Assembly: GCA_012517285.1 (NCBI GenBank)
Contig: JAAYVG010000022.1
Location: 1 to 58,409 of the forward strand
Length of the DNA: 58,409 bases
From: Elusimicrobiota bacterium
GTDB taxonomy: Bacteria > Elusimicrobiota > Elusimicrobia > Elusimicrobiales > UBA9959
Direction of reading: 5' to 3'
The first letter of the stretch is position 1; each line of letters begins with the position of its first letter. The notes beneath the pieces were generated by a model that saw only the letters and a program-made list of their open reading frames with translations, searched no databases and was not told where the DNA came from. Positions 1-58,409 of the stretch are shown here, one piece after another. The position numbers were made by a program, and so were the translations under genes.

Positions 1-594
1 ATGCGCAGGATTCCATCTAAATAGCAAATCACCTCTTTTAACAGAACTTGTGGAAATGGGAAGCATTAAATTTATCAAACTACCTGTGTAATTGTAATTA
101 TTTAGGCTTAAAACCCTTGAAACCAATCCTGAACAATCTATCCCAATAAATCCATTATATCCAGATGGTAAGGTTTCTGGAACAGCAGGTGTTCCAATGC
201 CACGACGACCAGCTATCCATCTATTACCAGATTCAATTCTATTATTAAATGTGGTCGTAGTGTCCCAGTGACTAAACGCATATGCTTCACCAGTATATGT
301 ACAAGTAGAACATACCTCAAAGGGCCAATATGAAGAATACTCACTACATTCTTTAGTAGTAGTACTATATACTTGTCTTCTATCATCTATTCCATCACCA
401 TTTGGATCATTAGTTTTCCCAACTCCGTCAGTACATCTTTCAATATCCAATAAATTATTCTGTGTTGGTGTCCAGCTATAAGTACTGTATGTAATTGCGT
501 CAGTAATGACTTCTTCTCGTGTTCTGCCTTCAGATGTTGAGGGAAGAAATAAAATTAAAAATAGTAAAAAGTATTTTTTATTTACTATATTCAT
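1..594 (-). CDS. NlpC/P60-type cell-wall peptidase, C-terminus beyond window edge
   Basis: Open frame on the minus strand from the ATG at 594 to the window edge: 198 codons with no stop, so the C-terminus is missing. Residues 1-23 form a signal peptide. A calcium-loop-like NDPNGDGIDD stretch (62-71) and several cysteines follow. Residues 152-159 read IDCSGLVS, the NlpC/P60 catalytic-cysteine motif (Cys154). RGDLLF at 187-192 with His198 matches the region leading to the catalytic His. The family hydrolyses peptidoglycan stem peptides or related amides outside the cytoplasm. The start codon overlaps the stop of the upstream propeller gene as ATGA, so the two are probably translationally coupled. 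Family is fairly sure; the substrate is unknown. Confidence 0.75.
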   Translation of the reverse strand, partial: MNIVNKKYFLLFLILFLPSTSEGRTREEVITDAITYSTYSWTPTQNNLLDIERCTDGVGKTNDPNGDGIDDRRQVYSTTTKECSEYSSYWPFEVCSTCTYTGEAYAFSHWDTTTTFNNRIESGNRWIAGRRGIGTPAVPETLPSGYNGFIGIDCSGLVSRVLSLNNYNYTGSLINLMLPISTSSVKRGDLLFRWNPAH

Positions 595-1814
595 TTTATC
601 ACCTCTTTTACAAATTTAGTAACAATAACTCCTGTTTCAGTAGTTTTCATATCATAAGCATTTCCTTCCCCATCAAAAATTCCAGGAATACCGCTTTTGA
701 TTATTCCAACGAGTTTTCCATTGTAATCAAAAATATAGATTTTTTCATCCAACCTTTCCTTTTTTGATACTTCTCCTTTTTTAATGTATTTATCTGTAAT
801 TACCCAAGCAGAAATGAAGATGTAATTTCCTTTTATTTCAGGTTCACTAACAGAAAATCTCATAGAATTATTTAAAGGAATTGAGGGTTTAAAACTAAAT
901 TTAAAGGAATTTTTTGATGTCTTAAATTCTATCTCTTTATGGTTATCACTAATGTTTTTTCTGGTAAATTCTTTTAATTCCTTCTCTATTTCATCCTCCC
1001 CTTGTTTCATCTTCCTCTCCAATTTATTATCTCGGAAACGCCATGCCTCAATAGTTTCTTTACCATCCTTCATTTCTTTGAGATAATAATATAGATTACC
1101 CCTGCCGTCTGGCACTATATCTGTTTTAGTATATTCTTTTAACTCACTTTCTATTTTTTCTTCCCCCTGTTTCATTTTCTCCACCAATTTATCATCCTTA
1201 AATAACCACACCTCACCTGTTTCTTTTGTTTTGGCGCCCTCTTTGTCATATTCACGCCTAACCAAATAATAATACAGATTGTCTTTTGAATCTATAACTA
1301 TGTTGATACCGATGGTTTTAAAATCAGGCTCTACTTGTATAAATTTCTTTTTTATATCAATTCTCCTTGGATGATCAGGTGGAACCGATACTTCAGGATT
1401 ATCTTTGTCTACCATTACAGTAGTCTCTGCTTCATATCTTTTACCACTAAAGCTTTCAACAGAAATACTTTTAAGGTATTTTCCATTGGAGTCAAATTTT
1501 TGTATTCGCTCATTAACTAAATCTAATATATATATATTTCCTTTGGAATCAACAGATAAACTATTAGGTTGGTATTCAATCATTTCACTATTCATGATAT
1601 CGCCCCAAGTTCCAAATTCCCCTGGGCCATCGCCCCATTTACCTTCTATTATCACCCTCGGCTTGTATTCATATACTGGAACATTTTCTTCTGTTATCGC
1701 TGTTTCACTTAATGTTATTGGCACTGTGCTTTCCTTTACTGCTGTCCCTGTGCTTTTCTCCTGAGCAAATAAACCATTGTTAAACAAAAACAATATCATT
1801 ATTACTTTATTCAT
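591..1814 (-). CDS. Secreted NHL/6-bladed-propeller-like protein
   Basis: 407 residues with an N-terminal signal peptide ending near Phe-Ala-Gln (about residue 18). Residues around 60-115 carry an NHL-type blade: GEFGTWGDI, then PNSLSVDSKGNIYILD, then RIQKFDSNGKYL. A second blade-like stretch near the C-terminus ends in IYIFDYNGKLVGI. The centre holds two tandem copies of a unit of about 60 residues, each with NLYYYL, a W-x-F-x-D-(N/D)-KL stretch and a K-M-K-Q-G-E motif followed by a Glu/Lys-rich helix. RBS AGGAGGGG lies just before the ATG. The stop overlaps the NlpC/P60 start by 4 bases. Probably a periplasmic or surface scaffold; no enzymatic residues recognised. Confidence 0.7.
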   Translation of the reverse strand: MNKVIMILFLFNNGLFAQEKSTGTAVKESTVPITLSETAITEENVPVYEYKPRVIIEGKWGDGPGEFGTWGDIMNSEMIEYQPNSLSVDSKGNIYILDLVNERIQKFDSNGKYLKSISVESFSGKRYEAETTVMVDKDNPEVSVPPDHPRRIDIKKKFIQVEPDFKTIGINIVIDSKDNLYYYLVRREYDKEGAKTKETGEVWLFKDDKLVEKMKQGEEKIESELKEYTKTDIVPDGRGNLYYYLKEMKDGKETIEAWRFRDNKLERKMKQGEDEIEKELKEFTRKNISDNHKEIEFKTSKNSFKFSFKPSIPLNNSMRFSVSEPEIKGNYIFISAWVITDKYIKKGEVSKKERLDEKIYIFDYNGKLVGIIKSGIPGIFDGEGNAYDMKTTETGVIVTKFVKEVIK

Positions 1815-1832
1815 AACCCCTCCTGAATTTAA

Positions 1833-2117
1833 TTATACAATTATTATATCCTTATCATCATTAATTTTTTTAATACTACTAAACTTATCAACTCCTATCT
1901 TCTCAATCTGATTTGTAGTTCCATAACCTAATGTTAATGTTATACTGCTAATAATTATATTAGTCCCGCTTTTTATCTCAACCCTTACTGTTCCTGTTGT
2001 GTTTAACCATTCAAATTGCGGAAAAAAAACTGTAAGGCCTATATATCCCTTACTACTCATTGCGCATAAAGTATTACTTAGGGTTCGCTGAAAAAGTCTA
2101 TTTCCAGACTTCCGCAT
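1833..2117 (-). pseudogene. C-terminal remnant of an unidentified protein
   Basis: An open frame runs from 2117 to 1833, but its first dozen codons lie inside the repeat beginning at 2081 and resemble no protein start. The remainder, about 70 residues, is beta-rich (TGTVRVEIKSG, SITLTLGYG) and looks like the end of a real coding sequence. It sits 18 bases upstream of the propeller gene on the same strand. I read it as the 3' end of a gene whose 5' part was lost when the repeat arrived. It could instead be a chance ORF. Confidence 0.4.
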
Positions 2118-2290
2118 TTTTTAAGATAAAAAAACTCTTCTCATAGGGGAATTTGAAAAATGCCGCTTTTTCATGGGCACTACATTGGCTTTGCTGGCTT
2201 TTAAAAATCTGTCATTGGGGAAAATAATTGCGTGAAATTCCTTTTTTCAAAAGAATGCGGAAGTCGGGATATCACTATGCGCAGGTATAA
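2081..2290. repeat. Transposon-end-like repeat with internal inverted repeat
   Basis: Starts with GGGTTCGCTGAAAAAGTCTA (2081-2100), the same terminal sequence found at 3065-3082, 3218-3236, 31271-31287 and 58272-58290. Inside, GACTTCCGCATT (2107-2118) is inverted at 2255-2266 (AATGCGGAAGTC), giving 12-bp arms about 136 bases apart. TGCGCA occurs on both sides (2061-2066 and 2278-2283), so it may mark a duplicated target. No transposase is present. Probably a non-autonomous element or a relic. Confidence 0.5.
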
Positions 2291-2314
2291 TGTATAAGAA
2301 AAGAATGATATAGC

Positions 2315-2992
2315 TTATTTTTTTGATATATGTATTGAGACACAGCCGGGAAAAAGTTTTACACAACAAACATCTGAAAAGAAATTCTTTAACCTATCGG
2401 CAAATACCATTGCATTAAATCTTAGGGATGATGATTTTAAAAACATATAAGCCTCTCTGTAATTAGGATTAAAAAAATTGACAATCCCTATCATTGTGGA
2501 GACATATATATTCATAAAAAAATTCATAAAGCTGCTTTCATAGTTTGTTGTTTCAAGACTTATAAAAAATCCACCATTCTTTAAAACCCTTTTTATCTCT
2601 CGGAGCGAACTATTTAAATCCTTATCATAAAAAATATTTCTTGTTGCAAACGATATCACAATTAGATCAAAAAAATTATCATCAAACGGCATATCAGATA
2701 ACTGAGAATTGACTAAATGTGTTCTTCGAAGCCTTTTTTCTGCAATTGAAAGCATATTTTTATTAGCATCAAGTGCATAGATCTCTGCTGAGTTAAACTT
2801 TTTTTCTAACAGCATAGTCATATCCCCTGTGCCAGCACATATATCAAGAACCCTTCGAGGTTTTGGGGTAACAGAGTATATTTTCTTGAGGCATATCCTT
2901 CGCCAGTATCTATCGAGGCCGAGCGTTATAAAGAAGTTAAAGAATACATACTTTTTATATATAAGATCATAGAGTTCATATACATGAGCCAT
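2315..2992 (-). CDS. UbiE/MenG-family SAM-dependent methyltransferase
   Basis: 225 residues. LDICAGTGDMT at 49-59 is the SAM-binding motif I typical of the UbiE/COQ5 family, followed by an acidic motif (IYALDANKNML). SFATRNI resembles the family SFGLRNV motif, and the EIKRVLKNGGFFISLETT stretch fits motif III. The family methylates demethylmenaquinone or demethoxyubiquinone intermediates in the cytoplasm. The C-terminal third is divergent, so the quinone substrate is not certain. No other menaquinone gene is nearby. It stands alone between two repeat elements with no strong RBS visible, so its regulation is unclear. Confidence 0.7.
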   Translation of the reverse strand: MAHVYELYDLIYKKYVFFNFFITLGLDRYWRRICLKKIYSVTPKPRRVLDICAGTGDMTMLLEKKFNSAEIYALDANKNMLSIAEKRLRRTHLVNSQLSDMPFDDNFFDLIVISFATRNIFYDKDLNSSLREIKRVLKNGGFFISLETTNYESSFMNFFMNIYVSTMIGIVNFFNPNYREAYMFLKSSSLRFNAMVFADRLKNFFSDVCCVKLFPGCVSIHISKK

Positions 2993-3064
2993 ATCATAGA
3001 TTTTACTAAAATATTTTAATGAATATTTTTATCAATATTATATAATTTGATTATGGCTTATTAT

Positions 3065-3236
3065 GGTTCACTGAAAAAGTCTAACGAAAGATAATTTTCC
3101 AAACGAATAGTTGTCTTGATTATAGTGTATTATTGTTTTAAAAGTGCACGATTTTTAAAGTAATATTGCAAAAAGCATGCATTTTTTTATCTTTCTTTTG
3201 GCAATAAGGGCTCAAATAGACTTTTTCAGTGAATCC
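3065..3236. mobile_element. MITE-like element with terminal inverted repeats
   Basis: About 172 bases bounded by inverted ends: GGTTCACTGAAAAAGTCT at 3065-3082 and AGACTTTTTCAGTGAATCC at 3218-3236, with 16 bases of exact complement. Subterminal GAAAGATAA and TTATCTTTC also pair, so the whole could fold back. It has no open frame. Single ends of the same family occur at 2081, 31271 and 58272. Size, ends and lack of coding capacity fit a miniature inverted-repeat transposable element; the parent transposase is not in this window. Confidence 0.6.
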
Positions 3237-3289
3237 CAATTTGCTTTTCTGGCATCTGTTTTCTGACTTCTGTCTTAGTGGAGGTATTT

Positions 3290-4531
3290 ATGAAAAAAAA
3301 TGTAAAGGCAGCAGTGCTTATTGTTATAGATGCAGTTGGCATTGAAACACTTAGTTATCTTATAAAACATTACAATAAAAAAATAAACCTGCCATGTTTA
3401 TCAGCACTCGGCATAAAAAAGGTTTTGGACAAAGATATAGCAAAAATGATAGATGGAAATATTAAGATGAATATAAAAAGCTCTGCTATATCACTTAACC
3501 AATCATCAAAAACAGCAGACAGCCTTATAGGCCATAGGGAGATGATGGGGCTCATAGACAACAACACATATAATCTTTTCCCTGATGGATTTCCGCAAGA
3601 GTATCTAAGAAAACTTGAAAAGGCTGTTGGAAGAAAGACTTTTTTTAACAAGATGTGTGGTGGTATAGAAGCCATAGAAAAGAATTATGAGAGGCATGAA
3701 AAAACTGGAGATTTGATAGTATATGCGAGCAAGTGTGATCCACTTGTTCAGATTGCTATGAATGAGGATATCATCCCACTTGACGAGCAAAGATTTATAG
3801 TCGATACTGCTTTTAAGATAGCAAGGGATATGAACATTCCAATAACAAGAGCAATAGCGAGGAGCTACATAAGACGTAACAACGAAATAATAAGGACCCC
3901 CAACAGGCATGATACAGTTATGCCGATGTCATCAAAGTGTTTGATAGATCTGTTAAATGATAGAAAGGTATGGACTGTTGCAGTTGGCAAAACGAGTGAT
4001 TTAGTAAACACAAAGTATTATGAAAAAATAAAGCTGACAGAAAAAGAATTTATAGATCCTTCATTAAATCTTAGATTTCCTCATCCAGCAAAAAAGGATA
4101 CAAATCCATTCAATGTTCAGGGAACTATAAATGCTATAAAAACATCAGAGTTTATATACAGGCCAGAAGGAACATTTATTTTCACAAACCTTGTTGATAC
4201 TGACAGTCTTTACGGTCATACGAGGGATATAAAAGGAGCAATAAAATCATTGGAGGAAACAGACAGTTCCATCAAAAAGATAATAGATATGATGGGCGAT
4301 GACACGCTTCTTTTTATAACAGCTGATCATGGCATGGAGCACAGAGAAGACTACGGGTATCATAACAATGAAAAACTTTTTTTGATCACATCCTCTAAAA
4401 AATCGTTTCTGCCAGATATAAAAACTGACATATATCCCGGGCTTACATCAGTTGGTGGTGCAATATCTGAGTATTTTAATTTAAGCAAAGAGTATAAAGA
4501 AATTGTAAAAGAGCAGGCTTCTGTCAAATAA
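3290..4531 (+). CDS. Phosphopentomutase-like enzyme (alkaline phosphatase superfamily)
   Basis: 413 residues from the ATG at 3290, chosen because GGAGG (3280-3284) sits 5 bases upstream; a GTG at 3278 would overlap that RBS. IVIDAVG (11-17) gives the first metal-binding Asp14. ADSLIGHREMMG (76-87) matches the phosphopentomutase D-T-x-T-GHWEMMG motif, with Ser78 at the usual Thr nucleophile. NLVDTDSLYGHTRD and TADHGMEHRE (about 344-353) are the C-terminal family motifs, but the usual DPT-x-DHTRE stretch is altered. Phosphopentomutase interconverts ribose 1- and 5-phosphates in the cytoplasm. A different phosphosugar substrate is possible. The leader contains a fragment of the TCTG-rich repeat. 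Confidence 0.7.
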   Translation: MKKNVKAAVLIVIDAVGIETLSYLIKHYNKKINLPCLSALGIKKVLDKDIAKMIDGNIKMNIKSSAISLNQSSKTADSLIGHREMMGLIDNNTYNLFPDGFPQEYLRKLEKAVGRKTFFNKMCGGIEAIEKNYERHEKTGDLIVYASKCDPLVQIAMNEDIIPLDEQRFIVDTAFKIARDMNIPITRAIARSYIRRNNEIIRTPNRHDTVMPMSSKCLIDLLNDRKVWTVAVGKTSDLVNTKYYEKIKLTEKEFIDPSLNLRFPHPAKKDTNPFNVQGTINAIKTSEFIYRPEGTFIFTNLVDTDSLYGHTRDIKGAIKSLEETDSSIKKIIDMMGDDTLLFITADHGMEHREDYGYHNNEKLFLITSSKKSFLPDIKTDIYPGLTSVGGAISEYFNLSKEYKEIVKEQASVK

Positions 4532-4610
4532 TATATCTTTAATATTAAAATTTTATATATAATTATAAGAGTATGTATTATATAATATCTATCAAACCAG
4601 TGGAGAATGG

Positions 4611-7600
4611 ATGATCAAGTTTTTTATTGCATTACTGACATCATTAAATCTAAACGCTTCAAGCTTTAAGGAGCAGAGAACAAATAAAATCTCACCCCTT
4701 GCAGACACCATGATATCGATTGAAAAACAGAAGCAAGCCACATCACAGAAAACCATATCAACAATGTCTATCAGAAAAAATAAGTTTAAAGCTTTCAATG
4801 AGACCAATTCTAAAAAGAAGAACTGGAGCATCAGAATGAGCTCATATGGCATCCCAAAGCTTTTGAGTGGGGACAGAACAAAAAGATATTATGGAACACC
4901 TGAGGGGATATTTAACACATTTATAACCGAAAATAAGGATATGTTGGGTATTGATATTAATAATCTAAAATTAACCACACAATCACAATTTTTAAACACA
5001 AAGCATCTTTATTATCAGCAGTATTATAAAAACATACCTGTTGAGTTTTCTTATGTAAAACTGCATCTAACTGATAATGGTGAGATAACTCAATATAACG
5101 CAAAATATTATCCTGATATAAACATTGATATCAATCCAAAGACAACAATGGAACAAGCAAGGTTTGCTATATCATCAGAGCTTGGATCTTTTTCAGTTTC
5201 AACTTCAACGCTTGTCATATATCCTGATGAGTTGAACAACAGATATTATTTAGCATGGAAAATAGAGATAAATGGCGGGAATGGGAGTATGAATGGTAAC
5301 TGGGTATATTATATAAACTCTGATAACAACAGCATACTCTTCAAATATGATAAAAGGCAGTACAGCTGTAATCTTCAAGAAGAGACAAACGGAACAGTTA
5401 AAGGAATGGTGTATGATATATCACCAGTGCCAGAAGGAGCAGATAATGGTCCGTATTATTGGGTTCCAAAGATACAAGCTCCGATATCAGATCAGTATGT
5501 TTTTGCCGGTGGACTCTTGAAATCTACAACTACAAAATCTGATGGAGAATACTGTATAAACTACGGAGAGGGTGATGAGGGAGCTAAGGTGTTTATGACT
5601 ACTATGGGACCTTATTTTTCGGTTCTTAACTTCAGCGGACAGCCATACTTTTATACGAACGGTTTATATCAGTGGAGGACTACACCTACAAAGCTCAGTG
5701 TCCAGTCATATGATAACGATTCTACAATAACCTATGCTCTTTCACCATCATACTCAATAAATACCGGAGAAGCCCTTGCTTACACTGGACCACTCTTTGA
5801 TACCCTTAATATTGGAGAGGTTGATAACTGCAGCAATCCAATAGACAATGATATGATTTTTGTTCTTGACTCAAACAACAATGCTGTATCCACTTTTTTT
5901 GGCAAGGACAAAAGCAACATCTTCGGCGGTCTTATACCAGATCAGTCATACAAAATAAAAATAAAATCAGACCAGTCATTATCAGGAAATTTTATAATAA
6001 ACTATTCAAGCTACGTGGTTCTTACAAATCCAGCGGGAAAGGGTAATGGGAACGTAACATTTGAAACACCTGATAATGGAACATCCATAAATGTATTTTA
6101 TCATCTAAACAGGATAAGAAATTTTATGATGAAGTTTAACTCCAAGTGTGGAGGGATAGGGTGTATTGATCTTAACAAAAGGGTCTCTATTATGTCTCAG
6201 GTTTATGGAGATAAAGCCACAGGTGATTGCTATCAACCAAATACGATGTGGAATGCATTTTATGATCTGGATCATGATGCAATATTCTATGGTAAGGGAA
6301 TTGAGATGGGAGGTTATTATAAGGACTTTGGTCTTGATGGAACTGTAGTAAGGCACGAATACGGTCATCTGGTTATGAACAGGATATACCCAATAATATA
6401 CTTTGGAGAATTTGGAGCAATATCTGAGGCTATAAGCGACTATTTTTCACTATCATCCTTCTGGGATGAGGGTAAGACGCTTACAATGCTTGGTAATTTT
6501 ATAGGAACAGGTGAGGGAGTTACAAGGGATCTTTCAACTATAACAAAAAAAATGCCTGATGATTGGGCTGGTGAGGTTCACGATGATGGCATGATACTAT
6601 CAGGAGCACTCTATAAAATAAGAAAGGATCCGACATATTCTCTTGGTACAATAACATATGGTGGAGAACTGCTTAACAAGGCTGATCTTTATATCTTTGG
6701 AGCACTCTTTTATTTCCCTGATAACTTTGAAAATTTTCTTGAGGCATTGGTTGATACATGCAAACAGATCAATGGAACATGTTCTGATGAAAGCAAAATA
6801 CGAACTGCTTTCAGCGAGCATGGCATTGGATCACAATCAGTATCAGACATACATGAACCAAACAATGGACCTGAGTATGCCACTGACATATCCACATTCA
6901 ATACAATACAGGCCTATATAGATTATAATGGTGATGAGGATTATTATGCACTTACATTGAATGAGGGATTGTTCCATGCAAGGCTTTATCTACCTGATTC
7001 CCAACAATATCATGGTTTTTACCATGCATATAATATGTTTCTTTTTGATAGTTATAGAAAATATGTAACAGATATATCGCCAGTAGTAGTACCAGCTCTA
7101 TGCTACTCGGAGAATGTGCCTGACCACTGCTTTACAAGAAATAATTATGTTGATCTCTACTATTCAGTGACAAAGCCACAGATATACTATATTGCTGTAA
7201 CAGGTGGTGTAAATGGCTATTATAACAATGGCACTGATTTTAATTCACTCCTCCCATACACACTAAACTATGACCCTGACCTAAGATCATCAGTAAATGC
7301 AGAATCAGTGCTGAGCAAGTTTGATGAGGATGAAATTGAATTTAGTGTTAAGGTGCCAAAATTTGAGTATTTAAATGATCTCACTCATAATTGGGACCTA
7401 GGAAGTGAGTTTGAGTTCTGTGAATTAGGCTGTATAAAAATATTGGATAATAATTTAAATGAACTATCAACTAATTATATAACGGTAACTCCTTCCGATG
7501 GCTCAAGCTATAACTCATATGACACCACAGGCAATCCTGTGATAAAGGGTAAGATAAAATTTCAGTCCTATGCCGGAAAAACATTTTCCCAAAGGTATCC

Positions 7601-7985
7601 TGCTGTTGGAACAATATATTTAAAGTTATATGCAAATAATCATATGTCAGGAATTACAGGAGATACATTTAACCTTGGGACTTCAAACCCTATCAATTTA
7701 ACAGCCAATTCAAATTCATTTATATCATACAACAATATAATAAACTCTAATAATGCGACTATGACACTAAAGTATGAAACAAAGGAAGCATCAAATATTA
7801 AGATTTATGTTTATACTGCAACTGGGCAACTTGTAAAAAAAATATATGAAGGACAGGGTTATGGAAAGATGAGTTTTAGCTGGGATGGGACTGATGATAG
7901 CGGCAAAAAGCTTTCAAGCGGCATATACTATATAAAAACAGAAGGAGCAGTTAATAAGGTAGAAAAGGTTGCAATAGTTAGATAA
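4611..7985 (+). CDS. Secreted M4-type zinc metalloprotease with FlgD-like C-terminal domain
   Basis: 1124 residues with a short signal peptide (1-17). An FTP-type propeptide (about 85-160) precedes the catalytic domain. Zinc site: His582-Glu-Tyr-Gly-His586, then Glu606 in GAISEAISDYF, the 20-residue spacing of thermolysin. VHDDGMILSGALY around His657 matches the M4 proton-donor His. A PPC-like domain starts near 745 (EPNN, then GDEDYY). The last 78 residues (about 1047-1124) form a FlgD-Ig-like domain with IKIYVYTATGQLV, SWDGTDDSGK and SSGIYYIK, closely resembling the end of the giant protein at 32656-40053. Likely secreted and surface-attached through that domain. A PorV-like gene follows directly. 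Confidence 0.9.
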   Translation: MIKFFIALLTSLNLNASSFKEQRTNKISPLADTMISIEKQKQATSQKTISTMSIRKNKFKAFNETNSKKKNWSIRMSSYGIPKLLSGDRTKRYYGTPEGIFNTFITENKDMLGIDINNLKLTTQSQFLNTKHLYYQQYYKNIPVEFSYVKLHLTDNGEITQYNAKYYPDINIDINPKTTMEQARFAISSELGSFSVSTSTLVIYPDELNNRYYLAWKIEINGGNGSMNGNWVYYINSDNNSILFKYDKRQYSCNLQEETNGTVKGMVYDISPVPEGADNGPYYWVPKIQAPISDQYVFAGGLLKSTTTKSDGEYCINYGEGDEGAKVFMTTMGPYFSVLNFSGQPYFYTNGLYQWRTTPTKLSVQSYDNDSTITYALSPSYSINTGEALAYTGPLFDTLNIGEVDNCSNPIDNDMIFVLDSNNNAVSTFFGKDKSNIFGGLIPDQSYKIKIKSDQSLSGNFIINYSSYVVLTNPAGKGNGNVTFETPDNGTSINVFYHLNRIRNFMMKFNSKCGGIGCIDLNKRVSIMSQVYGDKATGDCYQPNTMWNAFYDLDHDAIFYGKGIEMGGYYKDFGLDGTVVRHEYGHLVMNRIYPIIYFGEFGAISEAISDYFSLSSFWDEGKTLTMLGNFIGTGEGVTRDLSTITKKMPDDWAGEVHDDGMILSGALYKIRKDPTYSLGTITYGGELLNKADLYIFGALFYFPDNFENFLEALVDTCKQINGTCSDESKIRTAFSEHGIGSQSVSDIHEPNNGPEYATDISTFNTIQAYIDYNGDEDYYALTLNEGLFHARLYLPDSQQYHGFYHAYNMFLFDSYRKYVTDISPVVVPALCYSENVPDHCFTRNNYVDLYYSVTKPQIYYIAVTGGVNGYYNNGTDFNSLLPYTLNYDPDLRSSVNAESVLSKFDEDEIEFSVKVPKFEYLNDLTHNWDLGSEFEFCELGCIKILDNNLNELSTNYITVTPSDGSSYNSYDTTGNPVIKGKIKFQSYAGKTFSQRYPAVGTIYLKLYANNHMSGITGDTFNLGTSNPINLTANSNSFISYNNIINSNNATMTLKYETKEASNIKIYVYTATGQLVKKIYEGQGYGKMSFSWDGTDDSGKKLSSGIYYIKTEGAVNKVEKVAIVR

Positions 7986-8060
7986 GTTAGTTATTTAGTT
8001 ATCTGGTTATTTAGGAAGAAATGGAATTTGGTTATTTAGTTGTCTGGTTGTTTAGGAAGA
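7985..8060. repeat. GTTATTTGGTTGT-type intergenic repeat between protease and barrel genes
   Basis: Degenerate tandem units of the type GTTATTTAGTTATCTGG and TTAGGAAGAA. The same family occurs at 9278-9330, 15552-15596, 26176-26215, 31285-31316, 31456-31484, 41880-41940, 41998-42024, 43632-43716 and 43816-43838. The AGGAAGAAG end lies just before the barrel start at 8069 and may serve as its RBS. Confidence 0.6.
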
Positions 8061-8068
8061 AGAAGCAT

Positions 8069-9175
8069 ATGAAAAAAAAGAGAAATAAAATAAGGATATA
8101 CAGCGGAATATTTTTTTTAATTATATTCAATAATAAGTTGTTTTCTAACTCTTCACTTGACATATTAAAAAATGATGTTAGTGCCGGTGTGCTTGGGATA
8201 TCAGGAGCGTATGCTGTAACAAATGCTGATATATTTTCAACAAACTATAATCCTGCTACACTTGGGTTGCTTGATAGGATGCAGATAGGTGGAAACTATT
8301 CTAATGGCTTTGAGGATGCAAAATACTCATACATAGCCTACGGCATGCCCCTGCCATTTAAAGCGATTTCAAATATATCAAACCCTTATATGGCTATATC
8401 CATATATGCAAGCAATTTAGGTGACTTTACATATAGACAATTATCATCAGATGGTATTGTATCAGAAAAATCTATGGATGCTGAGAAGGATACGGTTATA
8501 ACCCTTGCATATGGAGAAAAGGTTGATTCACAGACAGTATATATATCGCCATCAGTCAAATCAAAGTTTGAGAGCAGCATTGGCGTAGCTGTTAAGTTCA
8601 TAAACTCAAAGCTTCTTGATAAATACTCAGCTAATACAATAGCCCTTGACGCAGGATATTACGGAAGTTTTACAGATTTAGGACTTGATTTTGGAGCATC
8701 TATATCAAATATGCTTGGTAGCATAAAATACATCAGCGAAAAAGAGGATCTACCATCAACACTTCGAGTAGGATTATCTTATTCAAAACCTACCATAATG
8801 GATCAGAGGTTTAAGGTTGCAGCAGAGTTTAATAGATATATAAGTGATAAGGACAACTCACTTTCTGCAGGAATAGAATACACATTGGAGAATATGTTTA
8901 TATTCAGAAGCGGATACAGATTTCTTTCAGACAATAAAGGTTTTTCAGCCGGTGTCGGGCTTTTTGCAGGAGATTTTACCATAGATGTTGCCACAGTATT
9001 TTATGATGTTTATAAGTACAGCTCCGTTTCAATAAAATACTCATTTGGTAAATCATATCAGTCAGATAAAAATGAAAAAAAAGAGCTCAAAAAATTCATA
9101 AAAACAAAGGAAGAAGAAAAATCAAGGCCAGTTCCACCATCCAAAACAACAAAGGATCAGATAATTATATTTTAA
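8069..9175 (+). CDS. PorV/PorQ-like outer-membrane beta-barrel protein
   Basis: 368 residues from the ATG at 8069. The longer frame from 8021 would add 16 residues encoded by the intergenic repeat. A signal peptide is followed by GVLGISGAYAVTNADIFSTN and YNPATLGLL, the start typical of the PorV/PorQ (UPF0164-like) family: a conserved G-A-Y-A and an N-P-A-x-L. Many short amphipathic strands follow, ending near SIKYSFGKSY. Unlike the paralogue at 31570-32511, it then has a Lys/Glu-rich tail with PVPPSK. In type IX secretion PorV shuttles cargo across the outer membrane. Placement straight after a protease with a sorting-like C-terminal domain supports a related role, which is inferred. Confidence 0.75.
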   Translation: MKKKRNKIRIYSGIFFLIIFNNKLFSNSSLDILKNDVSAGVLGISGAYAVTNADIFSTNYNPATLGLLDRMQIGGNYSNGFEDAKYSYIAYGMPLPFKAISNISNPYMAISIYASNLGDFTYRQLSSDGIVSEKSMDAEKDTVITLAYGEKVDSQTVYISPSVKSKFESSIGVAVKFINSKLLDKYSANTIALDAGYYGSFTDLGLDFGASISNMLGSIKYISEKEDLPSTLRVGLSYSKPTIMDQRFKVAAEFNRYISDKDNSLSAGIEYTLENMFIFRSGYRFLSDNKGFSAGVGLFAGDFTIDVATVFYDVYKYSSVSIKYSFGKSYQSDKNEKKELKKFIKTKEEEKSRPVPPSKTTKDQIIIF

Positions 9176-9623
9176 TCATCGAGATGTAAACATCAGGATG
9201 AAAAACAGATTTAATCAAGATGTAAACGGATTCATCAGGATGGAGACGGATTAAATACACTGATGTAAACAGATAAATTAGTTATTTAGTTATCTCGTTA
9301 TCTGGTTGTTTAGTTATTTGGGAAGAAGGGGCAGGCCAGCATGGCGAAGCCGCTTTGGCGTAGGCAGGGTCAGAAGACAGAAATCAGAAAACAGAGGTCA
9401 GAAAAATAAGGAATTTCCTTAAATTCTGTCCTCTGTTCGCTATTTCGATGAGATTTGTCATTTTCTTCTTAATCTCAATCTTAATCTCAACCTGTACTGA
9501 CATTGTCCTAAATTTTCATCGTTAGAGTTTTTTCGGCTAAACCAACTATCAACTCTTTGCTATCCACATATACCCAGATAAAACCTTAAAATTAATTTTA
9601 TAATTCCCTCAATTGAAACATCA
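9176..9623. other. Repeat-filled intergenic region
   Basis: No gene seen in about 450 bases. It holds degenerate GATGTAAACGGATT/CATCAGGAT units (9181-9272, related to 41943-41998), a GTTATTTAGTTGT-type block (9278-9330), a GC-rich palindrome (9330-9368), a CAGA/TCTG palindromic composite (9371-9436) and a short TTAATCTCAATC tandem run (9465-9494). It separates the plus-strand barrel gene from the convergent polysaccharide gene. Confidence 0.6.
9330..9436. repeat. Composite repeat: GC-rich REP-like palindrome plus CAGA/TCTG arms
   Basis: 9330-9368 is a GC-rich palindrome around GGCGAAGCCGCTTTGGCG, related to copies at 15605, 21148, 43738, 54689 and 58321. 9371-9436 has a left arm of CAGAAGACAGA-like units, a dyad core AAGGAATTTCCTT, and a right arm of TCTGTCCTCTG units. 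The arms are complementary, so one strand can form a long imperfect hairpin. Confidence 0.65.
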
Positions 9624-10898
9624 CTATTTTTTGATTCTTACAAACCTTAAAAACTTATTGACATCTGATTTGATCTCTGATATTGTATCGTTAATAGTTA
9701 AAAACACCTTCATCTTTTCTATCTTACTGTATGACTCAGTATTATGTTCTTTTATGTTGTTAAAAAATTCTTTTATAAACACTACAAACAGTAGCATAAA
9801 GAATACTGTAAATGTGGATACAATAACTATATTTTTTCTTTTGGGTTTAAACTTTTTCTCAGGTATTTCAGGCCTATCTATAATCTGTATAACTGTGGCA
9901 TCCCTTGACTCATCAAGTCTTGCTGCCTCATATTGTTTTAATAATATTTCATAAAGCGACTCATTGTATGTAAACTCCCTCATCTTTCTTATGTACTCAA
10001 TTCCATATGATGAAACCTTATTTGTAGAAAGTAGACTATCATCGTCTGATGGCAACTTTGACTGAAGCTTTGCTAACTGCTCTTTTAAGGCTTGGATCTC
10101 ATCAACAAGATTTTTATAATCAGGGCTTTCTCTGGTAGCATAGCTCTGAAGAACCTTCAGCTCTACCTCCTTGCTTGATATCCTTGCCCTTATCAGTGCA
10201 GCCTCTTCTATCGCTGATTTTGCTTCATCATCAACCTTTATTATTCCAGTTTTTTGTTGAAATTTTTTAAAATCTTCCTCGCTTAGTATAAGATTTTCCT
10301 TTGCAGCTTTGAGCTGCTCCTCATAAAAAAGTCTTCGCTGGGCTGCCTCTGTGATAGCAAGGTTGTTGTTGAGATTTTTTAAGCCATCTATCAAAGAGCC
10401 AACTATTTTGCATGATAGAATTGGGTCTTTATCAAGATAGCCTATTGTTAAAATCCCTGATTTTTTGTTTGACTCTATTATTATGCTATCACTCACTTTT
10501 TTTCTCAATGATTCTCTATCATCAGTCTTAAGCTTATAAACTTTAAAAAGGTCATTCTTATCTATTACGTAATCAATGACATAATTTGACTTTAGAAAAT
10601 CAGAATACATCTCCCCATTGTCCTTAACAGAAGGAATGGATGAACCAGCCATGCCTGCGAAACCTGCTAACTGACCTAAAAGCTGCTGTGACATAGATGT
10701 CTGATTCTGAGGTGGAAGAATTTTTGCCGTTGACTTATATATCTTTGGAAGGAGAAGTGATATCACTGCTGAAAGGAAAAAAGCGTATAATGTTGTTTTT
10801 ATTATAAAGTTTTTGTTCTTTACAATCGGATATATGAGATCAAGGAGATCAATCTCATCACTCTCATCTATATCCATTTTATTCTTTGTATCATCCAT
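9624..10898 (-). CDS. Wzz/GumC-type polysaccharide chain-length protein
   Basis: 424 residues. A cytoplasmic N-terminus precedes a first membrane segment (about 33-52), then PKIYKSTAKILPP, typical of Wzz-domain periplasmic starts. A long helical, coiled-coil-rich periplasmic region (about 185-330) leads to IIDRPEIPEKKFKPKR, the Pro-rich motif before the second membrane segment (about 362-385). There is no C-terminal tyrosine-kinase domain, so this is a stand-alone co-polymerase. Such proteins set O-antigen, capsule or exopolysaccharide length at the inner membrane. It follows the Wza-like gene by 10 bases on the same strand, so the two are probably co-transcribed. Confidence 0.85.
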   Translation of the reverse strand: MDDTKNKMDIDESDEIDLLDLIYPIVKNKNFIIKTTLYAFFLSAVISLLLPKIYKSTAKILPPQNQTSMSQQLLGQLAGFAGMAGSSIPSVKDNGEMYSDFLKSNYVIDYVIDKNDLFKVYKLKTDDRESLRKKVSDSIIIESNKKSGILTIGYLDKDPILSCKIVGSLIDGLKNLNNNLAITEAAQRRLFYEEQLKAAKENLILSEEDFKKFQQKTGIIKVDDEAKSAIEEAALIRARISSKEVELKVLQSYATRESPDYKNLVDEIQALKEQLAKLQSKLPSDDDSLLSTNKVSSYGIEYIRKMREFTYNESLYEILLKQYEAARLDESRDATVIQIIDRPEIPEKKFKPKRKNIVIVSTFTVFFMLLFVVFIKEFFNNIKEHNTESYSKIEKMKVFLTINDTISEIKSDVNKFLRFVRIKK

Positions 10899-10908
10899 AA
10901 TTAAATTA

Positions 10909-13026
10909 TTAAAACACCTTTATGACCACACCTGCCGATATAGCTAAGTTGGTTATTATCTGAGTTATATCACGTATCTCTCTGAGCCATGCTATTGTCT
11001 CAAACTTTTCAGGAACAACTATTGTATCACCAGGCTCAACCTTTGTTGAACTAAAGAGCCCGCTCTTTGCCTTAGCAGCACTTCCATCATACCTTAATAT
11101 AAAGGTTCGTCCCTTATCAGCATAGTATGAATATCCTCCGGCCATATCAATATAACTCTTATATGACTTTGATTTATAGACATAGCTTCCTGAAGCCATA
11201 ACAGAGCCAGATACATTCACTACATCAGACTTCTGAGGTATTATGATCTCATCCCCTTCCTGAAGCTCTATATTATATGTTGAATCCTTTAAATTATCAA
11301 GGTTTTCAAACTTTATATAAATTCTGCCAGTTGCCTTAGCATTTCTTATCTGGGCAAGAAATCTTTTTTTCTGTTCATAGACATACTGCTGTGACTGAAC
11401 ATCTTCGATTGAAAGCGACGAGGATGCAGCAGCAGCTGAACCAGATAGCAGCTCCTTCTCAAGCCTGTCAGCTGTCTCATTTATGACTTTCTGCTGATCT
11501 GCTTTAACCGACTGCCTTGTAAAAATTATACCCCTCGGATAAGCATTCTTTGTAAACCCTTGAGCCCTCTTAAGAACAGAGTAAAGTCTTTCTCCCTTTT
11601 CTATGGGATAAGCACCAGGGCTATTAATCTCTCCAGAGAGATAAACAAGCTTTGGATAATACCACTCAGGTATGCTTTTTATAACTATGCTGTCATAATC
11701 CTTTAAAATTAGATTATCCTTTTCATTTCCAGCAATAGCATTCTTAACATTAACCTCCAACCTCTCAGTCTCAACACCCTTATCCGTTTTATTGAATCTT
11801 GTTATCTCAGCGACGCCAGAGGCATTTATTAAAAGCCCACCGGCAAACTTTATGACATCGCTAATCCTTGTCTCTCCTTGCTTTATTCCAATCTTGCCGG
11901 GATAAACAACCGCCCCATATATATTTACAGATGTATCAAAGTCAACTATGGACTTAAGCATTATCAGATCGCCATCAGCAAGCTCTATATTTTTTGAAAA
12001 ATCCTTTTCTATGTCGGAGATATCAAGCTCTAAGTAATCCCTGTATCTGTTATCAAATATACGTTTTATCGATACCTTTTTATTATATGCAGTGTTTAAA
12101 AATCCACCAGCCATTTTTATTAGATCAATCAACCTTTCATTTTCTTTTAACTCATATATACCAGGGTTTTTTACACCCTCTCCTATGGCTGCAACCCTGC
12201 CAATGGGAGGAACATATATGACATCATCGTTTACAAGCTTTAGATCAGAACTTTTATCTCCATTTATCAAAAAGTTGTATAAATCCATAACTGATATGGT
12301 CTTTCCTGAGCGTTTTAATTCTATATTTCTCATAGTTCCTGTTTTAGCAGGACCACCAGCACCAAACAGTGCAGATATCATTGTTGATATACCGGGAAGA
12401 GTATAAGCACCTGGATGCTTTACATTGCCAACGACATATACCCTTATGGATCTTATATTGCCTAATGAAACATTTATATTAAAATCGCTGTAATATCTTG
12501 AAATCTCACGCCTTAAAAAATCATTAAGATTCTGGAACTCAACACCAGTAACATTTATCATACCAATCTTTGGAAGATAAATTGAACCATCCCTTTCAAC
12601 ACTTACTACCCAGCGGGCATTCATCCGCCCCCATATATTTATGATCAACTCATCGCCCGGTCCAACCATATAATCAGGTGTTACAGAAATCTTTTGATCA
12701 GGAACAAAGGATGATGGTGATTTATAAAAGAAATCGTAACCAAACTGTTTCAGACCGCTGTTTAAAAATGTTTCAAAATATGATGTTTTAGTTCCTTTCA
12801 ATTTATTACTTAGCTCCAAATATTCCGATTCATCGCTGAACTTGTATGAAAGATCTTCCACATCAGGTTTTGCTGTATTATTAGTATCAGAAGAATCAGA
12901 AGGATTCACAGATACCTCAGATGAGTTTAAAAGCTGTGAAGCTGATTGATTGTTTAATAATGATGGGCTGCTCTCAGAAAACAAAAAATTAGCTGAGAGA
13001 ATTAAAAAATAAAATAGTTTTATCAT
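10909..13026 (-). CDS. Wza-type polysaccharide export protein with multiple SLBB domains
   Basis: 705 residues from the ATG at 13026, chosen because it opens directly with a signal peptide (MIKLFYFLILSANFLFS) and leaves 25 bases after the upstream gene; an ATG at 13080 would overlap that gene. The N-terminal third contains the Poly_export motif VGPGDELIINIWG. It is followed by repeated SLBB domains (NVKHPGAYTLPG, GVKNPGIYELKENE, INSPGAYPIEKGE, VMASGSYVYKS). Each shows G-x-Y and a following hydrophobic A-G-G stretch. A hydrophobic C-terminus fits an outer-membrane pore segment. The family forms the channel for capsule or exopolysaccharide, working with Wzz. Longer than E. coli Wza because of extra SLBB copies. 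Confidence 0.85.
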   Translation of the reverse strand: MIKLFYFLILSANFLFSESSPSLLNNQSASQLLNSSEVSVNPSDSSDTNNTAKPDVEDLSYKFSDESEYLELSNKLKGTKTSYFETFLNSGLKQFGYDFFYKSPSSFVPDQKISVTPDYMVGPGDELIINIWGRMNARWVVSVERDGSIYLPKIGMINVTGVEFQNLNDFLRREISRYYSDFNINVSLGNIRSIRVYVVGNVKHPGAYTLPGISTMISALFGAGGPAKTGTMRNIELKRSGKTISVMDLYNFLINGDKSSDLKLVNDDVIYVPPIGRVAAIGEGVKNPGIYELKENERLIDLIKMAGGFLNTAYNKKVSIKRIFDNRYRDYLELDISDIEKDFSKNIELADGDLIMLKSIVDFDTSVNIYGAVVYPGKIGIKQGETRISDVIKFAGGLLINASGVAEITRFNKTDKGVETERLEVNVKNAIAGNEKDNLILKDYDSIVIKSIPEWYYPKLVYLSGEINSPGAYPIEKGERLYSVLKRAQGFTKNAYPRGIIFTRQSVKADQQKVINETADRLEKELLSGSAAAASSSLSIEDVQSQQYVYEQKKRFLAQIRNAKATGRIYIKFENLDNLKDSTYNIELQEGDEIIIPQKSDVVNVSGSVMASGSYVYKSKSYKSYIDMAGGYSYYADKGRTFILRYDGSAAKAKSGLFSSTKVEPGDTIVVPEKFETIAWLREIRDITQIITNLAISAGVVIKVF

Positions 13027-13051
13027 ATCAATTATTATACCAAAATAAAAA

Positions 13052-14323
13052 TCAGAATATAAATTTTGTCTCAAGACCAAGGACTGTGGTTGTATTGTTC
13101 TCTGGAACTATACGGTATAAGGTAGGCAGTGGATTCGTGTCCTTGTTATTATTTCTTTCAATTCTTAAATATGGTATTATAAAACAATTCCTTATCTTTT
13201 TCTGATACTCTGTTTCAATATAATATTTTTCAAGCGAATATTTAGAGTTGGCTTTTTCTGATACAGGCTGCTTCATATAACCTATTTTGTATTTTATTGC
13301 ACTACTGCCAAATATATGCCTATGACTGAAGTATATATCGTTCAAATCCTTTCCATATGGATAACCCAGAGAAAACCCTTTATATGTATATCCCTCATAC
13401 CAATATATATGATGTATATAAAAATAATAATTGATGTTCGTGAACTCAATATTATATGTATCAGATGATTTGATTATTTCCACACCTGCCTGTCGTGATC
13501 TTTTAAGTATGAATGGAAACTTCCATTCTCCACTGTCCTCCTTTTGCCATGGAGCAACAAGATCCGTTCCTATATCCTGATAATATATCTTTAATTCATC
13601 AAGCGAATTAAAATATTTTTCTAAATTGAGTGTTATGTCATAGCCACCATATCCATCGCCATCATACTTTGAATACGGTACATTGTCTTCACCACCCAAA
13701 AGAAGTTTGGGATACTCCCACAGCTTGTAGTTTGGTCTTCCATCACCTCCATACTCAGATACCCTTGTAAATCCTATGTTCAATATATCAACGGGCTTAT
13801 AATCTGCTCTTAAAATAATCACCTCAGGATTAGAAACGTCCTTCCTATCCTCGTTTAGCCAGAGATTTGTTAATTCAAACCTCCAGCTCCCCCATAGTTT
13901 AAGCGATTTTTTATTAAAGATATCAATCATAAGAAGTGGTGGATAATTATTAGAGAGGATTATACTGTTTTTAGATGGCCCTATTGTTTTTGTCATTTTA
14001 CCAAATGATATAGAAAAAATGTTGCTCTCGTAATTCACATATAATTTATTAAGCTCTAATTTAGATATATCAGGGTTAAGGTTTTCTTTCAACTCATAGT
14101 TAATTGATAAATTTTTACCATTATTTATATAACCACTTTGATATGAGTATATGTTCATACCCTTTTTAAGATTTATTCCCTCAGCATTTGGAATTAAAAC
14201 ATTGTCATACGATGAGTAAAAAGACTTGATATCAAAAGAATCAATAATCTTTGATTCAGAAAAACACTGTGTAACCAAGGTTACACTCATAATAGCAGTC
14301 AAAATTTTCGCTGTTGAAGTCAT
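13052..14323 (-). CDS. Wzi-like capsule assembly outer-membrane protein
   Basis: 423 residues with a signal peptide (1-22). KMTKTIGPSKNSIILSNNYPPLLM (about 108-131) matches the pattern of the Wzi family. Alternating aromatic strands follow, with YGGDGRPNYKLWEYPKLLLGGED, and the protein ends in LGLETKFIF with a terminal Phe, as in an outer-membrane barrel. Wzi-type proteins anchor or organise capsular polysaccharide at the cell surface. It is the first gene of a minus-strand set with the Wza- and Wzz-like genes. It is divergent from the WecA-like gene with 77 bases between them. Identity to Wzi rests on pattern only. Confidence 0.65.
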   Translation of the reverse strand: MTSTAKILTAIMSVTLVTQCFSESKIIDSFDIKSFYSSYDNVLIPNAEGINLKKGMNIYSYQSGYINNGKNLSINYELKENLNPDISKLELNKLYVNYESNIFSISFGKMTKTIGPSKNSIILSNNYPPLLMIDIFNKKSLKLWGSWRFELTNLWLNEDRKDVSNPEVIILRADYKPVDILNIGFTRVSEYGGDGRPNYKLWEYPKLLLGGEDNVPYSKYDGDGYGGYDITLNLEKYFNSLDELKIYYQDIGTDLVAPWQKEDSGEWKFPFILKRSRQAGVEIIKSSDTYNIEFTNINYYFYIHHIYWYEGYTYKGFSLGYPYGKDLNDIYFSHRHIFGSSAIKYKIGYMKQPVSEKANSKYSLEKYYIETEYQKKIRNCFIIPYLRIERNNNKDTNPLPTLYRIVPENNTTTVLGLETKFIF

Positions 14324-14400
14324 ATCTTTTTAAAATTAAAGTATATAATAAATTAAATTTGTTTTAAAATGAATTTTAAAAATTATAAAATATATAAAGG

Positions 14401-15408
14401 ATGAAATATATAAATTTAGTTGTATTTTTTGCGTTTATAAGCGTATTGATAAATATAGTCGTAATTTATTTATGCAAAGAATCAGACATTGGTATTGACG
14501 ACTTTAAGGGAGATAACCATAAAATACACCACAGAAGGATATCAAGGCTTGGAGGCCTGAGTATCTTTATTCCCTATATCATTTATTTCCTTTGTTTTAA
14601 TAATAAGTTTTACAGCCTCTACATGCTTTTGGGATCATTGATATTTATAACTGGATTCTACGGTGATCTGACCAAAGAATTAAAACCAAGGCTAAGGCTG
14701 ATAATAATATTTTTCTTGTTTTTAATTCTTTTAATCTTCAGAGAAAAACTCATAATAAATGATATAGGCTTTGGTTTTGACTTCCCTCTCGCATTTGCTA
14801 TACCATTTACAGCATTTGCATTTACTGGTATAGTGAATGCTATAAACATATCCGATGGTATAAACGGTCTTGCAAGCGGCATCGCTATAATATTTAGCTT
14901 TTTTATGTTTTTAACAGCAAGGGAGCTAAAATATGTTGAGATGAGTTATTTATCACTTGCCCTTGTGGGAACAATAACAGGTTTTTTTATAATAAACTTT
15001 TTCTGGAAGGGAATATTTTTAGGTGATGGCGGAGCATACTTTATAGGCTATCTATTAGGAACGATATCAGCATTTGTTTACAATTTTAACAGCACAGCAG
15101 TTTCTCCATGGTTTTTTGTTGTTCTTTTAGCCTATCCGATAACTGATACACTATTTTCAATGTACAGAAGATTTTACAGAGGAGACCATGTATTTGGTTC
15201 TGACAGATTTCATCTGCACACGCTGTTGTACAAAAGATGCTTCAGAGATAACTCTAAGGCTGCGGTCTTTTTAATCATTGTCATATTTGTTTTTTCATAT
15301 GCAGGATACTCATTTAAAAGCAATACCCCCATACTTATCTCTATTTATACAGTTTTTTTTATAATCTATGTTATCGGATATAAAAGATTACTGCCAAGGA
15401 TGAATTGA
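14401..15408 (+). CDS. Polyprenyl-phosphate N-acetylhexosamine-1-phosphate transferase (WecA/MraY family)
   Basis: 335 residues, polytopic, about 10-11 membrane segments. NHKIHHRRISRLGGLSIFI (about 39-57) is the early cytoplasmic motif. NISDGINGLASG (about 149-160) and FLGDGGAYFIGYLLG (about 205-219) carry the catalytic Asp residues. RFHLHTLL near 270 is the HxH carbohydrate-recognition motif of the WecA/TagO branch, which argues against MraY. The family transfers a sugar 1-phosphate to undecaprenyl phosphate to start glycan synthesis at the inner membrane. Divergent neighbours Wzi, Wza and Wzz point to capsule or exopolysaccharide. The RBS is weak: AAAGG abuts the start. Confidence 0.88.
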   Translation: MKYINLVVFFAFISVLINIVVIYLCKESDIGIDDFKGDNHKIHHRRISRLGGLSIFIPYIIYFLCFNNKFYSLYMLLGSLIFITGFYGDLTKELKPRLRLIIIFFLFLILLIFREKLIINDIGFGFDFPLAFAIPFTAFAFTGIVNAINISDGINGLASGIAIIFSFFMFLTARELKYVEMSYLSLALVGTITGFFIINFFWKGIFLGDGGAYFIGYLLGTISAFVYNFNSTAVSPWFFVVLLAYPITDTLFSMYRRFYRGDHVFGSDRFHLHTLLYKRCFRDNSKAAVFLIIVIFVFSYAGYSFKSNTPILISIYTVFFIIYVIGYKRLLPRMN

Positions 15409-15826
15409 ACTGAATATCCACAAAATAAGAAACCTTGATTGCCACAGGCTTTTTAAGATTAAATCAACATTTTGCTAGTAACCTGATTTTGTCCCCGATT
15501 TTATACATTACCATTCAAAACCAAAAGTAACCGCGTAGGTTACTTTTGGTTATTCTTCCTAAACAACCAGATAACTAAGTAACCAGACAACCAGCTTTTC
15601 TGACCCTGCCTGCGCCGAAGTGGCTTCGGCAGGCAAGTTCTGTCCTCTGACTTCTGTCTTCTCTTTTCTAACCACTGACCACTGTATTAGTGAATAGTGG
15701 GTAGTGGACAGTTGTCAGCAGGAAACACTTTATCCACTGTATTAGTGATCAGTGGATAGTAAAAGGAAACACCTTCTTTGCTGACCATTGCTCACTGATC
15801 ACTGTATGGGTTTTACTGACCACTGT
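15409..15826. other. Repeat-filled intergenic region between convergent genes
   Basis: No gene seen in about 420 bases. It contains a perfect hairpin (15519-15551), a GTTATTTAGTTGT-type block in reverse (15552-15596), a GC-rich palindrome (15605-15635), TCTG-type units (15636-15665) and a run of degenerate CACTGATCACTGACCACTG units (about 15665-15840). The last family continues into the end of the pyruvate oxidoreductase gene. Confidence 0.6.
15519..15551. terminator. Perfect 14-bp hairpin, possible bidirectional terminator
   Basis: AACCAAAAGTAACC (15519-15532), loop GCGTA, GGTTACTTTTGGTT (15538-15551). The same stem occurs at 31425-31457 in the opposite orientation and a variant at 48661-48695. 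It lies between convergent genes. No clean U-tract follows, so terminator function is inferred; it may equally be a REP-type repeat. Confidence 0.5.
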
Positions 15827-18800
15827 TCACTGATCACTGACCACTATTTTAAGAGCGTCGCCAACAGCACAGCTCATCTTTGCTATCTGTTCATAGACAG
15901 AGAGTCTCCATCTGTATTCTTCCTCAGCAAGCTTCAAGAGTCTTTCTGCAACATCAGGTTTTGACTGGAAAAGTGATTTAAACCTTACTTCTCCAAGCAG
16001 ATAATCCTTTAATTCAACAGTTGTCTTCATAGAGCTGTCTATGCTAAGAGGATTTTTCCCCTCTGCTCTCATCTTAGGATTAAACCTGTAGAGTATCCAC
16101 CTTCCACTTGCAACAGCTCTCTTCTGCTCGTTCATTCCTGACTGCATATCTATTCCATGAGCTATACAGTGTGAGTATGCTATTATTATGGCGGGTCCAT
16201 TAAACTCCTCTGCCTCTTTAAATGCAGTTATTGCCTGCTGCATATTTGCACCCATAGCTATCTGAGCAACATATACATTTCCGTATGTCATCATCATCAT
16301 ACCAAGATCTTTCTTTGGTAACGGTTTTCCACCTGCAGCAAACTGTGCAACGGCCCCAAGGGGAGTTGACTTTGACATCTGGCCACCGGTGTTAGAATAA
16401 ACCTCTGTATCAAGTACTAAAACCTTTACATTTTTCCCACTTGCAAGTGTATGATCAAGGCCACCGTATCCTATATCATAAGCCCAGCCATCACCACCAA
16501 GTATCCACACAGATTTTTTTACAAGATAATCAGCAACAGCAAGAAGTGACTTTGCTTTCTCATCCTTCATTGATGAAAGAACTTTTTTAAGCTCATTCAC
16601 TCTCCCTCGCTGTCTCTCAATCTCTATATAATTATCCTGTTTTGAATTTAAGATATCATCGGCAAGAGTTCCATTAATTTTTGACTTCAACTCATTTAAA
16701 AGAGTTACTGCATAGTTGTAAAGACTATCATAGGCAAGCCTCATCCCAAGCCCAAACTCTGCATTGTCCTCAAAGAGTGAGTTAGACCAGACAGGTCCTT
16801 TCCCATCCTCTCTGACGCAGTATGGAGTTGTTGGAAGATTTCCACCATATATTGAGGAGCATCCTGTTGCATTTGCTATTGTCAGATGATCACCATAAAG
16901 CTGTGTTAATAGCTTTACATATGGTGTCTCACCACAACCTGCACATGCTCCTGAAAACTCAAAAAGAGGTCTTACAAGCTGGCTTCCCTTTATTGTAAAC
17001 CTGTTTGTCTTTTCCGCTCCCTTATCCTTAATTTTTAAGAAAAATTCCCAGTTCTTTTTCTCAGTTTCTCTTAAAGGAATCTGAGGATGAAGGTTGATTG
17101 CTTTCTTACCAGTTTCTTTTCCATTAACTCTTTCTTTTCCGGGGCAGTTATAAACACAAGCTCCACATCCTGTGCAGTCCTCAACAGAAACCTGAACGGT
17201 AAACTTTAAGCCTTTCATATCAGCCTTTCCATCTGTATGTTTAAAGGTTATCGGAGCATTTTTCAACTCAGCCTCATCATAAGCCTTTATCCTTATAACA
17301 GCATGAGGACATACCAATGAGCATATTCCACACTGTATGCAAAGATCTGGCTCCCATACAGGGACATCAAGAGCAATGTTTCTCTTTTCATACTGGCTTG
17401 TTGCTGTCGGATATGTCCCATCAACAGGAAACTTTGAAACAGGCAGATTATCTCCGTGATAAGATATCATCTCACAGGTTGTTTCCCTGACAAACTCAGT
17501 CATATCATCTGTTATAACACAAGGTTTAAATGGTATGTTTGATGTTACCTTATCTGGATATTTAACCTCTTCAATTGCGGAAACTGTTTCATCAACAGCC
17601 TTCCAGTTTTTCTCAACCACATCCATACCCTTTCTCATATATGATTTCTTTATTGATTCTTTTATAGCCTTTATAGCCTCATTTTTTTCTAACACACCTG
17701 ATATTGCAAAGAATGCTGTCTGCATAACAACATTTATCCTTGATCCCATACCAACCCTTTTTGCTATTTCAGATGCATCTATTACATAAAACTTTGCTTT
17801 CTTTTCTATAAGCTGTTTTTGAACAACACCTGGAAGCTTGTCCCATACCTCAGCTGCTCCATAAGGGCTGTTGAGCAAAAAGACACCACCATCTTCAAGC
17901 TTATCAGCCATTTCATATTTATCAAGAAAGCTGAACTGGTGACATCCAACAAAGTTTGCTTTGGTTATCAGATATGGTGCTCTTATATAGTTTTTGCCAA
18001 ACCTAACATGTGAGGTTGTCAGTGATCCTGATTTTTTTGAATCATAAACGAAGTATCCTTGAGCATAGTTTGGTGTATCCTCACTTATTATCTTCATAGT
18101 ATTTTTGTTTGCACCAACCGTTCCATCAGAACCAAGTCCATAAAACAATGCTCTAAAAGTATCTTTTGATTCAATATTAAAGCTATTATCAACATCAAGG
18201 CTTGTGTTTGTTACATCATCTATTATTCCAACAGTAAAACTGTTCTTTGGCTTGTCTGATTTGAGATTATCAAAAATAGCCTTTGCCATAGCAGGATTAA
18301 ACTCCTTTGAACCAAGTCCATACCTTCCACCCACAACAACAGGCATCGATTTAATCTTGCCTTCCATGAATCCTTTTGTTATAGTGTCAACCACATCCAT
18401 ATAAAGAGGCTCTCCAGGAGCACCCGGTTCTTTTGATCTATCCATAACAGCAATTTTTTTAACGGTCTTGGGAAGAGCTTCTAAAAAGTCATCAGATGAA
18501 AATGGTCTGTAAACTCTTACCTTTATAACACCTAATTTCTCATTTTTGTGTTCGTTTAAATACTTAACTGTTTCTTCTACAACATCTCCACCACTTGCCA
18601 TTATAACAACAACTCTATCAGCATTAGGATCACCAACATAATCAAAAAGATGATATTCTCTTCCCGTTAAATCTTTAAACTCTTTAAATGTTTCTCTTAA
18701 AATTTTAGGCATTTCATTATAAAACTTATTTCCAGCCTCCCTTCCCTGAAAAAACACATCCGGGTTCTGAGCTGTTCCTCTCATAAAAGGTGTTTCAGGA

Positions 18801-19432
18801 TTGAGTCCTCTTTTTCTTACCTCTGATATAAGATCATCATCAATAAACTTCCTCATTGCATCAAAAGGAATAACATCAACCATATTAAGCTCGTGCGATG
18901 TTCTAAATCCATCAAAGAAATGCACTATTGGAACCCTTCCTCTGAGCGTTGCCTTTTGAGATATAAGAGCAAAATCCATTGCTTCCTGAGGATTTGCTGA
19001 AGAAAGAAGTGACCAACCAGTCTGTCTTACAGCCATGATATCGCTGTGATCACCAAATATTGAAAGGGCATGGGTCGCTAACGCTCTTGCCGAAACATGA
19101 AAAACTGTAGAGGTAAGCTCTCCTGCTATCTTATACATATTAGGTATCATAAGCAAAAGCCCCTGTGATGCAGTAAATGTTGTTGTAAGAGCTCCTGAGG
19201 TTAATGACCCATGAACAGCACCACTTGCTCCACCCTCAGACTGCATCTCAATAACCGATGGAACTATTCCCCATATATTTTTCTCTCCCTTTGATGATTT
19301 TAAATCTGCTAATTCCCCCATAACACTTGATGGGGTTATAGGATATATAGCTATGACCTCATTTGTAGCATGAGCAACATAAGCTGCTGCGGTATTACCG
19401 TCCATAGCCTGCATATTCTTTGATTTTGACAT
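15827..19432 (-). CDS. nifJ: Pyruvate:ferredoxin (flavodoxin) oxidoreductase, single-chain
   Basis: 1201 residues, the usual length of the homodimeric enzyme. It oxidises pyruvate and CoA to acetyl-CoA and CO2, passing electrons to ferredoxin in the cytoplasm. The N-terminus MQAMDGNTAAAYVAHATNEVIAIYPITPSS is typical. CIQCGICSLVCPHAV (about 696) and CTGCGACVYNCPGKE (about 752) bind two 4Fe-4S clusters. CAGCGETPY and NATGCSSIYGG supply cysteines for the third cluster. GDGWAYDIGYGG and TEVYSNTGGQMS form the thiamine diphosphate site. A GGAGG RBS lies before the ATG. The last residues, VVSDQ, are encoded by the downstream CACTGATCACTGACC repeat. Divergent from the nfnB-like gene. Confidence 0.95.
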   Translation of the reverse strand: MSKSKNMQAMDGNTAAAYVAHATNEVIAIYPITPSSVMGELADLKSSKGEKNIWGIVPSVIEMQSEGGASGAVHGSLTSGALTTTFTASQGLLLMIPNMYKIAGELTSTVFHVSARALATHALSIFGDHSDIMAVRQTGWSLLSSANPQEAMDFALISQKATLRGRVPIVHFFDGFRTSHELNMVDVIPFDAMRKFIDDDLISEVRKRGLNPETPFMRGTAQNPDVFFQGREAGNKFYNEMPKILRETFKEFKDLTGREYHLFDYVGDPNADRVVVIMASGGDVVEETVKYLNEHKNEKLGVIKVRVYRPFSSDDFLEALPKTVKKIAVMDRSKEPGAPGEPLYMDVVDTITKGFMEGKIKSMPVVVGGRYGLGSKEFNPAMAKAIFDNLKSDKPKNSFTVGIIDDVTNTSLDVDNSFNIESKDTFRALFYGLGSDGTVGANKNTMKIISEDTPNYAQGYFVYDSKKSGSLTTSHVRFGKNYIRAPYLITKANFVGCHQFSFLDKYEMADKLEDGGVFLLNSPYGAAEVWDKLPGVVQKQLIEKKAKFYVIDASEIAKRVGMGSRINVVMQTAFFAISGVLEKNEAIKAIKESIKKSYMRKGMDVVEKNWKAVDETVSAIEEVKYPDKVTSNIPFKPCVITDDMTEFVRETTCEMISYHGDNLPVSKFPVDGTYPTATSQYEKRNIALDVPVWEPDLCIQCGICSLVCPHAVIRIKAYDEAELKNAPITFKHTDGKADMKGLKFTVQVSVEDCTGCGACVYNCPGKERVNGKETGKKAINLHPQIPLRETEKKNWEFFLKIKDKGAEKTNRFTIKGSQLVRPLFEFSGACAGCGETPYVKLLTQLYGDHLTIANATGCSSIYGGNLPTTPYCVREDGKGPVWSNSLFEDNAEFGLGMRLAYDSLYNYAVTLLNELKSKINGTLADDILNSKQDNYIEIERQRGRVNELKKVLSSMKDEKAKSLLAVADYLVKKSVWILGGDGWAYDIGYGGLDHTLASGKNVKVLVLDTEVYSNTGGQMSKSTPLGAVAQFAAGGKPLPKKDLGMMMMTYGNVYVAQIAMGANMQQAITAFKEAEEFNGPAIIIAYSHCIAHGIDMQSGMNEQKRAVASGRWILYRFNPKMRAEGKNPLSIDSSMKTTVELKDYLLGEVRFKSLFQSKPDVAERLLKLAEEEYRWRLSVYEQIAKMSCAVGDALKIVVSDQ

Positions 19433-19674
19433 ACTTTGCCTCCATTAAAAACAGAAATCAAAAGACACAAAACAGATGTCAGATAAAGAGTGATTTCTTT
19501 TGGTTCTTCTGTCTTCTGTCCTCTGAGTTATATCTTCTGCCATTTGTTTCATTTTATCATTTTTGTTAATTTATTACAAATTTAGTAAAATTAAGCTTTA
19601 GCTAGGTGGCTCTATACAAGATAATAAAACAGCACCAGACAGTGGCAGAGGACTTTTGTTTTCCGGGAGGAATG
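19433..19674. promoter_or_regulatory. Divergent intergenic region between nifJ and nfnB, with CAGA/TCTG repeat
   Basis: About 240 bases that should hold the promoters of both divergent genes. 19450-19530 carries degenerate CAGAAATCAAAAGACA and TCTGTCTTCTGTCC arms, a diverged copy of the composite repeat. A GGGAGGA RBS (19665-19671) sets the start of the nfnB-like gene. I cannot place -35/-10 boxes with confidence. Confidence 0.35.
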
Positions 19675-21126
19675 ATGAACAAGCCAAAGAAACCATCTCC
19701 ACAGATTAAAAGAAATGAGGGAAGGCACCAAGATAAAAATGAAAGAATAAAGAACTTTGATGAGGTAGCATTAGGATTTAATTTAGAAGAAGCATTAATT
19801 GAGTCATCAAGGTGTCTTAACTGTAAAACAAGGCCATGTGAAAAGGCCTGCCCTGTCAATATAAAAGTCCCTGATTTTATAACTCATTTATACAATGAAG
19901 ATATTCAGTCAGCTGTTTTAAAAATCTATGAAACAAGTCTTTTTCCGGCTATATGTGGAAGGGTTTGTCCTCAGGAAAATTACTGCGAGGCAGCCTGCGT
20001 TTTAAAAGACAGGTTTGGATCAGTTTCAATAGGAAGGCTTGAGAGATTTGTTTCTGATCATGCAAGAAAAAATAACATGTTAAAGCTTCCTGAATGTGAA
20101 AAGGAAAATGGGTTTAAGGTTGCATGCGTTGGAAGTGGACCAGCATCTTTAAGTGTGGCAGCAGAATTAAGAAAAAAAGGGTATGATATAACAGTTTTTG
20201 AAGCACTTCACGAGTTTGGCGGTGTTTTAAGATATGGGATACCACCATTTAGATTACCGAGAGAGGTTGTAAACTTTGAAATAGAAAATCTTAAAAAGAT
20301 GGGGGTTAAATTTATTAAAAATATTCTTATAGGTAAATCCGTTTCACTTGATGATTTAAGACAAGATTTTGATGCAGTCTTTGTTGGAAGTGGTGCTGGA
20401 CTTCCATCACCACTTGGGGTAAAGGGAGAAGACCTGATAGGAGTTTATAGTTCAAATGAGTTTTTAACAAGAGTCAATCTTATGAAAGGGTATAAGTTTC
20501 CGGATTATGACACTCCGATATACGTTGGCAAGCGAGTTGTTGTAGTTGGTGGTGGAAATACCGCAATGGACTCTGCAAGATGTGCTAAAAGATTAGGACC
20601 GGAAAATGTTACAGTATTATACAGAAGAACAAAAGCAGAGATGCCCGCAAGGGCTGAAGAGGTAGAAAATGCTATTGAAGAAGGAATAAATTTTGAGTTT
20701 TTAACAGCCCCAGTTGAATTAGAAGGTGACGAGAATGGAAGGCTTAAAAGGGTTAAGTGCATAAGGATGGAGCTGGGCGAGAAGGATCAGAGTGGAAGAA
20801 GAAAGCCTGTGCCGATTAAGGGAAGTGAATTTTATATAGATACTGATGTAATAATTGCAGCCATAGGCCAGAGCCCTAACCCACTTATACAACAGACAAC
20901 AAAGATAGAGACCAATAAATGGAACTGTCTTGTGGTAAATGAGAATGGGCAGACATCCATTGAAAACGTTTTTGCCGGTGGCGATGTTGTAAGGGGTGGG
21001 GCAACAGTTTTGCTTGCAATGAAGGATGGAAAGGTTGCAGCAAATGCAATAGATGAGTATTTAAAAAAGAAATCAGAAGACAGAAGGCAGAAAACAGAAG
21101 GCAGAAAACAGAAATCAGACAAATAA
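19675..21126 (+). CDS. NfnB/GltD-like NAD(P)H oxidoreductase, FAD and 4Fe-4S subunit
   Basis: 483 residues from the ATG at 19675, 4 bases after GGAGG; an ATG at 19672 and a GTG at 19606 are alternatives, but NfnB homologues begin close to this point. CLNCKTRPCEKACPVNI and CGRVCPQENYCEAAC bind iron-sulfur clusters. VGSGPASLSVAAEL is the FAD Rossmann motif; VVVVGGGNTAMDSAR is the NADPH site. With the next gene this resembles ferredoxin-dependent transhydrogenase NfnAB, which couples NADH and reduced ferredoxin to NADP+ reduction. Glutamate synthase small subunit or sulfide dehydrogenase SudA are close relatives. The final 18 or so residues (KSEDRRQKTEGRKQKSDK) are encoded by the CAGA repeat. 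Confidence 0.8.
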   Translation: MNKPKKPSPQIKRNEGRHQDKNERIKNFDEVALGFNLEEALIESSRCLNCKTRPCEKACPVNIKVPDFITHLYNEDIQSAVLKIYETSLFPAICGRVCPQENYCEAACVLKDRFGSVSIGRLERFVSDHARKNNMLKLPECEKENGFKVACVGSGPASLSVAAELRKKGYDITVFEALHEFGGVLRYGIPPFRLPREVVNFEIENLKKMGVKFIKNILIGKSVSLDDLRQDFDAVFVGSGAGLPSPLGVKGEDLIGVYSSNEFLTRVNLMKGYKFPDYDTPIYVGKRVVVVGGGNTAMDSARCAKRLGPENVTVLYRRTKAEMPARAEEVENAIEEGINFEFLTAPVELEGDENGRLKRVKCIRMELGEKDQSGRRKPVPIKGSEFYIDTDVIIAAIGQSPNPLIQQTTKIETNKWNCLVVNENGQTSIENVFAGGDVVRGGATVLLAMKDGKVAANAIDEYLKKKSEDRRQKTEGRKQKSDK

Positions 21127-21217
21127 GGAATCTCCTTAAATTCTGTCCCTGCCTGCGCCGAAGCGGCTTCGCCATGCTGGCTCTGTCATCTGTCCTCTGT
21201 CATCTGACTTCTGTTTA
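21071..21217. repeat. Composite CAGA/TCTG repeat with GC-rich palindrome, overlapping nfnB end
   Basis: Left arm CAGAAGACAGAAGGCAGA-type units (21071-21120) lies inside the nfnB-like coding region. The dyad core AAGGAATCTCCTT follows (21125-21137), then a GC-rich palindrome (21148-21180), then TCTGTCATCTGTCC units to 21217, ending just before the next RBS. Confidence 0.65.
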
Positions 21218-21228
21218 ATGGAGGAAAA

Positions 21229-22098
21229 ATGGAATACAAACCTCAGGAAAGATATAAAATAGTTGACAAAATAGATATATCTGATGTGATATCAAAGCAT
21301 ATAATATATGCACCTTTTATAGCATCATCTGCAAAACCGGGAAATTTTGTGATACTTATGAAGGATGAAAAATCAGAGAGGATACCAGTAACACTTGTCG
21401 ATTTTGATAGAGTTAATGGAACAATAACTGTAATAATCCAGTCAATAGGTAAATCCACTGCTGAGATAAATCTTATGAAAAAGGGCGATAGTTTTTTAAA
21501 CGTGAGCGGACCGCTTGGAACTCCTGTTGAGATAAAAAAATGGGGCACGGTTGTTGGAGTTGGTGGTGGGGTTGGTATAGCAGAGCTTTATCCAATAGCA
21601 AAAGCATTTAAGGAAGCAGGAAACAAGGTTATATCAATACTTGGGGCAAGGAGCAAAGACCTTTTAATATTAGAGGATGAGACAATAAAGATTTCTGATG
21701 AAGTTTTGATAACAACAGATGATGGAAGCAGTGGTAAAAAAGGTGTTGTAACAGATGCAATAAAAGAACTTTATACAAGGGGTGAGAAGATAGATGCAGT
21801 TTTTACAATTGGACCACTTGTTATGATGAAGTTTGTATCGCTTACAACAAAACCATACAACACTCCAACATTTGCAAGTTTAAACCCGATTATGCTTGAT
21901 GGCACAGGAATGTGTGGAGGATGTAGGATAGAGATTGATGGACAGTTTAAGTTTGCATGCGTTGATGGCCCTATGTTCGACGCACACAAGGTTAACTTTG
22001 ACTCACTGATGAAAAGAAACAACGGATTTAAAGATTTTGAAAAGCAGAGCATATCAGAGTTTGAAAGAACACATAAATGTAAAATAGGTCTCCACTGA
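21229..22098 (+). CDS. NfnA/SudB-like ferredoxin-NADP+ reductase FAD/2Fe-2S subunit
   Basis: 289 residues with RBS GGAGG. The N-terminal FAD-binding barrel covers about 1-100. VVGVGGGVGIAELYPIAKAFKEAG (about 105-128) is the NAD(P)-binding motif of the dihydroorotate dehydrogenase PyrK/NfnA family. DGTGMCGGCRIEIDG (about 224-238) with a downstream Cys binds the 2Fe-2S cluster. It would receive electrons from NADH and work with the preceding NfnB-like subunit in the cytoplasm. Gene order is B then A, about 100 bases apart with a palindromic repeat between. SudB and PyrK-type subunits are the main alternatives. Confidence 0.8.
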   Translation: MEYKPQERYKIVDKIDISDVISKHIIYAPFIASSAKPGNFVILMKDEKSERIPVTLVDFDRVNGTITVIIQSIGKSTAEINLMKKGDSFLNVSGPLGTPVEIKKWGTVVGVGGGVGIAELYPIAKAFKEAGNKVISILGARSKDLLILEDETIKISDEVLITTDDGSSGKKGVVTDAIKELYTRGEKIDAVFTIGPLVMMKFVSLTTKPYNTPTFASLNPIMLDGTGMCGGCRIEIDGQFKFACVDGPMFDAHKVNFDSLMKRNNGFKDFEKQSISEFERTHKCKIGLH

Positions 22099-22190
22099 AA
22101 CAGATGTCAGAAGACAGAAAGCAGAAGACAGAATTTAAGGAGATTCCTTATTTGTCTGATTTCTGACCTCTGACCTCTGATTTCTGTCTT
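22099..22190. repeat. CAGA/TCTG palindromic repeat between convergent genes, overlapping pepT end
   Basis: Left arm CAGATGTCAGAAGACAGAAA, core AAGGAGATTCCTT, right arm TCTGATTTCTGACCTCTGACC. The arms are complementary and could form a long hairpin between the convergent nfnA- and pepT-like genes. The right arm encodes the C-terminal tail of the peptidase. Confidence 0.65.
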
Positions 22191-23419
22191 GCTATATTTA
22201 AAACAACCTCAAACGCCTTTTCCATAGAATCAAGTGAAATCCACTCATATGGTCCGTGATAGTTGTATCCGCCTGTGAATATGTTTGGTGTTGGAAGTCC
22301 CATAAACGAAAGTCTTGATCCATCAGTACCACCCCTTACAGGTTTTATCTCAGGCTCGAGTCCTGCATCCCTAACGGCTTTAATAAGTCTTTTCATAACC
22401 TCAGGGTGTTTATCAATTATCTCCTTCATATTTCTGTACTGTTCTTTAAACTCATACTTTATATTTGCAATTGGATGCTGCTTTTTCTTTTCTTCTATAA
22501 TCTTTTGAAGCAGTTCTTCCATATACTTTAACTTTTTAAGGCTGTGCTCCCTTACTATTCCACTGGCCTTTGCATAGCTTATATCCCCCTTTATTTCATC
22601 AAACATTATAAAGCCATCATACCCCTCAGTTGTTTCAGGAAGCATATTAGCCGGCCATGATGATATGATCTCAGAAAGAATTCTTACTGAGTTTGCCATC
22701 TGATTTTTTGCAGTTCCTGGATGAACACTTTTGCCAAAGACCTCAATACTAACGCTATCAGCATTAAATGTTTCATTTTCAATATTCCCCTTTAAATCAC
22801 CATCTAAAGTATATCCAAAATCTGCATCAAGCTCTTTTAAATCAAGCTTATCAACACCCTTACCAATCTCCTCATCAGGAGTAAAAAGCAATCTTATATC
22901 AGGATGCTTTATCTCTGGATGATTTATTAAATATTGGGCAAATGTCATAAGTATGCTTAGCCCTGCCTTATCATCAGCACCCAAAAGGGAATTGCCTGAT
23001 GCTGTTACTATATCATTGCCTATATGATCCTTTAACTGAGGACAGTTTTTTTCATCCAGATAGATCTCTTTACCGTCTGGAGATCTACCTATTACTATTT
23101 TCCCTCCTCTGTAATTTTTATGAATCTTTGGCTTGACATTTTTACCACTGTATGAGGGAGCTGTATCCATATGTGCTATAAAAGCAATCTTTTCCTTATC
23201 ATCACAGTTGCGGTCTATTTTTGCAATCACATAAGAATATTTATCAATAAAACAGTTTTTAACCCCCATTTTTTTTAACTCAGAAAGAAGAAGCTTTGCA
23301 AGCTTCTTCTGAGAATCTGTTGAAGGATATGTCTTTGATTCAGGGTCAGATGTAGTATCAATCTCACAGTATCTCTTCATTCTTTCAAACAATTTATCCT
23401 TCATCTCTTGATTGCTCAT
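22148..23419 (-). CDS. pepT: Peptidase T (tripeptide aminopeptidase), M20B family
   Basis: 423 residues against about 410 for the family. FIAHMDTAPSYSG gives the first zinc ligand His with the adjacent catalytic Asp. GADDKAGLSILM carries the bridging Asp. FTPDEEIGKGVD holds the catalytic Glu pair. GGTDGSRLSFMGLPTPNIFTGGYNYHGPYEW near the C-terminus supplies the final His ligand. The enzyme removes the N-terminal residue from tripeptides in the cytoplasm. RBS GGAGG lies before the ATG. The last 11-12 residues (QKSEVRGQKSDK) lie beyond the conserved end and are encoded by the TCTG repeat. The AsmA-like gene lies 13 bases upstream on the same strand, so co-transcription is likely. Confidence 0.92.
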   Translation of the reverse strand: MSNQEMKDKLFERMKRYCEIDTTSDPESKTYPSTDSQKKLAKLLLSELKKMGVKNCFIDKYSYVIAKIDRNCDDKEKIAFIAHMDTAPSYSGKNVKPKIHKNYRGGKIVIGRSPDGKEIYLDEKNCPQLKDHIGNDIVTASGNSLLGADDKAGLSILMTFAQYLINHPEIKHPDIRLLFTPDEEIGKGVDKLDLKELDADFGYTLDGDLKGNIENETFNADSVSIEVFGKSVHPGTAKNQMANSVRILSEIISSWPANMLPETTEGYDGFIMFDEIKGDISYAKASGIVREHSLKKLKYMEELLQKIIEEKKKQHPIANIKYEFKEQYRNMKEIIDKHPEVMKRLIKAVRDAGLEPEIKPVRGGTDGSRLSFMGLPTPNIFTGGYNYHGPYEWISLDSMEKAFEVVLNIARQKSEVRGQKSDK

Positions 23420-23432
23420 ATCTCCTCCAATT

Positions 23433-24578
23433 TTATTTAAGCTTAGCTAATAACATTTTATAACTTTTTTCCAGCATAACTATCAGATCCTCTGAGAGAT
23501 CATTTACAGTCTCACCAAAATTTGACCTAACCTCTGGTTTTGATATATCAGAATTAGATTTTATGTAAAGCCTTCCAGCACGAAACTCAAATCTGTGATT
23601 ATTTGTTTTAAGATCAATAATACTTGATATTTTAAAATCATTGTTATAGATTTCATCCTTGAAAAGACTTTCATTAAACTCAGCTTTAAGATTTAAATCA
23701 ATGGTATCTTTAACAGCAAGGTCATTAGAATATATTTTTTTATAAATATCAGCAATTTTTTTATAACCACTGCTTGACTTAAAACCATCAAGGTTTTTTA
23801 TTCGAAGATCCATATCAAACTTTCTTTTTAATCTGTTTATATAGAGGTTTATATCAGCTTCTTCAAAGCTGTATTTTTGATAGTTAAGATTACTTATTCT
23901 TGTATTGTTAAGGCTTATTTCTAATATTCTATCTATTATTTTTATATTAGAATGTACATCAACACAAGCAAAAAGCATAACATCATTTATTGAGGAATAC
24001 ACATCCGATTTAAGTGTTATATCAAAATCTGAAGACTTAATAGAATGATTCAATTCAAGATCAAGATTTTTTAATAAAAGCTCAGTATTGCCATATTTTA
24101 AAAGGAGATCAAAATTTTTTATTCTGAGCTCCTTTATGTTTATTCTCTGATAGAGTGCTCTTTTATCATCTGGAAAAAGTTTTAAGATATCACTAAAATT
24201 CCAATCATTGCTTTTAATAAAATTAATATTCCCATCCTCAATATCAATATAATCAAATACTATGTCTGATTTATAAATCAGGGGGATTATATCAAACTTG
24301 ATTTTAACAAGTTTTGCACATCCAAAGTTTTTTTTACTCATCTTTTTTTCACTTATACAAAAATCATTTAAAACAATCTTATTGGTTGAATAAGAAATGT
24401 GCGAAAATGTTATATTTCTTTTGCTTTTCAATGATATCTGGTTTATTATTTTTGTATTGATGATCTTTTTTATTTTAGTTGATGCGAGATAAACAACGGA
24501 TGCTGATAGAACTATAAGTATAATAATAAAAATTAATATTTTTTTTATAAGAAATCCTTTTGATTTTATCCCAATCAT
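23433..24578 (-). CDS. AsmA-like membrane-anchored protein
   Basis: 381 residues. A basic N-terminus and one membrane helix (about 11-30) precede a periplasmic domain that starts TKIKKIINTKIINQISLKSKRNITFSHISYS. The layout of a membrane helix, then a small helical segment, then beta-strands with F-D-I-I-P-L-I and I-x-D-G-N-I-N-F, is that of AsmA/DUF748-type proteins, which are linked to outer-membrane lipid and protein homeostasis. There are no catalytic motifs. It is shorter than E. coli AsmA. Very AT-rich with many Lys, Asn and Ile codons. Likely shares a transcript with pepT downstream. Confidence 0.5.
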   Translation of the reverse strand: MIGIKSKGFLIKKILIFIIILIVLSASVVYLASTKIKKIINTKIINQISLKSKRNITFSHISYSTNKIVLNDFCISEKKMSKKNFGCAKLVKIKFDIIPLIYKSDIVFDYIDIEDGNINFIKSNDWNFSDILKLFPDDKRALYQRINIKELRIKNFDLLLKYGNTELLLKNLDLELNHSIKSSDFDITLKSDVYSSINDVMLFACVDVHSNIKIIDRILEISLNNTRISNLNYQKYSFEEADINLYINRLKRKFDMDLRIKNLDGFKSSSGYKKIADIYKKIYSNDLAVKDTIDLNLKAEFNESLFKDEIYNNDFKISSIIDLKTNNHRFEFRAGRLYIKSNSDISKPEVRSNFGETVNDLSEDLIVMLEKSYKMLLAKLK

Positions 24579-24784
24579 ATTACATTTAAAACTTTATCAT
24601 ATTATTCTATTTATAGAGAATAATAATAAACCTTGATTAGTTTTTTCTTACCCTTGAGAACTATTTTATTCATACAACTTTATTATACACAAATTTTATT
24701 TTTTAAAAAAAATAAAATACAAACAATGTAAATAAAATTGATAAAATAATATTAATAAATACTGATATGTTAAATGGAGAATTT

Positions 24785-26125
24785 ATGAAAAAAGTCATAA
24801 TAATAGGCTCTGGCCCTGCCGGATATCCTGCAGCACTCAGGTTGAAATCACTTGGAGCTGATGTAAAAATTGTTGAGAACTGGACATTTGGTGGAACATG
24901 CCTAAACCGCGGATGCATACCATCAAAGGCAATATTGGAAGTAGCTCACAGATATCATAACTTTAAGGATATACTTAGCATGTCGGAGGGAAGTTTTGAT
25001 GTAAAACTTTCATGGGAAAAAATAAAAGAACACAAAATTAAAGTTGTTGAAGGATTAAGAAGCTCACTTGAAAAACTTTTTACTATGAAAAAAATAGATA
25101 TTATAAAAGGAAAGGCACGAATAATATCTGAGAAAAAAATTGAGGTTACAAATGGAACTGAAAGAAAAGAATATGATTTTGATAATCTTATAATAGCTAC
25201 AGGAACAGGGCCATCATATCCACCACCATTCAATGAGCACAGAGAAATGCTTACTGACTCTGATAAAATATTTGATATAGAAAAAAAGCCTAATAGATTG
25301 ATAATAATAGGTGGCGGTGTTATAGGTATAGAAATGGCCTGCTTTTTTAATGTAGCTGGCAGTGATGTCACGGTCATAGACATAATGCCTGACATCCTAC
25401 CATCTGAGGATAAAACAGTCTCAAAGATTCTTAAGACTTCGCTTGAAAAAAGAGGAGTTAAGTTTTATTTATCAAAAAAAATTGTTGATATAAAAGCTGA
25501 GGGGAACGACAGGATACTCATTGATGATACTGGAGAAAGATACATCGCTGATGAGATTATGGTTGCTGCTGGAAGGGTTGCAAATCTTAATGATCTGAAC
25601 ATTGAAGCTGCGGGAATAAAGAATAATAGGTTTATTGAAACGGATATGAAAATGAGAACATCAAACCCTCAGATCTATGCCTGTGGTGATGTAAACGGAA
25701 TATCGCTCTTAGCACACTCAGCGACAAGACAGGGTGAAATAGCTGCAGAAAACATTATGGGTAAAAACATTGAGTTTGACAAGAACATTGTTCCAAGCTG
25801 CATATACAGCTGGCCCGAGGTTGCTAGTATTGGTCTAAATCCTGATAAGGCAAAGGAAATAGGAATAAATGTTAAAGTAAAAAAATCATACTTTCAGGCT
25901 CTTGGAAGAGCTATTGCCTCAATCAATACTGAAGGATTTTGTCAGATTCTGCTGGACAACAATGAAAGAATAGTAGGGGCACAGATAGTTGGAGGGCCTG
26001 CAACAGAAATTATCCACACCATAGCTCTGGCAATAAAATTTAATATGAAAGCAGATGATTTAAGATCAATTATATTTGCTCATCCCACAATGAGTGAAAT
26101 AATAATGGAAACACTTAACAGATAA
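24785..26125 (+). CDS. lpdA: Dihydrolipoamide dehydrogenase-type flavoprotein disulfide reductase
   Basis: 446 residues from the ATG at 24785, preceded by GGAG; an in-frame ATG at 24767 lacks an RBS. VIIIGSGPAGYPAAL (4-18) binds FAD. GGTCLNRGCIPSK (36-48) holds the redox-active Cys39 and Cys44. LIIIGGGVIGIEMA is the NAD-binding motif, and YACGDVNG the second FAD contact. The C-terminal HPTMSEIIMETL supplies the catalytic His and Glu. It reoxidises dihydrolipoyl groups of 2-oxoacid dehydrogenases or of the glycine cleavage system. None of those partners is in the window, so the actual complex is unknown. Confidence 0.88.
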   Translation: MKKVIIIGSGPAGYPAALRLKSLGADVKIVENWTFGGTCLNRGCIPSKAILEVAHRYHNFKDILSMSEGSFDVKLSWEKIKEHKIKVVEGLRSSLEKLFTMKKIDIIKGKARIISEKKIEVTNGTERKEYDFDNLIIATGTGPSYPPPFNEHREMLTDSDKIFDIEKKPNRLIIIGGGVIGIEMACFFNVAGSDVTVIDIMPDILPSEDKTVSKILKTSLEKRGVKFYLSKKIVDIKAEGNDRILIDDTGERYIADEIMVAAGRVANLNDLNIEAAGIKNNRFIETDMKMRTSNPQIYACGDVNGISLLAHSATRQGEIAAENIMGKNIEFDKNIVPSCIYSWPEVASIGLNPDKAKEIGINVKVKKSYFQALGRAIASINTEGFCQILLDNNERIVGAQIVGGPATEIIHTIALAIKFNMKADDLRSIIFAHPTMSEIIMETLNR

Positions 26126-26270
26126 TAATTGGGGCATTCGTAAATAATGTGGGATTTAGCAATCAGAGGAGCATATTAGTTGTTTGGTTATTTGGTTGTT
26201 TGGGAAGAAGAAGCCAAATCCACAATAATTATGAAAGAACTTTAATTTTTATCCTTTACCATCCTTCATT
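26126..26270. repeat. Intergenic repeat between convergent lpdA and feoB
   Basis: A TTAGTTGTTTGGTTATTTGG-type block (26176-26215) extended by AAGCCAAATCCACAATAATT, which recurs inverted at 43611-43645. No gene or clear terminator seen. Confidence 0.5.
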
Positions 26271-28007
26271 TTATTGCACTCCCATTGCTAAAAGAATGTT
26301 TGAAAACAGCCATGAGAAAAACATTGAGAACACAAAATTAAATGCAATTACAGAAACCGTTATCTTTTTGCCTAACTCCTTAAAAAGAACAAATATTGAT
26401 GCTAAACATGGGAGATATGTAACAAGAAAATATGATGAAACAAGCGTTTCCCTCAAACCTAAATTGAATGGTGTTAAAAGTGTTATTGAAACATCCTTCT
26501 TCAAAAATCCTAAAATAATTATTGGTGATATTTTTGCTGGGAGCGAAAAAACTGAGTTTAAAATTGGTGCAAAAACCTTTGATATCATATCAAAAAAATT
26601 CATTACATCAAGTATGTTTATAAAAAATATTCCACCCATAACAAACGGAACGGCATCCTTTATGAAATTTTTGGTTCTGAGATTGAGTTTAAAAAGAAGA
26701 TTTTTTAAAACTGGCCTGTGATATGGCGGGATTTCAACAAAAAGATCTTGAGCCTCTCCCTTAACAATCTTGTTAAAAAGAAAAGCACCCAGAACCCCAA
26801 CAGAAAAAAGAAATATAAAAAATAAAAATGTCCATTTTACAGGATACTTTGAAAGTATGGCAAATATCATTGCAGTCTGTGGCATACATGGAGCGGAAAG
26901 GAACATAAGCGAAGCTGCTATAAGTTTTTCCCTTTTTGTTTCAAGTATTCTTAATGAAAATATGCCAGGCACCTTACATCCAAGACCCAGTATAAAAGGA
27001 ATACTTCCATAACCATGAAGTCCTATCCTGTGTGAAAATTTATCAAGTATCACACTAAGCCTTGGAAGATATCCAATATCTTCAAGAATACCTATAACGA
27101 TATAAAAAGCAATTATATAAGGCAAAACCACGACAAAAGGCACATAAAGCCCTGTTGTGAGAACTGAAAAACCTTCAAGTGGAGTTATGCTTTTCCCAAA
27201 AAGCAATTCTCTTAAAATTCCCGGTGAGATAACAGAATAAAGCTTTTCCACAATCGGCATATAAAAATTATTAAAGAATGGATCAAGGATATAATTTATC
27301 AATCCCTCACCTATAAACCTTATGAAATAAAAGCTAAGTATAATAAGTATAAAAGCAAATGGTACAGCAGTCACAGGCGTTGTGGTTATAACCTCCAACT
27401 TTTCGAGAAATGTTGGATGTTTGTGAACTATTGTCTCACACTTGGATGATACATCACCTATCATCTTCCATTTATCTAATTTATCATCTGGAACAGAGAT
27501 CTTAGGAATATAATCATTTATATTTTTAACTATGTTTTTAAATTCGTTATTAAGTAAATCAAAACCTATTCCTGCTGTTGCAACTATAGGTATAACCTTA
27601 ACTCCAAGGAGTTCTTCAAGTTTTTTAAAGTCAATATTTATACCGCGATTTTTTGCTATATCACACTTATTAACCAAAAATATCATAGGTCTTTTCATTT
27701 CAATAAGCTCAAAGGCAAAGAAAAGATTTCTCTCTAAATTGTTCGCATCAAGCACGTTTATTATCAGATCATAATCACCCTTTTTAATTATCTCATCAGC
27801 GACCCGATCAGCTACACTTTCCCCAGAAAGCGAATATACCCCCGGCACATCAACGACCTCAAGGTCAATGCCTGCTAACTTTGTTTTTCCACCAAGTATA
27901 TCAACGGTTGTTCCCGGATAGTTTGATGATATAGCGGTGTATCCTGTTAGATATGAGAATACAACGCTCTTTCCAACATTGGGGTTTCCTGTAAGTATAA
28001 TTTTCAT
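26271..28007 (-). CDS. feoB: Ferrous iron transporter FeoB, short form
   Basis: 578 residues against roughly 650-780 for many FeoB proteins. The N-terminal G domain shows G1 GNPNVGKS (7-14), G3 DVPGVY and G4 NKCD. The membrane part has the two Gate-type repeats, with GLGCKVPGIFSLRILETKREKL as the conserved Cys-containing segment. The first Gate contains LPYIIAFYIVIGILEDIGYLPR. The C-terminus ends after a membrane helix, with no cytoplasmic extension, which accounts for the short length. It imports Fe(II) across the inner membrane. Downstream of the feoA-like gene (44-base gap) and the dtxR-like regulator on the same strand. Confidence 0.92.
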   Translation of the reverse strand: MKIILTGNPNVGKSVVFSYLTGYTAISSNYPGTTVDILGGKTKLAGIDLEVVDVPGVYSLSGESVADRVADEIIKKGDYDLIINVLDANNLERNLFFAFELIEMKRPMIFLVNKCDIAKNRGINIDFKKLEELLGVKVIPIVATAGIGFDLLNNEFKNIVKNINDYIPKISVPDDKLDKWKMIGDVSSKCETIVHKHPTFLEKLEVITTTPVTAVPFAFILIILSFYFIRFIGEGLINYILDPFFNNFYMPIVEKLYSVISPGILRELLFGKSITPLEGFSVLTTGLYVPFVVVLPYIIAFYIVIGILEDIGYLPRLSVILDKFSHRIGLHGYGSIPFILGLGCKVPGIFSLRILETKREKLIAASLMFLSAPCMPQTAMIFAILSKYPVKWTFLFFIFLFSVGVLGAFLFNKIVKGEAQDLFVEIPPYHRPVLKNLLFKLNLRTKNFIKDAVPFVMGGIFFINILDVMNFFDMISKVFAPILNSVFSLPAKISPIIILGFLKKDVSITLLTPFNLGLRETLVSSYFLVTYLPCLASIFVLFKELGKKITVSVIAFNFVFSMFFSWLFSNILLAMGVQ

Positions 28008-28051
28008 ATCAATTTGTTTGACCTGTGTTCTTTATTGTTTCTTACACACAT

Positions 28052-28279
28052 CTAATTCATTTCCTTTACAACAATCTTTTCTGCCATATTATGACCTATT
28101 GCAATCTGAGAGTTTAAAACCTTTATAACAACCGGCCCTTTTGAATAGGAAACAAGCTTTTCTATATCAACTCCTTCATATATACCCATTGAATAAAGTT
28201 TTGCTATCATATTTCTACCACCATTTATTTTTATAACCTTCAGCTTCGCATTTTTTGCCTTAGAAAGTGTGATTTCCAT
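28052..28279 (-). CDS. feoA: FeoA-domain protein
   Basis: 75 residues from the ATG at 28279; a GTG at 28285 overlaps the regulator's stop, but GGAG is placed 5 bases from the ATG. A small SH3-like beta-barrel: LKVIKINGGRNMIAKLYSMGIYEGVDIEKLVSYSKGPVVIKV, followed by IAIGHNMAEKIVV, the typical FeoA pattern (shortened here to key parts). FeoA assists FeoB in iron uptake on the cytoplasmic side. Two bases separate it from the regulator stop, so the operon is tightly packed: dtxR-like, feoA, feoB. Confidence 0.88.
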   Translation of the reverse strand: MEITLSKAKNAKLKVIKINGGRNMIAKLYSMGIYEGVDIEKLVSYSKGPVVIKVLNSQIAIGHNMAEKIVVKEMN

Positions 28280-28281
28280 TT

Positions 28282-28698
28282 TCACTCCTCTAATTCTTTT
28301 CTTATATCATTAAAAACTGATCTGTTATTTTTTAAATAATTTGTAAGTTTTATAACTTTATCATAATCTCTTTTTTCAATTATGTGTTCAATATAACAAG
28401 CATACTTCTGAGAATTTTTACTGCTTATACCTAACATATTAAAAAGCTCTCGAAGAGAGTTGTGTTTATTTATTATAGAAAGGGCTATTTTTCTTCCCTC
28501 ATCAGTAAGCTTTATATAACCATACTTCTGATGAACAACAAGTTTTCTTTCCTCAAGCTCCTTAATCGCCTTGTTAACAGATGGGAGCTTAACACCGAGA
28601 AAATTTGCAACCTCACCAACGCGTGAAAAGCCATTTTTCTCCTCAAAGAGATATATTGCCTCTATATAATCCTCTTTGCTTGTAGAAAGTTTATTCAT
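28282..28698 (-). CDS. DtxR/MntR-family metal-dependent repressor
   Basis: 138 residues. The winged helix runs TSKEDYIEAIYLFEEKNG, RVGEVANFLGVKLPSVNKAIKELEERKLV and GYIKLTDEGRKIA. The dimerisation helices carry the metal-binding pattern N-K-H-N-S-L-R-E-L-F-N and C-Y-I-E-H-I-I-E, where His, Cys and Glu would bind Fe(II) or Mn(II). It lacks the C-terminal SH3 domain of full-length DtxR, and so resembles MntR in size. It is first in the feoA-feoB operon, and an inverted repeat of DtxR-box type lies directly before it, so it probably represses its own operon when iron is high. Confidence 0.88.
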   Translation of the reverse strand: MNKLSTSKEDYIEAIYLFEEKNGFSRVGEVANFLGVKLPSVNKAIKELEERKLVVHQKYGYIKLTDEGRKIALSIINKHNSLRELFNMLGISSKNSQKYACYIEHIIEKRDYDKVIKLTNYLKNNRSVFNDIRKELEE

Positions 28699-28700
28699 AA

Positions 28701-28762
28701 GTTAACCTTGGCTAACTTTATTAACCTAATATAAGTTTATATCTTTTTTTTCTTTATGTCAA
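28701..28762 (-). promoter_or_regulatory. Promoter and DtxR-type operator of the regulator-feoA-feoB operon
   Basis: On the minus strand, TTGACA (28762-28757) is followed after 17 bases by TAAACT (28739-28734), a 4/6 match to TATAAT. Downstream, GTTAACCTTGGCTAAC (28701-28716) is an inverted repeat with one mismatch, similar to DtxR boxes of the TTAGGTTAGCCTAACC type. A further half-site TTAGGTTAA lies at 28720-28729. The operator overlaps the AAGG RBS, so it could block both initiation and translation. Confidence 0.6.
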
Positions 28763-28815
28763 TAAAAAAATATTTAATATAATTTTATTTATGATTTAGT
28801 GATTACGGAGGGAAA

Positions 28816-30003
28816 ATGAAATTATTAGTGTTTATGAGTGTTGCATTTAATTTTTTTTTATGTTCAGAAAATGTTAAGAGCGGGCTTGATGTGTTAGAAG
28901 AAGATAATTTTAATATTCTTAATGGCAAAAGCATCGCCGTTATAGCGAATCACACATCCATAGACTTAAATGGACAAAATATTGTTGACATCCTTATTAA
29001 AAACAACATAAAAGTCAAGGCGATATTTTCTCCTGAGCATGGTTTTTATGGTGATATCACTGGCGGATATAACGTTCTTAACTCCACATATGCCTCAATA
29101 CCTGTTTTCAGTCTTTATGGCAAAAACAAAAGACCAGATGAAACTATGCTTCAAGGGCTTGATGCAATTGTATTTGATATACAGGATGTTGGTACAAGAT
29201 TTTATACATATCTTACAACTATGGGATATGCTATGGAGGAAGCTGGGAAAAGAAAGATAGAGTTCATTGTTCTGGACAGACCAAATCCTGTTAGCTCAGA
29301 TGTTATTGAAGGTCCAATTCTTAGCAATAGTATAAAATCGTTTACAGCATATTACAATGTTCCAATCAGGCACTCACTCACAGCAGGTGAAATGGCTATT
29401 TTTCATAAAACAAAGGATAAAATTGATATAAATCTAACTGTTGTTAAGATGAAAAACTATAAAAGAAATATGCTTTTTAACGAAACTGGACTTCAATGGG
29501 TAAATCCGTCACCAAACATAAGAAACCTAAATGCTGCACTGCTCTATCCCGGTATCGGATGTTTTGAATCAACAAATATATCAGTTGGAAGAGGAACAGA
29601 ATTTCCTTTTGAGTTCTTTGGTTCCCCATGGATGGATAATAAAAAGATATCAGAGGATTTAAACAAAGCAGGACTAGATGGTGTTGAGTTTTATCCTGTT
29701 GAGCTAACGCCTGATGATGATTTATATAAGGGAGAAAAGATCAAAGGGGTTCATATCAAAGTCATAGATCAGAGAGCTGTAAGATCTGTGGATATATTTG
29801 TAAATGCAATTTATCTGATAAATAAATATCACTCTGATAGGATTGAGATAAGAACTGATGAAATAGCAAAAATGGTTGGTAACTATGATTTTTGGGATAT
29901 GTTAAAATCTGGAAAGAAACCCAACTACATACTTAAAAAATTTGAAAAGGATATCAACAAATTTAAAAAATATTTAAAAAAGAATAATATAAAAATCTAC
30001 TGA
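28816..30003 (+). CDS. namZ: DUF1343 exo-beta-N-acetylmuramidase (NamZ-like)
   Basis: 395 residues with a signal peptide (about 1-16). GLDVLEEDNFNILNGKSIAVIANHTS is the family start. IFSPEHGFYGD and VFDIQDVGTRFYTYLTTMGYAMEEA contain the conserved acidic and aromatic residues of the DUF1343 catalytic pocket. VLDRPNPVSSDVIEGPIL and PNIRNLNAALLYPGIGCFESTNISVGRGTEFPFEFFGSPW (read in parts) complete it. NamZ-type enzymes release terminal N-acetylmuramic acid from peptidoglycan fragments outside the cytoplasm. RBS GGAGGG lies before the ATG. No muramic acid uptake genes are adjacent. Divergent from the iron operon. Confidence 0.88.
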   Translation: MKLLVFMSVAFNFFLCSENVKSGLDVLEEDNFNILNGKSIAVIANHTSIDLNGQNIVDILIKNNIKVKAIFSPEHGFYGDITGGYNVLNSTYASIPVFSLYGKNKRPDETMLQGLDAIVFDIQDVGTRFYTYLTTMGYAMEEAGKRKIEFIVLDRPNPVSSDVIEGPILSNSIKSFTAYYNVPIRHSLTAGEMAIFHKTKDKIDINLTVVKMKNYKRNMLFNETGLQWVNPSPNIRNLNAALLYPGIGCFESTNISVGRGTEFPFEFFGSPWMDNKKISEDLNKAGLDGVEFYPVELTPDDDLYKGEKIKGVHIKVIDQRAVRSVDIFVNAIYLINKYHSDRIEIRTDEIAKMVGNYDFWDMLKSGKKPNYILKKFEKDINKFKKYLKKNNIKIY

Positions 30004-30010
30004 TAAAAGC

Positions 30011-30040
30011 TTGACAGTAATAATTATAATTTAATATAAT
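30011..30040 (+). promoter_or_regulatory. Promoter of perR-peroxiredoxin with a Per-box-like site in the spacer
   Basis: TTGACA (30011-30016) and TATAAT (30035-30040) with an 18-base spacer. Within the spacer, TAATAATTATAA (30018-30029) is, on the other strand, TTATAATTATTA, equal to 12 of the 15 bases of the Bacillus Per box. A second AT-rich dyad-like stretch (ATGATAATAATTC, 30048-30060) lies downstream. The layout suggests autorepression by the Fur-family protein encoded next. Confidence 0.65.
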
Positions 30041-30079
30041 TTATTTAATGATAATAATTCTAAATAAGCTTAAATCAAT

Positions 30080-30466
30080 ATGAATCAGAGAAACACACCA
30101 CAAAAAATAGAAATAAGAAAATATCTTCAGGGAAACACAACACATCCTTCGGCATATGATATATACAATCGTGTAAAGAAGAATCTACCAACTATATCAT
30201 TTGCTACTGTTTATAACAACCTTCAGAGGATGGTTGCTGACAAAGAATTGATGGAGCTCTATGATGGAGAAAAGAAAAGGTTTGATCCTGATCATTCTCC
30301 TCACGATCACTTTTTATGTTTAAAATGTAAAAAGATATATGATCTTCCAAAAATCATAAAGCCATCTAAGATAAAATACAAAAATTTTAAGGTTATATCA
30401 TCAGTGACATATATCAACGGAATATGCGAAGAATGTATTAAAAAGACAGGGGGAAATGATGAATGA
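30080..30466 (+). CDS. perR: Fur/PerR-family transcriptional regulator
   Basis: 128 residues, on the short side for the family. The helix-turn-helix lies at about 21-60 (HPSAYDIYNRVKKNLPTISFATVYNNLQRM). DPDHSPHDHFLC (69-80) holds regulatory metal ligands. The structural zinc site uses Cys80, Cys83, Cys116 and Cys119. The following gene is a peroxiredoxin whose start overlaps this stop by 11 bases, and the promoter carries a Per-box-like site. Both favour a peroxide sensor (PerR) over a classical Fur. The regulator would be cytoplasmic and repress the pair until iron-catalysed oxidation. The PerR assignment is contextual. Confidence 0.8.
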   Translation: MNQRNTPQKIEIRKYLQGNTTHPSAYDIYNRVKKNLPTISFATVYNNLQRMVADKELMELYDGEKKRFDPDHSPHDHFLCLKCKKIYDLPKIIKPSKIKYKNFKVISSVTYINGICEECIKKTGGNDE

Positions 30467-31064
30467 AAATAATATATACACAGTAGGTAGTCAGTTGGAA
30501 AACTTTGAGTTTGAGACATATGATCCAGTTAAAAACTCATTTTCCAGATTCTTATTAAAAGACTCTATGGAACAAAAGAGATGGACAGTTCTTGTGTATT
30601 ATCCATCTGATTTTACTTTTGTATGTCCTACAGAACTTAAGGATCTGGCGGATAACTATAACGAGCTTTATGATATGGGAGTAAATGTTTTATCTGTAAG
30701 CACTGACACGATCTATGTTCATATGGCATGGAAGGCTCAAGAAAAATTGCTGGAGGATGTGAGATATCCAATGGCCACAGATAAAGAAGGAAGGCTTGCC
30801 AAAAAACTTTCTTTATACAATATCAATGACTGTGTAGCATACAGAGGAACCGTTATAATAGATCCAAATGGCATCATAACAGGGATAGAGATCAATATAA
30901 ACAGTGTTGGAAGAAACATGTCAGAGCTTGTAAGAAAGATGAAGGCATTTATATATACATATAAAAACCCGAGAGAGGTCTGTCCTGCCAAATGGGAACC
31001 AGGTAAAAAAACATTAAGTCCATCAGAAAAAATAGTTGGAAAAATATACGAAGAACTAAAATAA
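30456..31064 (+). CDS. ahpC: Typical 2-Cys peroxiredoxin (AhpC-like)
   Basis: 202 residues. DFTFVCPTEL has the peroxidatic Cys57, with Pro and Thr of the PxxxTxxC-type active site nearby. REVCPAKWEPG near the C-terminus carries the resolving Cys176. The enzyme reduces hydrogen peroxide and alkyl hydroperoxides in the cytoplasm. Two adjacent ATGs (30456, 30459) follow GGGGG; the second has better spacing. Translation is probably coupled to the overlapping perR-like gene. No AhpF partner is present, so thioredoxin, rubredoxin or another donor must serve. Confidence 0.92.
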   Translation: MMNENNIYTVGSQLENFEFETYDPVKNSFSRFLLKDSMEQKRWTVLVYYPSDFTFVCPTELKDLADNYNELYDMGVNVLSVSTDTIYVHMAWKAQEKLLEDVRYPMATDKEGRLAKKLSLYNINDCVAYRGTVIIDPNGIITGIEININSVGRNMSELVRKMKAFIYTYKNPREVCPAKWEPGKKTLSPSEKIVGKIYEELK

Positions 31065-31085
31065 TTTGAGCGAATGAAACCCAAG

Positions 31086-31114
31086 GGCCGTAGCTGATTA
31101 CATCAGCTACGGCC
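31086..31114. terminator. Perfect 12-bp GC-rich hairpin after the peroxiredoxin gene
   Basis: GGCCGTAGCTGA (31086-31097), loop TTACA, TCAGCTACGGCC (31103-31114). It starts 21 bases after the peroxiredoxin stop. It is not followed by a U-run, so termination strength is uncertain, but position and stability fit an operon end. Confidence 0.55.
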
Positions 31115-31176
31115 TCCAAAAATATTATATCACAAAAAAACATCTTTGGCTTTTTATCTTAGATTTTTTTATGTTG

Positions 31177-31182
31177 TATAAT
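31177..31182 (+). promoter_or_regulatory. -10 element of the tRNA-Arg gene
   Basis: TATAAT 8 bases before the first tRNA base, consistent with a start at or near the mature 5' end. No good -35 is seen at 17 bases upstream. Confidence 0.35.
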
Positions 31183-31190
31183 TTTAATAT

Positions 31191-31262
31191 GCGCTCATAG
31201 CTCAATGGATAGAGCGACAGCCTGCGAAGCTGCAGATTCGGGTTCGATTCCCGGTGAGCGCA
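31191..31262 (+). tRNA. tRNA-Arg, anticodon GCG
   Basis: 72 bases folding as a cloverleaf. Acceptor GCGCTCA/TGAGCGC plus discriminator A. D stem GCTC/GAGC. Anticodon stem ACAGC/GCTGC with an A-C at the top. Loop CTGCGAA gives anticodon GCG. Variable loop of 4 bases. T stem TCGGG/CCCGG with loop TTCGATT. CCA is not encoded. GCG reads CGC and CGU arginine codons. Most bacteria use ACG, edited to ICG, in this box, so the first anticodon base is unusual. Confidence 0.9.
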
Positions 31263-31569
31263 TACAACAGGGGGCACTGAAAAAGTTATTTGGTTGTTTG
31301 GTTATATAGGAAGAACAAAGGTTCTTTCGTAATTATTGTAGATATAGCCTTGGATTTAATAGTCCACAACGCTGATGGATCTGTAACCTGAAATAATAAA
31401 TGCCTGACTTTACCCACAATTACAAACCAAAAGTAACCTACGCGGTTACTTTTGGTTCTTCTTCCCAAACAATCAGACAACTCACTTGCACTTTTTTTTG
31501 TCTTTCTTTTTGCAATAAACTCGCTTTTCTCCTACGGCTTTGTTAGAACTTGACAAACTACTTTGTAAA
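31263..31569. other. Repeat-bearing intergenic region downstream of the tRNA
   Basis: No gene seen. It contains a transposon-end-like GGGGCACTGAAAAAGTT (31271-31287) 8 bases after the tRNA, a GTTATTTGGTTGT-type block (31285-31316), the hairpin at 31425-31457 and a further block in reverse (31456-31484). Confidence 0.55.
31425..31457. repeat. Perfect 14-bp hairpin, second copy
   Basis: AACCAAAAGTAACC, loop TACGC, GGTTACTTTTGGTT. It is the exact reverse complement of the copy at 15519-15551, loop included, and like it abuts a GTTATTTGGTTGT-type block on one side. It lies between the tRNA and a gene that points towards it, so it may terminate that transcript. Confidence 0.6.
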
Positions 31570-32511
31570 TCAAAAGCCAAACTGAATATCAAATCTGTTT
31601 ATATTTCCAAGTTCACCAAACGGGACATATGCATAATTAAAGCTGACATCCTTTGCAATTATACCAAAACCACAGGCAAAGCCAACCATAGAACCTAAGT
31701 TGGATGTATCATAACCAAACTTATAACCAGTTCTCAAAACAAAGCTATCGCCTAAAAAATACTCAGCTCCTATGGATGGATAAAACTTTTCATCGTGAAC
31801 AAACTCTTCAACCTCTGCAACAAGGTTTGCATTTTTAATACTATAAGAAAAACCTGCTTTTATGCTTAATGGTATGTTATCACTCTCGGATTCATACTTC
31901 ATCTTTGTACCCAAGTTTAAAAGAGCAAATGATATATTTATATGATTTAGATAGTGATAAAGCAACCCAAGATCTAATGCTATAGATTGTGCAGATGAGT
32001 CATCTATCTTGGAATTAATAAACTTAAGCGATGCACCAGCACTTAGATTTTCAATAATATTTGGTGCAAAATCCTTTTTCGCATATGAGAATATAAACTC
32101 CATATCTGTTGAATCAAAACTTCCCTCAGATGGAACTATTCCAACAGCATCATTAGTCCTTCTTTCTATTGAATCTATGTTAAAGCCTGCAAACCCAAAT
32201 CCTATATCAGCATCCCTTAATTTAGTCTTGTATGAAAGTATTCCTAACTTTGAATCCTCAAGATATGTTGTAAAACCAAGCCCAAGCTCTTTATCCCTTG
32301 CAGAGGTTATGCCAGCAGGATTTGAAAAAATAGAATATGAATCATTGCCAATAGCACTGTATGCACCAGCAAGTGCTGCCTGCCTTGATGAATATGAAAA
32401 TTTTAGAAAGTTTGCAGCAGTTGTTCCCTCACCGCCATAACAATAAACACTTATTGAAATCATAGAGATAGCAAGCAGTAAGATATATTTTAATTTACAA
32501 AACGATTTCAT
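31570..32511 (-). CDS. PorV/PorQ-like outer-membrane beta-barrel protein, second paralogue
   Basis: 313 residues. A signal peptide (about 1-25) is followed by GTTAANFLKFSYSSRQAALAGAYSAIG and SIFSNPAGI, the conserved family start (R-x-A-A-L-A-G-A-Y and N-P-A-G). The body alternates Gly and aromatic residues in short strands and ends in NRFDIQFGF with a terminal Phe. In type IX secretion PorV is the outer-membrane shuttle that collects cargo with C-terminal sorting domains. It lies immediately downstream of the giant FlgD-domain protein, the same order as the pair at 4611-9175. The role in cargo transfer is inferred. An RBS GGAGG lies before the ATG. Confidence 0.78.
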   Translation of the reverse strand: MKSFCKLKYILLLAISMISISVYCYGGEGTTAANFLKFSYSSRQAALAGAYSAIGNDSYSIFSNPAGITSARDKELGLGFTTYLEDSKLGILSYKTKLRDADIGFGFAGFNIDSIERRTNDAVGIVPSEGSFDSTDMEFIFSYAKKDFAPNIIENLSAGASLKFINSKIDDSSAQSIALDLGLLYHYLNHINISFALLNLGTKMKYESESDNIPLSIKAGFSYSIKNANLVAEVEEFVHDEKFYPSIGAEYFLGDSFVLRTGYKFGYDTSNLGSMVGFACGFGIIAKDVSFNYAYVPFGELGNINRFDIQFGF

Positions 32512-32532
32512 AAAACCTCCTCTAAACAGTTA

Positions 32533-32655
32533 TCAGAAGGCAGAGGTCAGAAGACAGAAAGCAGAAGGCAGAATTTAAGGAAATCCCCTATTTGTCTGTC
32601 CTCTGTCTTCTGTCATCTGCTTTCTGACATCTGTCATCTGTCCTCTGTCTTCTGA
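32533..32655. repeat. CAGA/TCTG palindromic repeat between giant protein and barrel genes
   Basis: Left arm CAGAAGGCAGAGGTCAGAAG, core AATTTAAGGAAATCCCC, right arm of about ten TCTGTCCTCTG-like units to 32655. It fills the 144-base gap and ends at the giant protein's stop codon, so within one transcript it could form a large hairpin that separates expression of the two genes. Confidence 0.65.
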
Positions 32656-35600
32656 TCACTTTATAATTGCCATCTTATGGACTCCACCTATCTTATCACC
32701 ATTTATATAAGCTATCAAGAAATAAACTCCACTTGCACACTTTTCATTCTTGTCATTCCTTCCATCCCACTCTGAGTAATAAACATATCCACCATCCCTT
32801 ATTCCTTCTTCAAGTGTTCTTACCTTTTCACCTGCTGTGTTATAAATAACCAGCTTTACATTTCCTTTTTTACCAGCAGGAAGGTGATATTTTATTACAG
32901 TTCCATAAGTGGTATAGTTTCCCGTAGTCCAGCTTCCACCATCAGAGCTTATGTTGACAACCTTTGACTTAAGGTTAAATGGGTTTGGGATGTTATATAT
33001 TTCAAAACCACTGCCAGTATAAACTGTTCCTGTTGGTGGCTTTGATACAAAGACAGCAAATCTACCGGTTTGAGGCGATGATGATGACTGAGGGACAAAT
33101 CCGCCATCCTTTGCCATAGCGCTCATCCCTAATTTTTTCCTACCGAAAGGAGTTGTCGTATCAGGATTTTTTTCATATGCCTTTGACAGACTCACCACAT
33201 CAACAGAGACTGTGCCAAGCATCGGATCTACCGTATATGTTCCAGAAACCTCAACCCATTGTCCCGATTCCTCATTATACTGATATATTTTTAGGTTGTT
33301 TGTATCCTGAATAACCCTTTCTTTATCATATTTAAGTGTAAGTGTAAAGGCCCTGTTTGGCTCCGCGTTTGATATATCAAGGTCATAAACATCAGATGCC
33401 ATAACATTGCTTATAGCATCACTCAAACTCATCTCACCCTTAGGTGTTTTAACATTTCTAATTGATGGAAGTGCTGAGAAGAAACCACCAATCAGCTCTC
33501 CACCACCAACGCTCATAACCTTTACCTTAGAGCTTATATTAGCTGATGATGTTGCTGTTGATTTTGTAAATGCCCCCGGGTCAAGTTCAATACCACTGTA
33601 CTCCTCATTATCAGAATCCATATATATATTTCCACCTATATATATCTCATCAGATATATAATTCTCAGACGCAATATCATTTTTGACATCATAGTTTATA
33701 ATCTTTTCTATCTTATCAACATCCCCAGCAGTTATCCTCAATGTATAATATGGGACAAGCTTTGATACATTGAAACGACCTATATATGTATTGCCCGGTG
33801 ATTTAACAAGTGCAAGTTGAACTGAGTTATTATTATCAAAGCTGTTGCTGTCATATTTACCGGCAACATACTCACATACAGGAACTGTTAGAAGCTCCTT
33901 AGGACTTTTTATATTAACCTCAAGCGATGATTTATCCCTCCTGAGCTTTACATTTATTTGTGGCGGTATATCCACAAAAACTATATCATCGGCAACACTG
34001 CCAGATGAAAGTGCTTTAACGAGAATGCTCTGAGTCATCTTTCCAGGATATGTTGCAACAATTCTATAGGTGTGGTTTGCCTCAACACCCTTTATCTCAT
34101 AACTGCCATCATCCCCTGTTAGTGTTTCAATCTTAGGAACATAGCTTACTCCCGATGTGCTCCTTGTCTCATCATATGCAACTACACTCACACCTGAGGT
34201 TACAAAGGTGTTAGGAAACTTTGATATATAAACCTTACCTGTGATTGAAGAAGCAGATTTATTAAGTTTAAAATCAAAGGTTATATCTTCGCTCTGGTTC
34301 ACAGAAAATTTCTTACCATCGCTCACATATCCATCCTTTGAAAGAGACATTCTGTAAAGTCCAGGTGGTAGATTGTCAAAGGAATATCTTCCATTATTAT
34401 CACTATAAACAGTTTTTTCAAAGGTTTTATGTGTTATATAAACAGCAACACCACTGAGAGGATTAGAGTCATTATCAGTAATGGTACCACTCAGCTTTGA
34501 TATTGAAATACCTGCTGAGTCAAAATCAAAATCAAAGACAGTGTTACCGTTTACTGTTATCTCTTTTGTAACAGCAGGATAGTTAGGACTCAAAAAAACT
34601 GCTGTATAACTACCATTAGGTAGATTTGGTATATAATATGAGGATGAATCTATAAAAATATCATAGATAGTCTGAGAGCTTTTAGATACAACGGCTGACA
34701 TAAAACTCTGATAAGACTCCCCATCATCCATAAGAGAATGAGACAGCCCTCTCAACTCACCGCTTGCATCATATAACATTACATAAGGGATTAATGATAT
34801 AAGTTTATCCAGACTATTAGTTTGAAAGAGAGTATCAAAATCCTTCTGAGTTAATATATTTTTACCAGTAATCCTTCCTGTAAGTGATGATTTTCCTATG
34901 CTTCCATACAGATTGAAATCACTAATAGGTTGAGCAGATATTCCAAACAATGGATTTGAAGAGTCCTTCTGTATAACTTTGTTTTTTTCCTTTCCTATAA
35001 AGTTAACAAAACTTCTAAATGATATTGGGGAATTATCATGAGACTCAGGATTAAAACTTGAACCCAGTGCCAGATAAAAATCATACTTTCCCTGAGTTAA
35101 ATATTTTGGTTCAAAATATGATGTAGCTGTATCATAATCTATTATATATTTTGCGCTTGAATCCTTGCCAAAAAGAATATCAGTAATATTCTTACCCTTC
35201 ATCTCAAATCCAGATGGCATGCTCAAAATAATATAATAATATGTTGTATCTGGCAGGCTTGTAATAGCAGGCTGAACCACAACCCCATCCTGCATCTTAA
35301 TCCTTACATCAGTAGTTTTGCCCACAACGACAGAAACATTTTCCACAGACGAAACAGGATACCCATCTGTTTCCAATGAAAGGTTGTATAAGCCATTTGG
35401 AACAGATAATTCCAGTATAGGATCATCATTTTGATTAAAGATGAAGTTTGTGTCACGATCATATGATTTATCATATGAATTAATATAAACCTTTGGAGGC
35501 TCACAGCCTTCATAATTACACTTCGGCATAAATACACTGCCATCAGGTTTAACCACACTTATTTTTAGTTTACCAGCTCTTGTAAGCATAAGACTTGCAG

Positions 35601-38600
35601 TAGATGTATTACCTTGTGTAAAATCTATATCCCCCAGAGCACTTCTCCTCGCCCACTTGTCAGATATCACATCACACCAATATCTCTTTCCACCTGTAAG
35701 TTTAATATTATATGATGTCGTTCCTGAAATAAGACCCGCTGGTAGTTTAACAAGCCTTTGGACACCAACACCGTCATAACTATCTTCTGATATTAAAATA
35801 GTAGCATCCGTATCAGTAGCACCAACCTCGTCATAACTTACATTAAGTGTTAAGTTAGCATCTTCCGTTATCGGGTTAGCAAAATCAAATGTATATGGAG
35901 AAATTCCTTTGCAAGCACCAGAGCTATCAAGAACCCATACCCTTCCAGCAGTGCATGGATTATTAGGCGGATATGATGGCGATTTGGCACCTGAGCTTGA
36001 TATAACTATTCTGATATCATCATCAGTTCTATATTCATTATCAGCACCAAAATTTATATTCTTATACATAGGATCCATAGTATATAATCCAACATTACCA
36101 TCCTTAAGCCCATCTATCTTAAAATATCCGCTCGAATCAGTAACAAAATAGCTGTTAATCCATGACATCGTATAGTTGCCAGAAGGAGCATAGCTGTCAT
36201 CACCTGTGAAATTAAAGTTGTTGCTATCATAACCACCTGCTTGAACCTTTACACCAGAAAGTGGAATACCATTATATGTTATATAACCTGATATGGTATA
36301 TGTTGCCGGCATTAAAACGTAGGTCATATTATATGAAGATGGTAGGTAAGCCATATTCCATATATCTATATAACCCTTCTTTGTTATGTTAAGCTGAACA
36401 TTGTTATAGCCTATATCAGATGTAGAGTTATAGAAACTGAACTTACCATTGACATCAGTATATTGAACAGAATCAAAATTACCGGTGGAGATCTCAACCC
36501 TCGCATTTGATACAGGATTATTAAGAGTGTCTACAACTATACCACTCAGTATCGCAATGCTCTGCTTTGTCTGGTCATTATAGCTACCGCCCGAGACCAC
36601 AGCAGATGAAAAATCCATATAATAATCTGCAGTGGCTGCACAGGTTGATGGAAACTCTGAATAAACTATATCGGTCTTTGATAGTATTCCAGGTATTGAT
36701 ACATCTATCTTATATTTACCAGTTGATAGCTTCGGAACATTATATATGTCAACTGTTACGAGAGTATCTGTTGCCTTTACAAAATTAAGTGATATTATTT
36801 CATTTGTCCCCAATGTTATTAATGATACACTCAAAGGATAACCCGGTTTAACATTGTTAACCACAGCCCTGAAGGTATATGTTGAAGTATTAATTGATGA
36901 AAATGAATAATTAAGCGTTGTATCAGAATTAAATGCTTTTAAAAATCTCTGATATGGATCTGCAACCTGCTGCTTAACTGTTGGTGAAAATCTTGATGTT
37001 GATATCGAGATGATATAAGGCACATTATTAAGAACCCTTGATGTAATCTTTCCAGATGAGTCAGTCATCCCTGCAAATTTTATCTTACCAATATCAACTG
37101 TCCCAGTTTCTGAAGGAATGAATGATACATAGGCATTGCTCAAAGGAGCATTGGATGTACTTGTAACAACCATATTAACCGTTGAGGTGTTATCTCGAAG
37201 AATATCGTTTATCTTTTTCTTTTCTATTTTTCCATTTGATGTGGATGCAATTCCTGAAAGCTGTTTTATATCACTAACAAAATAAATAGAATCTCCATCA
37301 TTTATAGCTGACTGATATATTATATTGTTGCTTTTATCCTCAGTATAAATAAAAATGGAAGTGATATCAAGAGTCTCGGTATCTAACTTTATAAAAAATG
37401 GGATCCTGTTTGATATTGAGTCCGAAACCTTCTGCATGTCTCCACCAACAATAAGATATTGGTTATCCTTTGTTAAAAGTATATTCTTTATTTCCTCATT
37501 CTTTCCCAGATTAAAGAGCTTTGAATCAACAAGATTAAGTGTTGCCGAATCATATTTCAAAACAAATCCATAGTTATCAGAGCCATTGTTTGAATATCCT
37601 GATATATAAAAGTTATCACCTAACTTTAATATATCAGTAAATTTATCATAGCTTACTGCACCAGGAGAATTAAATGTTACTATGCTCTGTGAACTCAGAT
37701 CATCCGATATTCTTGCTATAAATCCATCAGTTGAGCTATCGGTTTTGACATAATAACCAACTGCGTATATATAATCATCGTCAACAAAGCCCTTTACGAA
37801 CTGAGTGGAAACACCATCCTGTACTGATATCTCTTTTAATGATGATATCAAACCATTTTTAAATTTTATTACACTGAACTCACCATTATCATCACTAAAT
37901 ACATAATCCGCACCATTTTTAACATAGAGTCTGAGTTTTTCTGGCATATCATCATAATTAAGTGTGTCTATTATATGATTTTCAACAATGTCGTATCTGG
38001 AGTTTATAGTTGCAAAAAAAAGATTATAATTATCATCATATATCCTTGATGATGCGACTACCTCAAAGTTACCATTATTACCAGAAATAGCGTCATAGAT
38101 ATATACATCACGTGGCATAAGTGAATTTGACATATCGGCTGCTGTTGATAACCTTGCAAAAAAACCACCCCCATCATCATTTGTTGCAATAATTGCAATT
38201 GTTGAGCCATTAATTATCAGTCTTTTATCAAACTCTTCATAAGGCATCTCCATATATATCTCACCTTGATCTAATGAACCAGAAAAACCCCTAACTACAA
38301 TTAACTGATTTGGATAACTAACTGGCAGACCAACTGCTTCTTTACCTTTAGTATCCTTGGCTGAAAATTTATAATAATGCTGCGGTACACTGCTTTCAAG
38401 AGAGCCAGAGGGTAAAAAGTATGAAAAAAGGGCAGAAACCCCGTCAGAAGAATAATTCCAACCTTCTTCAAGTTTCATATCATAAGAAATTGAATCAATT
38501 ATAACCTTTATCTCAGATGTCGTATCACCATCAAGATCGTTATATTCCACATAAAATGTAGCTCCCTCGGACAAAGCAATGACCTTGTCATTTATGCCAT

Positions 38601-40053
38601 TCTCAAAATTCTGAGGAAATGTAAGTATAGGAGCTCTATTTTCTGTAGCATTGACATTTGTAAGCTTCAATGTCCTTATATCGTTATCACAACCAAAGCT
38701 CTTACAGTAATATGTATCGCCTGTAACATAAACAGAACTTCCGCTAATACTATATGTTGAATCCATCTTTCTTATATAATCATTGCTACCGGTATCAATT
38801 GTATATCTGTTAAAAACCTTAAATGTATCAGTAGAAATTGTTAAAACTGAATAGTTAAAATTATTTGTTGCTGGGTTATAAGGATTGCACCCGAAAGCAA
38901 TAAAGCCATCAGTAACAGAAAATGTGTATAGAGAGGATAAGGAAGAAATGATTGATGATGAAACAAAACTATCAAAATTATCTAACCCATACTTATAAAT
39001 ACTCACGGTTGGTGACGATAATGCAATAGCAAAGATGTTTGAGCTGTTAGCAGCAAATTTAAATATGCCTGTTCCTAAATCTTCAAGTTTAGTTATTGTA
39101 TGATTATGTATATCATTTAGCATTGATGTTGATATATAATTATTACCATAATCATCAGTAAGAAATACATAAAGCTTATCAGTTGCGATTATATCACCGC
39201 AGAAATATGATGAAGGAGGTAACGTAGTAAAGGTTAAGGAATCACTCAAGGAAAGATTAGAATCTATCTTTACTATAGTTGCATTAGGGTTCTGAACACA
39301 GCCATAGAGGTAGTCTCCAGCAACTGCTAATGACCTAAGATCTGAATTTGAAAATGTTGATGAGGATATAAAATTCAAATCCATATCATACTTTGACACT
39401 ATAGTTGAAGGAGAACCAATCCCATTTTTATTACCAGCGGCATATATATATTCACCTTCAACTACGAGTGATTTAAAAGAATCCTCACTCTTATCACTGA
39501 CTATCACGGGTGAATGGGATGTATCCTGTGGGGAAAGCAATACTCCCTCAGCAGAGTATTTTAATATATAGGTATAAGGATAGTTGGTTGCAAGTATATA
39601 AACATTATCACCAGCATATTTTATATCAATAACATTATCATATCCTTGTTGACCAAAAACTGCACCAGAAGAGGAAGATATATCAAAACTGCCAAGAGAT
39701 ATCTGCGGTATAGATTGATATAAAACAAAATCGAGTGTTACATCCTCTTCTGAAAGAACGTTAACATTATTTTTATCAACAGTATAATAACCTGGTGCCG
39801 AAACCCTTACAGTATAGCTTCCCTCTGTGATATTTTCCATCAAAGCCACTCCAGAAGTATTAGTTATGGCTGAGGATATAACTAGATTAGCATTATCCAA
39901 ATCCAATAACTCAATTAGTGCATTGACCACAGGCTCTTCATCAGTCTTTTTAACATTAATATTTATTGTACCAGCCAAAAGCGTTAAACTTGTGCTGCCA
40001 AATATAATAACCAATAATAAAATCTTGTTTATTTTATTAATTATCTTCTTCAT
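32656..40053 (-). CDS. Giant secreted protein with repeated carboxypeptidase-regulatory-like domains and FlgD-like C-terminal domain
   Basis: 2465 residues with a signal peptide (about 1-27). Carboxypeptidase-regulatory/CnaB-like beta-sandwiches occur near 28-112, 953-1030, 1169-1330 (two copies), 1494-1570 and 1854-2030 (two). A typical one reads SGTITDNDSNPLSGVAVYIT, then GRYSFDNLPPGLY. Residues about 115-470 and 590-950 are built of repeated V-x-G-x-x-I-Y-A-x-G units, likely beta-propellers. A D-x-D-G-D cadherin/PKD-like stretch starts near 471. The last 80 residues (about 2384-2465) form a FlgD-Ig-like domain: VKLVIYNTAGEKV, then SEWDGRNDKNE, then ASGVYFL. Probably a surface adhesin or matrix protein; no catalytic site seen. 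Confidence 0.85.
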   Translation of the reverse strand: MKKIINKINKILLLVIIFGSTSLTLLAGTININVKKTDEEPVVNALIELLDLDNANLVISSAITNTSGVALMENITEGSYTVRVSAPGYYTVDKNNVNVLSEEDVTLDFVLYQSIPQISLGSFDISSSSGAVFGQQGYDNVIDIKYAGDNVYILATNYPYTYILKYSAEGVLLSPQDTSHSPVIVSDKSEDSFKSLVVEGEYIYAAGNKNGIGSPSTIVSKYDMDLNFISSSTFSNSDLRSLAVAGDYLYGCVQNPNATIVKIDSNLSLSDSLTFTTLPPSSYFCGDIIATDKLYVFLTDDYGNNYISTSMLNDIHNHTITKLEDLGTGIFKFAANSSNIFAIALSSPTVSIYKYGLDNFDSFVSSSIISSLSSLYTFSVTDGFIAFGCNPYNPATNNFNYSVLTISTDTFKVFNRYTIDTGSNDYIRKMDSTYSISGSSVYVTGDTYYCKSFGCDNDIRTLKLTNVNATENRAPILTFPQNFENGINDKVIALSEGATFYVEYNDLDGDTTSEIKVIIDSISYDMKLEEGWNYSSDGVSALFSYFLPSGSLESSVPQHYYKFSAKDTKGKEAVGLPVSYPNQLIVVRGFSGSLDQGEIYMEMPYEEFDKRLIINGSTIAIIATNDDGGGFFARLSTAADMSNSLMPRDVYIYDAISGNNGNFEVVASSRIYDDNYNLFFATINSRYDIVENHIIDTLNYDDMPEKLRLYVKNGADYVFSDDNGEFSVIKFKNGLISSLKEISVQDGVSTQFVKGFVDDDYIYAVGYYVKTDSSTDGFIARISDDLSSQSIVTFNSPGAVSYDKFTDILKLGDNFYISGYSNNGSDNYGFVLKYDSATLNLVDSKLFNLGKNEEIKNILLTKDNQYLIVGGDMQKVSDSISNRIPFFIKLDTETLDITSIFIYTEDKSNNIIYQSAINDGDSIYFVSDIKQLSGIASTSNGKIEKKKINDILRDNTSTVNMVVTSTSNAPLSNAYVSFIPSETGTVDIGKIKFAGMTDSSGKITSRVLNNVPYIISISTSRFSPTVKQQVADPYQRFLKAFNSDTTLNYSFSSINTSTYTFRAVVNNVKPGYPLSVSLITLGTNEIISLNFVKATDTLVTVDIYNVPKLSTGKYKIDVSIPGILSKTDIVYSEFPSTCAATADYYMDFSSAVVSGGSYNDQTKQSIAILSGIVVDTLNNPVSNARVEISTGNFDSVQYTDVNGKFSFYNSTSDIGYNNVQLNITKKGYIDIWNMAYLPSSYNMTYVLMPATYTISGYITYNGIPLSGVKVQAGGYDSNNFNFTGDDSYAPSGNYTMSWINSYFVTDSSGYFKIDGLKDGNVGLYTMDPMYKNINFGADNEYRTDDDIRIVISSSGAKSPSYPPNNPCTAGRVWVLDSSGACKGISPYTFDFANPITEDANLTLNVSYDEVGATDTDATILISEDSYDGVGVQRLVKLPAGLISGTTSYNIKLTGGKRYWCDVISDKWARRSALGDIDFTQGNTSTASLMLTRAGKLKISVVKPDGSVFMPKCNYEGCEPPKVYINSYDKSYDRDTNFIFNQNDDPILELSVPNGLYNLSLETDGYPVSSVENVSVVVGKTTDVRIKMQDGVVVQPAITSLPDTTYYYIILSMPSGFEMKGKNITDILFGKDSSAKYIIDYDTATSYFEPKYLTQGKYDFYLALGSSFNPESHDNSPISFRSFVNFIGKEKNKVIQKDSSNPLFGISAQPISDFNLYGSIGKSSLTGRITGKNILTQKDFDTLFQTNSLDKLISLIPYVMLYDASGELRGLSHSLMDDGESYQSFMSAVVSKSSQTIYDIFIDSSSYYIPNLPNGSYTAVFLSPNYPAVTKEITVNGNTVFDFDFDSAGISISKLSGTITDNDSNPLSGVAVYITHKTFEKTVYSDNNGRYSFDNLPPGLYRMSLSKDGYVSDGKKFSVNQSEDITFDFKLNKSASSITGKVYISKFPNTFVTSGVSVVAYDETRSTSGVSYVPKIETLTGDDGSYEIKGVEANHTYRIVATYPGKMTQSILVKALSSGSVADDIVFVDIPPQINVKLRRDKSSLEVNIKSPKELLTVPVCEYVAGKYDSNSFDNNNSVQLALVKSPGNTYIGRFNVSKLVPYYTLRITAGDVDKIEKIINYDVKNDIASENYISDEIYIGGNIYMDSDNEEYSGIELDPGAFTKSTATSSANISSKVKVMSVGGGELIGGFFSALPSIRNVKTPKGEMSLSDAISNVMASDVYDLDISNAEPNRAFTLTLKYDKERVIQDTNNLKIYQYNEESGQWVEVSGTYTVDPMLGTVSVDVVSLSKAYEKNPDTTTPFGRKKLGMSAMAKDGGFVPQSSSSPQTGRFAVFVSKPPTGTVYTGSGFEIYNIPNPFNLKSKVVNISSDGGSWTTGNYTTYGTVIKYHLPAGKKGNVKLVIYNTAGEKVRTLEEGIRDGGYVYYSEWDGRNDKNEKCASGVYFLIAYINGDKIGGVHKMAIIK

Positions 40054-40073
40054 ATCTCCTCCGGATTACAGCA

Positions 40074-40110
40074 GGTTAAGGCTAAGATTAAGGTTAAGAC
40101 TATGGTTAAG
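40074..40110. repeat. TTAACC-type tandem repeat, inverted copy
   Basis: GGTTAAGGCTAAGATTAAGG and continuing GTTAAG units. Same family as 40505-40671 but in opposite orientation, so the two bracket the four-helix-bundle gene. It overlaps the last codons of that gene. Confidence 0.7.
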
Positions 40111-40501
40111 AATGAGAAATAGTAAAACTTTTCTTAATCTTTTTATTCTTAGTCAAACTTACTATAATTTTATTTAACCCTAATAATATAGATTCTAATT
40201 TATCATTTAAGAGTTTTATCTCATTTTCAGAAAAATAACCTACTTTTCTGCCATATTCAATATAACTTTGAGTTTCAGTAAGTGATCCTCTTGAATAATA
40301 ATAAAAATTTATTTTATCTAAACTATATCCTCTGCCAAATGCTTCTGCTATATTACCAGAAATACTCAAAGATGACCTCCTTAACTGTGATGTCAGCGCA
40401 AAGTCTTCTTTTGCGGGTAATCTACTGGTAATTTTAAACACTTCAACCGCAATGTCCATAGACATATTCCATATCTCCATTTCTTTAAAACTTTTATACA
40501 T
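40106..40501 (-). CDS. Four-helix-bundle protein of the 23S rRNA intervening-sequence (S23) family
   Basis: 131 residues from the ATG at 40501 (MYKSFKEMEIW, the usual family start). An ATG at 40522 would add seven residues encoded by the tandem repeat. The core runs SRLPAKEDFALTSQLRRSSLSISGNIAEAFGRG, then FYYYSRGSLTETQSYIEYGRKVGYF, matching the family pattern of a Q-L-R-R-(S/A) helix, an N-I-A-E motif and a helix starting S-L-x-E. The exact function is unknown; relatives include proteins encoded in rRNA intervening sequences and the Avd accessory protein of diversity-generating retroelements. The gene is bracketed by inverted TTAACC-type tandem repeats, which also supply its AAGGA RBS. Confidence 0.88.
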   Translation of the reverse strand: MYKSFKEMEIWNMSMDIAVEVFKITSRLPAKEDFALTSQLRRSSLSISGNIAEAFGRGYSLDKINFYYYSRGSLTETQSYIEYGRKVGYFSENEIKLLNDKLESILLGLNKIIVSLTKNKKIKKSFTISHS

Positions 40502-40504
40502 ATT

Positions 40505-40671
40505 CCTTAACCTTAATCTCAATCTTAATCTTAACCTTAACCTAGCTCAACCTTAACCTTAATCTTAACCTGTTTTAATCTTAACCTTAACCTCAATCTT
40601 AACCTGTCTTAATAACCTCAACCTGTCTTAAACCCTTGTCTTCCTTAACCTTAATCTTAATCTTAACCTGC
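40505..40671. repeat. TTAACC/TTAATC tandem repeat array
   Basis: About 165 bases of degenerate hexamers such as CTTAACCTTAATCTCAATC, TTAACCTG and AATCTTAACC. The array lies between the outer-membrane barrel gene and the four-helix-bundle gene. A short related run occurs at 9465-9494. Confidence 0.75.
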
Positions 40672-40676
40672 CTCTA

Positions 40677-41867
40677 TTAAAACTCCCACTCAACACCTGC
40701 CATAAAATTGCTTGATTTATAATCATACTTATATCCTGCTTCATAGTTCATATTAGAATCAACAACCTGATACGAATAAATCCCTCTTGCGTATAAATTT
40801 TCATACACCTTATACTTTAAAGAAATGGAGTTTATATAAAAATTTTGATGTATCTTTGAGCCTGAATAATTACCATTGACATCCTGAGCAAGTCTTTCAA
40901 TATAGTTCAATCTGGTATATGTAAATGAATATGAAAAACTCCCTTTATCATTTAGATTGATCTGTATCCTCGGTGTTAAATCAAAGTTTATATAACTATA
41001 ATAATCATCAATATATTTTGTTCTCGTGGCATCATATGAGTTTTGATTTGAATTTAGCCATCTAAAATCAAACTCCATACCTAAATATACTTTTTTATCT
41101 GATTTTTCAATCCTTGCCCCTAACTCGGTCAATAGATCATTTCTTTTATCAGATTTAAAACCACCCAAACTATCCACTACAGATTGATCAAAATAATCCT
41201 TGTATGTCAGATTGAGTGAATATGTAAGCATCAGATCACGAGGAAATTTTACATACTCAAAACCAACCCTGTAATTTCTTGAATCAAGAACATCCTCCCC
41301 CGCATTCTGTGATATTTCTTTATAGGTTGTTGTATCAAGCACAGTTTCTGACTGGCTTATTAAACTTGAATAGTTTGGATAATGGACATAAAAATAGTCA
41401 AAACTTTCTCTGTATGTTGCCTCAGGTCTTTCCTGCTCAAAATCAATCCCGGCTGAAAGTGTATTATAATCAAAAAGCCCATCACCCCAACTCTCATCCT
41501 TTGTCTCGTTTATATAATCTAAAGAATATGATAATCTTGGCTTTATATAATTAAAATCATTTGAATGTACATACTTCAATGAAAAGCTATGTCCCATCCT
41601 TTGCCTTACAAGCACATCACCACCAACAAGCTCCTGAACATCCTCTACCCCAGTATAATATCCAATGTAAACCGGATAGAGTGCATTGTTTTCGTTAAAA
41701 TTAATTACAGGTGATGCAACAGCATTTAAATTCAAATCAAGCGATGATGACTCACCATCCAGATAATACTTTCCACCAAAAACAGAGAAGTCAAAATTAG
41801 GATTCATAGATGCTCTAAGATCCAAATTCAACATACTTAAAAAAAATATCCATAAAACATATCTCAT
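40677..41867 (-). CDS. Predicted outer-membrane beta-barrel protein
   Basis: 396 residues. A signal peptide (about 1-19, ending Leu-Arg-Ala-Ser) is followed by alternating polar and aromatic strands throughout, for example YNTLSAGIDFEQ, FSYSFTYTRLNYI and KYDYKSSNFMAGVEWEF, which ends the protein in Phe, the usual BAM signal. It opens with FDFSVFGGKYYLDGESSSLDLN. Family not recognised; porin-like or a structural barrel. It lies 202 bases after the FecR-domain gene, with repeats between, and before the giant surface protein on the same strand. A role in surface assembly or export is inferred. Confidence 0.55.
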   Translation of the reverse strand: MRYVLWIFFLSMLNLDLRASMNPNFDFSVFGGKYYLDGESSSLDLNLNAVASPVINFNENNALYPVYIGYYTGVEDVQELVGGDVLVRQRMGHSFSLKYVHSNDFNYIKPRLSYSLDYINETKDESWGDGLFDYNTLSAGIDFEQERPEATYRESFDYFYVHYPNYSSLISQSETVLDTTTYKEISQNAGEDVLDSRNYRVGFEYVKFPRDLMLTYSLNLTYKDYFDQSVVDSLGGFKSDKRNDLLTELGARIEKSDKKVYLGMEFDFRWLNSNQNSYDATRTKYIDDYYSYINFDLTPRIQINLNDKGSFSYSFTYTRLNYIERLAQDVNGNYSGSKIHQNFYINSISLKYKVYENLYARGIYSYQVVDSNMNYEAGYKYDYKSSNFMAGVEWEF

Positions 41868-41877
41868 ATAAACTCCT

Positions 41878-42064
41878 CACCATCAAACAACCAGATAACC
41901 ATCTTCTTTTTCTTCCTAAATAACCAAACAACTAAATAACTATCTTCTTGATTTATCCGTCTTCATCTCTACTTAATCTGTATTCATCTTGATGATTAAA
42001 TAACCAAACAACTAAATAACCAGTTTTTCTGTCCTCCGTCCTCTGACTTCTGTCTTCTGTCCAC
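41878..42064. repeat. Mixed repeat block between barrel and FecR genes
   Basis: CAAACAACCAGATAACC-type blocks (41880-41940 and 41998-42024) flank a GATGTAAACGGATT-family unit (41943-41998); TCTGTCCTCCGTCC units follow to 42064. The organisation resembles 9176-9436. Confidence 0.6.
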
Positions 42065-42069
42065 TGATT

Positions 42070-43503
42070 TTACTTAATATTTATCAGCCCGGCATCCTTA
42101 AGCAACTTTGCCGAAAAAACAATATCTATCTTATCTGAGAATATTGAACTATTGTACACCCTCTCAAAATTAAGCTTATCAATAAAATCATTCTTGCTCT
42201 CCCCCGGCTTCAATTTGAAATCATCATATTTTGCGACATTACCATCATCAAAGATCACAAAATCCTCAGCTGTTATGCTCGTTCCATCTGAATATGTATT
42301 ATTTGATATTGAATAGAGAACATCTTCACCTGATGGATATATAACTGAAGAGGTAGGCCTTATACCACCTAAATATGTAAATTCATTTGAATCATAGACT
42401 CCATCATTGTTGCTATCAGAAAAACTCCAAAATAGTTTTCCTTTACCACCATTCTCGCCTGCATCCTTGCTTCCTGCTGCATAAAAGGAATAGTTTGTAA
42501 AAAAATGTGTCCAGAGCGATGGATTTAAAGGATTGTCAGGGATCATCTTACCGCCACTCGCATCCTCAGTAACCTTATCAACAGTGTTTGACATAACACT
42601 GTTAACATCAGTAAGATAAACATCAGGAGCAGTATTTCCATAATAAGTATTCATATTTTTAGTAACATCTGACAAATCTGCTGGAAGTGTGTTATTAAAT
42701 GTAAATAAAATCTTACCAAAATCAAACCTCTTCTCCCTCGTATTTAAAACAACATACTTAAACTGATTGTCATGAGGTCTTGTAATATACTCCTCCATCC
42801 TCACCCTGTAACCGAATGCATCAATTGCAGTTTTTCTGTTCTGATACTCTGCTGTTTGAAGTTCCTGTTGAGCTCTTTTTATAACCTCTGATTTTGATAT
42901 CTCATTATATATTTCATTTTGAGCAATCATCTTTGAATCACCTACTGATGAGTTGAGATTTTGAGGTGGGTTCTTGTTTATTTTTGGAGTTGATATACCA
43001 GATGGTTTAACATCTATATAGCTTCCCCTTCCCACAAGAAAATTCCTCTGTTTTAAATCAGAGACACTCACACTTCCATCATAGACCTCAACCCTCGTCC
43101 TATCCTTATCAGAAATAACAACAAAATCAGTTCCTCTGACCCCACATACAGCAGCAGGTGTTATAACCTTATACTCCTTTGATTGTTTTTTTACCCAGTT
43201 TCTTATCTTACCAATAAAAAGTGTTGAACTTATTTCATTTACATCCTCATTATTAAACTTATAATAGGAAAGTGGTCCAATCTTAAGCTTTGAGCCATTA
43301 TCAAAATATATTTCAACACTGCTTGCCCTTTCAGTAGATATCTCTGATTGTGGTTTTATATCAAATCTATTCGTTTTATCAACCATCACCCACTTATCAG
43401 TTTCCTTGTAATAAACATTGCCAATAGGATTTGACAGATATGCTGCATATGAAGAGACATAAAGGATAAAAAAACTACAACAAAAAACATATATTTTTTT
43501 CAT
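42070..43503 (-). CDS. Secreted FecR-domain protein
   Basis: 477 residues from the ATG at 43503, 6 bases after GGAG; a start at 43530 would precede the signal peptide. Signal peptide about 1-20. The FecR core (about 25-160) reads IGNVYYKETDKWVMVDK, SVEIYFDNGSKLKIGPLSYY and YKVITPAAVCGVRGTDFVV, then VEVYDGSVSVSD. A Gln/Glu/Arg-rich helix follows, and then a long C-terminal region with DSNNDGVYDSNEF, resembling a calcium loop. There is no membrane anchor or sigma factor partner, so a classical anti-sigma role is unlikely. It is first in the minus-strand surface cluster. Confidence 0.78.
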   Translation of the reverse strand: MKKIYVFCCSFFILYVSSYAAYLSNPIGNVYYKETDKWVMVDKTNRFDIKPQSEISTERASSVEIYFDNGSKLKIGPLSYYKFNNEDVNEISSTLFIGKIRNWVKKQSKEYKVITPAAVCGVRGTDFVVISDKDRTRVEVYDGSVSVSDLKQRNFLVGRGSYIDVKPSGISTPKINKNPPQNLNSSVGDSKMIAQNEIYNEISKSEVIKRAQQELQTAEYQNRKTAIDAFGYRVRMEEYITRPHDNQFKYVVLNTREKRFDFGKILFTFNNTLPADLSDVTKNMNTYYGNTAPDVYLTDVNSVMSNTVDKVTEDASGGKMIPDNPLNPSLWTHFFTNYSFYAAGSKDAGENGGKGKLFWSFSDSNNDGVYDSNEFTYLGGIRPTSSVIYPSGEDVLYSISNNTYSDGTSITAEDFVIFDDGNVAKYDDFKLKPGESKNDFIDKLNFERVYNSSIFSDKIDIVFSAKLLKDAGLINIK

Positions 43504-43867
43504 AAACATCTCCTCACCCCAAAACCACATCTTTAAAGCCAGTTATTTTTTTAAACCTACACTTTAATTCTACACAAAAACATACCACAAGTCAATATAA
43601 CTTTTGTAACATTTCATAATTATTGTGAATTTGGCTTCTTCTTCCCATACACCCAGATAACTGCCTTGTCCCTTTCTTCCTAAATAACCAGACAACGAGA
43701 TGACCAAATAACTAATTTGCTTTTCTGATTTCTGTCCCTGCCTGCGCCGAAGCGGCTTCGGCAGGCAAGTTCTGTTATCTGACTTCTGTCATCTGTCTTC
43801 TGACATCTGTTTCCATTAAACAACCAGATAACTATTCTATTTGATATAATAAAAGAAAGGAGGAGTT
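43504..43867. other. Divergent intergenic region with repeats
   Basis: No gene in about 360 bases. It contains a CATAATTATTGTGAATTTGG segment shared in reverse with 26203-26235, CCAGATAACTG blocks (43632-43716, 43816-43838), a GC-rich palindrome (43738-43768) and TCTG-type units (43770-43812). TATAAT at 43845-43850 upstream of the FAD subunit is a possible -10, but no clear -35 is seen. Confidence 0.5.
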
Positions 43868-44695
43868 GTGAACAATATAAAAAACATCTATTTTCCAACC
43901 ACGCTTAGAGATTTTTCAAAGATCTTTAAAAAAAATAGCTCTCTTATTGCTGGCTCAACATATTTTTTTAATGCTAACAAAAAAAACAATCTTTTAAATG
44001 ACATTATAGCTATAACCGAGCTTCCATTGAAATATATCAAAAAGGATAAGAAAAACATAAGGATAGGCTCGCTCGTAACATTTGATGATATTGAAAACAA
44101 TGATATATGCAAGGATACATACTTTGGCTTCTTATCACACTCAGCCTCAAACTGTTCAAGCCAACTTATAAGGAATATGGCTACCATAGGTGGAAATATT
44201 GCACATCCAAATGCATTCAATATCATGCCGCTTGTTATAGAAACACTTAACGGCAAGATAAAACTGTATGATGGCAAAAAATACACTATTATGCCGCTTA
44301 CTGATTATTACAATAAAAAACTATCAGGAATTATAACAGAGATCATTCTCCCGCTTGCATATGATAGAGACTTTTTTTATTTTGAAAAGATTGCTAAAAC
44401 CTCATCAAGCTGGGAGTCATATATAACATTTTCATTTAGGGCAAGTGTTAAAAACAAAATTATAAATGATATGAGGCTTGTGTTTGGAGCGATTACTTCC
44501 ATGCCTCTTTCAAGCATAAACATTGAAAAAAAGTTTACTGGCAAAGAGATCACAAAAGAACTTATAAATGATATATCAAAGGAATACTCTGAGTTTGTTT
44601 ACAACGCTCATCCATCTCACAAATATGCTGAATACAGAAAAAATGTTGTTATGAACACAATAAGTGAATTTTTTTCAAAGCTTTCAAAGAGGTGA
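43868..44695 (+). CDS. Molybdenum hydroxylase FAD-binding subunit (xanthine dehydrogenase/CoxM type)
   Basis: 275 residues from a GTG start preceded by AGGAGG. SLIAGSTYFF (about 25-34) corresponds to the family L-A-G-G-T-D-L FAD motif. IRIGSLVTFDDIE and SQLIRNMATIGGNIAHP (about 98-114) contain the second FAD motif T-I-G-G-N. The C-terminal domain has FEKIAKTSSSWESYITFSFRASV. The subunit passes electrons from the 2Fe-2S subunit to NAD+ or another acceptor in the cytoplasm. Order FAD, 2Fe-2S, Mo subunit in one operon is that of heterotrimeric xanthine dehydrogenase or CO dehydrogenase-like enzymes. Confidence 0.85.
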   Translation: MNNIKNIYFPTTLRDFSKIFKKNSSLIAGSTYFFNANKKNNLLNDIIAITELPLKYIKKDKKNIRIGSLVTFDDIENNDICKDTYFGFLSHSASNCSSQLIRNMATIGGNIAHPNAFNIMPLVIETLNGKIKLYDGKKYTIMPLTDYYNKKLSGIITEIILPLAYDRDFFYFEKIAKTSSSWESYITFSFRASVKNKIINDMRLVFGAITSMPLSSINIEKKFTGKEITKELINDISKEYSEFVYNAHPSHKYAEYRKNVVMNTISEFFSKLSKR

Positions 44696-44732
44696 AAGCT
44701 ATTAACTATTGATTATTTTAAAAGGAGATTGT

Positions 44733-45239
44733 ATGAAAAAAATGACGGTTGGAAAAGAAAAAAGCATAGATATAAGTTTTAATATAAATGGGAATGATAT
44801 GACTGTCTCTGTAAAGCCATCTGAAAGTTTGATTGATATGATAAGAAGATTGGGATATAAGGGAACAAAGAAAGGCTGTGATACTGGAGACTGCGGAAGC
44901 TGTGCTCTGATTTTGGATGGCAAAGCTGTTGTCAGCTGTCTTATGCCTGCTTTTTATGCTGATGGTAAAAAGATAACAACAATAGAGGGAATTGGAAGTA
45001 TTCTGAACCCTCATCCAATACAGAAGGCATTTGTTGATGCAGGAGCTGTTCAGTGCGGCTTTTGCATACCGGGAATGATAATAAGCACAAAGTTTTTGCT
45101 GGACAGATTTCCGACCCCAGATGAAAAGACAATAAAACACCATTTAGATGGCAATCTTTGTAGATGTACAGGATATGTAAAGCAGATAGAGGCTGTAAGG
45201 CTTGCATCAAATAGATTAAAAAATACTAATAGGGAGTGA
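44733..45239 (+). CDS. Molybdenum hydroxylase 2Fe-2S subunit
   Basis: 168 residues from the ATG at 44733 with GGAG upstream; an in-frame ATG at 44709 lacks an RBS. The plant-type ferredoxin domain carries Cys49, Cys54, Cys57 and Cys69 (GCDTGDCGSC and a later C). The helical domain carries Cys108, Cys111, Cys143 and Cys145 (QCGFC, LCRCTGY). All eight ligands of the two 2Fe-2S clusters are present. It relays electrons from the molybdenum subunit to the FAD subunit. The stop overlaps the RBS of the next gene, 2 bases before its ATG. Confidence 0.93.
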   Translation: MKKMTVGKEKSIDISFNINGNDMTVSVKPSESLIDMIRRLGYKGTKKGCDTGDCGSCALILDGKAVVSCLMPAFYADGKKITTIEGIGSILNPHPIQKAFVDAGAVQCGFCIPGMIISTKFLLDRFPTPDEKTIKHHLDGNLCRCTGYVKQIEAVRLASNRLKNTNRE

Positions 45240-45241
45240 TT

Positions 45242-47569
45242 ATGGATGAAAAAAAATTTAATGTTGTTAATAAAAGATTGACAAAAACTGACTCTCTGGC
45301 TCTTGCCTGTGGAGAGCCTGTCTTCTGTGATGATGTAGATATAAAAGGAATGCTATATGGAAAGATTATGTTTTCTCCACATCCTCATGCTTTAATAAAG
45401 AATATAGATGTTTCAGATGCTCTAAAGGTTAAAGGCGTAAAAACTGTTGTAACCTATAAGGATATCAAAAGAATACCTCACACAACGGCAGGCCAAGGAT
45501 ACCCAGAGCCATCGCCTTATGATACGTATATGCTTGATAAAAAGGTCAGATATGTCGGCGACAGGGTCTGTGCTGTTGCAGCTGAGACTCCTGAGCAGTG
45601 TGATGAAGCAATCTCAAAGATTAAAATAGGCTGGGAGATATTACCTGCAGTTTTTGATCCATTTGAAGCAATGAAGGGTGAGGTCATAATACATGATGAG
45701 GCCGATTCTAAAAATATACCAGATCCGAAGCATAACATTGCATCAAAGACAGATGATCTTGTTATGATAAAAAATACTGAGCCATATGCTGAGGCTGATT
45801 TTGTTGTAGAAAAGACATACAAAATACCATATCTTCAGCACTGTGCTATTGAGCCACACACAACAATAACATACTTTGACAGCTATAAAAGGCTTGTTAT
45901 AAGAAGTTCTACGCAGGTCCCATTCCATGTGAGAAGGATAGTAGCTCAGACACTTGATATACCTGTTAAAATGATAAGGGTAATAAAGCCAAGAATCGGC
46001 GGAGGTTTTGGCTCCAAGCAGGAGATACTCCTTGAGGATATATGTTCATTTCTAACGCTTAAAACTGGCAGGCCTGTAAAGATGGAGTATTCAAGAAAGG
46101 ATGTTTTTGTTTCATCAAGAACAAGACATCCATCAGTCGTTACAATTAAAAGTGGTGTAAAAAAGGATGGAACAATAACAGATTTATCAATGGATGTTGT
46201 TTTAAACACGGGGGCATACGGTTCCCATGCATTAACAGTTCTTATGTGTTCTGGCTCTCACACACTTCCAATGTATAGGGTAAAAAACTATTTAAAATTT
46301 TCTGGCAGAAGTGTTTACACGAATCTACCTGTGAGCGGTGCATACAGAGGATATGGAGCAACTCAAGCTTTTTTTGCTCTTGAGGCACAGATGGATATAA
46401 TGGCAGAGAAAATAGGCATGGATCCTGTGGAGTTTAGAAAAAAGAATTACATAAAAATGGGTGAGACATCACCAGTTTTTAAGGTTATGGGTGAGGGAAG
46501 GGAGGGAGTTGATCAATCAATACTTTCCACAGGCCTTTTTGAAGCAATTGATAGAGGGCTTAAAGAGATAAGATGGTATGAAAAAAAAGAAAAGTATAAA
46601 AAACTCAATGAGAGATCAGCAATAAAATACGGGCTTGGTATGGCTGCGATGATGCAGGGCTCCGGTATAGCTGAGATAGATATGGGATCAGCAACAATAA
46701 AGATGAATGAGGATGGATCATTCAATCTATTAATTGGTGCAACCGATATAGGAACAGGCTCTGACACAATACTTGCTCAGATAGCAGCAGAGACACTCGG
46801 GGTTGAACTCTCAGACATAATAGTTTATTCCTCAGATACAGATCTTACACCATTTGATGTAGGGGCATATGCAAGCAGCACAACATTTGTTTCAGGTGGT
46901 GCTGTTAAAAAGACAGCAGAAAAGGTAAGGGATATAATAATTGACGATGCCTCTAAAATACTCAATGAACCAGCAGATAAACTAAGGCTTGAGAACAAAT
47001 ATGTTGTATCTGAAAGTGGTAAAAAAGTCAGTTTTAAAGAGATAGCAAACACATCCCTCTACTATCATGACCAGCATCAAATAATTGCAAGCGCCTCACA
47101 CTATGGAAGGACATCACCACCACCATTTGCAGCACACTTTGTTGAATTAGCTTTGAACACAAGAACAGGGGTTATAAACATAATAAACTATGTGGCATGT
47201 GTTGACTGTGGAACAGCAATAAATCCAACATTGGCCGAGGGTCAGAATGATGGTGCTGTTGTAAACGGTATAAGCCACAGCCTTTCAGAAGGCTTTGAGA
47301 TATCATCAAATGGAACAGTTTTAAACAGCAGCTTCAGAAGATATAGAATATTCTCGTCAAAGGATATTCCTAATCTTAAAACCATACTAATACCGAGCTA
47401 TGAACCGACAGGACCCTACGGAGCAAAGTCAGTCTCTGAGATAGGAATAAATGGGCCACTTCCTGCCATATCAAATGCTCTCTATGACGCAGCAGGAATA
47501 AGGCTTGTTGAATCGCCATTTACACCTGACAAGGTCTTAAAGGCTATTGAAGAAAAGAGCAAGGTATAA
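45242..47569 (+). CDS. Molybdenum hydroxylase catalytic subunit (xanthine dehydrogenase family)
   Basis: 775 residues from the ATG at 45242, 5 bases after GGGAG; a GTG at 45236 is less likely. GGGFGSKQEI and SGAYRGYGATQAF are Mo-pterin contact motifs. IGTGSDTILAQIAAE continues the pterin site. PYGAKSVSEIGINGP holds the catalytic Glu. The absence of AYxCSFR rules out form I CO dehydrogenase. The enzyme hydroxylates an aromatic heterocycle, CoA thioester or purine. No accessory maturation or molybdopterin genes are in the window, so the substrate cannot be named; purine or hydroxybenzoyl-CoA-type substrates are candidates. Confidence 0.88.
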   Translation: MDEKKFNVVNKRLTKTDSLALACGEPVFCDDVDIKGMLYGKIMFSPHPHALIKNIDVSDALKVKGVKTVVTYKDIKRIPHTTAGQGYPEPSPYDTYMLDKKVRYVGDRVCAVAAETPEQCDEAISKIKIGWEILPAVFDPFEAMKGEVIIHDEADSKNIPDPKHNIASKTDDLVMIKNTEPYAEADFVVEKTYKIPYLQHCAIEPHTTITYFDSYKRLVIRSSTQVPFHVRRIVAQTLDIPVKMIRVIKPRIGGGFGSKQEILLEDICSFLTLKTGRPVKMEYSRKDVFVSSRTRHPSVVTIKSGVKKDGTITDLSMDVVLNTGAYGSHALTVLMCSGSHTLPMYRVKNYLKFSGRSVYTNLPVSGAYRGYGATQAFFALEAQMDIMAEKIGMDPVEFRKKNYIKMGETSPVFKVMGEGREGVDQSILSTGLFEAIDRGLKEIRWYEKKEKYKKLNERSAIKYGLGMAAMMQGSGIAEIDMGSATIKMNEDGSFNLLIGATDIGTGSDTILAQIAAETLGVELSDIIVYSSDTDLTPFDVGAYASSTTFVSGGAVKKTAEKVRDIIIDDASKILNEPADKLRLENKYVVSESGKKVSFKEIANTSLYYHDQHQIIASASHYGRTSPPPFAAHFVELALNTRTGVINIINYVACVDCGTAINPTLAEGQNDGAVVNGISHSLSEGFEISSNGTVLNSSFRRYRIFSSKDIPNLKTILIPSYEPTGPYGAKSVSEIGINGPLPAISNALYDAAGIRLVESPFTPDKVLKAIEEKSKV

Positions 47570-47747
47570 TTTACAATACAACCTTAAAACCTTGATTGTA
47601 TTTGAAAAAGCTAAAATAAATTTGTATTATTTTAATTATAGTAAAAAGAGGTTCTTTTAAGACAGTATATAAGTTTTGTTATATGTTGTTTTGGATTATT
47701 TCTTTTATGGATCTTTACTAAGTTGATATATTTTAACAGGAGGAAAA

Positions 47748-48641
47748 ATGTTTAGAAAATTATTTATATTAGTTATACCTGCTTTGCTTATGGTTTCCTG
47801 CTCAAGGGATGAGAAGACCATTGGCAGTTTAAAAAATCCTATGGTCATGGGCATATCAAAATCCTACTATGAACACCTATCTCCAAATGATTTGACAATG
47901 CTCGAAACAAAGATAAGCAATGACCTCAAGATCAATTTTAAGATAAAAACATTTGATGACTCTGTAAGATTTATAGAATCAATAGGCAACAAGGATGTTG
48001 ATGTTGCATTTTTAACACTAAATGAATATCTTATAGCAAGGGAAGAGTTTAAGGTATTTCCTGTTTTACAGGTACTAAGAGGTAAAGGAGAAAACAAATA
48101 CTACGGAATTATAGCATCACTCAACAATGATATAAAAAATCTTAAAGACATTGATGGGAAAAAATTCGCTGCAAGAAATGAATACTCCATAGCAAGCTTT
48201 GTTCTACCATCAATACTTTTCTTTAAAGGAAACATAAAGCCGGAGTTTGTCTTCTCAGGATCCTACGATGATTCATACAATATGTTAAAAAATGGTAAGG
48301 CTGATGCAGCAGGTTTTTATAAAACATTTTTAAATGACCATAAAGACTTAAATGTTATATATGAGATAGGACCTATCCCAAATGAACCTGTGATATGCAG
48401 AAAGAGCCTTGACACAGAGCTTTGCAACAGCGTAAAAAAGGAGCTGATGAATCTTGTATCAGACGATGAATATGTTAAAATAATAAATTCTATGGCTGAT
48501 ATAACTGGTTTTTCTGAGGCTGATATATCAGAATATAAAGAGATCCATCAGACTATTTTAAACAACTCAAATGGAATATACTCTCTCGTTCCTGATGGTA
48601 TAAAGATAAGAAAGCTATTAGAAGATTATAACTTTAATTGA
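47748..48641 (+). CDS. PhnD-like periplasmic substrate-binding lipoprotein
   Basis: 297 residues. The signal peptide ends in ALLMVSC with Cys18 as lipidation site. PMVMGISKSYYEHLSPND, VDVAFLTLNEYLIAREEF, YGIIASLNNDIKNLKDIDGKKFAARNEYSIASFVLP and NGKADAAGFYKTFL follow the phosphate/phosphonate-binding PhnD pattern (Pfam PBP-like 12). RBS AGGAGG. No ABC permease or ATPase gene is adjacent, so it may pair with a distant transporter or act as a sensor. It follows the molybdenum hydroxylase by 178 bases; functional linkage is a guess. Confidence 0.72.
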   Translation: MFRKLFILVIPALLMVSCSRDEKTIGSLKNPMVMGISKSYYEHLSPNDLTMLETKISNDLKINFKIKTFDDSVRFIESIGNKDVDVAFLTLNEYLIAREEFKVFPVLQVLRGKGENKYYGIIASLNNDIKNLKDIDGKKFAARNEYSIASFVLPSILFFKGNIKPEFVFSGSYDDSYNMLKNGKADAAGFYKTFLNDHKDLNVIYEIGPIPNEPVICRKSLDTELCNSVKKELMNLVSDDEYVKIINSMADITGFSEADISEYKEIHQTILNNSNGIYSLVPDGIKIRKLLEDYNFN

Positions 48642-48660
48642 TTTGGGTTACCAGCATCTT

Positions 48661-48695
48661 AGACCAAAAGTAACCTCGTATGTTACTTTTGGTCT
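48661..48695. terminator. Perfect 14-bp hairpin between convergent genes
   Basis: AGACCAAAAGTAAC (48661-48674), loop CTCGTAT, GTTACTTTTGGTCT (48682-48695). It lies between the PhnD-like stop and the panD stop, overlapping the latter by one base. It is a variant of the hairpins at 15519 and 31425. Position favours a bidirectional terminator; the TTTT within the right arm is not a classical U-tract. Confidence 0.6.
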
Positions 48696-49015
48696 TACGC
48701 TTTTACTATCACTGGTTTGTGATTTGATAGTTCATTCTCATCAAGCATACAGTATGATACCACTATTATCAGATCATCCTTAAGACATAATCTTGCAGCA
48801 GCACCGTTTATCTGAATCTCACCTTTTTTACCGTATATAACATAGGTTGTAAACCTGTTACCATTTGTTATATTATATATATCAACCTTTTCAAATTCTC
48901 TTATATTTGCTTTTTTAGCAAGTGCCTCATCTATTGTTATTGAACCCTCGTAGTTTATATCAGTTGATGTTATTCTCGCTCTGTGTATTTTAGACTTAAG
49001 AACTTCAATCATCAT
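48695..49015 (-). CDS. panD: Aspartate 1-decarboxylase proenzyme
   Basis: 106 residues from the ATG at 49015 (GGAGG 4 bases upstream); ATG at 49012 also works, while a start at 49042 would overlap the previous gene. LKSKIHRARITSTDINYEGSITID contains Gly24-Ser25, where the chain self-cleaves to form the pyruvoyl cofactor. NITNGNRFTTYVIYGKKGEIQINGAAARL is the family core (in parts). It makes beta-alanine for pantothenate in the cytoplasm. Last gene of the pantothenate/CoA cluster, after coaX. Confidence 0.95.
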   Translation of the reverse strand: MMIEVLKSKIHRARITSTDINYEGSITIDEALAKKANIREFEKVDIYNITNGNRFTTYVIYGKKGEIQINGAAARLCLKDDLIIVVSYCMLDENELSNHKPVIVKA

Positions 49016-49038
49016 ATATCCTCCAAAAAGTATTTTAA

Positions 49039-49827
49039 TCAAGATTTAGATTCAAGATCATCATTTATCCTTATAAGTTCATCAAGGCCATAAAGTATCA
49101 GATCATAGTTTATGTGATCAAACAATTTCTCATTTTCATAAAGCCTTGAAAAGCCTCCTGTTGCAATGGTTATCACACTTTTTTTGTTAAAAAAATCCTC
49201 TTTTATTTTATTCATTATTCCACTGATACCGTAATAATTTAAATAATATATTCCACTCTGCATGGCATCAACAGTTGTTGCAGACTCTATTCTTTCCATA
49301 TGTTTTATCTCAACAGATGGAAGTTTTGCAGTGTTTTCAAAAAGGCTTTTCATCTGAAGTTTTGGGCCGGGCATAATAACTCCACCAAGATACTCCTTTT
49401 TATCGTTTAGTATATCAAACGTTGTAGCAGTTCCTATATCAACTATTATAAAATTAAGACAACCATAAATCTTTACTGCTCCAAGACAGTTCCCTATTCT
49501 ATCAGAACCGACCTCAGCAGGATTTTTGTACTTTATATTTATACCTGTTTTAACACCCTTTTCAAGAAAAACTGGTTCTGTTTTAAAATATTTAACACAG
49601 GAGGCGTGTATGGCATAATTTATCTCTGGCACCACACTTGATACAGATATTTTTTTTATATATGATGAGTTTACATTGTTTTCTCTTAAAACACTTTTTA
49701 GAAATATACCGAACTCATCAGAACTGAACTCTGTCTTTGAACTTTTTCTAAATGAAAGTATCATAGTTTCATCATCAAAGACGCCACCAAATATCTGAGT
49801 ATTTCCTATGTCCAAAACAAGGTTCAT
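49039..49827 (-). CDS. coaX: Type III pantothenate kinase
   Basis: 262 residues. The N-terminal LVLDIGNTQIFGG is the phosphate-binding motif (DxGNT) of the ASKHA fold. PAEVGSDRIGNCLGA and IIVDIGTATTFDILN are the characteristic family motifs, followed by GGVIMPGPKLQMKSL, which contains the GGxIxPG pattern. The enzyme phosphorylates pantothenate, the first step of CoA synthesis. It lies 17 bases after coaB; panD follows with the start region overlapping only if the long panD start is used. RBS GGAGG is present. Confidence 0.95.
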   Translation of the reverse strand: MNLVLDIGNTQIFGGVFDDETMILSFRKSSKTEFSSDEFGIFLKSVLRENNVNSSYIKKISVSSVVPEINYAIHASCVKYFKTEPVFLEKGVKTGINIKYKNPAEVGSDRIGNCLGAVKIYGCLNFIIVDIGTATTFDILNDKKEYLGGVIMPGPKLQMKSLFENTAKLPSVEIKHMERIESATTVDAMQSGIYYLNYYGISGIMNKIKEDFFNKKSVITIATGGFSRLYENEKLFDHINYDLILYGLDELIRINDDLESKS

Positions 49828-49844
49828 AAAGCCTCCAAAATATG

Positions 49845-50495
49845 TTAAACAAAAATTATTTTTCTAAGTGCTTCTGCCAGTTCTTTTTCATTATTAACAG
49901 AACAAATTATTTTACTATTGGAATAAAGATTAAAGATATGATTTTTCTCTGATATTTCATTTATATCATTGTGAACCACGATATCAGATTTAACATCTGA
50001 TATCATATCAAGCCTTTTGTGCTTATTGTTTGTTGATGTAAGCTTAAAACCTATTATAACTATCTTTTTATTTTTAGAATACTCCCTTATCCTGTCTATT
50101 ATCTTGAAATTTTTTATAAGAATAAGATTTATATCTCCATCAGATTTTATCTTGCCATTAAATGGAGCTTTATATCTTCTATGACCAGATATAATTTCTT
50201 TAACTGAAAAATCTGAGACAGCGGCAGAATGTATGATTATATCATAATGATTTTTTTTAAGTTCGTCCCTCAAGATATTATTCAATGATTTAAAGTCTGA
50301 AAACTCAATAAACCTTATTTTTTTGTTCTTTGAAGGCATATACTTAACAGTTTTTGAATACAGGTATGTTATAGAGCTTTTATCCTTTAAAAGATCTGCA
50401 ATAGTTGATGCTGTTCTGCCTGTTGAGATATTGGTAATGAACCTGATGTTATCTATATACTCAACGGTTGCCCCTGCTGTTATGAGTATATTCAT
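49845..50495 (-). CDS. coaB: Phosphopantothenate-cysteine ligase, stand-alone CoaB domain
   Basis: 216 residues equal to the C-terminal half of a CoaBC fusion. ILITAGATVEYIDNIRFITNISTGRTASTIADLL opens as in CoaB (with S-T-G-x-x-G replaced by STGRTAS). IIIHSAAVSDF is the conserved nucleotide/cysteine-site motif, and GKIKSDGDINLILIKN corresponds to the K-I-K-K loop. It joins cysteine to 4'-phosphopantothenate using CTP (or ATP). Starts 4 bases before the coaC stop, as ATGA, so the two halves remain translationally coupled. The end is AT-rich and divergent. Confidence 0.85.
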   Translation of the reverse strand: MNILITAGATVEYIDNIRFITNISTGRTASTIADLLKDKSSITYLYSKTVKYMPSKNKKIRFIEFSDFKSLNNILRDELKKNHYDIIIHSAAVSDFSVKEIISGHRRYKAPFNGKIKSDGDINLILIKNFKIIDRIREYSKNKKIVIIGFKLTSTNNKHKRLDMISDVKSDIVVHNDINEISEKNHIFNLYSNSKIICSVNNEKELAEALRKIIFV

Positions 50496-51031
50496 AGATA
50501 TTTTTTTATGATTTCAATTATTGTTTCAGGCTCTGGCAATCTTCCCCTGCCTTTATCACCACAGGCTAAATTTCCAAATTCAGTATCAGCCACAACAACA
50601 CCAATTTTTTTTAGTTTACTAACGGATTCTTGAGTTAACGGATGATCATACATATTCTCATTCATAGCCGGAAAGATTAGAAGTGGTTTTTCTTTGAGCC
50701 TCCAAGAAATAAAAATAGTTGAAAGATAATCATCAGCTATTCCTGATGCAAACTTATTTATTATATTTGCGGTTGCAGGACATATCACATATATGTCAGC
50801 CCACTTTGCCAGATCTATATGTGTGGTATAACTCTCGCGCTCAAACATATCAACGAGAGTCTGTTTTTTTGTAAGCCCTTCAAGCGTAGCTTTCCCTATA
50901 AAATTCAGTGCATTTTTAGAACACACAGTCCTTACCTCAGCCCCATACTGAACAAGCTTTGATATCACAGAACATGCCTTGTAACAAGCTATTGAACCGG
51001 TGAGTCCAAATATTATATTTTTATTAGTCAT
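50492..51031 (-). CDS. coaC: Phosphopantothenoylcysteine decarboxylase, stand-alone CoaC domain
   Basis: 179 residues from the ATG at 51031, with GGAGG upstream; an in-frame ATG at 51049 has no RBS. IIFGLTGSIACYKA is the FMN-binding start. THIDLAKWAD includes catalytic His71; PAMNENMY (121-128) is the substrate-recognition clamp; LACGDKGRGR has catalytic Cys157. It decarboxylates phosphopantothenoylcysteine to phosphopantetheine. In most bacteria CoaB and CoaC are one protein; here they are split genes with a 4-base overlap. 45 bases after panC. Confidence 0.93.
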   Translation of the reverse strand: MTNKNIIFGLTGSIACYKACSVISKLVQYGAEVRTVCSKNALNFIGKATLEGLTKKQTLVDMFERESYTTHIDLAKWADIYVICPATANIINKFASGIADDYLSTIFISWRLKEKPLLIFPAMNENMYDHPLTQESVSKLKKIGVVVADTEFGNLACGDKGRGRLPEPETIIEIIKKYL

Positions 51032-51076
51032 AAACCTCCAACAAAACACTTATTAAATTTTACACCACCGCCATTC

Positions 51077-51832
51077 TTAAATCATTACATTGTCTATAAG
51101 TCTTACACTTCCTAAGTAAGCAGCGACGAACCTTCTTCCAAAGTGTGTTTCCACATAATCAACACTAAACCCATTTTTCTCGAGTATTTTTTTTGCCTCA
51201 TCATCTGTAATATTTCTGTCGCTTATTGTTTTATATATAAGTGGAGCTTTTTTTCTGTTATCATCAGAAAGGAGTAAGTTTCTTGAACTGAGTGCAAGCC
51301 CATCGCTTTCCCTGACCGTAGGGCACGGAACGATCTTAATATCCATAAAAAATGCCTTAACCATATTTTCAATCAAAAGATACTGCTGATAATCCTTTTC
51401 TCCAAAAAAAGCTATGTTTGGTTTTATTATATTAAAAAGTTTCATAACAACGGTTAAAACGCCATCAAAATGTCCGGGTCTGAACCTTCCACACAAGATA
51501 TTTGATATTTTTGATTCGCTCACATGAAAGGCATAATCATCAGGATACATCTCATTGTAATCTGGAACAAACACATAATCCACACCCTCAGCTTCAATCA
51601 TAGCCAGATCTTTTTCTAAGGTGATAGGATAATTTTTGTAATCATTTTTATCATTAAACTGTGTTGGATTTACAAATATACTTACAAATGTTGTATCACA
51701 GATCTCAACTGATTTTTTTATGAGTGAGATATGTCCTTTGTGCAATGCACCCATTGTGGGAACGAGCCCTACATCACCAGTAAGATTTTTCCTTATCCTT
51801 TTTGCATCATCCACGCTTTTTATTAACTTCAT
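51077..51832 (-). CDS. panC: Pantothenate synthetase
   Basis: 251 residues, about 30 shorter than E. coli PanC. VGLVPTMGALHKGHISLI holds the ATP-binding H-x-G-H motif. VSIFVNPTQFNDKND binds pantoate. LCGRFRPGHFDGVLTVVMKLFNIIKP and AFFGEKDYQQ complete the active site. VRESDGLALSSRN contains the K/R-S-S-R-N loop. The shortening lies in the C-terminal domain before the conserved end GSVRLIDN. It condenses pantoate with beta-alanine. The start is 3 bases after the panB stop with GGAAGG as RBS. Confidence 0.95.
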   Translation of the reverse strand: MKLIKSVDDAKRIRKNLTGDVGLVPTMGALHKGHISLIKKSVEICDTTFVSIFVNPTQFNDKNDYKNYPITLEKDLAMIEAEGVDYVFVPDYNEMYPDDYAFHVSESKISNILCGRFRPGHFDGVLTVVMKLFNIIKPNIAFFGEKDYQQYLLIENMVKAFFMDIKIVPCPTVRESDGLALSSRNLLLSDDNRKKAPLIYKTISDRNITDDEAKKILEKNGFSVDYVETHFGRRFVAAYLGSVRLIDNVMI

Positions 51833-51835
51833 ATA

Positions 51836-52594
51836 TCACCTTCCTTTTATCTCTTTTGTATATCTGTTCAGTGCCAGTTTTACATCATTTGAAAGATTTA
51901 AATACTGTTTAACAAATGACGGAGGATCTGGGAAAAGCCCTAACATATCCTGAAGAACAAGAACCTGACCATCAGTTTCCTTTCCACTTCCTATTCCTAT
52001 TGTAGGTATTTTAATTTTCTTTGTTATTTCTGATGCCAAAATTTCTGGGACACACTCAATAACAATTGAAAAACATCCAAGCCTTTCAAGCCTTAGCGCA
52101 TCATTCATTATTTTTTGAGCAGCTTTTTTATCTCTTCCCCTTATGGAATATCCTCCAAACAACTTTATATACTGAGGAGTAAGACCTAAATGTCCCATAA
52201 CAGGAATCCCTGATTTAATGATATATTCTACGACATCCTCATGACCATCAACCCCCTCCAATTTTACAGCATCAGCTCCAGCCATTACAAGATCTGATGC
52301 ATTTTTGGCAGCAGTGTATTTATCTGTTCTGAAACTCATAAAAGGCATATCAGCAATTATCATCTTTTTATTCTTAATACCATTTTTCACAGCTCTTGTA
52401 TGCATCTTCATCATATCCATAGTTGCTTTTATTGTTGAGCCATATCCATACATCACCATAGCAAGGCTATCACCAACAAGAACACAGTCAATATCAGCTT
52501 CGGCTATAATTCTTGCAAAGGTATAGTCGTAGCATGTTATCATTGAAAACCTTTCTTTCCCTTTTTTAAAATTATAAAAATCATTTATATTCAT
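51836..52594 (-). CDS. panB: 3-methyl-2-oxobutanoate hydroxymethyltransferase
   Basis: 252 residues. MITCYDYTFARIIAEADIDCVLVGDSLAMVMYGY is the conserved start with the metal-binding Asp. ADMPFMSF, AGADAVKLEG, MGHLGLTPQ and VIECVP follow the ketopantoate hydroxymethyltransferase pattern. ITKKIKIPTIGIGSGKETDGQVLVLQDMLGLFP (read in parts) ends the barrel. It adds a hydroxymethyl group from methylene-tetrahydrofolate to 2-oxoisovalerate, giving ketopantoate. RBS GGAGG. The DUF2520 gene lies 46 bases upstream on the same strand. Confidence 0.96.
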   Translation of the reverse strand: MNINDFYNFKKGKERFSMITCYDYTFARIIAEADIDCVLVGDSLAMVMYGYGSTIKATMDMMKMHTRAVKNGIKNKKMIIADMPFMSFRTDKYTAAKNASDLVMAGADAVKLEGVDGHEDVVEYIIKSGIPVMGHLGLTPQYIKLFGGYSIRGRDKKAAQKIMNDALRLERLGCFSIVIECVPEILASEITKKIKIPTIGIGSGKETDGQVLVLQDMLGLFPDPPSFVKQYLNLSNDVKLALNRYTKEIKGR

Positions 52595-52640
52595 ATCTCC
52601 TCCAACAAAAAAACAGAATCAAAGAAACTAACTATTACAT

Positions 52641-53387
52641 CTAACTCTGGCAATCACTGCTCAATTTTTTACTCTTACTTCTTTTAACCTTATATCTTTT
52701 ATCTTTTTGATGATAATACTTTAAAAATCCTTCATATATATAAAACAGCCTTTTACCACTTAATGCTTTTAAATGAGCAGCTACTGTTTTTCTGTCCCCC
52801 CTTTCAAGTGGCCCACCCACAAATTCTGGATCATCTATATATCTTTCTATAACATCCTTTAGCCTTTTATCTATATATTCTTTTGGTAGGTTAAACTTAT
52901 TTATCAGATCATCTGAAATTGATTTAAAAAGAAGTGGAGGAAAATTAAACAATATATTTAAAAGACAGTGATAATATGGTTTATCTTTCGGTTTTATTTT
53001 AATAATCTTATTTTTAAACCACAGTAACTCTTTCCTTATTCTTTCAGGATTTTCAGATGTAAATATTATCTCCTCAAAATCTTTTTTTGATAAAAGTTTT
53101 TTTGAAAAACTTATAATAGGATGGAGTGAAACAATATTTTTGTGGAACAAGGCACCTGAAAAGTGATAAAGTTTTTTACCTTTAATCAAATCCAAATTTT
53201 TATTATAAAAATTTATTATTTCATCATCCCTTGTAAGTATAAATATTATTTTTGAATCTTTTATTATATTTTGTGATTTTCCCGACTTACGATATTCGAG
53301 CAGATTGTATTTTATCCCTATAAAATCAAGATAGTATGCTAAATTAAGAGCTGCCTTTGACTTTCCTATAATGGTTATATCTTTCAT
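52641..53387 (-). CDS. Rossmann-like/DUF2520 protein, candidate ketopantoate reductase
   Basis: 248 residues. KDITIIGKSKAALNLAYYLDFIGIKYNLLEYR (2-33, in parts) is a degenerate NADP-binding Rossmann start (G-x-S-x-A). KIIFILTRDDEI resembles the second strand of this family, and KLYHFSGAL plus VSLHPIISF are DUF2520-type motifs. A C-terminal helical domain with FVGGPLERGDRKTVAAHLKAL is the family signature. It sits directly before panB. The pathway between PanB and PanC needs a ketopantoate reductase, and no panE is present. The gene may fill that gap, as unrelated PanG does in Francisella; unproven. The basic C-terminal tail looks repeat-derived. Confidence 0.65.
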   Translation of the reverse strand: MKDITIIGKSKAALNLAYYLDFIGIKYNLLEYRKSGKSQNIIKDSKIIFILTRDDEIINFYNKNLDLIKGKKLYHFSGALFHKNIVSLHPIISFSKKLLSKKDFEEIIFTSENPERIRKELLWFKNKIIKIKPKDKPYYHCLLNILFNFPPLLFKSISDDLINKFNLPKEYIDKRLKDVIERYIDDPEFVGGPLERGDRKTVAAHLKALSGKRLFYIYEGFLKYYHQKDKRYKVKRSKSKKLSSDCQS

Positions 53388-53453
53388 ACATTGGTAGCAG
53401 CCTCAAGGAGGTCTGCTCCATAGATTTATTATATAAAATTAAAAGCTATAGAA

Positions 53454-54599
53454 TTACTTCCAAAGTCCTGGTATCTTATATCCATCTGGGCACTTACCAT
53501 TTTTAAGAATATTTTTTTCAATAAAATATCCTTTTCTACGAATTGCAGCTGTTCCATCAGGACAGTATGTTGTCTCACCATCTGGATAATATATATTACC
53601 AGTATATGCATATTTTAATCCAGACTTTAAAGCAATCTCTCTTGCTCTTATAACAGTGGACTCAGGAGTTGGTGGAGTATCACTCATCTTATAGTTCGGA
53701 TAAAACCTTGTGAAATGTACAGGGACATCATCACCTAAATTTTCCTTAACCCAGTTGCAAAGTTTTTGGACATCCTCATCATTATCATTTGCACCAGGGA
53801 CAATAAGATTTATTATCTCAAGCCATCTTCCTGATTTTTTTATTGTTTTTAATGTCTCAAGAACCGGTCCTAACTTTCCGCTAGTGTATTTGACATAAAA
53901 ATCCTCATTGAAACCTTTTAAATCAACTCGGACACCATCAACATATTTAAGCATATACTCAAGCGGCTCTTTGTTTATAAATCCGTTTGTAACAACAATA
54001 TTTTTAAGCCTTTTTTTCTTTGCTAATTTTGATGTATCAACAACATACTCATAAAACGATATTGGCTCAGAATAGGTGTAAGCAATTGACTTTGAACCAC
54101 TCTTTAAAGCCATATCAACTATCTGCTCTGGTTTGAAATATTCATATTCAACATCATTCGGGCTTCTTTGTGATATCTGCCAATTCTGACAGTATTCACA
54201 CCTTAAATTACAACCTGCCGAGGCTATTGAAAATGATTTTGAACCGGGAAGCACATGGAAGAATGGTTTTTTTTCAATTGGGTCAATATTCATTGAAACG
54301 ATCTTACCATAGTTGATTGAATAGAGCGTTCCGTTTATGTTTTGCCTTGCCCTGCAAAAACCCGTCCCACCATCCGATATAACACATCCACGAGGGCAAA
54401 GATTACATCTGACTTTTTTATTATCAAGTTTCTGATAAAACATTGCTTCCTTTAAAATTTTTTTATCATCTGATTTAGCATTATCTTTATCAGATTTTTT
54501 TTCAGCAGCATACAAAGCCTTTATTCTGCTCGTAAGGTTGAACAGAAAGAGAAATAGAAAAATCCCAAAGACTAAGCTTTTAATTATTTTATTGTTCAT
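53454..54599 (-). CDS. AmrS-like radical SAM enzyme with N-terminal signal anchor
   Basis: 381 residues. A hydrophobic helix (about 8-22) after a Lys-bearing start, then a charged linker. VRCNLCPRGC with Cys65, Cys68, Cys72 and Cys82 forms an N-terminal cysteine set. SAGCNLRCEYCQNW carries the radical SAM triad Cys130, Cys134, Cys137. PNDVEYEYFKPEQIVDMAL and AYTYSEPISFYEYV are typical of the AmmeMemoRadiSam (pyruvate formate-lyase-activase-like) family. Substrate unknown; the family often travels with Memo and AMMECR1 genes, absent here. A membrane or export signal on a 4Fe-4S radical enzyme is notable. The alpha-amylase gene lies 141 bases upstream of none of it; it is 140 bases downstream on the same strand-side neighbour order amylase then AmrS. 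Confidence 0.82.
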   Translation of the reverse strand: MNNKIIKSLVFGIFLFLFLFNLTSRIKALYAAEKKSDKDNAKSDDKKILKEAMFYQKLDNKKVRCNLCPRGCVISDGGTGFCRARQNINGTLYSINYGKIVSMNIDPIEKKPFFHVLPGSKSFSIASAGCNLRCEYCQNWQISQRSPNDVEYEYFKPEQIVDMALKSGSKSIAYTYSEPISFYEYVVDTSKLAKKKRLKNIVVTNGFINKEPLEYMLKYVDGVRVDLKGFNEDFYVKYTSGKLGPVLETLKTIKKSGRWLEIINLIVPGANDNDEDVQKLCNWVKENLGDDVPVHFTRFYPNYKMSDTPPTPESTVIRAREIALKSGLKYAYTGNIYYPDGETTYCPDGTAAIRRKGYFIEKNILKNGKCPDGYKIPGLWK

Positions 54600-54615
54600 A
54601 ATATCTCCGTTTTAG

Positions 54616-54740
54616 CAGAAGACAGACGTCAGAAGTCAGAAGTCAGAAAAATAAGGAATTTCCTTAAATTCTGTCATCTGACTTCTGTCCCTGCCTGCCG
54701 AAGCCGCTTCGGCGCAGGCAGGCTCTGTTTTCTGTCTTCT
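54616..54740. repeat. Composite CAGA/TCTG repeat with GC-rich palindrome
   Basis: Left arm CAGAAGACAGACGTCAGAAG, core AAGGAATTTCCTT, TCTG units, then a GC-rich palindrome TGCCGAAGCCGCTTCGGC (54689-54723) and TCTG units to the amylase stop. It contains all parts seen at 21071-21217, in the gap between the amylase and radical SAM genes. Confidence 0.7.
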
Positions 54741-56281
54741 TATTTTTTAGCGATAACCCTTAAGCTGTGGGATGAAACATCAATATTAAATTCTTTATCG
54801 CTTTGGATTTTAAATTTTTCACCTGTTAAAAGATCAGCATAGTCTCCCATGTCAATTCCTGAAACCTTTATATTAGCAGTATTATCATCCTTGTTTAAAA
54901 AAACATAAACAACATTATCATTATATATCCTTTTAAACGCATACTGATCCTTTGATGAATAGATATTTGTCTGTTTCCCTTTCTGTAAAGCTAAGTTTGA
55001 TCTTCTTAAAGCATTGAGCTTTTTAATCTGAATATAAACTGGATTTGATTTTGCAAGTTTTATTCCATCAAGTCCTAAGTATCTTCTGTTATCAGGGTCA
55101 TTCCCTCCAACCATCTGAACCTCTGTCCCGTAATATATGCATGGAATTCCCCTTGCTGTAAAATAAAAATTAAGGGCATCAATATACTCATCTGTAGTTG
55201 CAGGATCTCCATCAGGAGGATTCCCATTAAATCTCGGCTTATCATGATTATCTAAAAATGTAACAAGATATGTTGCATCCTTGTACTTATAATCATTTTT
55301 TAAGATCTCATCTACCTTTGTATAATCTCCACCTTTAAAAACCTGCTCAAGCTGCCCCCATGTTCCCATGGAGGAGGATGGCATATCAAGAACACTCATT
55401 CCACTGTTCATTACCTCACCATCAGTCATCTTTGTATATCCTGATATCATATCATAATCACTGTTTGTCCAAACCTCGCCAAACATAAAAAAATCCTTCT
55501 TGTTTTTGTGCATCTCCTCTGTAAAGGTTTTCCAGAAATCGTTCTTCATCCAGACAACAGTATCAAGCCTAAAAGCATCAACCCCCATATCCTGATAATC
55601 CTTATATATATCAGAGAGCCACCTCACAACAAGAGGATTATCCTCATTAAAATCAAGCAGATCAGCTATAACAGGACCTGAGTGATGAAACCAGTTTTCT
55701 TTATCATCAAAATAATCAAACATCTTACCTAAACCAAAAACCTGTCCTTTTTTATCATACCACTTCACCTGTGGATTTACATCTCCACCATGTCCGTGAT
55801 TTAAAACAATATCCTGAACTATTTTCAATCCTTTTGAATGTGCAGCGTTTATTAAATCCTGATATGTTGCTCCCGGTGATTCTAAATGAGGATCTACCCT
55901 TGAAAAATCCCAGCCCCAGTAGCCATGATATCCTGCAGCATCATAAGAACCACTTGAATTTATATATCTCCCCGGTGGCTGCACAACAGGTGGTGTTATC
56001 CATATGGCAGTAAAACCCATATCCTTTATGTAATCAAGATTATCAATAAGCCCTTTAAAATCACCACCCTGATAATATTTCAGATTCCCAAAATTATACT
56101 CATCGCCATATATATTGTTATTGTTCTTATCACCATCAACAAACCTATCAGTCATAACAAAATATATTGTCTCATTCCTGAAATCCCAGTTATCCATTAC
56201 AGGGATATCATCTGCTGCCTTAACTCCTGTAAAAGAAAATAATACAGTAATGAATAAAAAGTAAAAAAATCTTTTGCTCAT
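54740..56281 (-). CDS. Secreted GH13 alpha-amylase-type glycosidase
   Basis: 513 residues with a signal peptide (about 1-22, ending Val-Lys-Ala-Ala). The barrel shows ETIYFVMTDRFVDGD with a calcium-site-like NNN stretch. VQDIVLNHGH is region I. GVDAFRLDTVVW (nucleophile Asp, about 236-243) is region II, FGEVWT (acid Glu, about 267) region III, and FLDNHDKPRF (about 340-349) region IV. A short C-terminal beta-domain (QYAFKRIYNDNVVYVFLNKDD) follows. It cleaves alpha-1,4-glucans in the periplasm or outside the cell; a transferase or neopullulanase variant cannot be excluded. The stop codon touches a repeat. Confidence 0.92.
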   Translation of the reverse strand: MSKRFFYFLFITVLFSFTGVKAADDIPVMDNWDFRNETIYFVMTDRFVDGDKNNNNIYGDEYNFGNLKYYQGGDFKGLIDNLDYIKDMGFTAIWITPPVVQPPGRYINSSGSYDAAGYHGYWGWDFSRVDPHLESPGATYQDLINAAHSKGLKIVQDIVLNHGHGGDVNPQVKWYDKKGQVFGLGKMFDYFDDKENWFHHSGPVIADLLDFNEDNPLVVRWLSDIYKDYQDMGVDAFRLDTVVWMKNDFWKTFTEEMHKNKKDFFMFGEVWTNSDYDMISGYTKMTDGEVMNSGMSVLDMPSSSMGTWGQLEQVFKGGDYTKVDEILKNDYKYKDATYLVTFLDNHDKPRFNGNPPDGDPATTDEYIDALNFYFTARGIPCIYYGTEVQMVGGNDPDNRRYLGLDGIKLAKSNPVYIQIKKLNALRRSNLALQKGKQTNIYSSKDQYAFKRIYNDNVVYVFLNKDDNTANIKVSGIDMGDYADLLTGEKFKIQSDKEFNIDVSSHSLRVIAKK

Positions 56282-56357
56282 AAAACCCCGTTAACCAAAA
56301 CACAACACAATCAAAAAGCAAACACCCTTTCCATTTAAGTTAACACAACTCTTTTAA

Positions 56358-56390
56358 AGCCTGCCAGCCATTATCTATGGCAGGCAGGCT
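56358..56390. terminator. GC-rich hairpin after the enolase gene
   Basis: AGCCTGCC AGCCA, loop, TGGC AGGCAGGCT: an imperfect stem of about 12 bp in an AT-rich gap between enolase and amylase, both on the minus strand. It resembles the CCTGCC-type REP palindromes, with a T-run (AATTTTT) on the plus-strand side only. Terminator or repeat. Confidence 0.4.
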
Positions 56391-56434
56391 AATTTTTCAC
56401 CACTACTGCGATCAAACTTAATTCTGATAGTTCT

Positions 56435-57736
<1,302 letters not shown>

Positions 57737-57868
57737 TTAAATTTTAAACATCTGAACTTTGATTATCTATAAAAAAATAATTAAACACTAAGAGTTTCCA
57801 ATATATACATTATACCATTTTTTGATTTTTCAATTTGTATAATATAGTTTGGTCTTTAAGGAGGTTAT

Positions 57869-58231
57869 ATGAAATTCTTATGGTGCACACTTATAGTGAG
57901 TGATATAGAAAAATCTGTTAATTTTTATAAGGATGTTGTTGGTTTAAAGGTTTATGAGAGGTTTAAAGCTGGTGAACACGAGATATGCTTTATGGGAGAT
58001 GGTGAAACAAAAATAGAACTTTTATGCGATAAAAAATACACCGTTGAAAAAAGGGGTGAAGGGATATCATTGGGGTTTGAGGTGCTATCAGCTGAAAAAG
58101 CGGTTGATATATTAAAGAAAAAAGGGATTGAAGCTGAGACAAAGATTATACAACCAAAACCCGACATCAAGTTCTTTTTTGTTCGTGACCCTGATGGTTA
58201 TCGTATCCAGTTTGTTGAAAACATAAAATAA
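57869..58231 (+). CDS. VOC/glyoxalase-superfamily protein
   Basis: 120 residues, one complete VOC module pair. WCTLIVSDIEKSVNFYKDVVGLKVYERF is the first beta-alpha-beta unit, ISLGFEVLSAEKAVDILKKKGIE the second, and FFFVRDPDGYRIQFVE the family end with the metal-ligand Glu. The first ligand, usually His, appears as Thr/Leu-rich WCTLIV, so the full glyoxalase I metal set is not obvious. It could be a lactoylglutathione lyase relative, epimerase or binding protein. RBS AAGGAGG lies 7 bases before the ATG. Divergent from enolase. Confidence 0.78.
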   Translation: MKFLWCTLIVSDIEKSVNFYKDVVGLKVYERFKAGEHEICFMGDGETKIELLCDKKYTVEKRGEGISLGFEVLSAEKAVDILKKKGIEAETKIIQPKPDIKFFFVRDPDGYRIQFVENIK

Positions 58232-58250
58232 ATCAATCACCCTACTTAGT

Positions 58251-58353
58251 GAGCAGTGAAAAAGTTACTTAGGGGTCACTGAAAAAGTCTATTTGAGCTA
58301 TAAATTAGCCAATTTTTTAAGCCTGCCTACGCTGAAACAGCTTCGGCAGGCGG
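58251..58353. repeat. Transposon-end-like repeats and GC-rich palindrome at the window end
   Basis: GAGCAGTGAAAAAGTTACTT (58251-58270) and GGGGTCACTGAAAAAGTCT (58272-58290) are tandem copies of the MITE-like end seen at 3065. A diverged CCTGCC palindrome follows (58321-58353). The remaining bases to 58409 (GGGCGAGACGAGGAACGAGG and beyond) hold no recognisable gene. Confidence 0.55.
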
Positions 58354-58409
58354 GCGAGACGAGGAACGAGGAGTGAGCATACCTGAATAAGGTCTGTAAA
58401 CGACGAGTG

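What the first reader, a model, noticed from the sequence alone, without database searches (positions are those of the whole stretch)
4611..9175. Cargo-plus-barrel pair: M4 protease with FlgD-like tail followed by a PorV-like protein
The protease ends in a FlgD-Ig-like domain and is followed on the same strand by a PorV/PorQ-like barrel. The giant protein at 32656-40053 ends in a similar domain and is also followed by a PorV-like paralogue. The two C-termini share the IY-x-x-(A)-G, (S)WDG, SG-(I/V)-Y and K-x-AI-(V/I)-(R/K) pattern. Two copies of the same ordered pair in 40 kb suggest a modular type-IX-like secretion system in which each barrel serves its neighbour's cargo.
Basis: partly seen in the sequence, partly recalled or inferred. 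Interest (0 to 1): 0.78.

Follow-up and report, generated by a model that had tools for sequence, protein, structure and literature searches.

The report
One dedicated export barrel per cargo
This bacterium of the little-studied phylum Elusimicrobiota appears to carry a distant version of a protein-export machine (type IX secretion) reported until now only from Bacteroidota and their relatives, and next to almost every exported protein it keeps a private outer-membrane barrel that probably picks that protein up and holds it on the cell surface.

Summary
The window lies in an Elusimicrobiota genome. Both pairs exist: M4-like protease + barrel, and 2465-aa protein + barrel. In this genome 9 of 11 PorV-family barrels directly follow a gene whose protein ends in such a domain; in eight genomes 83 of 117 do (same strand, gap up to 464 nt), never in reverse order or on opposite strands. 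The 'FlgD-like' tails are type IX sorting domains, closest to the uncleaved tails of PorZ and PorU. The barrels match PorV by profile and by predicted fold, well ahead of FadL. Within one genus of reduced genomes, SprA and the barrels are lost together. No PorU, GldL or GldM was found by profile. Best reading: a type-IX-like system in which an uncleaved cargo tail stays on its own PorV/PorQ-type barrel, so each cargo carries one. Nothing in the papers I could search describes this. Not shown: biochemical specificity, retention of the tail, and the energy source.

The parts
4611..7985 (+). Cargo 1: secreted M4-like metalloprotease, 1124 aa, signal peptide (by eye), FTP propeptide, HEYGH site
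   Evidence: orthologues of 1148-1197 aa with HExxH in five other genomes of the family
7653..7982 (+). Type IX-like C-terminal sorting domain of cargo 1
   Evidence: FlgD_ig 6.8e-13, PorZ 1.3e-6, PorU 1.3e-6, TIGR04183 8.8e-6 (25.6 bits, over its cut-off of 23)
8021..9175 (+). Dedicated barrel 1: PorV/PorQ-family outer-membrane protein; true start probably 8069; C-terminal helix and hydrophobic tail
   Evidence: PorV_fam 7.3e-28; AlphaFold pLDDT 91.8; best PDB folds are PorV (8gl6_F, 6h3i_F)
32656..40053 (-). Cargo 2: 2465-aa secreted protein with carboxypeptidase-regulatory-like repeats
   Evidence: relatives of 2516 and 3953 aa with a matching neighbour barrel
32659..32982 (-). Type IX-like C-terminal sorting domain of cargo 2
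   Evidence: (E=3e-26 with profile A2, which includes it)
31570..32511 (-). Dedicated barrel 2: PorV/PorQ-family protein, closest to PorQ
   Evidence: PorV_fam 1.5e-46, PorQ 7.6e-38, PorV 2e-17

Best explanation
The window holds two of at least nine cargo-plus-shuttle modules of a divergent type IX secretion system. Proposed order of events: the cargo crosses the inner membrane by Sec (signal peptide; inferred), enters the SprA-like barrel encoded elsewhere in the genome (C32), and presents its C-terminal sorting domain. Its own co-encoded PorV/PorQ-family barrel docks at the SprA side opening, binds the domain and draws the cargo out (inferred from the SprA-PorV structures). Shown here: gene order, homology of tail, barrel and translocon, co-inheritance, joint loss with SprA. 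Inferred: direction of transport, specificity, retention, and an unidentified energy source.
For: 83 of 117 barrels lie directly behind a tail-bearing gene, none in reverse order or on opposite strands; three more with a better profile, and four more in the same operon two genes on. SprA-like protein: TIGR04189 E=2.6e-36 over 5 stretches; family profile finds F. johnsoniae SprA in PDB at 2e-18, collinear; the 1190-aa predicted fold matches only SprA strongly (7.5e-36, next protein 2e-6). Barrel: PDB profile best is PorV 9.5e-42 against TodX 8e-9, and fold. Tail: 59 of 60 match PorZ, 56 type A TIGR04183, 51 PorU; PDB best are PorZ and PorU. Tail and barrel distances correlate, r=0.73 against a null maximum of 0.17. 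Joint loss with SprA in one genus. Four barrels carry a fused OmpA domain, a family known to bind peptidoglycan, as expected of an anchor. Literature: PorU and PorZ tails are not cleaved and are held by PorV and PorQ (PMC11285876, PMC5562754); type B cargo needs its own adjacent shuttle (PMC12618676).
Against: GldL and GldM were not found, so the energy source known to drive type IX transport is missing or unrecognised. About a quarter of the barrels have no tail-bearing gene nearby, and some tail-bearing genes have no barrel. Once close relatives are removed the tail-barrel correlation is weak (r=0.18-0.35, p=0.0002-0.04), so co-inheritance as a unit explains most of it. A conserved C11 peptidase beside a PorQ-like barrel could be a sortase, which would undermine the no-cleavage step. 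G046 keeps two barrels without a detected SprA.
Confidence: 0.72

Rival explanations
1. The same type-IX-like system, but with interchangeable shuttles: any barrel can serve any tail, and each barrel sits beside a cargo only to match expression levels.
For: PorV in Bacteroidota serves many cargos; crosstalk between related type B tails and shuttles is reported (PMC12618676). After removing close relatives the tail-barrel correlation is weak. Orphan tail-bearing genes exist.
Against: Within-genome correlation of tails and barrels exceeds all shuffles in 83 pairs and is significant in each genome tested; a single shared barrel would need no repeated co-duplication.
Confidence: 0.17
2. Tails are removed by a different sortase, for example the C11 clostripain-like protease encoded next to a PorQ-like barrel, so the system works like PorU-PorV with a substitute enzyme.
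For: The C11-barrel pair is conserved in five genomes of the family. PorU (C25) belongs, from general knowledge, to the same clan CD. One relative has a caspase-family domain fused to the barrel.
Against: The C11 protein has no sorting domain of its own, unlike PorU. The tails resemble those of PorZ and PorU, which are not cleaved. C11 distribution beyond one family was not tested.
Confidence: 0.15
3. The barrels are FadL-like uptake channels and the cargos their surface enzymes, co-transcribed for nutrient use; there is no secretion pairing.
For: The PorV family belongs to the FadL superfamily, and FadL/TodX are the next-best folds.
Against: PorV is far ahead of FadL by profile and fold; tails are C-terminal type IX signals; cargos are largely unrelated to each other outside the tail and shared Ig-like repeats; the barrels vanish with SprA.
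Confidence: 0.05

Closest known systems
Type B CTD cargo with PorP/SprF shuttles (Flavobacterium johnsoniae, Porphyromonas gingivalis)
   Same: Cargo gene followed directly by the gene of its own shuttle/anchor barrel; secretion through SprA; tail not cleaved (PMC12618676, PMC9143113).
   Different: Here the tails are type A-like (PorZ/PorU-like) rather than TIGR04131, and the barrels are PorV/PorQ family.
PorZ-PorQ and PorU-PorV attachment complex (P. gingivalis)
   Same: An uncleaved type A-like tail held on a PorV-family barrel in about 1:1 ratio (PMC5562754); nearest sequence relatives of tails and, for several barrels, of barrels.
   Different: There they are two fixed machine parts; here the arrangement is repeated for many different cargos and no C25 sortase was found.
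SprA/Sov translocon (TIGR04189)
   Same: Collinear profile match and predicted fold.
   Different: About 1765 aa against 2403; 124 bits, below NCBI's cut-off of 200; outside the FCB superphylum.
FlgD Ig-like domain (PF13860)
   Same: Same Ig-like fold family; Pfam match.
   Different: PorZ/PorU and TIGR04183 tails match more of the 60 members; no hook context.

Membership tests
Type IX secretion system | SprA/Sov translocon | tested here: met
   Profile E=2.6e-36, PDB SprA 2e-18, fold 7.5e-36, though below NCBI's equivalog cut-off; 91 of 100 genomes
Type IX secretion system | Cargo with C-terminal sorting domain at the extreme C-terminus | tested here: met
   TIGR04183 in 56 of 60, PorZ in 59 of 60 at E<=0.01; domain ends within 16 residues of the stop in the 74 pairs from relatives
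Type IX secretion system | PorV-family shuttle | tested here: met
Type IX secretion system | PorL/PorM (GldL/GldM) motor | tested here: not met
   GldM 0 of 8; GldL only background E-values, with control genomes ringing at the same threshold; no positive control genome was at hand
Type IX secretion system | PorU C25 sortase | tested here: not met
   1 of 100 genomes of the phylum, which serves as positive control; own genome none
Type IX secretion system | PorK/PorN ring, PorW/SprE, PorT | not tested
Type IX secretion system | Loss of cargo secretion when SprA is removed | not testable with these tools
   needs an experiment; joint loss in reduced genomes is indirect support
PorV/PorQ family | NF033709 score over cut-off | tested here: met
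   Both window barrels over 90 bits (98.1, 159.5); below the PorV and PorQ equivalog cut-offs, so not assignable as orthologues of either
Type B CTD/SprF pairs | TIGR04131 tail | tested here: not met
   3 of 60 weakly

The most novel reading that the evidence does not exclude
A type IX branch outside the FCB superphylum that works without sortase and without the known GldLM motor, in which each cargo is drawn out and permanently displayed by its own PorV/PorQ barrel; single-PorV recycling by PorU would then be a Bacteroidota refinement of a one-barrel-per-cargo plan.
Probability: 0.35. Interest if true: 0.88.

Novelty: new variant of a known kind. Interest (0 to 1): 0.76.

Why it matters
A 2024 paper states that type IX genes are absent outside the FCB phyla (PMC11285876), and an older one found sorting-domain proteins in Poribacteria with no known machine to export them (PMC3909097). 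A SprA that standard Pfam scanning misses, present across Elusimicrobiota with a barrel for each cargo, suggests how such orphans could be exported. It also gives a natural set of dozens of tail-barrel couples for working out what makes a shuttle recognise its cargo, and a system in which display without sortase can be tested directly.

Tried and rejected
Pfam SprA_N in the own genome gave nothing; the translocon was found only because a 1765-aa ORF beside one pair looked like a giant barrel and was scanned with NCBIfam. Naming relatives through the barrel protein failed; Lon worked. The FlgD reading was dropped because PorZ/PorU and TIGR04183 tails match more members. GldL hits at E~0.01 were rejected because they are far below the cut-off and control genomes ring at the E<=1 threshold too. 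A claim of residue-level co-evolution was not made: correlation among distant pairs is weak. Complex prediction of tail plus barrel was not possible with the tools.

Full report
WHAT IS THERE. The window is a complete contig (C43, 58,409 bases) of a 1.96-Mb draft genome. A Lon protease from the same genome finds Elusimicrobiota as nearest relatives. Both reported pairs are real. The first cargo is a secreted M4-like metalloprotease with its HEYGH site; the second is a 2465-aa protein with carboxypeptidase-regulatory-like repeats. Each is followed directly, on the same strand, by a PorV/PorQ-family barrel.

IT IS A RULE. Searching the own genome with barrel and tail showed the same order at C47, C32, C5, C28, C35, C6 and C31. 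With a barrel profile (A1) and a tail profile (A2) over eight genomes of the phylum, 83 of 117 barrels follow a tail directly, with gaps of 0-464 nt; none lies in front of a tail and none on the opposite strand. Own genome: 9 of 11. Re-examining the remainder with better profiles added three direct pairs and four loci where cargo and barrel are two genes apart in the same order. What is left includes two conserved classes: a C11 peptidase followed by a PorQ-like barrel (own C29 and four relatives), and a barrel without an evident cargo (own C3 and relatives).

THE TAILS. Pfam calls them FlgD_ig, but of 60 tails 59 match the C-terminus of PorZ, 56 the type A sorting domain TIGR04183 and 51 PorU, against 40 for the best FlgD model in NCBIfam. 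Their profile finds PorZ (3.5e-15) and PorU (3.1e-9) first in the PDB, and also the translocon-bound tails 8glk_D and 8glj_D weakly. The glycine of the motif reported as essential (PMC11285876) corresponds, by position in the aligned PorZ/PorU stretch, to the invariant G of the tails, and a lysine near the end is kept in 67 of 83. PorZ and PorU tails are the uncleaved ones.

THE BARRELS. The profile of 82 barrels finds PorV in the PDB at 9.5e-42, FadL-type channels at 8e-9 or weaker. The window's first barrel was modelled at pLDDT 91.8 and its best structural matches are PorV. Some barrels in relatives carry C-terminal OmpA, TPR or CsgG-like domains.

THE TRANSLOCON. Pfam's SprA_N found nothing. 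A 1765-aa ORF three genes from the C32 pair matches TIGR04189 at 2.6e-36. Its family profile finds F. johnsoniae SprA at 2.1e-18 in collinear stretches, and the modelled C-terminal 1190 residues (pLDDT 79.6, pTM 0.50) match four SprA entries at 1e-30 or better, the next protein at 2e-6. Full-length relatives are in 91 of 100 genomes of the phylum, and all 41 near relatives searched have a match to the NCBI model. In 20 of 21 loci a gene family resembling LptF/LptG permeases lies beside it (name by eye).

LINKS BETWEEN THE PARTS. Tail distances and barrel distances over 83 pairs correlate at r=0.73; shuffling barrels within genomes gives at most 0.17 in 2000 trials; in the own genome alone r=0.50, p=0.009. 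The nearest relative of a tail and of its barrel in another genome belong to the same pair in 223 of 405 cases, 34 expected. With close relatives removed the correlation is weak, so this is chiefly inheritance as a unit. The protease pair is kept in all six genomes of the family tested, with HExxH in each. In genus g24, five genomes without SprA have no barrel above threshold except one decayed copy with two stops, while the five SprA-bearing ones searched have one to four. G046, of another genus, is an exception: two barrels, no SprA detected.

WHAT IS MISSING. C25 peptidase (PorU): none in the own genome, 1 of 100 in the phylum. GldM: none of 8. GldL: background only. PorK, PorN, PorT and PorW were not searched.

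MECHANISM. In F. johnsoniae the tail binds loops of PorV that reach into SprA, and PorV is then pulled away with the cargo (PMC10994853). One PorV can serve many cargos there; for type B tails, where shuttle and cargo must be made in equal amounts, shuttles are encoded next to the cargo. The present gene order fits the second plan carried out with first-plan parts. Without a sortase the tail stays on the barrel, as for PorZ on PorQ, and the barrel is spent. Retention is supported by the tail type, the missing PorU and the OmpA-fused barrels, but is not shown.

NOVELTY. Six text searches found no paper on type IX secretion in Elusimicrobiota; only open-licence papers were searched, so earlier reports elsewhere are possible, and curated models already exist that would label such genes 'PorV/PorQ family'. 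I rate it a new variant of a known kind.

Noticed in passing
L022:12648-15289 (own C29); L240, L241, L243, L244: A C11 clostripain-like peptidase gene is followed by a PorQ-like barrel in five genomes of the family; possible stand-in for PorU-PorV.
   Followed up: partly
G009:C11:39384, G012:C54:24874, G022:C35:268883, G001:C6:189638, G011:C10:32111: Tail-bearing open frames of 10,805 to 17,613 aa in relatives; three of them are directly followed by a barrel with a TPR-like extension (L199, L201, L202).
   Followed up: partly
L271:1616-2140 (own C47): Small proteins (about 174-220 aa), recurrent in relatives, that are little more than signal peptide plus sorting domain, most without an adjacent barrel.
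   Followed up: no
L208:1159-3402: A PorV-family barrel fused to a caspase-like (C14) domain.
   Followed up: no
window:8021-9175 and L154, L185, L188, L189, L190: Barrels of the protease pair end in a Lys/Pro-rich linker and a short hydrophobic tail (such as IIIF, FWIY), perhaps a docking peptide.
   Followed up: no
G052:C1:231638-232114: Decayed barrel with two stop codons in a reduced genome that lost SprA.
   Followed up: yes
window:9624-13080: Polysaccharide export genes (Wzz/GNVR and SLBB/Poly_export proteins) next to the protease pair, opposite strand.
   Followed up: no

Follow-up and report, generated by a model that had tools for sequence, protein, structure and literature searches.

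A gene cluster in the little-studied phylum Elusimicrobiota appears to encode both a giant protein of the cell surface and the outer-membrane carrier dedicated to it. The cluster lies in a stretch of 58,409 nucleotides (the window) from an Elusimicrobiota assembly of 1.96 Mb in 52 contigs. In the best explanation, to which we assign a probability of roughly 70%, the giant is a cargo resembling those of the type IX secretion system (T9SS) that is accompanied by a dedicated carrier and takes a divergent SprA route, with a FecR-domain protein and a 16-strand barrel as co-inherited partners, likeliest an anchor or adaptor. Our claim is that three parts (translocon, carrier and sorting domain) are, judged from sequence, homologous to those of the T9SS, and that the system would work in a T9SS-like manner at the outer membrane; a complete T9SS is not claimed.

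A same-strand gene quartet is conserved in related genomes

The original prediction described five genes reading in one direction (FecR-domain protein, outer-membrane barrel, four-helix-bundle gene, giant and PorV-like barrel). All five are present on the minus strand of the window:

42070-43530 (486 aa; Met at 43503), minus strand: leading gene of the quartet, a secreted FecR-domain protein (PF04773, 55 bits)
40677-41867 (396 aa), minus strand: 16-strand outer-membrane beta-barrel of an unnamed family (AlphaFold2 and Foldseek)
About 40064-40119 and 40505-40676: inverted degenerate hexamer arrays (GTTAAG/CTTAAC type) flanking the four-helix-bundle gene
40106-40522, minus strand: four-helix-bundle gene (TIGR02436, 101.1 bits, cut-off 24; PF05635, 105 bits)
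32656-40053 (2465 aa), minus strand: giant exported protein with a signal sequence (open reading frame and PF13620)
32659-32928 (residues about 2380-2465), minus strand: sorting domain at the C-terminus of the giant, type A-like CTD/FlgD_ig (PF13860, 30.5 bits, cut-off 27)
31570-32511, minus strand: PorV/PorQ-family outer-membrane carrier, directly after the giant (NF033709, 159.5 bits, cut-off 90)

The identities proposed for the FecR-domain protein, the four-helix-bundle gene and the PorV-like barrel hold at the scores listed. Neighbourhoods were taken from 20 of the 26 genomes with a full-length FecR homologue. FecR, barrel and giant genes follow one another in this order on one strand in all 20, and the PorV gene comes after the giant in 17/17 loci with sequence running past it, the stretch or contig stopping there in the other three. 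Because order and strand are kept in 20/20 loci, the genes constitute a conserved unit; scattering of the genes in relatives, named beforehand as the refuting outcome, was not seen. The co-occurrence expected of related genomes is thus borne out for FecR, barrel, giant and PorV, which make up a fixed quartet on one strand. In 6/20 loci this quartet is immediately preceded by a paralogous one (giant', PorV', barrel', FecR'), producing eight-gene arrays. Such arrays also occur in nine loci: L054, L060, L061, L064, L069, L074, L075, L078 and L084.

Membership of the four-helix-bundle gene in the cluster did not survive the comparison. The gene is absent from 19/20 loci and in the window lies inside an inverted repeat; the one similar gene among the 20 relatives (L039) has another place, between giant and PorV. 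It is an insert between the hexamer arrays and not part of the unit. With these inverted arrays on its flanks, the gene would form the loop of a long hairpin, an arrangement of a TIGR02436 gene that we take to be reminiscent of 23S rRNA intervening sequences. The gaps between barrel and giant and between giant and PorV, described earlier as repeat-filled, are indeed occupied by inverted simple-repeat arrays. In the giant-PorV gap (32533-32654) degenerate 7-bp arrays (TCTGTCN / CAGAAGN) form an inverted pair, and arrays of this kind recur in the window at 3245, 9370, 21063, 21182, 22100, 42027, 43770 and 54616.

The giant ends in a domain related to T9SS type A sorting domains

The C-terminal sorting domain (CTD), absent from the original prediction, is the best clue to the nature of the giant. 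Alongside PF13860, it is matched by the NCBIfam models for PorU, PorZ and FlgD; its score against TIGR04183 is 16.3 bits, below the cut-off of 23. Two other cargos of the same genome exceed that cut-off. When the CTDs of 14 sequences were considered, TIGR04183 matched 12 (E<=0.01) and the PorZ model 13. A profile built from these sequences (A5) found the C-terminus of PorZ (5m11, E 2.7e-8) and that of PorU (6za2, E 3.6e-5) in the PDB, as well as FlgD. Furthermore, the PorU model NF033707 matches in 15 of 21 genomes, and the matches listed run from model position about 944 on, with one at 874-1015. Homology of the CTD is supported, since these matches fall almost only in PorU's own CTD region. 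On these profile matches, the terminal domain of the giant is homologous to the type A sorting domains of the T9SS.

Giants in relatives range from 1543 to 3938 aa, and most of them align with the window giant only over its residues about 950-2465, its conserved core. The 'seven or so' carboxypeptidase-regulatory-like domains reported earlier were near the mark: PF13620 detects five stretches when the protein is scanned whole and six when it is scanned in 250-aa pieces. For the propellers that had also been predicted, neither a family match nor a meaningful PDB sequence match was obtained. Very large putative cargos are seen in related genomes, where, among the matches listed, open frames of 10,805-17,613 codons contain a match to the CTD or to the CTD part of the PorU model (G001:C6:189638, G009:C11:39393, G012:C54:24880, G003:C3:104778 and G011:C10:32111).

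Cargo and carrier genes form co-diverging pairs

The carrier gene downstream of the giant was compared with known PorV-family proteins. The window's protein does not reach the PorV and PorQ equivalog cut-offs. A PorV-family profile (A7) matched the PorV chain of the Flavobacterium johnsoniae translocon (6h3i_F) with E 1e-31 and 113.5 bits, the next PDB match being TodX (E 4e-7, 32.7 bits). When carriers were scanned, the PorV/PorQ model matched 13/13 and the PorP model 1/13, weakly (E 0.0096). By these scores the predicted carrier of the window groups with PorV, the carrier of F. johnsoniae.

The arrangement of a CTD gene followed by a PorV-family gene is found at least nine times in this genome. 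A second instance lies in the window itself:

4611-7985, plus strand: second cargo, a secreted protein resembling thermolysin (FTP propeptide, weak M4) with an FlgD_ig/type-A-like CTD at its end (PF13860, 44.4 bits; PF07504, 38 bits)
8021-9175, plus strand: PorV-family carrier of the second cargo (NF033709, 98.1 bits, cut-off 90)

Among the matches listed for 14 genomes, a CTD ends on the same strand no more than 1 kb upstream of 78/99 PorV genes; a CTD lies downstream of 1/99 and on the opposite strand of 0/99. For the window's genome, again among the matches listed, a CTD is directly upstream of every PorV gene over the cut-off (7/7). Unpaired among the matches listed are 21/99 PorV genes, with no CTD upstream, and 68/150 CTDs, with no PorV downstream. 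The 99 genes exclude matches below 90 bits alone and those that pass the cut-off only 'with neighbours', and the pairing counts are lower bounds. As far as gene order indicates, a cargo in Elusimicrobiota would usually come with a PorV of its own. Among the matches listed, the number of PorV-family matches per genome is 5-50 in nine genomes of the window's family and 2-4 in five genomes of another family.

Distances between CTDs correlate with distances between the associated PorV proteins in 38 pairs (r 0.67), a value as high being obtained in 0/10000 permutations; within genomes r is 0.65, again with 0/10000 permutations as high. For this test 40 of the pairs were sampled from five genomes, including two below the PorV cut-off; two pairs were left out owing to a wrong frame, and r is 0.48 when they are included. 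This shows that carrier and sorting-domain sequences co-diverge and that the pairs stay together. Joint duplication accounts for part of the co-divergence and can yield it without binding.

The genome encodes a divergent SprA homologue

A SprA homologue of 1765 aa is encoded on another contig of the genome (C32). It matches TIGR04189 with 124 bits (E 2.6e-36), the curated cut-off being 200. A first search gave weak but consistent matches in 60/61 genomes, all of them short of the curated cut-off; the 14 controls gave none. The same model matches 23/23 diverse SprA homologues, and a 23-row profile of these (A6) retrieved from the PDB nothing but F. johnsoniae SprA (E 5e-29, best stretch residues 1157-1742); a 5-row profile retrieved no PDB match. 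The homologue is found in 131/149 Elusimicrobiota genomes and in 116/123 good genomes, and all 18 genomes lacking it belong to one family (f10). On this profile evidence, the genome has a SprA/Sov translocon of divergent sequence, distantly related to the type IX export channel.

Other T9SS components were sought in 21 genomes. The PorL/GldL-PorM/GldM motor was represented by GldM in 0/21 and by a weak GldL match in 1/21, with a control set containing no genome known to have these proteins, and the catalytic part of PorU was not recognised in the 21 genomes, a search run without a positive control. On another contig of the window's genome (G000:C47, L163 1129-3732), a CTD-PorV pair has genes at a distance of about 2-3 kb that by eye resemble ExbB/ExbD/ExbD/TonB, a possible candidate energy source. 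In 5/5 genomes viewed (L158, L169-L172), the SprA homologue is adjoined by two permease-like genes of about 345-415 aa, which we presume to be LptF/LptG from their appearance.

The PorV-family proteins might instead be nutrient porins of the FadL/TodX kind and the CTD a generic Ig cap, in which case the pairs would be uptake operons of a surface binder and a porin. A weak FadL/Toluene_X Pfam match, the second place of TodX in the PDB search and the affinity of the CTD to FlgD-type Ig domains are all compatible with such operons. However, we consider them improbable: the PorV chain outscores TodX by 113.5 to 32.7 bits, the CTD is at the very C-terminus and matches the ends of PorZ and PorU, the gene order is one-sided (78 vs 1 among the matches listed) and a translocon homologue is present in the genome.

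The FecR-domain protein and the 16-strand barrel are partners of the giant

The FecR gene probably starts at 43503, as called earlier, because the Met at this position is invariant in 14 aligned homologues. In the AlphaFold2 model (pLDDT 89, pTM 0.62), a signal-peptide helix is followed by a FecR fold, a helical hinge and a C-terminal domain. Residues 59-205 superimpose on the PupR signalling domain (6ovk_R) with Z 17.9 and rmsd 2.3 over 136 aligned residues, while fold comparison of the C-terminal domain (about 226-486) gave a best Z of 6.5, to unrelated beta sheets, and no interpretable match. As had been predicted, the protein lacks a membrane anchor, no membrane segment other than the signal-peptide-like N-terminal helix being visible in the model, and the ten ORFs scanned in the cluster and its surroundings include no sigma factor. 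The model contains no anti-sigma part; the protein is therefore not a classical FecR. Together with the conserved quartet, the model supports a surface cluster in which unanchored FecR proteins adjoin barrels.

Full-length FecR homologues (E<1e-120) occur in 26/37 genomes of the window's family (f1) and matches of any kind in 34/37; the other family sampled in the order (f2) gave none in 24 genomes. A scan of the genome collection with the FecR alignment left 78 loci, from Elusimicrobia(ota) and several 'bacterium' records; the sole Proteobacteria record is a weak, FecR-only match.

Fold prediction of the barrel likewise bore out its assignment (AlphaFold2 pLDDT 87.1, pTM 0.82, 16 long strands). 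No Pfam or NCBIfam family was matched. Foldseek returned hundreds of matches headed by outer-membrane porins and receptors, those to porins, BtuB and AlgE having E 1e-7 to 1e-8 and TM 0.4-0.5, which denotes general porin-like folds only. Of 80 pattern stretches checked for viral relatives of the barrel, none was confirmed. Profile matches are spread over many families and 50/149 Elusimicrobiota genomes, and a SprA homologue is present in 50/50 of these compared with 81/99 genomes without the barrel (Fisher p 4e-4). This association is partly phylogenetic, as all 18 SprA-lacking genomes belong to family f10. Conversely, 81/131 SprA-bearing genomes have no barrel, so FecR and barrel are not general parts of export.

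These distributions bear on whether the cluster is an undescribed surface assembly system, as was originally suggested. In its strict form, FecR and the two barrels would build and export the giant as a self-contained surface-matrix system, with no separate translocon. The tight conservation of the quartet, and of the paralogous quartet beside it, would suit this proposal, as would the FecR-barrel pair, a combination with no known function. Yet at least eight other CTD-PorV pairs of the same genome stand outside such a quartet and a SprA homologue accompanies all 50 barrel-bearing genomes of the 149; a general export route is therefore at hand. Additionally, contig C35 of the same genome (L167 6059-9671) carries a FecR gene, a small barrel-like ORF and a barrel-family gene near a trypsin-like gene, with no giant. 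We accordingly give self-containment little credence. For the giant and PorV, one of at least nine cargo-carrier pairs in the genome, an independent undescribed system is unsupported, and they fit a cargo-carrier pair of the type IX kind; the suggestion stands for the FecR-barrel pair, which is still without a described function.

The FecR fold, clearly of PupR/BDI_1681 type (Z 16-18), would suit a cell-surface signalling pair of FecA-FecR type that controls the cluster, but this reading was rejected as very improbable given a FecR protein with a signal-peptide helix at its N-terminus, PF04773 as its only family and no anti-sigma domain, the lack of a sigma factor among the ten ORFs scanned, and a barrel whose 16 strands directly follow the signal peptide, with no plug or signalling-domain family.

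A proposed route to the cell surface

In the favoured explanation of a T9SS-like cargo with a dedicated carrier, the giant would reach the periplasm by means of its signal peptide, be recognised through its C-terminal Ig-like sorting domain and be led through the divergent SprA/Sov translocon, whose gene lies on another contig (C32). The PorV-family barrel from the gene just downstream of the giant's would then pull it out and keep it at the surface; by analogy with the F. johnsoniae translocon, the giant would pass out via the SprA homologue and remain with this dedicated PorV. The FecR protein and the 16-strand barrel are co-inherited partners of this class of giant and would most likely tie the giant-PorV complex from the periplasm to the outer membrane. 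An anchor or adaptor for that complex is the simplest guess for their role.

A more ambitious proposal, which we regard as doubtful, is that Elusimicrobiota possess a phylum-wide branch of the T9SS with one PorV per cargo and a motor unlike GldLM. The FecR-barrel pair would then be a new module for anchoring or force coupling that links giant surface proteins, via their PorV, to the periplasm, comparable to the SprF-GldK coupling described for gliding adhesins in the part of the source cited (PMC12635249).

Comparison with known systems

The passages cited restrict type IX secretion either to Bacteroidota (PMC12618676) or to the Fibrobacteres-Bacteroidetes-Chlorobi (FCB) group (PMC11205867). 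In the literature searched, mostly open-access with few subscription papers or preprints, we found no description of a T9SS, PorV or sorting domains in Elusimicrobiota. A translocon homologue in 131/149 genomes of this phylum would shift the boundary of the T9SS far beyond Bacteroidota and the FCB group.

A close counterpart is the Type A branch of the Bacteroidota T9SS (SprA/Sov, PorV and TIGR04183 CTD), whose translocon, carrier and sorting domain have putative homologues in Elusimicrobiota. According to the sections cited, the lateral opening of SprA is the docking site of PorV in the F. johnsoniae translocon, the loops of PorV bind the CTD (PMC10994853), and a single PorV serves all Type A CTDs (PMC12618676). 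In Elusimicrobiota, by contrast, there is mostly one carrier per cargo, the translocon is shorter (1765 aa vs 2403), and motor and sortase were not recognised in searches run without a positive control. Dedicated pairs do exist in F. johnsoniae, where Type B CTD cargos are reported in the cited text to have cognate PorP/SprF carriers (PMC12618676; PMC9143113), the carrier gene lying directly 3' of the cargo as in Elusimicrobiota. The Elusimicrobiota carriers, however, are of the PorV/PorQ family and the CTDs type A-like. With so simple a layout, dozens of operon pairs would be available from which to read carrier-cargo specificity.

The FecR-barrel pair constitutes a conserved module of two proteins to which no function is assigned. 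Its FecR protein has the FecR domain fold in common with FecR/PupR signalling proteins, but differs in having no anti-sigma part, a C-terminal domain with no secure match and a fixed barrel partner. Models of the Leptospira FecR-domain surface proteins LipL45 and Lsa33 also match the FecR part of the window protein.

Outside Bacteroidota, a close parallel is in Poribacteria, for which the portion of the report cited describes TIGR04183-type Por sorting domains with no recognised Por genes and leaves the export route open (PMC3909097). Elusimicrobiota resemble Poribacteria in carrying such domains outside Bacteroidota, and additionally have a translocon homologue and paired carriers. The Elusimicrobiota translocon would thus suggest how sorting-domain proteins exit the cell in phyla regarded, like Poribacteria in that account, as being 'without' Por genes.
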